From positions 1 to 32,031 of the forward strand of contig CANGPX010000014.1 of the NCBI GenBank assembly GCA_947456095.1: a stretch of DNA of 32,031 nucleotides, in the 5' to 3' direction. The notes beneath the pieces were generated by a model. That model ran no database searches, was not told where the DNA came from, and saw only the letters and a program-made list of their open reading frames with translations. Below, piece by piece: positions 1-32,031 of this stretch (positions within the stretch are counted from its first letter, which is position 1; each line of letters starts with the position of its first letter). The DNA comes from Acidimicrobiaceae bacterium. GTDB lineage: Bacteria; Actinomycetota; Acidimicrobiia; Acidimicrobiales; RAAP-2. A program made the translations under genes and the position numbers.

Positions 1-44
1 GTAATCACTGGGTGACGCGAAGTCGCCAAACTTATGATTTCTTT

Positions 45-911
45 CTATTTGATTGCTCCGCCGGTCAGGCTCCGCACCAGTTGACGGTTGAAGACCACCA
101 TCAAGATGAGCATCGGAACTGAAGCAATCATGGCACCAGCAAGCACAACTCCGTAGCCCTCAAAGGTTCCACTGTTGAGGGCCTTGAGGCCAATCTGCAA
201 GGTGCGGTGCGCTTCGTCATTCGACGTGAGCAGCAGTGGCCACAGGTACTGGTTCCACGCACCGAGCACCGCAATCACCGTAAATGCGGCGAGTTGCGGG
301 CGAACGAGGGGAATGGCCACTCGCCAGAAATACCGCAGAGGACCGCAGCCATCGAGAATGGTGGCCTCACGAATCTCGCCAGGGATCGCCATAAATGCTT
401 GGCGGAGCAAGAAGATGCCAATGGCTGATCCCATGAACGGAATGGTCAGCGCCCACAGCGACCCAAGCAGGTGCGTCGAGACAACTGTTTGGTAGTTGGT
501 GACAATCGTGACCTCAAAGGGAATGAGCAGCGTGGCCAAAATGAGCGCCCAGAGCACCTTTTTGAAGGGAAAATCAAAGGTGGCAAAGGCAAACGCTGCA
601 AGCAAACTGGTGAGGACTGAACCCACCACAATCTCGAGGGTCTGCAAGATGGAGTTCCACAGATACGTGTCAAGGTGCCCATCGACTAAAGCATTTTTGT
701 AGTTGTGCCACTGTGGACTTGGTGGATAGAACAGCGGCGGTTGTTGGCCGATTTGGACCGGGGTGAGCAGAGAACTCACAATTGCCATGTACAGCGGGAA
801 CAGCACAACAAGTGCGCCAAGGCTCAGCACGAAATAACTGGCGAACTTCGACCGTCGAGCCCGTGAGCGCTTGGGCGACGCCGCTGGTGTGACCACAAGA
901 TCAGACGTCAT
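45..911 (-). CDS. Carbohydrate ABC transporter permease, MalG/UgpE type
   Basis: This is one of two inner-membrane subunits of an ABC importer that forms the channel for a sugar or sugar-phosphate. The 288-residue protein has a basic cytoplasmic N-terminus (about residues 12-22, rich in Arg and Lys), then about six hydrophobic segments. The cytoplasmic EAA loop that docks on the ATPase is visible as EATILDGCG followed by IPLVRP near residues 183-205. The length and the C-terminal position of the EAA loop fit the MalG family. It starts at ATG 909-911, inside the last 11 nt of the upstream permease gene, so the two are probably translationally coupled. It ends with TAG at 45-47. No substrate-binding protein lies in the window, so the substrate cannot be named. 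One may lie to the left. Confidence 0.9.
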   Translation of the reverse strand: MTSDLVVTPAASPKRSRARRSKFASYFVLSLGALVVLFPLYMAIVSSLLTPVQIGQQPPLFYPPSPQWHNYKNALVDGHLDTYLWNSILQTLEIVVGSVLTSLLAAFAFATFDFPFKKVLWALILATLLIPFEVTIVTNYQTVVSTHLLGSLWALTIPFMGSAIGIFLLRQAFMAIPGEIREATILDGCGPLRYFWRVAIPLVRPQLAAFTVIAVLGAWNQYLWPLLLTSNDEAHRTLQIGLKALNSGTFEGYGVVLAGAMIASVPMLILMVVFNRQLVRSLTGGAIK

Positions 912-1791
912 AGTTGACTCTGCGTTCTAGGAAGCGGAAGTTGGCCAAGGTCACCATCGCCGTCAAGATGAACAGGGCAATCGAAATACACGCAGCCACG
1001 CCAGGATTCGGTGTCGTGACTGCGTATTGGTAGATCTGATAGGCCAACGTGTTGACATGAACAGCCGACGCAGCGCCTGGTCCAATGAGCAGATCCATTT
1101 GGCCAAACGTGAACATGGCCGCAATCACGCCAACGGTGAAGACGTAGAAGATTGTTGGTGACAACAGCGGAATCGTGACGGTGAAGAATGCTTTTGCCGG
1201 GCTTGCCCCATCGAGTTTTGCTGCTTCAAGCACCTCTTCAGGAAGTGACTGCAGACCGGCACTGAACAAGATGAATGACAGACCAATGAATTGCCACAGG
1301 CCAATGAGCGCCATGGCAAAGATTGCCCAGGTTGGGTTCTGCAAAATTGTCGGGTTCGTATCAATGCCAAGCCACGGTAGAAGTCCCAAAACCGGGTTCA
1401 TGAAGGTGCCAAAGACAATTGCGGCAACCGCAACTGAGCTCACCGCGGTGGTGGCGAAAATCGTGCGGTAGATCGCCATACCTTTGAGCTTTTGATGCGC
1501 AGCAACGGCGAGCACTAACCCTAAGAACACGCCAATAGGCACGACGAGCACGGTGTAGATCACGGTCGCGGTCAAGCCCTCCAAAAACGAAGTTGAGGTG
1601 ATCGTGTCGAAGAACTGACTGAGACCTGCCCACTTTGACGGGAGCCCCGGATACGGAGGTGCGTGATACAAAAACAACGTGAAGTTCTTGAAGAACGGAT
1701 AGATGAGAAACACCGAGAGCAAGATCAACGCAGGAGCGACGAGGCACAGCGCGAGCACCGTTTCACTGCGGCGTTGACGAATGGTCGTCAC
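901..1791 (-). CDS. Carbohydrate ABC transporter permease, MalF/UgpA type
   Basis: This is the partner permease, 296 residues, with about six membrane segments. The first is at residues 13-34, and a periplasmic loop follows (aromatic and proline-rich, residues 40-60). The EAA loop reads EAAKLDGAS followed by IPLLSP near residues 190-213, the ATPase contact of MalF-family subunits. The start is GTG (1789-1791), which overlaps the ATPase stop as GTGA. The 3' end overlaps the next permease by 11 nt, so the three genes form one tightly packed operon read right to left. Domain content and order (ATPase, MalF-like, MalG-like) fit CUT1 importers for di- and oligosaccharides or glycerol-3-phosphate. 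The exact substrate is unknown. Confidence 0.9.
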   Translation of the reverse strand: MTTIRQRRSETVLALCLVAPALILLSVFLIYPFFKNFTLFLYHAPPYPGLPSKWAGLSQFFDTITSTSFLEGLTATVIYTVLVVPIGVFLGLVLAVAAHQKLKGMAIYRTIFATTAVSSVAVAAIVFGTFMNPVLGLLPWLGIDTNPTILQNPTWAIFAMALIGLWQFIGLSFILFSAGLQSLPEEVLEAAKLDGASPAKAFFTVTIPLLSPTIFYVFTVGVIAAMFTFGQMDLLIGPGAASAVHVNTLAYQIYQYAVTTPNPGVAACISIALFILTAMVTLANFRFLERRVNYDV

Positions 1792-2834
1792 GTTCCAACT
1801 CGCAAGCCAGTCACCGCATCAAAGCACAATGGTTGCGCAGTGAGTTCAACAAAAATCTGCTCGCCAATCTTTGGTCGTGGCGCACTTGCTGCTTGGCGCA
1901 CGATGATTTGGTCGTCGCCAAGGTGGCCAAGCACATGGACTTCGGCGCCCAAGACCTCAACGCCATCACAAATGGCCGCAATACCTGAAGAGCCAAGTTG
2001 AACGCCGTCAATACGCACACCAACCGTGACTGCACCACTGACACCTAACCCTGAGAACGTCGTTGGCGTGCCACCAATGCTCAGTTGCCCATTGACCACT
2101 TCTGAGGCGAGCAGTGACATCCCGGGGTTTCCAATGAACCCAGCAACAAAGACATTGGCAGGATTTGCGAACAACTCCGTTGGTGTGCCGACTTGCTGGA
2201 GGTCACCAGCGTTCAGCACAGCAATGCGATCTCCCATGGTCATCGCTTCGACCTGGTCGTGGGTCACAAAGATGGTCGTAGTGCCAAGTTCATGCTGCAG
2301 GCGAACAATTTCTGATCTCGTGCGAGCTCGAAGGGTTGCATCGAGGTTCGACAGCGGCTCGTCCATCAAAAAGCACACGGGTTCGCGAACAATCGCACGG
2401 GCAAGGGCGACTCGTTGACGCTGGCCACCAGAAAGCTGACGGGGCTTTCGATCAAGAAGTTCCGTAAGCCCAAGCATGTCGGCGACTTCGCTCACCTTCT
2501 TCGCTCGAACGTCGGCCGAGACATCTCGTTGGCGAAGGGGAAATTCAATGTTCTTTGCCACCGAGAGGTGGGGGTAGAGGGCGTAGTTCTGAAACACCAT
2601 GGCTACGTCTCGGTGCTGGGGAGCGACATCATTGACGACGCTTCCTCCAATCGTGACGGTCCCAGACGTTGGGCTCTCGAGTCCCGCCACCATCCGAAGT
2701 GCGGTGGTCTTGCCACATCCCGAAGGACCGAGCAGGACGAGAAATTCGCCATCAGTTACTTCAAGGTCAAGTCCGTTGAGCACCGAGGTCTCACCGAATT
2801 TCTTCGTCACGTGGTTGAAGGCCACCGTGGCCAT
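1788..2834 (-). CDS. Sugar ABC transporter ATP-binding protein, MalK/UgpC type
   Basis: This cytoplasmic ATPase powers the importer formed with the two downstream permeases. The 348-residue protein has an N-terminal nucleotide-binding domain with Walker A GPSGCGKTT (36-44), Q-loop FQNYALYPHL (81-90), signature LSGGQRQR (134-141), Walker B CFLMDEP (154-160) and H-loop His191. The C-terminal third is a TOBE/OB-type regulatory domain, as in MalK and UgpC (usual length 350-380). The start at ATG 2832-2834 is supported by GGGAG about 6 nt upstream on the minus strand. As the first gene of the operon it follows a 340-nt non-coding stretch holding two inverted repeats. MalK-type ATPases can serve several importers, so the substrate remains open. 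Confidence 0.92.
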   Translation of the reverse strand: MATVAFNHVTKKFGETSVLNGLDLEVTDGEFLVLLGPSGCGKTTALRMVAGLESPTSGTVTIGGSVVNDVAPQHRDVAMVFQNYALYPHLSVAKNIEFPLRQRDVSADVRAKKVSEVADMLGLTELLDRKPRQLSGGQRQRVALARAIVREPVCFLMDEPLSNLDATLRARTRSEIVRLQHELGTTTIFVTHDQVEAMTMGDRIAVLNAGDLQQVGTPTELFANPANVFVAGFIGNPGMSLLASEVVNGQLSIGGTPTTFSGLGVSGAVTVGVRIDGVQLGSSGIAAICDGVEVLGAEVHVLGHLGDDQIIVRQAASAPRPKIGEQIFVELTAQPLCFDAVTGLRVGT

Positions 2835-2887
2835 GACTACTCCCTTATCTCGATCGCAATGCTTCGAGGTTCATCGTCGCGTGTGCC

Positions 2888-2923
2888 AATGGTGACACAG
2901 CCCACCGTTACTCCGTCACCATT
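2888..2923. promoter_or_regulatory. Perfect 9-bp inverted repeat upstream of the ABC operon
   Basis: AATGGTGAC at 2888-2896 is the exact reverse complement of GTCACCATT at 2915-2923, with an 18-nt spacer. It lies 54-89 nt upstream of the ATPase start codon. A sugar-responsive repressor operator is plausible, since such operators often flank sugar ABC operons, but no regulator gene is adjacent and no -35/-10 pair was clear. A structured leader RNA is the alternative. Confidence 0.35.
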
Positions 2924-3050
2924 TGTCGCAAGAAGCCGGTCCCGATCTGTTCCAGTTTTTGAAGATTTCTTGCGAACTTTGGAGGTGACTGATTTCTCCC
3001 CTCCTCCTCACCACCAGCATCCAGCCTTCAACAGGCGCGACATCTGGCAC

Positions 3051-3078
3051 CGATGATCTCTTCCTCGCTTGATCATCG
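3051..3078 (-). terminator. Possible hairpin terminator downstream of purL
   Basis: CGATGATC at 3051-3058 and GATCATCG at 3071-3078 are perfect complements separated by 12 nt. The hairpin lies about 100 nt past the purL stop, in the right place for a transcript end, but it is short, not GC-rich and lacks a U-tract. It could equally be a protein-binding site. Confidence 0.25.
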
Positions 3079-3175
3079 AGTCGACGAACGAGTCCGCTTC
3101 CCTCCCTGGCCACCTGCGTTGTAGCGGCACCCTTTGGGTCCTGAAAAGCGATGCCAAGAAGACGGGGGCGAAGAA

Positions 3176-5437
3176 CTAACTGTGCTGGAAGAGAGCTTGA
3201 GAAGCAGTCGTTACTTCGTCCAAGGTGACCGAGATTCCGCCGAGATCGAGCACAGACCCGCTTGTCGTGCCAAGGGTCGTCAACCTGAGGGCCACGCCAC
3301 CAAGGGCTGCACGCAGGCCTTCAAGGTCGCTCGTGGCGACGACAAAGCGACTTGGTCCTTCACCAAAGAAGGTTTCTTTTGTTTGCTCAAGTGTCGCTGA
3401 GAGGCCAATGCTGCTGGCTCGTGCCATTTCTGCCAGCGTGACGGCGAGGCCACCACCGGAAACATCGGAGATAGCGGTAATAACCGTTTCGCCACCAGCA
3501 ACTTGGGTCGCGATGATCTTGGTGATTGCCTGGCACAGTGCTGCGTGAGCAGGCGCATCGAGGGCGGCCAAGGTGCCCCCAGTGTTGGTGCGAATCTCTC
3601 TGGCCCAACGTGATCCACCAAGTGACGTCGTTGCCCCTTCTGCCTCAATCAGCACGACGGTGTCGCCTTCATTCCAGGCAAGCACCGGTGGACGAGCGGC
3701 AAGTTCATCAACGAGACCGAGCACGCCAAGCACAGGGGTCGGGTCAATGTCTCTTCCGCCACTTTCGTTATACAGCGAGACATTCCCGCCAACAACGGCC
3801 AAACCAAACGCGTTGCACGCTTCAGCCATGCCATCAATTGACTCAGACAACTGCCACATGACTTCTGGGTGGGTTGGGTTGCCGAAGTTGAGACAGTTGA
3901 CCACCGCAACGGGTGTTGCCCCAACACAGGCCAAGTTGGCAATGGATTCAGCCAACGTGAGCGCAGTACCGGCTCTCGGGTCAAGCGAACACCACCGTGG
4001 GTTGGAGTCGGTCGTCAAGGCAAAGCCACGATTCGACTCGGGAAGGCCGGGTCCGGCGAGTTTCAACAGCGCGGCGTTGGCGCCAGGACCGGTGACGGTG
4101 TTCAAGAACAACTGGTGGTCGTATTGGCGATACACGAACGCTGGGTCAACAAGCAGTGACAGCAGCTCTTGGCGCAGATCACCTTCTGGTTCCATTTCTG
4201 GCTTGGCTGCGTGTCGAGCATCTAAGTCACTCGGTCGAGCAAGGGGACGCTCATACAGCGGGGCGTCGTCGGCAAGTGACGAGGCTGGAATTGAAGCAAT
4301 GATTTCACCATCAAATCCATGACGAATGCGGAGCACGCCAATGGGCTCACCGTCAGGTGAAAGGTCAGGCTCGGTGACTCGGCCAACGACCGTGGCCCGA
4401 ACTTCCCAGCGAGCGCAGAGTTCTTGGACACGGGCCAAGCCTTCAGGGGTGACGATGGCAAGCATCCGCTCTTGGGACTCTGACGTCATGATCTCCCATG
4501 GCTCCATGCCAGCTTCACGGGTGGGAACGGCATCAACGTCAACGTCCATGCCCACTCGTCCACGAGCAGCAGTCTCAGAGGTCGCACACACCAGGCCCGC
4601 GCCACCTAAGTCTTGGATACCAACGACCAATTTTTCATCAAGCAGCGCCAAGCACGCCTCAATGAGGCGCTTTTCCTCATACGGGTCGCCGACTTGGACG
4701 CTTGGGCGCTTTGACTGGTCGTCATCATCACTGAATCCAGCAGACGCGAGAACCGACACGCCACCAATGCCATCTCGACCAGTCGTTGAACCAAGCAGCA
4801 CTGCCAAGTTGCCGGTTCCCGAGGCAATGCCAAGCACAAGACGCTCAGTTGGAAGCGCGCCAAGGCAGAGCACATTGACGAGCGGGTTGCCTGCGTAGCA
4901 AGGGTCAAAGGTGAGCTCGCCACCAATGGTCGGCACGCCGACCGAGTTGCCGTAGCCAGAGATGCCAGCAACGACACCTTCGAGCAGCCAGCGTTGCTTC
5001 GGGGTTGTTTGCGGACCAAAGAACAACGGGTCCATCACGGCAATGGGCCGAGCGCCCATGGTGAAGATGTCTCGCAAAATGCCCCCAACGCCAGTCGCCG
5101 CACCTTGGTAGGGCTCAATGGCAGAAGGATGGTTGTGTGATTCAATGCGAATCGCCAAAGCAATACCGTCTCCGGCATCGATGACGCCAGCATTTTCGCC
5201 AGGTCCAACCAGCACCCGCTCACCAGTTGTTGGGAGCCGGCGCAAGTGAATCCGTGACGATTTATACGAGCAGTGCTCAGACCACATGACTGAATACAAC
5301 GCCAGTTCTAAGTGGTTGGGTTCACGACCGAGAACTTCGACAATGAGTTGGAGCTCATCGTCGGTCAAGCCGAGCTGGCGGTGAATGGGTTCCGTGGGGT
5401 CGGCCATGACCAAATCGTAGTGGACAGCCTTAGCCAC
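3176..5437 (-). CDS. purL: Phosphoribosylformylglycinamidine synthase subunit PurL
   Basis: This is the large catalytic subunit of FGAM synthase (step 4 of de novo purine synthesis: FGAR + ATP + ammonia to FGAM). It is the small, three-component type that works with PurS and PurQ. At 753 residues it has the family's usual length. Visible motifs are SEHCSYKSSR (53-62, with the conserved His56) and the nucleotide/FGAR-binding stretch IESHNHPSAIEPYQGAATG around 98-116. Two AIRS-type halves follow. The GTG start (5435-5437) lies 1 nt after the upstream gene's stop (TGA-G-GTG). An internal ATG at 5405-5407 (residue 11) gives a more family-typical N-terminus (MADPTEPIHRQLG) and could be the true start, but neither has a strong ribosome-binding site. 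It is separated from purQ and purS by about 1.2 kb that includes an opposite-strand gene. Confidence 0.95.
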   Translation of the reverse strand: MAKAVHYDLVMADPTEPIHRQLGLTDDELQLIVEVLGREPNHLELALYSVMWSEHCSYKSSRIHLRRLPTTGERVLVGPGENAGVIDAGDGIALAIRIESHNHPSAIEPYQGAATGVGGILRDIFTMGARPIAVMDPLFFGPQTTPKQRWLLEGVVAGISGYGNSVGVPTIGGELTFDPCYAGNPLVNVLCLGALPTERLVLGIASGTGNLAVLLGSTTGRDGIGGVSVLASAGFSDDDDQSKRPSVQVGDPYEEKRLIEACLALLDEKLVVGIQDLGGAGLVCATSETAARGRVGMDVDVDAVPTREAGMEPWEIMTSESQERMLAIVTPEGLARVQELCARWEVRATVVGRVTEPDLSPDGEPIGVLRIRHGFDGEIIASIPASSLADDAPLYERPLARPSDLDARHAAKPEMEPEGDLRQELLSLLVDPAFVYRQYDHQLFLNTVTGPGANAALLKLAGPGLPESNRGFALTTDSNPRWCSLDPRAGTALTLAESIANLACVGATPVAVVNCLNFGNPTHPEVMWQLSESIDGMAEACNAFGLAVVGGNVSLYNESGGRDIDPTPVLGVLGLVDELAARPPVLAWNEGDTVVLIEAEGATTSLGGSRWAREIRTNTGGTLAALDAPAHAALCQAITKIIATQVAGGETVITAISDVSGGGLAVTLAEMARASSIGLSATLEQTKETFFGEGPSRFVVATSDLEGLRAALGGVALRLTTLGTTSGSVLDLGGISVTLDEVTTASQALFQHS

Positions 5438-5438
5438 C

Positions 5439-5867
5439 TCATTGCTTGAGACCTTGAAGTTCCAAGCGATTTCGCCATGCCCAACGAATGATTCCCGCGG
5501 TCAAGGTCAACGTCAATACATTGATGCCAAGTTCAATGAGCCCTCCTGCCCCACTCGTCCAAATGCCATGCTCGATGTCAAAGGCAACGTCAATGGCAAA
5601 CAGATATCCCCCTGCCCCAGCGCTCAGCAGCAACCACAACAGTGCAGTGGGTCGTCTTTGTCGAAGGGAAACTCCCGCTCCAATGAGGCACAAAGTAAGC
5701 CATGCATCAGGAGCTGGAAACGCGTTTTCAAAGCCGAGATAGACATCAGAAGTCGCAGACGCAACGAGAGAACGATGGCCAAACCACGCTGTCCAAAACG
5801 CACACATGATCCCCGTGACGACAAAGCAGGTATTCGACCAGCGATTGGCAGCTTTTTGAAATTCCAT
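5439..5867 (-). CDS. Small four-helix membrane protein of unknown function
   Basis: I cannot name this 142-residue protein. It has about four hydrophobic segments (roughly residues 12-32, 53-69, 73-92 and 110-130), short charged loops and a basic C-terminal tail, so it should sit in the cytoplasmic membrane. The loop between segments 1 and 2 carries aromatic and acidic residues ending in FPAPDAW. It ends 1 nt before the purL GTG and must be cotranscribed with it. The ATG at 5865-5867 is supported by a TACGCT box exactly 6 nt upstream, matching the leaderless promoters seen elsewhere in the window; no ribosome-binding site is needed or visible. Nothing in the sequence links it to purine synthesis except its position. 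Confidence 0.7.
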   Translation of the reverse strand: MEFQKAANRWSNTCFVVTGIMCAFWTAWFGHRSLVASATSDVYLGFENAFPAPDAWLTLCLIGAGVSLRQRRPTALLWLLLSAGAGGYLFAIDVAFDIEHGIWTSGAGGLIELGINVLTLTLTAGIIRWAWRNRLELQGLKQ

Positions 5868-5882
5868 CTACACAGCGTAGAT
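5865..5882 (-). promoter_or_regulatory. Leaderless -10 box at the start of the membrane protein-purL operon
   Basis: On the minus strand, TACGCT (5874-5879) is followed by 6 nt and then the ATG (5865-5867), so transcription would begin at or next to the start codon. The same stretch is a short inverted repeat, ATCTAC (5866-5871) and GTAGAT (5877-5882), which overlaps both the box and the initiation codon and might bind a regulator. Confidence 0.45.
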
Positions 5883-6130
5883 CGGGCAGGGAGAACTGTT
5901 CTGGAGGTATCATTTCTGCTCATTAACTTTGGCAAGTCAGAGTTTCAAACGCTGTAATTTCCTTCTCTGATCCTCAGAAACTCATTACTCATCAGGGTAA
6001 TGCTTCAAGGATTTGCAAGTATTTATCCTATTCACAAAGGTAAAATCTTAGATTTATCAAGGCGTAGAGAGTCCCCATTGCAAGTTATCTAGCGAACTGT
6101 AAAGAGAACATTTGTTACTAGACTGAAAGT
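5868..6130. other. AT-richer divergent intergenic region
   Basis: This stretch of about 260 nt is visibly richer in A and T than its surroundings, especially from 5930, and separates two divergent genes. It holds the leaderless box for the minus-strand operon at its left edge, a TAGACT box at 6119-6124 for the plus-strand gene, a possible TTGCAA/TAAAGA promoter pair (6078-6083 and 6100-6105, 16-nt spacer) and an inverted repeat CATTAC/GTAATG (5983-5988 and 5997-6002). No coding sequence was seen. Confidence 0.5.
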
Positions 6131-6149
6131 GTTAAGAGTGTAATCACTC
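6119..6149 (+). promoter_or_regulatory. -10 box and leader of the 154-residue basic protein gene
   Basis: TAGACT (6119-6124) followed by 6 nt reaches codon GTT at 6131, which is in frame with the downstream gene. This repeats the -10/start spacing seen at five other genes here. A small hairpin, GAGTG-TAAT-CACTC (6136-6149), follows. If transcription starts near 6131 the mRNA is leaderless or nearly so, and translation would have to begin on a non-standard codon or at the TTG at 6158. Confidence 0.35.
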
Positions 6150-6157
6150 CAGAACAA

Positions 6158-6622
6158 TTGCTAAAGTTGGCAAACAACATCACCATTGAAAGGAACAACG
6201 TGGCACGTGCTGCAAAGGAATCAGCGAAAATGTCGACTGCACATAAAGAGGCACTCGCACAGGGGCGTTCAGAGAGTCTTGCTGTTCGAAACTACCTAGA
6301 AGCTTTGACTTCCAATAAGCCAAAGCGTGGTCGTAAGCGGACCCCTACTTCGATTGATGCACGCCTCAAGGCCATCGCAGCAAAGTTCGACAGTGCCGAT
6401 GCACTGACCAAGTTGTCGCTCATTCAAGAGCGCAAGGACCTAGAAGCAGAAAAGGCATCGATGGGCGTGTCAAGTGACGCTTCGAGCTTTGAAGGCGAGT
6501 TTGTCCAAGTTGCGGCTTCATACTCAGAGCGCAAGGGCATTGACTACGCCTCATGGCGATCAATGGGCGTTGACGCAAAAGTCCTGAAGGCCGCTGGCGT
6601 GAAGCGAACTCGCTCAGTTTGA
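6158..6622 (+). CDS. Basic protein with AT-hook-like motif, putative nucleoid-associated
   Basis: This 154-residue cytoplasmic protein is of unknown function. The N-terminal half is helical and charged (residues 8-50). A strongly basic linker PKRGRKRTP (55-63) resembles an AT-hook core. A helical region follows (DARLKAI to LEAEKAS, about 67-100). The end, about 112-154, is a compact unit (YSERKGIDYASWR, then GVDAKVLKAAGVKRTRSV) that looks like a small helix-turn-helix-type DNA-binding fold. The inference is DNA binding, perhaps nucleoid-associated; no name is justified. The start is uncertain: TTG at 6158 is the first conventional codon, but the frame is open back to 6122 and reads SVITPEQLL just upstream, like a natural N-terminus. 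The gene stands alone on the plus strand between two halves of the purine cluster. Confidence 0.7.
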   Translation: MLKLANNITIERNNVARAAKESAKMSTAHKEALAQGRSESLAVRNYLEALTSNKPKRGRKRTPTSIDARLKAIAAKFDSADALTKLSLIQERKDLEAEKASMGVSSDASSFEGEFVQVAASYSERKGIDYASWRSMGVDAKVLKAAGVKRTRSV

Positions 6623-6646
6623 GCCAAGTTCGAGTTTGAGCCAAGT
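6616..6646. repeat. 14-bp direct repeat spanning a stop codon
   Basis: AGTTTGAGCCAAGT occurs at 6616-6629 and again at 6633-6646 (17-bp period). The first copy contains the TGA stop of the upstream gene. It is probably a short local duplication between two convergent genes. Confidence 0.6.
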
Positions 6647-6656
6647 GCTCGTTGGG

Positions 6657-7322
6657 TCAGGCCAGTTGTGCTGCCCCGACGAGTGCTTGGAGCAGAACTA
6701 ATCCGTCGGTTGAGCCAAGCAGTGTTGAACATGCCCGCTCAGGATGCGGCATGAGACCAACGACATTGCCTTGTATGTTCGAAATCCCGGCGATGTCGTC
6801 GAGTGAACCATTCGGATTTTCGACGTAGCGAAGCACCACTTGGTCGTTGTCATGAAGTTCTCGCAGCGTTTCTTGCGTGCAGACGTAACTTCCCGAGAAG
6901 TGGTTAATTGGAATCGACAACCTCGTGTGCACAGCAACACCACTGGTGAGCACTGATCTTGACGAGGCAACTTCAACCACTGCATCTTGACAGTTGAAGG
7001 TCAAGTGATTGTTCTTCTGCAGTGCACCAGGCAGAAGCCCCGCTTCAGTCAAGACCTGAAAACCGTTACAAATTCCAACTACTGGTCCGCCACGCCTGGC
7101 AAAGGCCCCAACAGCGTCCATGACCGGGGAAATGCGAGCCAATGCTCCTGGGCGCAAGTAATCGCCATGGGCAAAGCCACCTGGCAGCACGACGAGATCA
7201 AAACGGCTCAAATCCGTTTCGGTGTGCCAAACAAGCTCAGCCGTCGTGCCAGCAAGCTCGAGCCCACTGACGGCATCGTGTTCACAATTACTCCCCGGAA
7301 AAACGACAACAGCAGCGGTCAC
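6657..7322 (-). CDS. purQ: Phosphoribosylformylglycinamidine synthase glutaminase PurQ
   Basis: This is the glutaminase subunit of FGAM synthase. It hydrolyses glutamine and passes ammonia to PurL. The 221-residue class I glutamine amidotransferase shows the catalytic Cys85 in GICNGFQ, and the His193-Glu195 pair in MPHPER. The N-terminal GSNCEHDA motif (10-17) is typical of PurQ. The start ATG overlaps the purS stop by 4 nt (ATGA, 7319-7322). It is the last gene of the purA-D-B-C-S-Q operon. No hairpin terminator was seen in the 34 nt separating it from the convergent basic-protein gene. Confidence 0.96.
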   Translation of the reverse strand: MTAAVVVFPGSNCEHDAVSGLELAGTTAELVWHTETDLSRFDLVVLPGGFAHGDYLRPGALARISPVMDAVGAFARRGGPVVGICNGFQVLTEAGLLPGALQKNNHLTFNCQDAVVEVASSRSVLTSGVAVHTRLSIPINHFSGSYVCTQETLRELHDNDQVVLRYVENPNGSLDDIAGISNIQGNVVGLMPHPERACSTLLGSTDGLVLLQALVGAAQLA

Positions 7323-7570
7323 CGGGCTTCAACTCGAACAGTTGAGTCTTCAATGACCGGGTTGGCTAACAGACGAGTAGCGAGATCGGTAGCAACAGCT
7401 GTTGCTTCTTCGACTGATCCTGCTTCAACGTCAAAGACAAAGGAGCTCCCAGCTCGGACGTTTGTGACTGAAGAAATACCGAGCGCCGGGAGGGCTCGCT
7501 CAATCGTCGCCCCTTCCGGGTCAGCAATTCCAGGACGCAGGCTGACATCAACGGTGGCAGTGAACCTCAT
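7319..7570 (-). CDS. purS: Phosphoribosylformylglycinamidine synthase subunit PurS
   Basis: This 83-residue subunit bridges PurL and PurQ in the FGAM synthase complex and is needed for ammonia transfer. The typical family pattern is visible: a beta strand with VDVSLRPGIADPEGATIERAL (residues 6-26), the central strand (about 43-52), and a helix-strand C-terminus that includes LLANPVIEDS. It overlaps purC by 4 nt at its start (7567-7570) and purQ by 4 nt at its end, so the three should be made in balanced amounts by translational coupling. Confidence 0.94.
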   Translation of the reverse strand: MRFTATVDVSLRPGIADPEGATIERALPALGISSVTNVRAGSSFVFDVEAGSVEEATAVATDLATRLLANPVIEDSTVRVEAR

Positions 7571-8463
7571 GGCTTCGCACCGTACCAGTCACTGAGCAGG
7601 CGTCCGGTCACGAGTTCATACGCAGCCACATACCGCTCAGAAGTCGTGGTGGCAACCTCAAGGGGAACAGGGGGTGGAGGCGGTTGTTTGTCCCAGCCAA
7701 TTGCTTCCAGCCAGTCACGAAATGGCTGCTTGTCATAGGCCGGTGGGGTCTCGCCAGGAACCACTTGGGCCTCTGGCCAGAGCCTCGACGAGTCCGGGGT
7801 GCACACTTCATCGCACAAGACCAGTTGACCATTCACGTGGCCGAATTCAAACTTGGTGTCAGCCAAGATGAAGCCGGCTGACTTTGCCCGAGCTGCTGCT
7901 CGCTCGTAGACGGCCAAAGAAACTTGCTCAAGCTCACGAACAAGGTCAGCCCCCACGAGCTCTCGAGCGGCTGCAACCGAGATGTTCACGTCATGGCCTT
8001 CATCGGCTTTGGTTGAAGGTGTGAACATTGGCGTTGGCAAACGGTCGGCCAAGCGAAGCCCAGGCACAACTGCCATGTCATGAATGGTGCCAGAACGCTC
8101 ATATTCAGATGCCGCTTGGCCAGCCAAGTAGCCACGCACAATGCACTCAAGACTGACCATCTCGGCTCGCTCGACCAACATAGCTCGGCCGTGTGTTTCA
8201 GCCGGCAAGGTGACCGCTAGCAGTGTGTCGATTTGTTCAGGGTCAAAGGAAATCACCGAGTTGGCCACGACGTCGCTCACTTCGTCGAGGAAAAACGCAG
8301 TCATTGCCGTCAAGACCCGACCCTTATTGGCAATGGGTTCAGCCATGACGACGTCAAAGGCCGACAGTCGGTCAGAGGCAATCATCAAGATTCGCCCTTG
8401 CCCAACGTCATAGAGATCTCGAACCTTGCCCGAGTGAATGAGTGGGAACGAAATCTCGCTCAC
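7567..8463 (-). CDS. purC: Phosphoribosylaminoimidazole-succinocarboxamide synthase
   Basis: This enzyme makes SAICAR from CAIR, aspartate and ATP (purine synthesis). The 298-residue protein has the N-terminal HSGKVRDLYDVG strand (10-21) that binds ATP, the signature with TPMFTPSTKADEGHD around 142-156, and LADTKFEFG (about 199-207). The length fits the longer form found in actinobacteria and yeast-like enzymes. It starts on GTG (8461-8463), placed directly against the purB TAG stop with no intervening base, and overlaps purS by 4 nt downstream. Confidence 0.96.
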   Translation of the reverse strand: MSEISFPLIHSGKVRDLYDVGQGRILMIASDRLSAFDVVMAEPIANKGRVLTAMTAFFLDEVSDVVANSVISFDPEQIDTLLAVTLPAETHGRAMLVERAEMVSLECIVRGYLAGQAASEYERSGTIHDMAVVPGLRLADRLPTPMFTPSTKADEGHDVNISVAAARELVGADLVRELEQVSLAVYERAAARAKSAGFILADTKFEFGHVNGQLVLCDEVCTPDSSRLWPEAQVVPGETPPAYDKQPFRDWLEAIGWDKQPPPPPVPLEVATTTSERYVAAYELVTGRLLSDWYGAKP

Positions 8464-9773
8464 CTAACTCACCGCCAAGTGCCGGACTGCATCGACCGCG
8501 CGATGCGCATGGGTCAACACTCGAGCGAGATCAAAGGCGACATCAAGCTCCGACGACGACAACGTCACTTCTTCGTCTTGTTCCAAAACGTCACGCAAGT
8601 GGCGTCGTGATTCCACTGCTTCACGGGCGTCACGCTGCACAATGCGATACGCCTCGTCTCTGGTCTTGCCCGTCTCAATGATCTGCAAGAGCACCGATTG
8701 CGAGAACACCAGACCGAGTGAGTTGACGGCCAAGTTCTCTCGAGCTCGGGCCTCGTTGATGACGAGATTGGCGGCCAGACCCGTCGCCTTTTCGACCATG
8801 TAGTAGGTCAACATGGCGCAGTCGGGCACAATGACTCGCTCAACTGAAGAGTGCGAGATGTCTCGCTCATGCCACAGCGCTACGTCTTCCAAACCAGCCG
8901 AGAGATACCCACGCAGAACTCGAGCCAAACCGCAGAGCCGCTCAGACAAAATAGGGTTGCGCTTGTGCGGCATGGCCGAAGATCCCTTTTGGCCCTTGCC
9001 AAATGGCTCTTCTGCTTCGCCAACTTCACTTCTGGCCAAGTGGCGCACTTCTGTCGCAAACAACTCAATGGTGGTGCCAATCGCAGCGCAGGCGTAGAAC
9101 CACTCAGCGTGGCGATCACGAGCAATGACTTGGGTGGCTGGGACGGCTTTCAGCCCGAGGTGTTCAGCCACAAAGGCCTCAACTGCTGGGTCAATGTTGG
9201 AGAACGTGCCAACAGCGCCAGACAACTTCGCCACAGCAATGGCTTCTCGGGCCCGCTCCAAGCGGACCCGGTCACGCTCGGCTTGCAGCGCAAACAGGGC
9301 GAACTTCATGCCAAACGTGGTGGGCTCGGCGTGCATGCCGTGGGTGCGGCCAAGCACCGCCATGGATTCGAGTTCCACTGCACGAGTGGCCAAGGCCGAA
9401 ACGAAGGCTTGTTGTTGCACAAGCAACAAGTCGGTGGCTTTCGTCATCATCGTGCACAGCGCCGTGTCAACAACATCTGATGAAGTGAGGCCGAAGTGGA
9501 TCCAGCTGCCCTCTGGTGCACCAATGCGGTCTTGGACAATGTCAACAAAGGCAGCTAAGTCGTGATTGGTGATGACTTCACGGTCGTTGACTGCTTGGAC
9601 AAACTCCGCGTCAATTCTTGGCGCACGAGCTCGAAGGGCAATGGCGTCTTCGGTCGGCACGACCCCAAGGGCTGCGAGTCCTTCTGCGGCCAAGAGCTCG
9701 ACTTCAAGCAGTGCCTGCATGCGAGCTTCATCGGTGAAGATCTCGGCAATGGCTTTCGGTGCGTAGCGGGGGA

Positions 9774-9777
<4 letters not shown>
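8464..9777 (-). CDS. purB: Adenylosuccinate lyase
   Basis: This enzyme cleaves fumarate from SAICAR and from adenylosuccinate, acting twice in AMP synthesis. The 437-residue protein of the fumarase/aspartase superfamily shows the signature loop GSSAMPHKRNPILSERL (about 265-281, with the catalytic Ser) and the TSSDVVDTAL motif (98-107), and GRTHGMHAEPTTFG (143-156) with the conserved His. Overlap with purD is 4 nt (9774-9777). Its stop codon abuts the purC GTG. Its place beside purC fits sequential pathway steps. Confidence 0.96.
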
Positions 9778-12380
<2,603 letters not shown>

Positions 12381-12430
12381 CGGCGGTACTTGTCACTATG
12401 ACGATCAAACAACACCGAGGTGTTCAGTTC

Positions 12431-12442
12431 TAGGGTTTTGCC
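12431..12442 (+). promoter_or_regulatory. Leaderless -10 box of the sulfatase operon
   Basis: TAGGGT (12431-12436) precedes ATG 12443 by exactly 6 nt and no ribosome-binding site is present, as expected for a leaderless transcript. Confidence 0.45.
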
Positions 12443-14155
12443 ATGGACACCACCCGAGCGAGCAGAAGTTTCGAAGCAACGAGTGAGTACACCGTTGAGT
12501 TGGCTGATGGATCACGGGTCCATCGTGACCATTTGGCCCAAAACGAGCGGCTGCAACCTCGACTCGAGTCACCACGAAGTGGTGTGTGGTGTGCGATTGG
12601 CAATGGACTATCCAACCAGACCTTCATTGAAGGACCCGGTGGCATTATTGCCATTGATTCTGGTGAAAGCCAAGAAGAGATGGCCGCTTCACTTGCACAA
12701 CTGCGACAAGTCACCACTTCGCCAATCGTGGCCGTGCTCTACACCCACTTCCATTACGTCAGCGGAACACAGGCCATCATGGAAGAGGCCGGCACCACCT
12801 TGCCGATCTATGGCCACAAAAAAATCGACGGCAACTTGGCTCGTGCTTCGACAGAAATCGCCCCGACCTACAGCCGTGGCCTCATTGAGCAGTTCGCGAT
12901 TGCGTTGCCAGGCGAAGGCCCCGATCATGCTCAAAACGTTGGCCTCGGCCTCTACTGGAAGCGCCCAGACCTCGGAAGATCAACTCCTGGCTATCTCCCG
13001 CCAGACGTCACTTTTGACGACAACACCACCTTGGAAGTGGCGGGCCTCACCATTGAAGTCACCATGGCGCCATCAGACGCCGATGACTCGGTGACCTATT
13101 TCTTCCCCGAGTTAGGTGTTGCCGTCCACAACCTTGTGTGGCCACTGCTGTTCAACATCTTTGCCATCCGTGGCGAAGAGTACCGCGACCCAAACGTCCT
13201 CATTCGCGGTATTGATCATTTACTTTCCCTCGGCGCTGAACACCTAGTCGCCACCCATGGACCGTCCATGTCGGGAGCAGAAGAAATTGTCGCCAGAGTC
13301 ACTCGCTACCGCGACTCGCTTGCGTTCATCTGGGACCAAACCGTGCGCCAGACCAACTTGGGGGCAACGACCAATGACTTGGCCCACACCGTGCAACTGC
13401 CCGCTCTCTACGGCGAAGACTTCCTGACCACTGAGCTCTATGGGGTTGTTGAGCACCACGCTCGTCAAATCAGAAGTGGCCTATTTGGCTTCTTTGACGG
13501 CGACCCGGCCAACTTGTTCCCCGTGAAAACCGCTGAGCGTTCGGCTCGGCTCATTGCTGGATTCGGTGGTGAACACCTCGTGCGAAGCGAGGTGGAAGCT
13601 TCCTTCGCAGCAGATGACCTTCGCTGGGGCATTGAACTCGCCTCATGGCTGTCAACAAGAGACGACGCCGCAACGCAAGACCACGAACTCTTAGCCAAAG
13701 GCCTGCGGCTCATTGCCGAGCGGACAACGGCTGCCAATATTCGCAATTGGTGCTTGACGAGGGCACGAATCCTTGAGGGCTCTCTCGATGCGGGATGGAT
13801 GAAAGTCCATCAACTCCGCCCGAAAGTCGTCGCAGCGTCACCACTCGAGCGCTCAGTGCATTTGCTTCGCGTCCTCGTTGACCCAAAGCGAGCTGAAGGT
13901 ATTGACGTCCACGTGGCGTTCTGTTTTGGTGAAGAAACAGCTGGACTCCATGTGCGCAACTCCATTGCCGCGCCGACGTCAGGGGAGGGGGCAACGGTGA
14001 CCCTTCGTGGCACGAAGTCAACATGGACAAATCTCCTGTGTGGCAACGTCAGCCTCCAAGCCTTGCTCGACAGCGGCGAAGGAGAAGTTGTGGGGGACGT
14101 CCAAGATCTCGTTCGTGCGCTGTCGGTCTTTGACCTCCCCGCCCTTCGCTCATGA
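12443..14155 (+). CDS. Alkyl-sulfatase-like MBL-fold hydrolase with altered metal motif
   Basis: The 570-residue protein has the three-part layout of BDS1/SdsA1-type alkyl sulfatases: a metallo-beta-lactamase domain (about 45-275), an all-helical dimerisation domain (about 280-425, including EYRDPNVL at its border) and a C-terminal SCP2-like domain (about 450-570). Family members hydrolyse sulfate esters of primary or secondary alkyl chains with two zinc ions. Here the usual THxHxDHxGG reads THFHYVSGTQ (101-110): His102 and His104 remain, but the Asp-His pair is replaced by Val106-Ser107. Other likely ligands are His229 (AVHN) and His272 (THGP). Metal number or chemistry may therefore differ. 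The gene overlaps the arylsulfatase gene by 4 nt (ATGA). No signal peptide was seen, so it is probably cytoplasmic. Confidence 0.82.
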   Translation: MDTTRASRSFEATSEYTVELADGSRVHRDHLAQNERLQPRLESPRSGVWCAIGNGLSNQTFIEGPGGIIAIDSGESQEEMAASLAQLRQVTTSPIVAVLYTHFHYVSGTQAIMEEAGTTLPIYGHKKIDGNLARASTEIAPTYSRGLIEQFAIALPGEGPDHAQNVGLGLYWKRPDLGRSTPGYLPPDVTFDDNTTLEVAGLTIEVTMAPSDADDSVTYFFPELGVAVHNLVWPLLFNIFAIRGEEYRDPNVLIRGIDHLLSLGAEHLVATHGPSMSGAEEIVARVTRYRDSLAFIWDQTVRQTNLGATTNDLAHTVQLPALYGEDFLTTELYGVVEHHARQIRSGLFGFFDGDPANLFPVKTAERSARLIAGFGGEHLVRSEVEASFAADDLRWGIELASWLSTRDDAATQDHELLAKGLRLIAERTTAANIRNWCLTRARILEGSLDAGWMKVHQLRPKVVAASPLERSVHLLRVLVDPKRAEGIDVHVAFCFGEETAGLHVRNSIAAPTSGEGATVTLRGTKSTWTNLLCGNVSLQALLDSGEGEVVGDVQDLVRALSVFDLPALRS

Positions 14156-16485
14156 CCGAATCTGAATCTCTTCCCCGGCCAACTCCCCCTTTTACTGGGC
14201 AGATTGGCCGCCTGATGGAAGATGCCACCCCGGCCAAGATGGAGCGCAGTGGGCCAAGAGGGGACGCACCAAATGTGTTGCTCATTGTTTTAGATGATGT
14301 TGGATTTGGATCCTTCGAAGCCTTTGGTGGGCCAGTCCCCTCGCCAGGACTCAACAAAGTGACCAGTGAAGGTCTCACCTACAACGCCTTTCACACGACA
14401 GCGTTGTGCTCACCCACGAGAGCCGCGATTTTGACTGGGCGCAATCACCACCGAGTCCACATGGGTGGTATCCCAGAAATTGCCAACACCTATCCCGGTT
14501 ACGACAGTGCCATGCCCGAAGAAGCGGCCACCGTGGCCGAAGTGCTGAGGCAACATGGTTATGCCACGGGCTGTTTTGGCAAATGGCACTTGACCCCAAG
14601 TTGGGAGCAAAGTCCCGCTGGGCCGTTTACTCACTGGCCAACGGGGATGGGTTTTGAGCGCTTCTATGGAATCTTGGGAGCCGAGTGCTCGCAATTTGAG
14701 CCACCGGTCTATGACCAAACAACCCCAATCTCTCCGCATGTTGGCCGAGAGAACTACCACCTGACTGAAGACTTGGTTGATCAAACCCTGACCTGGATTG
14801 ACCGGGTCAAAGCTTCGTCACCAACCAAGCCCTTCTTCACGTATTTCTCCACGCCAGCGGTCCATGCACCCCATCACGTCGCCCCTGAATGGATCGACAA
14901 GTTCAAGGGTCACTTTGACGAAGGCTGGGACGTCCTGCGCGAAGCGATCTACAAGCGCCAACTCGACCTTGGGATTATCCCTGCAGGCACCGCACTCACC
15001 CCTCGACCAGAAGGGATCCCCGCCTTTGCCGATTACCCCGAGCGCTACCGCCCAGTTGCTGCTCGACTGATGGAGACCTTCGCTGGGTTTTTGGCCCACA
15101 CGGACTTTCATATCCACTTCATGCTTCAAGGACTTGAGGACCGGGGACTGCTCGACAACACGCTCGTCATCTATTTGACCGGTGACAACGGCGCCTCTGC
15201 TGAAGGCACGGTGCACGGTGCCTGGTCGGCACCGAGTTTCCAAAATGGACGTGCCGAAGACCCAGAGTGGCTCCTTGCCCACATGGACGACTTTGGCTCC
15301 GCTCGTTGCGAAAACCACTACAACATTGGCTGGGCTTGGGCACTTGACGCTCCATTTCAGTGGATGAAGCAAGTGGCTTCACACTTTGGTGGCACCCGCA
15401 ATGGTCTCGGGATTCGCTGGCCACAAGGGATCTCGGCAACTGGCCTTCGCCCACAGTTCCATCATGTGGTTGATCTCGCCAGCACCATCTATGACGTGAC
15501 CGGCATCACCCCTCCAAGCCAGGTCAATGGCTTGGAGCAACTCCCCATTGATGGCACCTCCATGCGCTACAGCTTTCATGCGCCAGAGGCCAAGACCACG
15601 AGAACCACCCAGTACTTTGAGATTCTTGGCAATCGAGCGATTTACCACGATGGATTTGTTGCCGCCTGTTTTCATGGTCGCCCCCCATGGATCCGACTCC
15701 AAGGTCTCCCCTTCGATGGCGAACAAGAGCACTGGGAGCTCTACGACATCGCCGGCGATTTCTCTCAAGCACACGATCTGAGCGAGCAGTTCCCGGAAAA
15801 ATTAGAAGCATTGAAAGCGCTGTTCCATGATGTTGCCCTCGACAACAACGTTTACCCGCTCAGAGACCCAGGGTCACCGAGATTTGGTGACTTGGCTGTC
15901 CCCCACGTGCTTGGCGACGTGACAGAGATGACCTACACCAAAGCCCATGTGCGTATGCCTGAGCCTTCGGTGCTCAACGTGAAGAACTGCTCGTACAAGG
16001 TGAGCGCCACGATTGAGGTCACGAACCTCAGTCACGGCGTCGTGGTTGCCCAAGGCGGGAACATGGCCGGCTGGGCTCTCTACGTCGACGAAAGTCGCGT
16101 CGCACATTTTCACTACAACTACTACGGCCATGAGCACACGAACGTCGCGGCAAACGTTCCCCTTGGCCTCGGTCGACAAAGCATCACGGTGGAATTTGCC
16201 TACGACGGCGGCTTTGGTGCCGGTGGCGACGTGGCAATGTCCATCAACGAAGAACTCGTGGGCGTTGGTCGAATTCCCGCCACCGTGCCGCTCGTGTTTT
16301 CCATGAGTGGCGAGACCTTTGACGTTGGCACCGACACTGGTTCCCCCGTTGGTCCCTACCCCCATGACTTCTCCTACGACGATGAAATTGTCTCGGTGGT
16401 GTTAACGAGACTCAGTGAGCCATCACCAGCGGTCAAAGCCCAGGTCGAAGAAGGACTTAAACGGGCCGCATTTTCTGCCCACTGA
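14152..16485 (+). CDS. Arylsulfatase, type I formylglycine sulfatase
   Basis: This enzyme hydrolyses sulfate monoesters. At 777 residues it matches the long actinobacterial arylsulfatases (mycobacterial AtsA and AtsD are of similar size). Metal-binding Asp48-Asp49 lies in VLDDVGFG. The sulfatase signature CSPTRAAILTG (86-96) carries Cys86, which must be oxidised to formylglycine by a separate enzyme not in this window. Further active-site parts are GKWH (143-146), a His-rich AVHAPHH segment near 240 and GDNG (344-347). Residues from about 610 form an extra beta-rich C-terminal domain. No export signal is visible. It is the second gene of the operon with the alkyl-sulfatase-like protein, suggesting joint use on sulfated organic compounds. 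The natural substrate is unknown. Confidence 0.93.
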   Translation: MTESESLPRPTPPFTGQIGRLMEDATPAKMERSGPRGDAPNVLLIVLDDVGFGSFEAFGGPVPSPGLNKVTSEGLTYNAFHTTALCSPTRAAILTGRNHHRVHMGGIPEIANTYPGYDSAMPEEAATVAEVLRQHGYATGCFGKWHLTPSWEQSPAGPFTHWPTGMGFERFYGILGAECSQFEPPVYDQTTPISPHVGRENYHLTEDLVDQTLTWIDRVKASSPTKPFFTYFSTPAVHAPHHVAPEWIDKFKGHFDEGWDVLREAIYKRQLDLGIIPAGTALTPRPEGIPAFADYPERYRPVAARLMETFAGFLAHTDFHIHFMLQGLEDRGLLDNTLVIYLTGDNGASAEGTVHGAWSAPSFQNGRAEDPEWLLAHMDDFGSARCENHYNIGWAWALDAPFQWMKQVASHFGGTRNGLGIRWPQGISATGLRPQFHHVVDLASTIYDVTGITPPSQVNGLEQLPIDGTSMRYSFHAPEAKTTRTTQYFEILGNRAIYHDGFVAACFHGRPPWIRLQGLPFDGEQEHWELYDIAGDFSQAHDLSEQFPEKLEALKALFHDVALDNNVYPLRDPGSPRFGDLAVPHVLGDVTEMTYTKAHVRMPEPSVLNVKNCSYKVSATIEVTNLSHGVVVAQGGNMAGWALYVDESRVAHFHYNYYGHEHTNVAANVPLGLGRQSITVEFAYDGGFGAGGDVAMSINEELVGVGRIPATVPLVFSMSGETFDVGTDTGSPVGPYPHDFSYDDEIVSVVLTRLSEPSPAVKAQVEEGLKRAAFSAH

Positions 16486-16563
16486 GCAAGTGCCTCCGGG
16501 CTAGGTTGAAACTACTGACTTCGGCGTGATGTTGCGACGATGAGAAAAGCCCAAGGAGCCGTC

Positions 16564-16701
16564 ATGGCCGATAAGTCCCAGAAGTCCAACAAGAACGTGA
16601 AGAAGGTGGGCAAGTCCCTCCAAGAAAAGCGCGCTGCCAAGGCAACCAAAGGCTCTGGCGCCGCTCCGCTCATCAAGCCTTCAACTGGCCCGAAGGCTTA
16701 A
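16564..16701 (+). CDS. 45-residue lysine-rich small protein
   Basis: This is a short but well-supported gene: ATG 16564 has AAGGAG 6 nt upstream, and the product is strongly basic (about 13 Lys and Arg of 45), opening [26 protein letters not shown]. Small Lys-rich proteins of this look are common in actinobacteria and are usually unannotated; RNA or ribosome contact is a guess from charge only. The last four bases, TTAA (16698-16701), carry its TAA stop and, on the other strand, the TAA stop of clpB, so the two convergent genes interlock with no room for a terminator. It follows the arylsulfatase gene by 78 nt. Confidence 0.72.
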
Positions 16702-19199
16702 ACCACCAAAGCGTTGAAGGTGAGCTCTTCACCGTGAAGGCCAACCTGCACCGTTTGGCCGGAGTGAAAGCGACCCTCAAGAATCGCCATGGCTAAGGGG
16801 TCTTCAACTCGTCGCTGGAGCACCCGGCGAAGTGGACGTGCACCGAACTCAGGGTCATAGCCCTCGTCAGCGAGGTAGGTCGCAGCCTCGTCGCTGACCT
16901 CAAGCAGAAGACCGCGTTCATCCATACGGCTCGCTAAGCGCCGCAGTTGGACGTCAATGATTTGGCGAAGATCGCTCTTCGTCAGCGAAGCAAACCGCAC
17001 AATCTCGTCAATGCGGTTGACAAACTCGGGCTTGAAATACTGCTCGGGAGCGACGCTCAAGTTCGACGTCATAATGAGCACCACATTGGTGAAGTCAACC
17101 GTTCGGCCTTGACCATCGGTTAAGCGACCGTCTTCTAAGACCTGGAGAAGGATATTGAAGACGTCTTGGTGTGCTTTTTCCAATTCATCGAGCAGCACGA
17201 CTGCATAGGGGCGTCGACGCACGGCTTCAGTTAACTGGCCACCTTCTTCGAAGCCAATGTAGCCAGGAGGTGCGCCAACGAGTCGGCTCACACTGTGTCG
17301 CTCCATGTATTCGCTCATGTCAATGCGGACCATGGCACGCTCATCATCGAACAAGAACTCGGCCAAGGCTCGAGCAAGTTCGGTCTTGCCAACGCCAGTT
17401 GGACCTAAGAACAAAAACGATCCAATCGGGCGGTTCGAGTCAGCAAGTCCTGACCGGCTGCGGCGAATGGCGTTGGCGACAGCTGAGACTGCTTGGTGTT
17501 GTCCAATCACTCGATCTTCAAGCAAGTGTTCTAAGTGCAGGAGTTTTTCCACTTCACCTTCGAGCAACTTCGACACCGGCACACCAGTTGTTCGACTGAC
17601 CACTTGAGCAATGTCTTCGGCATCGACTTCTTCTTTTAAGAAGCGATGGTCGCGTTGTAAGGCCTCGAGGTCTTTCGTTGCTTGTCCAATTTCGCTTTCA
17701 ATTCTCGGCAGATCTCCATAGCGAATAGCCGATGCTTGGGCCAAGTCGCCTTCGCGCTCCAAGCGCTCAGCATCGACTCTGCGCTCTTCAAGTTCGGTCT
17801 TTCGCTTGGAGATGAGATCAATCTGCTGCTTTTCGGCTTGCCAACGAGCGGTCATGGCATCGCAGGTCTCTTGCCACTCGGCCAACTCGGCTTCGAGTTT
17901 TGTCAGTCGGTCTTTTGAGGCTTGGTCAGATTCGAGTTCTAAGGCGACCTTTTCCATTTGGCCTTGGCGAATTTTTCTGATGATGACGTCGAGCTCGGTT
18001 GGCATGGAGTCAATCTCAATACGCAACTTCGATGCTGCTTCGTCGACCAAGTCAATGGCCTTGTCCGGCAAGAACCGCTGAGTAATGAACCGGTCCGACA
18101 AGGTTGCAGCGGCAATGAGGGCTGCGTCTTGAATCCGCACTCCATGGTGGATTTCGTAGCGTTCTTTTAAGCCCCGCAGAATCGCCACCGTGTCATCAAC
18201 ACTTGGCTGATCGACAAAGACCTGCTGGAACCGACGCTCAAGAGCAGCGTCTTTTTCAATGTATTTGCGATACTCATCGAGCGTTGTTGCTCCAACCATG
18301 CGCAGCTCACCACGAGCAAGCAAGGGCTTGATCATTTGACCCGCATCCATGGCCCCTTCGGCTGCGCCGGCACCAACGAGTGTGTGGAGTTCATCAATGA
18401 AGGTGATGACACTTCCCTGTGCATCTTCAATTTCTTTGAGCACCGCCTTCAAGCGCTCTTCGAACTCACCTCGATACTTGGCTCCAGCGACCATGGCGGC
18501 CAAGTCGAGAGCTATCAGCCTGCGACCTTTCAGTGACTGGGGAACGTCACCTTCAATGATTCGCGTGGCGAGTCCTTCAACAATCGCGGTCTTGCCAACT
18601 CCTGGTTCGCCAATGAGGACGGGATTGTTCTTTGTTCTGCGAGACAGCACTTGAATCACGCGTCGAATCTCTTCGTCGCGGCCAATGACGGGGTCGAGTT
18701 TTCCCGCTCGAGCCAAATCGGTTAGGTCCCGCCCGTATTTCTCCAGGCTTTTGAACTGTTCTTCTGGATTTTCCGAGGTGACTCGGTGATGTCCTCGCAG
18801 CTCAGCCACCGCGGCAAGCAGTGCCGCTGCGTCAACGCCGAGCTCTGGAGCAAACGACAACAACACATGTTCAACCGAGACGAAGTCATCGCCCATGGTT
18901 CCTCGGCGACGGTCAGCATCTTCGAGTCCGGCAAGTCCAGATTTGCTGAGCTCAGGATCTTTTCCCCCAATGGCTCGAGGAAGTGCCTTGATCACCCCTT
19001 GAAGTCGATCAGACACGGCCCCTGGTTGTTGGCCAATCGTTGCGAGGAGCGGCTGGGTAATGCCTTCTGGTTGAGCAAGCAGCGCAATGAGCAGATGTTC
19101 GGGGACAATCTCTGGATTCCCGAGTGTTTTGGCTTGGGACTGAGCTGCTTGAAAAGCTTCACGAACGCGAAGCGTCCACTGATTTGGGTTCACGGCCAT
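16698..19199 (-). CDS. clpB: ATP-dependent disaggregase ClpB
   Basis: This hexameric AAA+ chaperone pulls proteins out of aggregates with DnaK, DnaJ and GrpE, all encoded just upstream. The 833-residue protein has a Clp N-domain (1-145), a first ATPase domain with Walker A GEPGVGKT (198-205) and Walker B ITFIDELH, the middle coiled-coil domain (about 400-525) that marks ClpB rather than ClpA/C, and a second ATPase domain with [11 protein letters not shown] (near 599-609). In the second domain the stretch between sensor-1 TSNL and PEFVNRID is only about 9 residues, roughly 20 shorter than in E. coli ClpB, which explains the slightly short length. It lies 2 nt after hspR, so it is the last gene of the heat-shock operon. 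Confidence 0.96.
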
Positions 19200-19201
19200 T
19201 G

Positions 19202-19594
19202 TTAGCGCCTTCCTGTTGATGCCCCTCGGTTGAAGGGAACTGGGCTTTGCCCGAGCGGCACGATCTCTCGTCGGTATTGACGATGCGTGGCTTCAATGTC
19301 GCGTCGAGCCGCGATTTGCAACTGATCAATGGACTGCTGGAGTTTGGCGACCTCGGCCTCGAGGGCCAACACGCGCTTGACGCCTTCTAAGTTGAGACCA
19401 GCTTGGGTGAGCTCTTGGATTCGAGCCAATTGCTTCAAGTCCGCCTCAGAGAACCGGCGGCTGCCACCTGAAGTGCGACCAGGTTCCAACAGACCTTTTC
19501 GCTCATAGATGCGAAGCGTTTGCGGGTGAACGCCGGACAACTCGGCCGCAACCGAGATGACGTAAACCGCACGAGTGTCCAAGTGTCTCGTCAT
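19202..19594 (-). CDS. hspR: MerR-family heat-shock repressor HspR
   Basis: This autoregulatory repressor of the dnaK operon in actinobacteria binds HAIR inverted repeats, usually with DnaK as corepressor. The 130-residue protein has an N-terminal winged helix-turn-helix of the MerR type (11-78: [21 protein letters not shown], then the wing with [10 protein letters not shown]) and a C-terminal coiled coil (about 72-105). No metal- or drug-binding cysteines are present, as expected for HspR. The start ATG overlaps the dnaJ stop by 4 nt. A HAIR-like site lies over the dnaK promoter at 23189-23209, consistent with feedback control of the whole operon. Confidence 0.93.
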
Positions 19595-20703
19595 GTGACG
19601 TTGAGCTTCGCCCGAAGTGCTGCATCGTCGTCAAGCGCACGGAGTTGCTCAAACAACGCAACGTGGTCCTCACTTGGGTGCTTTGGCACAACAACGTCGA
19701 CCTTGACGAGCAAGTCACCCGAGACGCCATCAATCTTGGCTGCGGGCACGCCGTAGCCACGCACTCGCAAGCTCATGCCACTTTGAAAGCCAGCTGGCAC
19801 CTTGACCGTTACTGATTCATGCAAGCTCGGCACCGTCACCGTTGTCCCAAGAACCGCTTCAGCCATTGACACCGGCACTGAGATCAACAGGTTGCGGCCC
19901 TTTTTCGTGAACAGCTGGTGAGCGGCAACGGAGATCACGACATAGAGATCGCCAGCAGGTCCACCATTGGTCCCCGGTGACCCCTTGCCCTTCACCTTGA
20001 TGCGTTGGCCGTCATCAACCCCTGAGGGAATGCGAACTTTGACTTGTCGATTCGACGGTGCTCGCCCTGATCCATGACAGGCGTCACAGGGTGTTTCAAT
20101 GAGCGATCCCCGACCAGAACAGGTGGGACAGACCTGGGCGAGCGAGAACATGCCTTGGTTGTCATTCATCTGGCCTGAGCCGTGACAGCGAGGACAGGTC
20201 TTCATTGCCGTGCCGGCTTTCGCTCCCGTTCCCCGACACGGCGAACAAGGACTTTGACCGGGCACATGGACCGACGTCGTCACACCATCAATGGCTTCAG
20301 CGAAGTCCAAGTGCAGATGGGCTTCTAAGTCATCACCGCGTTGTGCGGCACGGCGACCACGACTGCGTCCACCAAAGAGCCCACCGAACAGGTCACCAAG
20401 GTCACCCATGTCTTCGGTGCGAAACGTCTGACCGCCGGGACCGCCGCCGGGCTGGCCAAAGCCAGCCGCAGCGGGGCCCATGCGACGCACGTCGTCGTAT
20501 TCTTTGCGCTTGGCTGGATCACCAATGACCTCGTAGGCCGTGGAGATTTCTTTGAAGCGATCCTCAGCGCCAGGATTGGCGTCAGGGTGATACTGCTTGG
20601 CTAACTTGCGGTAGGTGCGCGTGAGGTCCTTCTCCGAGACATTCTCGGGGACACCAAGGACTTGGTAGTAGTCCTTTTCAAACCACTCGCGCTGAACCGC
20701 CAC
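19591..20703 (-). CDS. dnaJ: Co-chaperone DnaJ (Hsp40)
   Basis: This protein delivers unfolded clients to DnaK and stimulates its ATPase. The 370-residue protein has a J domain (10-75) with HPD at 39-41, a Gly/Phe-rich linker (about 75-118), four CxxCxGxG zinc-binding repeats (153-160, 170-177, 192-199 and 206-213), and the C-terminal substrate-binding barrels. It is a full-length type I Hsp40. The start is GTG (20701-20703), 2 nt after the grpE stop. The 3' end overlaps hspR by 4 nt. Confidence 0.96.
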   Translation of the reverse strand: MAVQREWFEKDYYQVLGVPENVSEKDLTRTYRKLAKQYHPDANPGAEDRFKEISTAYEVIGDPAKRKEYDDVRRMGPAAAGFGQPGGGPGGQTFRTEDMGDLGDLFGGLFGGRSRGRRAAQRGDDLEAHLHLDFAEAIDGVTTSVHVPGQSPCSPCRGTGAKAGTAMKTCPRCHGSGQMNDNQGMFSLAQVCPTCSGRGSLIETPCDACHGSGRAPSNRQVKVRIPSGVDDGQRIKVKGKGSPGTNGGPAGDLYVVISVAAHQLFTKKGRNLLISVPVSMAEAVLGTTVTVPSLHESVTVKVPAGFQSGMSLRVRGYGVPAAKIDGVSGDLLVKVDVVVPKHPSEDHVALFEQLRALDDDAALRAKLNVT

Positions 20704-20705
20704 CG

Positions 20706-23156
<2,451 letters not shown>

Positions 23157-23177
23157 CGTAGCAACCGCTTGTGACAA

Positions 23178-23208
23178 AGTATACAGAAGTTGAGTGTCTG
23201 ATTGTCAA
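23178..23208 (-). promoter_or_regulatory. dnaK: dnaK operon promoter
   Basis: On the minus strand a perfect -35 TTGACA (23203-23208) and a -10 TATACT (23178-23183) are separated by 19 nt. The spacing is slightly long for sigma-70 type promoters; reading TGTATA as the -10 gives 17 nt. Predicted transcription starts near 23171. Confidence 0.65.
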
Positions 23209-23232
23209 GTTTTTTGAGTTTCTCCACTCAGA
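23189..23232. promoter_or_regulatory. HAIR-like HspR operator, probably two adjacent sites
   Basis: The HAIR consensus for HspR is CTTGAGT-N7-ACTCAAG. Read on the minus strand, 23189-23209 gives CTTGACA-N7-ACTCAAC, matching 11 of 14 defined bases with the exact spacer and overlapping the -35. Next to it, 23213-23232 gives TCTGAGT-N6-ACTCAAA, again 11 of 14 but with a 6-nt spacer. Bound HspR would block the -35 box. Confidence 0.62.
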
Positions 23233-23338
23233 TGATGAGAAACTCCTGAAACAGCAATGATTTACCTGTTTCACTCCAAGGAGAAATACCGGCCCAAGCA
23301 GCCTCCGCTACCCTAAGGTGGCGAGCAAGGAGGCCCTC

Positions 23339-23767
23339 ATGAGCCAAGATCACCCCGTCACCATTACCCGCGGCGATCCCGAAACGGTGCTGAGCCCCAT
23401 TTCGGTCGAGCAACGCCATCGCCTGAGCCAAGCCGGCAACGACGAAGAAGCACTCAAGGCAATTGCCGCCGATTGGCCAACGCTGCTTGAAGCCTGGGCG
23501 CAGTTAGCTGAACTCGCGAGTGACCCCGTCACCTCATATGCCTTTGCTCGAGTGGGATATCACCGAGGACTCGACCAACTCCGCCAATCTGGCTGGCGTG
23601 GTTCAGGTGCGGTCAAGGCCACCCACGAGTCCAATCTCGGCTTTCTTCGATCACTCAATGCACTTCGCAAAGCCGCCGAAGCCATTGGCGAAGAAGTCGA
23701 AGCCAAGCGTTGCGAACTCTTCCTCTATCAACTCGATGCCAAGTGGAGCGACGTTCTCGGAAACTAA
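23339..23767 (+). CDS. DUF3151 family protein
   Basis: This 142-residue soluble protein is of unknown function, restricted as far as I know to actinobacteria. The family core is clear: VTSYAFARVGYHRGLDQLRQ (about 60-79), then WRGSGAVKATHESNLGFLRSL (about 81-101) and a helical C-terminus containing AIGEEVEAKRCE. The start ATG 23339 is chosen over the in-frame GTG at 23318 because AAGGAGG sits 5 nt upstream of it. It is divergent from dnaK. A homologue lies close to dnaK and purA in mycobacteria as I recall, so the neighbourhood may be ancient. No enzymatic motif is visible. Confidence 0.85.
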   Translation: MSQDHPVTITRGDPETVLSPISVEQRHRLSQAGNDEEALKAIAADWPTLLEAWAQLAELASDPVTSYAFARVGYHRGLDQLRQSGWRGSGAVKATHESNLGFLRSLNALRKAAEAIGEEVEAKRCELFLYQLDAKWSDVLGN

Positions 23768-23783
23768 GTGTTTGTTGACCTGA

Positions 23784-24119
23784 TCACCAACTGCCCGAGC
23801 AGTTCACCGCAACAGAAAGTGCTTCACCCACGGAGTGGAGACGTTCGGGTGAGAGGCGGCCGATACGTTCAACAAGTGCCCCAACACCAACGCTTTCAAT
23901 CGAGTCGAGATTGATCGCAGTAGTTAACGCAACTGGGTCATTTCCAGGATGGAGAATGACTTCGCTTGGCAGCATTCGGATGGTTGTGGTGCATGGAGCC
24001 ACCATGCATCGCCGGCGTCTCGAAATTGCCATATCTCTGGAGAGAATAAGAACTGGCCTCCGATGAATCTCGGGTAATTCGCACCACCAAAGCTCTCCCC
24101 ATGCCGGGAGATCACTCAT
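23784..24119 (-). CDS. MazF/PemK-family toxin endoribonuclease
   Basis: This is the toxin of a type II toxin-antitoxin pair; MazF-like toxins cleave RNA at short sequences. The 111-residue protein has the family layout: GELWWCELP (8-16), RRPVLILSRD (20-29, with the conserved Arg), an APCTTTIR stretch (about 41-48, with the Thr used in catalysis), a middle strand with AINLDSIESVGVGAL and the C-terminal IGRLSPERLHSVGEAL helix. Its ATG overlaps the antitoxin stop by 4 nt (ATGA). It converges on the DUF3151 gene with 16 nt between them. Confidence 0.85.
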   Translation of the reverse strand: MSDLPAWGELWWCELPEIHRRPVLILSRDMAISRRRRCMVAPCTTTIRMLPSEVILHPGNDPVALTTAINLDSIESVGVGALVERIGRLSPERLHSVGEALSVAVNCSGSW

Positions 24120-24355
24120 GACTTCTCGGCAGCGTGACCGAAGGAAATCAAGTCACCCCACTGGTCAGGCTCATCAAAGGGGTGCTGGTCATATGCGGCT
24201 GCATACGCTGCATCAATCGCGGCATTGCGACGCTGCAAAACAAACGCTCTGAGCGCTGTATCCATCACAACGGCATCTTTTTCGGGACCGCAATAGGCCC
24301 GAGCCTCATTCAACAGATCAGAATCAACCGTCGTACTTATTCGAATTCGATTCAT
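24116..24355 (-). CDS. Ribbon-helix-helix antitoxin of the MazF-like toxin
   Basis: This 79-residue antitoxin opens MNRIRISTTVDSDLLNEAR, a short basic beta strand followed by helix 1, as in ribbon-helix-helix DNA-binding domains; the rest (about 40-79) is acidic and aromatic, suited to wrap the toxin. The start at 24355 is preferred over the ATG at 24373, because three phased TGCCA elements (24366-24391) then lie just upstream, as expected for an autoregulated operon; with the upstream start, one would fall in the coding sequence. It ends overlapping the toxin gene by 4 nt. Confidence 0.75.
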   Translation of the reverse strand: MNRIRISTTVDSDLLNEARAYCGPEKDAVVMDTALRAFVLQRRNAAIDAAYAAAYDQHPFDEPDQWGDLISFGHAAEKS

Positions 24356-24365
24356 GCTACTACTG

Positions 24366-24392
24366 TGCCACATTTATGCCACTTTCTGCCAT
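24366..24392. promoter_or_regulatory. Three phased TGCCA direct repeats at the MazEF-like operon
   Basis: TGCCAC, TGCCAC and TGCCAT begin at 24366, 24377 and 24387, with spacings of 11 and 10 bp, so they face the same side of the helix. They lie 11-37 nt upstream of the preferred antitoxin start. Ribbon-helix-helix antitoxins typically bind such short tandem sites cooperatively. Confidence 0.5.
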
Positions 24393-24485
24393 CCGCTTCA
24401 TTCTCCATGAATGCCTGGAGTATTTGCGTGAGAGTTCGCAGAATCGAAGTCTTTGAAGAAGGAGATTTCAGACCACGGAAACCTC

Positions 24486-25157
24486 CTACCAACCCAACTC
24501 GTCTCGACCTGACCACGTGCAGATGCAGAGTTCATTGCCCTCTTGATCAATGAGCACAGTGAAACTCGGAGGAAGCGACGTTTCACCAACTCGACCGCCG
24601 GCAGCAATCACTGCGGCGATCCGAGCTGGTGCTTCATCATGGGCAACGGTGAGGTCGAGATGGATCCGATTTCGCTCGGTTCGAGGGGACTGCATGTGTT
24701 GGAACCAGATCGCTGGTAACTGATCGGCCGGGTCAACCAGTGAACCATCGGGGGCTTCAACAAAGTTGAGTGCTGCTTTCCAGAACGGTCGAATTGCTGC
24801 TGGATCTGTTGCGTCAATGGCGAGTTCCATGGCCATGGTCGGGCGAAAGAACCGCAAAGAAGTTGGCGGGGCAGGCGTCCAACCTGCTTGTCGGATTGCT
24901 CCCGCAACAGCGTCCAACAATGCGATCACTTGCTCAGTAACACCGCTTAAGGTGCCAACCATGACTCGAACACGATCCGTTCGAAGATCAAGGGAAACTC
25001 CGGACTGTGGTGGAGCGGCCGCGATAGCAACCGTTGCGAGTGCTCCAGCGTCTGCGAGCGAAGCAACCGGGTAGACCGCCTCAAAGCGACCGAGCAAATA
25101 CCGCCACGTATGAGGTTGTGCGGCTGCTTGCGCTTCAGTTCGCGTGAGGTGTGCCAT
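24486..25157 (-). CDS. Pterin-4a-carbinolamine dehydratase-like and VOC-domain fusion protein
   Basis: This 223-residue protein has two parts. Residues about 1-100 resemble a 4a-hydroxytetrahydrobiopterin dehydratase (WRYLLGRFEAVYP, then LDLRTDRVRVMVGTLSGVTEQVIALLDAVA), but the catalytic His-His-Pro before the central strand is replaced by APPQSG, so catalysis is doubtful. Residues about 105-223 form a vicinal-oxygen-chelate (glyoxalase-like) half: ELAIDATDPAAIRPFWKAAL, then RNRIHLDLTVAHDEAPARI, and a C-terminal strand with DQEGNELCI. Such fusions occur in actinobacteria. The substrate is unknown. I chose the ATG at 25155-25157, just after a GTG, because TAGCCT lies exactly 6 nt before it. 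It is divergent from gpmA. Confidence 0.72.
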   Translation of the reverse strand: MAHLTRTEAQAAAQPHTWRYLLGRFEAVYPVASLADAGALATVAIAAAPPQSGVSLDLRTDRVRVMVGTLSGVTEQVIALLDAVAGAIRQAGWTPAPPTSLRFFRPTMAMELAIDATDPAAIRPFWKAALNFVEAPDGSLVDPADQLPAIWFQHMQSPRTERNRIHLDLTVAHDEAPARIAAVIAAGGRVGETSLPPSFTVLIDQEGNELCICTWSGRDELGW

Positions 25158-25163
25158 CACCCG

Positions 25164-25197
25164 AGGCTACGGGCTGCTCCCTGCGCTTGGCTAGCCT
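25164..25197. promoter_or_regulatory. Mirror-image pair of leaderless promoters
   Basis: The 46-nt gap between two divergent genes holds the same -10 hexamer twice. On the plus strand TAGCCT (25192-25197) is 6 nt before the gpmA ATG. On the minus strand TAGCCT (25164-25169) is 6 nt before the ATG at 25157. The 6-nt linkers are TGGGTC and CGGGTG. The -35 regions would overlap, so the two promoters probably compete or share a regulator. Confidence 0.55.
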
Positions 25198-25203
25198 TGG
25201 GTC

Positions 25204-25959
25204 ATGCCTGATCTCATCTTGCTCCGCCATGGTCAATCGCTATGGAACGAACTCAACTTGTTCACTGGTTGGCACGACGTGCCGCTAACCGAACGTGGCC
25301 GGGAGGAAGCAGCAGCAGCGGGAGTGCTGTTACGCGACGCCGAGGATATTGACCTCTCAGTTGTGCACACCTCGCTCATCAGCCGAGCCATCATCACGGC
25401 CAACCTCGCCTTAGAGACTGCAGAGCGCTCCTGGGTTCCAGTCCATCGCCACTGGCGCCTCAATGAGCGCCACTACGGAACCCTCCAAGGAAAAGACAAG
25501 AAAGAGACCCGCGAGCTTTACGGCGACGAGCAACTTCTTGCTTGGCGACGTGGTTATGCGACTCCTCCACCCCCTCTGAGTGACAACGACCCCATGCAGC
25601 CCCGGTTCGATCCTCGCTACCAAGACGTGCCTCAGGACTTGCTTCCCTCCGCAGAATGCTTGGCTGATGTTGTGGTGCGGGCCCTGCCCTACTACCACGA
25701 CGCGATTGTCCCAGACCTTCTTCGTGAAGGTGCTCGTGGCGGAGCGGTCTTGGTCGTCGCTCACGGCAACTCACTCAGAGCGCTGCGCAAATACTTAGAC
25801 GGCACAAGCGACGACGACATCGTCGACTTGGAGATCCCAACCGGCATCCCGTTCCACTACCGCTTCGATGAGCACCTCAACATCATCTCGAAGGGGTACC
25901 TCGGCGATGCAGACGCAGCGGCCAAAGCAGCCGCTGCGGTCAAGTCACAAGCTGGTTGA
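25204..25959 (+). CDS. gpmA: 2,3-bisphosphoglycerate-dependent phosphoglycerate mutase
   Basis: This enzyme interconverts 3- and 2-phosphoglycerate in glycolysis and gluconeogenesis through a phospho-histidine. At 251 residues it is the standard length of the dPGM family. It shows [18 protein letters not shown] (6-23, with phosphorylated His9), [11 protein letters not shown] (about 87-97, with the acid-base Glu) and VVAHGNSLR (about 181-189, the second His). The [10 protein letters not shown] loop is also family-typical. ATG 25204 lies 6 nt after a TAGCCT box, indicating a leaderless mRNA. The next gene follows 10 nt after the stop. Confidence 0.96.
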
Positions 25960-25969
25960 GAAAACCTCA

Positions 25970-26953
25970 GTGCCCATTGATCCTCGTCGTCGCGGGTTGA
26001 CCGAAGACCTGCCCGCGCCAACGCGGCAAGGCTGGGGCCTCGTCGACAACGTTGACGTCGACAGCGCGCTTGCTCGGCTCGGACTCACTGGCCTCGACCT
26101 TGAAGGGGCCATTGCTGCAGCAGAAAGGGTCCTTTCATCGGAGAGCTCGAGGGAGCTCATTGCTGGTCTCGCCACTGAAGCACTTGCTGCGTGGGAATCG
26201 ACCACACCAGTTCGTTACTTTCCTGATGGAGACTCGAATCGCCACGCCTTCATTCTCGCCACCTTGGCCGTGCTGCAGCCCTTAGCTGAAGCATCACTCG
26301 AGCGATACGGCGTGAGTGAGCAGGTCACGATGAAGACGCTCCTCTCGACCGGTGCTCAAGTGCGACGCTTTCGATCGCAAGCGGGAGCCCTTGGGGTCGA
26401 GAGCGGTTGGTGGCAAATCTATGGACTGAGTGGTGGCTTCTTGGCAGTGGGCGAACTCCATGCCCATCGCATTGAACTCGGAACCCACCAACTCGGTCCA
26501 GATCCGTGGTTGGGTGCGTCACATCAAGCAGCACGAGGGGAAGGATTCTTCGAAGGCGACGAAGCAATTGGGCTCCACATTCCCCATGGAGCAGACCTCT
26601 CTGCAGGAGCCCTCCTCGCCACCTTCGAAGCGTTACGCGACGAGGTCCAGCGCCGGTGGCCAACGACGAGGCGCCGAGTGCTGTCAATCCAAACCTGGAT
26701 GCTCGACCGCCAACTTTTAGAGCACTTAGGTCCCGACAGTCGCATCGTCACCTTTCAGTCGCTGTTCGAACCCTTGGAGCTTCACGCGCCAAACAATGAA
26801 CTCACGAGACGCCTCGTCTTTGGTGGTGAGGAAACGCCGGCGAACCCAACGCGACTCCAGCGAGTCCTTGAGCAACTGTGGAGCGATGGGAAACCAAGTC
26901 GTTGGGAGGTCGGGATTCGCCTCCTCGATGCCCCTCATCCTTTGGGGAAGTAA
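25970..26953 (+). CDS. NAT_N/GNAT_C acyltransferase-like protein
   Basis: This 327-residue cytoplasmic protein resembles the uncharacterised acyltransferase family with an N-terminal helical NAT_N region and a C-terminal GNAT-like domain. The C-terminal domain is clearest: IGLHIPHGADLSAGALLATFEALR, then SIQTWMLDRQLLEHLGPDSRIVTFQ and FEPL, in the family's usual order (about 205-280). The start is GTG 25970, 10 nt after gpmA; the frame is open further upstream to ATG 25868 but that would overlap gpmA by 92 nt. It is probably cotranscribed with gpmA. Substrate and acyl donor are unknown, and assignment rests on recalled motif shape. Confidence 0.6.
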   Translation: MPIDPRRRGLTEDLPAPTRQGWGLVDNVDVDSALARLGLTGLDLEGAIAAAERVLSSESSRELIAGLATEALAAWESTTPVRYFPDGDSNRHAFILATLAVLQPLAEASLERYGVSEQVTMKTLLSTGAQVRRFRSQAGALGVESGWWQIYGLSGGFLAVGELHAHRIELGTHQLGPDPWLGASHQAARGEGFFEGDEAIGLHIPHGADLSAGALLATFEALRDEVQRRWPTTRRRVLSIQTWMLDRQLLEHLGPDSRIVTFQSLFEPLELHAPNNELTRRLVFGGEETPANPTRLQRVLEQLWSDGKPSRWEVGIRLLDAPHPLGK

Positions 26954-26975
26954 TCAACCCCTCTCGCCTCGAGCC

Positions 26976-27365
26976 TTAGGTAGTGGCAAGACTCAAGGCA
27001 GAGTGCTCGGCGATGGCAAGAAAGTCCTGATCGCAGTGCAGGAGTGAGGCGTCATTGCGGATGGCGATCGCGGCAATCAGGCAGTCCAGCATCTTGCGCG
27101 GAGTTTTACCGCCACGCCGACACTGGCGAAAGATTGCTGCTGCCATTTCAAAATCAGCGGAGGTCGTTTGTAGCGTTGTGCAACGAGCCAAGAGGCGCCG
27201 CAGCTCGGTCAATTGTGTGTCGTTGCGGGCTCCTGCGAGAAGTTCCATCACGACCGGCTCACAAACATACGTCTCGCGCTCAAGCAAGCGATCGACCTGT
27301 TCACAGATCTGACTGCCGGTATTTCGAAGAAATTCAACCCATGCCGAGGTGTCGATCAGAATCAC
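26976..27365 (-). CDS. vapC: VapC-family PIN-domain toxin
   Basis: This is a toxin ribonuclease of a type II toxin-antitoxin pair. The 129-residue PIN domain has all expected acidic metal ligands: Asp5 (LIDTSAW), Glu41 (VVMELLAGA), Asp94 (MLDCLIAAIA) and Asp112 (HCDQDF). The start is GTG (27363-27365), which overlaps the vapB stop as GTGA; the longer reading frame upstream is only an extension through vapB. VapC toxins usually cut tRNA or rRNA; the target cannot be read from sequence. It converges with the acyltransferase-like gene. Confidence 0.9.
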   Translation of the reverse strand: MILIDTSAWVEFLRNTGSQICEQVDRLLERETYVCEPVVMELLAGARNDTQLTELRRLLARCTTLQTTSADFEMAAAIFRQCRRGGKTPRKMLDCLIAAIAIRNDASLLHCDQDFLAIAEHSALSLATT

Positions 27366-27565
27366 GAAACTCGACTCTCTCGCATCTCGTCCAAATCCCC
27401 AATCCACCCAGACCCACGCATGCTCCGAGCCTCATCAAGGGTCATCGCCTCTGTTGCGAGCAGATTGAGCGCGAAGTTGACCGCTTCGCGCTTCGTCTTG
27501 AGATTGAACCGCTTCATGACTGCAGCACAGGCAACATCGTCAAGCTCAATATTTGTTCTCGCCAT
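27362..27565 (-). CDS. vapB: VapB-family antitoxin
   Basis: This 67-residue antitoxin starts MARTNIELDD, the ribbon strand of a ribbon-helix-helix DNA-binding domain. It is followed by KTKREAVNFALNLLA, a typical VapB helix, and a C-terminal toxin-binding tail RGSGWIGDLDEMRESR that matches the family pattern. I chose ATG 27563-27565 over two ATGs further upstream because of this N-terminus and because a TATGTT box lies exactly 6 nt before it. Three ATACAC repeats overlap the start and probably mediate autorepression. Confidence 0.85.
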   Translation of the reverse strand: MARTNIELDDVACAAVMKRFNLKTKREAVNFALNLLATEAMTLDEARSMRGSGWIGDLDEMRESRVS

Positions 27566-27591
27566 ACACATAACATACACTTCTTATACAC
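27564..27591. promoter_or_regulatory. Three ATACAC iterons with 11-bp period over the vapB promoter
   Basis: ATACAC begins at 27564, 27575 and 27586, exactly one helical turn apart. The minus-strand -10 box TATGTT (27572-27577) lies within this array, 6 nt before the vapB ATG. Binding of the VapBC complex here would cover both promoter and start codon. Confidence 0.55.
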
Positions 27592-27617
27592 ATGATCGCT
27601 CTTCATCCGAAGAGCCG

Positions 27618-27659
27618 AGAGCCAGGAGCCAGGAGCCAGGAGCCAGGAGCCAGGAGCCA
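27618..27659. repeat. Heptanucleotide tandem repeat, GGAGCCA units
   Basis: Five perfect GGAGCCA copies run from 27625 to 27659, preceded by one imperfect copy (27618-27624). It lies in the gap between vapB and tetR, outside genes. Because 7 is not a multiple of 3, any reading frame through it shifts with copy number. Similar GAGCCAG-type heptamers are a known class of short tandem repeats in bacterial genomes. Confidence 0.9.
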
Positions 27660-27737
27660 CTGTCGCAGTAACTCCGCTCGAGAAACGTGCAACATCCTGC
27701 ATCTGCAGTCAGCAGTGCTCTGTTGCCCAAGGTGTCG

Positions 27738-27789
27738 TAAAATACGAACGAGCGTTTTGGTGCATTGGCGCTCTACCGAGCGATACGAA
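27738..27789 (+). promoter_or_regulatory. tetR promoter and operator candidate
   Basis: A TAAAAT -10-like box (27738-27743) is followed by TACGAA (27743-27748) and GAGCG (27750-27754). Further on comes the palindrome CGCTC-TACC-GAGCG (27769-27782) and a second TACGAA (27784-27789), ending 10 nt before the tetR ATG. No convincing -35 was found. TetR regulators commonly bind palindromes in their own promoter. Confidence 0.35.
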
Positions 27790-27799
27790 ATGGGGGCGC

Positions 27800-28450
27800 A
27801 TGGAGCAAGACGCTGAAGCCGGTGTTCGCCCTGAACGCCACCCCACAGCTGTGGCAATTTTGAATGCCACCATCAAGCAGATAGAAGCTGGAGGAGAGAA
27901 TTCTGTTCGCCTCGCCAAGGTGTTAGAGGATTCTGGAACCGTACTCGGCTCGCTCTACTACCACTTTGGAAGTCGAGAAAATCTCCTCAAGGAAGCGATT
28001 ATCGAGCGCTACATTCAATCCGCCAACCTTGGACTTCGTCGCTTCATCGGTGCTGCCGCCAAGGTGCAAAACAAATCTGATTTCATCAAACTGCTCGATA
28101 CCGAACTTGCCCGAATTGCCACCCCAGCTATGCAGAATCAACGCGCTCGGCGACTCAGCGCCTTTGGTAGCTCGATTGATCGACCGGATATTTTGGCCGC
28201 TGTCAGTCATCACCAAAGTGATTACTTTGATCGAGCGAACCTCGTCTTCCTCAGTTTTCAGCAAAAGGGCCTGATTGACCCCAACATTGATACCCGATCG
28301 TTTGTCGCCTGGTATCTCAGTTTGGTGCTCAGTCGCTACTTTGTCGATATCGACAGGAATCCGAAGAGTGGTGCTGCGTGGACCAGCATCACTCGCGCGT
28401 CGATCTTGCACTACCTCGACCCGAGGGATCCCTCTCCTTCAACAACGTAA
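27800..28450 (+). CDS. TetR-family transcriptional regulator
   Basis: The 216-residue protein has an N-terminal helix-turn-helix (about 14-60) with VRLAKVLEDSGTVLGSLYYHFGSRENLLKEAI, the canonical TetR turn and recognition helix. The rest is an all-helical ligand-binding and dimerisation domain with no recognisable ligand motif. Target genes are unclear: neighbours are a VapBC pair on one side and a secreted NHL protein, convergent, on the other. A palindrome just upstream suggests autoregulation. ATG 27800 lacks a clear ribosome-binding site. Confidence 0.88.
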   Translation: MEQDAEAGVRPERHPTAVAILNATIKQIEAGGENSVRLAKVLEDSGTVLGSLYYHFGSRENLLKEAIIERYIQSANLGLRRFIGAAAKVQNKSDFIKLLDTELARIATPAMQNQRARRLSAFGSSIDRPDILAAVSHHQSDYFDRANLVFLSFQQKGLIDPNIDTRSFVAWYLSLVLSRYFVDIDRNPKSGAAWTSITRASILHYLDPRDPSPSTT

Positions 28451-28469
28451 GGCTTGAAGGAGAGAGATC
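28427..28469. terminator. Bidirectional hairpin between tetR and the NHL gene
   Basis: CTCTCCTTCAA (28432-28442) and TTGAAGGAGAG (28454-28464) are perfect complements around an 11-nt loop that contains the tetR TAA stop; after one mismatch, GATC pairs with GATC on the outside. The stem lies between two convergent genes and could end both transcripts. No U-tract follows. Confidence 0.5.
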
Positions 28470-28521
28470 TCACACGGGGAGTTTGGTGAAACAAGTGCGT
28501 CGACCTACGAGCGAGATACCT

Positions 28522-30279
28522 CTACGGGTGCGTGGTTGTGGAGGTCACGTGAAGAATCGCGATTCGATTCCCCGCGTCGGTCTTCGCCACCGTTCGGACT
28601 CCTCCACCGACAGCTTTGACCGTGACCCCGCTGACATGAAGGTTTCCAAGCGCTGATCGCAAGAGGTGGGCAACCACATTTGCACGCTGCTCGGACACAA
28701 CAATGTTGGCGGCCAAGGGCCCGGACTGGGTGGCATACCCCGTGACGGTCACTCCAGAGACGTGGCTCGCTTTGGCTGCTGCGGCAAACTTTTGAATGGC
28801 CGTGATGCCTGCTTTTGAAACAGACGTCGAACCAGGTGCGAAGTACACCACTTGATCTGCTGGCGGTGTGACCTTGCTCGCCGAAGAACCAACGACAATT
28901 GATTGTGTGGCGCCATTAGCTGCGGTGAAGTTCACGCCAATGGCTACGTGGGCAACCAAGGTGCAGGAGCCAACACCGACGAAGTGAACCTTGTCAGCGT
29001 TCAATGTGCAAACTTTCGGGGTAGAACTGGTCACGGTCTTGCTTCCGTCACTATTGGTCGACACCGTTGGGGTGAATGATGCGCCAACAGTTCCTGAACG
29101 CGGCAGGTTGGCAATGGCCGGGTGAGTAGGAGTGACGAGAGCGACCTTCTCGATCAGGTAGTTATTCTCGTCGGCGATGTAGACGTTGCCCGAAGCATCA
29201 ACGGCAATGCCTGTCGGGTCGTTGAGGGCGGAACTCGTGGCTGGGCCGGCAGTTGGGGGGCCATCGGTTCCGGTTCCGGCGATGACCGACAGCGTACCTG
29301 AGGGGGTGACTTTCTCTACCACGTTGTTGTCTCGATCAGCGATGACAACATTTCCGGCGGAGTCAACGGCAACGCCTGTGGGTCCAGAGAGTTTGGAACT
29401 CGTAGCTGGGCCGGCAGTTGGGTGGCCGTAGGTTCCATTTCCGGCGATGATCGATAACGTGCCAGACGAGGTGACTTTCTCAACCACGTTGTTGCGGGTG
29501 TCGGCGATGTAGACGTTGCCCGAAGCATCAACGGCAACGCGTTGGGGGTAGGAAAGCTGCGAACTCGTTGCCTTCCCTGCAGTTGGGACGCCACTCGTTC
29601 CGGTCCCGGCAAAAATGGAGAGCGTCCCTGATGGGGTGATCTTCTCAACCACGTTGTTTAAGAGGTCAGCTACATACACATTGTTTGAAGCATCAACGGC
29701 GACACCTGTGGGGTAGTCGAAAGACGAACTCTTTGCTGGCCCGGCAGTTGGGGGGCCTTCAACTCCGTTTCCGGCGATAACCGAGAGCGTGCCTGAGGGG
29801 GTGACCTTCTCAATCACGTGATTGGCGGAATCGGCGATGTAAACATTTCCGACGGAGTCAACGGCAACGTCTGTGGGTCCATTCAGATTCGAACTCGTAG
29901 CCGGGCCGGAAGTTGGTGGGCCAGCTGTGCCGTTTCCGGCAAAAATGGAGAGCGTCCCTGATGGGGTGACTTTCTCGATCACATTGTTTTCAGAGTCTGC
30001 GATGTAGACATTGCCCGAGTCGTCAAGAGCTACTCCATAGGGTTGGTTCAGTTGCGAACTCGTGGCTGGTCCGGCGGTTGGGGGGCCATCGGTTCCGGTT
30101 CCGACAATAACTGAGAGCGTCGGTGAAGTGGCTGAAACGGGGACCGCCCCGGCCTGCGTCATGGGAACCAGAGCCATGGCAAGAGCAGCGCTCGCTATCG
30201 AGATCAACCAACCGTGACTGCGCTTTCCACCAACAACGTCCGAGGTCTGAAGCTGGTGTGCATTGTGGATTTCCATCAT
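28522..30279 (-). CDS. Secreted NHL-repeat protein with OmpA-like C-terminus
   Basis: This 585-residue exported protein has a signal peptide with basic GGKRSHGW and a hydrophobic core (about 18-45). It has six NHL repeats of 55 residues (about 52-382), each with GVAVDASGNVYIAD and NNVVEKVTPSGTLS, which should fold as a six-bladed propeller. Next come an Ig-like domain (about 385-460; two Cys, perhaps a disulfide) and an OmpA-like domain (about 470-580). In the last, the usual GHTD reads GYAT, so the Asp that contacts peptidoglycan is missing, while the Arg in SEQRANVV remains. Function is unknown; binding to carbohydrate or wall is plausible. ATG 30277-30279 is preferred over an upstream GTG/ATG reading, since AAAGG sits 5 nt before it. 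Confidence 0.85.
   Translation of the reverse strand: MMEIHNAHQLQTSDVVGGKRSHGWLISIASAALAMALVPMTQAGAVPVSATSPTLSVIVGTGTDGPPTAGPATSSQLNQPYGVALDDSGNVYIADSENNVIEKVTPSGTLSIFAGNGTAGPPTSGPATSSNLNGPTDVAVDSVGNVYIADSANHVIEKVTPSGTLSVIAGNGVEGPPTAGPAKSSSFDYPTGVAVDASNNVYVADLLNNVVEKITPSGTLSIFAGTGTSGVPTAGKATSSQLSYPQRVAVDASGNVYIADTRNNVVEKVTSSGTLSIIAGNGTYGHPTAGPATSSKLSGPTGVAVDSAGNVVIADRDNNVVEKVTPSGTLSVIAGTGTDGPPTAGPATSSALNDPTGIAVDASGNVYIADENNYLIEKVALVTPTHPAIANLPRSGTVGASFTPTVSTNSDGSKTVTSSTPKVCTLNADKVHFVGVGSCTLVAHVAIGVNFTAANGATQSIVVGSSASKVTPPADQVVYFAPGSTSVSKAGITAIQKFAAAAKASHVSGVTVTGYATQSGPLAANIVVSEQRANVVAHLLRSALGNLHVSGVTVKAVGGGVRTVAKTDAGNRIAILHVTSTTTHP
29134..30123 (-). repeat. Six 165-bp tandem repeats in the NHL gene
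   Basis: The propeller is encoded by six units of 165 bp. Some blocks are identical at the DNA level between non-adjacent units: 37 bp at 29171-29207 and 29501-29537, and 34 bp at 29606-29639 and 29936-29969, both exactly 330 bp (two units) apart. Confidence 0.88.
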
Positions 30280-30319
30280 GAGAACCTTTGTTTCGCTGAG
30301 TTGGGCTGAGTCACTTCTC

Positions 30320-30347
30320 AAACTAAAATAAAACTTTACTACAGCAA
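30320..30347 (-). promoter_or_regulatory. NHL gene promoter candidate
   Basis: On the minus strand TTGCTG (30342-30347) and TAGTTT (30320-30325) are separated by 16 nt in an AT-rich stretch, about 40 nt before the NHL start. The predicted mRNA has a leader of about 30 nt that includes the ribosome-binding site. Confidence 0.4.
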
Positions 30348-30401
30348 AATCGGCAACTCAAGTATGAGAATCCAGTGGGTGCAACCATGGCCATGACACG
30401 C

Positions 30402-30434
30402 AAAGCAGCGGGCGCCTCGGGCGCCCGCTGCTTT
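30402..30434. terminator. Strong terminator after the amt-glnK operon
   Basis: AAAGCAGCGGGCGCC (30402-30416) and GGCGCCCGCTGCTTT (30420-30434) form a perfect 15-bp GC-rich stem with a 3-nt loop, 25 nt past the glnK stop. The flanking A and T runs are part of the stem, giving a short T-tract on either strand. Confidence 0.82.
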
Positions 30435-30458
30435 CGTGTTCTTCCAAGTGAGCGGCGA

Positions 30459-30830
<372 letters not shown>

Positions 30831-32031
30831 CTACTGACCACGGAGCGAAGAGACTCGCTCGGCGAAGGTCTCAACGGGGAAGGCTTCTTCGTCGTGGATG
30901 GCGAGGTCACCAATTTCCAAGACTTCGTCCTTTTCACGCAGGCCTCGGCAGACGAACTTGACCAGGTAGAACAGGATGGTCGAGGCAATAGCTGTGAAGC
31001 TAATCACCCACACTGCCGCCAAGAACTGCTCCCACAGCTGGTGGAACGAGTGCCCATTGTAGAACCAGCCACCGACGGAGAATCCGCCGTCGCCTTTGTA
31101 GTCCTTGCCAGTGACGCCGTAGTGGGTCATCTTCGGGTCAGCGAAGATGCCGACCATGAGGCCACCAAGAAGGCCAGCAATACCGTGGGTGTAGATGACA
31201 CCGAGTGCGTCATCGACCTTGTTGAAGGGCTTGATGCGGCTCAAGTAGTTCCACGAAACCCACACGACCGAGCTGGCAATGAGGCCAACAAAGACCGCAC
31301 CCATGGGGTTCACCCAACCAGCTGAAGGCGTGATGGCAACCAGTCCACAGATCATGCCGTTGATGGCACCAAGGAAGGTTGGCTTCTTTTGACGAGAGAA
31401 GACCATGTCCATGACAACCCAGGTCATGAGCGCAACAGCTGTTGCCACGTTGGTGTTGAGCACAGCTGACGCTGCGTTCACACCGGCGTAGAAGGGGCCG
31501 CCGCCGTTGAAGCCGTTCCAACCCATCCACAAGATGCCAGCGCCAATGGCCACCATCATGAGGTTGGAGGGAACCGTCGTCTTGTCTCGCTTGAGGCGAG
31601 GTCCAACAATTGCGGCACCAATAAAGCCAGTCACCCCAGCGGCCAAGTGAATAACAAATCCACCGGCGTAGTCAACGGCACCTTTCAAGGCGAAGAACCC
31701 GCCACCCCAGATGAGTGCTGCATTCACGCAGTAGACGAAGGTGATCCACAGTGGAACAAACAACAACCACGCCTTGAACTTGAAGCGGCCCAAGAGGCTC
31801 CCCAAGAACAACAATGGAGTAATTGCGGCGAACACGACCTGGAAGTAGGCGAAGGTTGCCGTTGGGAAGTGCCACGGGATCAGCGTGTTGGCTTGGCTTG
31901 ATGTCTGGTTCTGCACGACACTTGACAAGAGCGACGCAGGCTTGCCAATGAAGCTCGACCAGAAACTGCCATCAGCACCAAAGTGGGCAAACGTTGTGGG
32001 GAACGCAAGGTTGTAGCCCCACAGCACCCAC
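30831..32031 (-). CDS. amt: Ammonium transporter Amt, N-terminus beyond window
   Basis: This trimeric membrane channel is for ammonium. The 400 codons present continue past the right edge (frame reads WVLWGYNLAF at the edge), so the N-terminal membrane segments are missing. About nine membrane segments remain. The two pore histidines are visible in FVIHLAAG and in YTHGIAGLLGG. NPMGAVFVGL and SGWNGFN-like glycine-rich stretches are family-typical. The cytoplasmic tail ends with LAIHDEEAFPVETFAERV, the region that contacts GlnK. It is followed directly by glnK. Confidence 0.94.
   Translation of the reverse strand, partial: WVLWGYNLAFPTTFAHFGADGSFWSSFIGKPASLLSSVVQNQTSSQANTLIPWHFPTATFAYFQVVFAAITPLLFLGSLLGRFKFKAWLLFVPLWITFVYCVNAALIWGGGFFALKGAVDYAGGFVIHLAAGVTGFIGAAIVGPRLKRDKTTVPSNLMMVAIGAGILWMGWNGFNGGGPFYAGVNAASAVLNTNVATAVALMTWVVMDMVFSRQKKPTFLGAINGMICGLVAITPSAGWVNPMGAVFVGLIASSVVWVSWNYLSRIKPFNKVDDALGVIYTHGIAGLLGGLMVGIFADPKMTHYGVTGKDYKGDGGFSVGGWFYNGHSFHQLWEQFLAAVWVISFTAIASTILFYLVKFVCRGLREKDEVLEIGDLAIHDEEAFPVETFAERVSSLRGQ

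Follow-up and report, generated by a model that had tools for sequence, protein, structure and literature searches.

An alkylsulfatase-like protein with a divergent metal-binding motif

The window analyzed here, a 32,031-nucleotide stretch of contig CANGPX010000014.1 from an Acidimicrobiaceae bacterium, codes for a protein that is built like a type III alkylsulfatase of the metallo-beta-lactamase (MBL) fold, but in which the family motif THxHxDHxGG reads THFHYVSGTQ. This raises the question of whether a protein with such a motif is a working enzyme and, if so, how its metal site is constructed and what it does beside the arylsulfatase encoded immediately downstream. The source assembly is 2.0 Mb and 80% complete, and the closest relative identified is an assembly of an Acidimicrobiaceae bacterium. 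It also contains an alkylsulfatase-like gene with an intact HSHPDH motif, and a third, more distant protein of 429 aa with MBL and dimerization domains and an intact HGHADH (locus L003, G000:C1:46827-47906).

The gene spans positions 12443 to 14155 on the forward strand, as do all features described below, and its 570-aa product has Pfam matches above cut-off to Lactamase_B (2.5e-5), Alkyl_sulf_dimr (7.9e-24; PF14863, residues 309 to 445, positions 13367 to 13777), and Alkyl_sulf_C (3e-10; PF14864, the SCP2-like C-terminal domain, residues 459 to 566, positions 13817 to 14140), bearing out the three-domain layout given in an initial annotation made from the sequence. The closest solved structures are the type III alkylsulfatases YjcS, SdsAP, Pisa1, and SdsA1, with a phmmer match to 2cfu covering residues 45 to 447, and the predicted fold matches all four with Z scores of 20.6 to 22.6. 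The structure model was built from four sequences and has a mean pLDDT of 59, with the loops at residues 129 to 183, 211 to 214, and 235 to 247 below 50, and is too weak at the metal site for geometry to be read from it. The N terminus is shorter than those of the solved relatives and has no hydrophobic leader, and the protein is thus probably cytosolic.

The dinuclear site has lost three ligands and retains four

In SdsAP, one zinc is bound by D196, H197, H367, and E322 and the other by H192, H194, E303, and E322 (PMC5426288). The altered motif occupies residues 101 to 110 (positions 12743 to 12772), and the open reading frame translates as YTHFHYVSGTQ at residues 100 to 110, as initially reported; codons for T101 and H102 start at 12743 and 12746, respectively, so that the interval first assigned to the motif (12746 to 12775) begins at H102. 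A HMMER alignment with SdsAP places H102 and H104 at H192 and H194, lacks two residues (x and D196), and sets Tyr105 opposite H197. Over residues 108 to 118, in the helix that comes next, the BLOSUM62 score is +0.69 per residue with this two-residue deletion versus −1.31 ungapped. The change is therefore a deletion of the Asp combined with replacement of the His by Tyr, and Val106 and Ser107 are not the equivalent residues. The initial annotation was thus correct that both ligands are gone, but not that Asp-His had become Val-Ser.

A third ligand, the bridging Glu (SdsAP E322), is also lost. Anchored on the downstream R-G-x3-R motif, its place falls at residue 229 by comparison with the nearest relatives (SAEV...) and at residue 230 by comparison with the SdsA1-like group (MAEN...), which are His229 and Asn230 in the window protein (positions 13127 to 13132). 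Among 40 sequences sharing the altered motif, referred to here as the HxHY clade, neither position is acidic, bar one Asp229; Asn230 is invariant, and residue 229 is His in 22, Asn in 14, Gln in 3, and Asp in 1. His229 does lie at or beside an acidic ligand position, as first suggested, but a shifted ligand set built on it finds no support: its presence in only 22 of 40 members speaks against it as a clade-wide replacement ligand, although it could act as one in single members. The remaining ligands, H102, H104, D212, and H272, are retained. Asp212 (positions 13076 to 13078) is at the E303 position, where Pisa1 also has an Asp (PMC5426288), and His272 (positions 13256 to 13258) is at the H367 position; both are invariant in all 40 members.

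With Tyr105 opposite the lost His and with His272 kept, a normal two-metal site might be envisaged, completed by Tyr105, Asn230, His272, and sometimes His229, and supporting ordinary alkylsulfatase activity. We regard this as improbable, as the Asp is missing altogether, 39 of the 40 members have no bridging carboxylate, residue 229 is variable, and the His that serves the leaving group is missing too.

The sulfate-binding loop is better preserved. In SdsA1 this loop includes Arg312, Arg317, and Asn307 (PMC5066984), which align with Arg243 and Arg248 (RGEEYR, positions 13169 to 13186) and with Asn238, respectively. In Pisa1, the sulfate leaving group receives its proton from a His (PMC3920027); counted along the loop, which is our own reading of the alignment, the corresponding place in Pisa1 and SdsA1 is taken by Phe237 in the window protein. 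With this substitution, standard alkyl-sulfate hydrolysis along the established route appears doubtful, and a different substrate or reaction becomes conceivable. The nearest relatives with an intact DH likewise lack the leaving-group His.

The SulfAtlas S3 family is delimited by the HxHxDH motif, an identity of 30% or more to SdsA1 over ~600 residues, and a sulfate-loop pattern (PMC5066984). The window protein and all 40 clade members have HxHY instead, and identity to SdsA1 is ~20 to 22% in a structure-based alignment of ~380 residues. In the loop pattern, [AGSIT]-[EDNA]-...-[HP]-[NDQA]-...-[RCT]-G-...-R, His229 does not fit [AGSIT] and Phe237 does not fit [HP], although the other defined positions fit, including both arginines. 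The MBL, dimerization, and SCP2-like domains of S3 are all present by Pfam and fold match. Judged by these published definitions, the window protein is not an S3 member in spite of its fold, layout, and most of its sulfate loop. What it shares with SdsA1, SdsAP, Pisa1, and YjcS is the fold, layout, HxH, carboxylate 212, His272, Arg243, Arg248, and Asn238, whereas the deleted Asp, the His-to-Tyr change, the lost bridging Glu, the Phe in place of the leaving-group His, the low identity, and the shorter N terminus with no evident signal peptide set it apart. The nearest canonical proteins by profile score (~257 to 337 bits) are DH-intact proteins such as those of Caballeronia (L008) and genome G670 (L063), which have similar loop lengths before R-G-x3-R and also lack the leaving-group His but keep the full HxHxDH and the bridging Glu.

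The variant arose once and is under purifying selection

The altered motif is not peculiar to this genome. A homolog with 86% identity in another assembly has it, as do 38 further relatives, and dN/dS relative to the 86%-identical homolog is ~0.07 (dN 0.083, dS 1.14). Sequencing error, chance, and decay are thereby ruled out as its source, in agreement with the earlier view that the gene is not decaying. An alignment of 71 sequences contains 40 with HxHY and 31 with HxHxDH, with no intermediates, and all 40 share the form HxHYxxG[T/S]. Whether the variant makes a clade is answered by a maximum-likelihood tree (a quick search, with support by SH-aLRT and without bootstrap) from which the active-site columns were removed: a branch with SH-aLRT support of 99 separates all 40 HxHY sequences from the rest, such that a single change accounts for them and the remodeling of the site happened only once.

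Residues invariant in all 40 members include H102, H104, Y105, D212, N230, W233, N238, R243, R248, and H272. Six residues are invariant in the clade yet rare in the canonical forms, and four of these (Y105, D212, N230, and W233) are located in or next to the metal site, which is the pattern to be expected if selection acts on a reconstructed site.

The clade is found in Acidimicrobiia, Caulobacterales, and other Pseudomonadota, with members in Phenylobacterium, a Pseudomonadaceae assembly, and a Vibrio fortis plasmid. A scan of 296 Acidimicrobiia genomes is bimodal, with 30 matches above 580 bits, one at 442 bits, and one contig-edge fragment, and with DH-intact relatives below ~290 bits; in a sample of the phylum Actinomycetota, every above-threshold match is within Acidimicrobiia. 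One genome (G626, L109:6965-10452) has tandem HxHY genes with a 4-bp overlap, beside an MFS transporter and GMC oxidoreductases. No description of the HxHY variant was found in the open-licence literature searched, and a deep-branching member is publicly annotated only as an "alkyl sulfatase dimerization domain-containing protein."

The clade is tied to one arylsulfatase lineage in Acidimicrobiia

The stop codon of the HxHY gene overlaps (ATGA) the start of a gene coding for a 777-aa formylglycine-type arylsulfatase (positions 14152 to 16485). It has the hallmarks of the S1 formylglycine sulfatases, with CSPTR (residues 86 to 90, positions 14407 to 14421), GKWH, and GDNG, and a PF00884 match at 5.7e-55. 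The previously proposed operon with an intact arylsulfatase is thus upheld by both the overlap and the intact CSPTR. The sulfatase core and CSPTR motif resemble those of PAS-type arylsulfatases (1hdh), but the protein has ~220 additional C-terminal residues and, in Acidimicrobiia, is almost constantly paired with an HxHY gene.

Among the 296 Acidimicrobiia genomes, the HxHY gene is present in 32 and the partner sulfatase lineage, counted at >1250 bits or as a split copy in G153, also in 32, with both in 31. One genome has only the HxHY gene, one or two have only the sulfatase, and ~263 have neither (31/1/2/262 if G024 is included), corresponding to a Fisher p of ~1e-39 that is uncorrected for kinship. 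Of the exceptions, G254 combines a deep-branching HxHY gene with an adjacent sulfatase of lower similarity (722 bits), and in G178 the sulfatase is truncated by a contig end. G024 contains a partner-type sulfatase split by a frameshift (L159:2342-4662), reflecting decay or an assembly error, and no HxHY gene was found in it. In the 32 HxHY genomes, the sulfatase is directly downstream in 25, adjacent but differently arranged in three, and at an unlinked position in four. The remaining neighbors vary between genomes and include heme biosynthesis, formate-dehydrogenase-like, and purine genes, among others, and the adjacency is thus not mere regional synteny. As neighbors other than the sulfatase differ in this way, no substrate is inferred from flanking genes. 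In G211 and G169, the HxHY gene shares an operon with upstream genes that resemble those for glycerol-3-phosphate oxidase, GlcD, and glycerol kinase (L095:7998-14179 and L096:3536-9713), with the partner sulfatase located elsewhere, and this glycerol-type operon is a possible substrate hint. Distances within the two partner families correlate at 0.50 overall, with none of 2,000 permutations as high, and at −0.06 for pairs that involve genomes with unlinked genes. An orthologous partner is absent from the Pseudomonadota members tested, in which the best match is 893 bits (G809), and a different pathway may operate in these organisms.

The loss of three canonical ligands and the leaving-group His, together with gene coupling to and co-occurrence with a single sulfatase lineage, could be taken to mean that the HxHY protein is an inactive subunit, stabilizer, or substrate-delivery partner of the arylsulfatase, the last by way of its SCP2-like domain. 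This is unlikely: the invariance of H102, H104, D212, and H272 in all 40 members and the acquisition of new invariant site residues would not be expected of a dead site, and the Pseudomonadota members exist without that sulfatase.

Formylglycine maturation

Activation of the partner offers another potential role, in which the HxHY protein is a maturation factor that, for example, converts the sulfatase cysteine to formylglycine. Many genomes with the pair have neither a formylglycine-generating enzyme (FGE) nor a radical-SAM maturase, in keeping with such a role. Nonetheless, we consider it very improbable. No FGE was found in the source genome (80% complete), but it does code for a radical-SAM maturase (TIGR03942, 425 bits versus a cut-off of 349); other pair-bearing genomes have FGE, and the same genomes code for further C-x-P-x-R sulfatases without such a partner. 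Twelve assemblies that are 93 to 99% complete (G039, G145, G031, G165, G102, G019, G238, G202, G008, G217, G091, and G295) have several sulfatases each, and those read keep C-x-P-x-R, with no FGE-family match at 1e-20 and no radical-SAM maturase above cut-off. These may have another route to formylglycine, or the assemblies may have gaps.

A proposed mononuclear alkylsulfatase variant

Taken together, the HxHY clade probably represents a working enzyme with altered chemistry rather than a broken one, and the residues kept fit either a one-metal site or a different reaction. We favor, with a probability of roughly 0.5, a mono-metal alkylsulfatase variant acting in one pathway with the co-encoded arylsulfatase. 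The retained His-His-carboxylate set corresponds to a real metal site in SdsAP (H192, H194, and E303), and a single metal on two His and one Asp has a precedent within the MBL fold in ETHE1 (PMC4383860), albeit with ligands at other positions. The zinc site formed by the Asp, His, and bridging Glu would have been dismantled through the two-residue deletion, the His-to-Tyr change, and loss of the Glu, with the other site (H102, H104, and D212) and the sulfate-loop arginines being spared. A single metal on these three residues would then activate water in a cytosolic hydrolase, with Tyr105, Asn230, and His272 shaping or protonating the site and Arg243 and Arg248 holding sulfate or a similar anion. 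In Acidimicrobiia, the enzyme and the formylglycine arylsulfatase would share a pathway, and the substrate of the former would probably be a sulfated small molecule of the type that the latter attacks, or the product thereof.

The same His-His-Asp triad could also hold one redox-capable metal (Fe or Mn) and catalyze something else in the same catabolic route, such as a cleavage that requires oxygen, or the hydrolysis of an ether or of an ester other than a sulfate ester. ETHE1, a persulfide dioxygenase, is a precedent as an MBL-fold protein with a single iron on two His and one Asp (PMC4383860), and the wider superfamily includes the MBL-type aryl-ether hydrolase DnhAB (PMC11631463). However, ETHE1 binds its metal at other positions, still has the Asp and His lost in HxHY, and catalyzes a different reaction, and the sulfate-loop arginines kept in the HxHY clade favor a sulfate ester, making this a lesser possibility. 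A specific link to the DNAN demethylase DnhAB was set aside, as its subunits are just ~320 aa.

A further-reaching version of the mono-metal reading, which we put forward only tentatively, is that HxHY proteins are a class of their own: mononuclear MBL enzymes that evolved from two-zinc alkylsulfatases through a single loop deletion, catalyze a different reaction with small molecules that are sulfated or have been desulfated, and operate as a two-enzyme unit together with a dedicated formylglycine arylsulfatase.

Implications

With ligand loss occurring once, a precise alternative set of residues being kept, and a tie to a single sulfatase lineage in one bacterial class, the broad HxHY clade provides a clean natural test of how a two-metal hydrolase can turn into a one-metal enzyme. 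The domain-only public annotation of a deep-branching member hides the real reaction of the clade, and the HxHY protein may have a role in how Acidimicrobiia use organosulfates.
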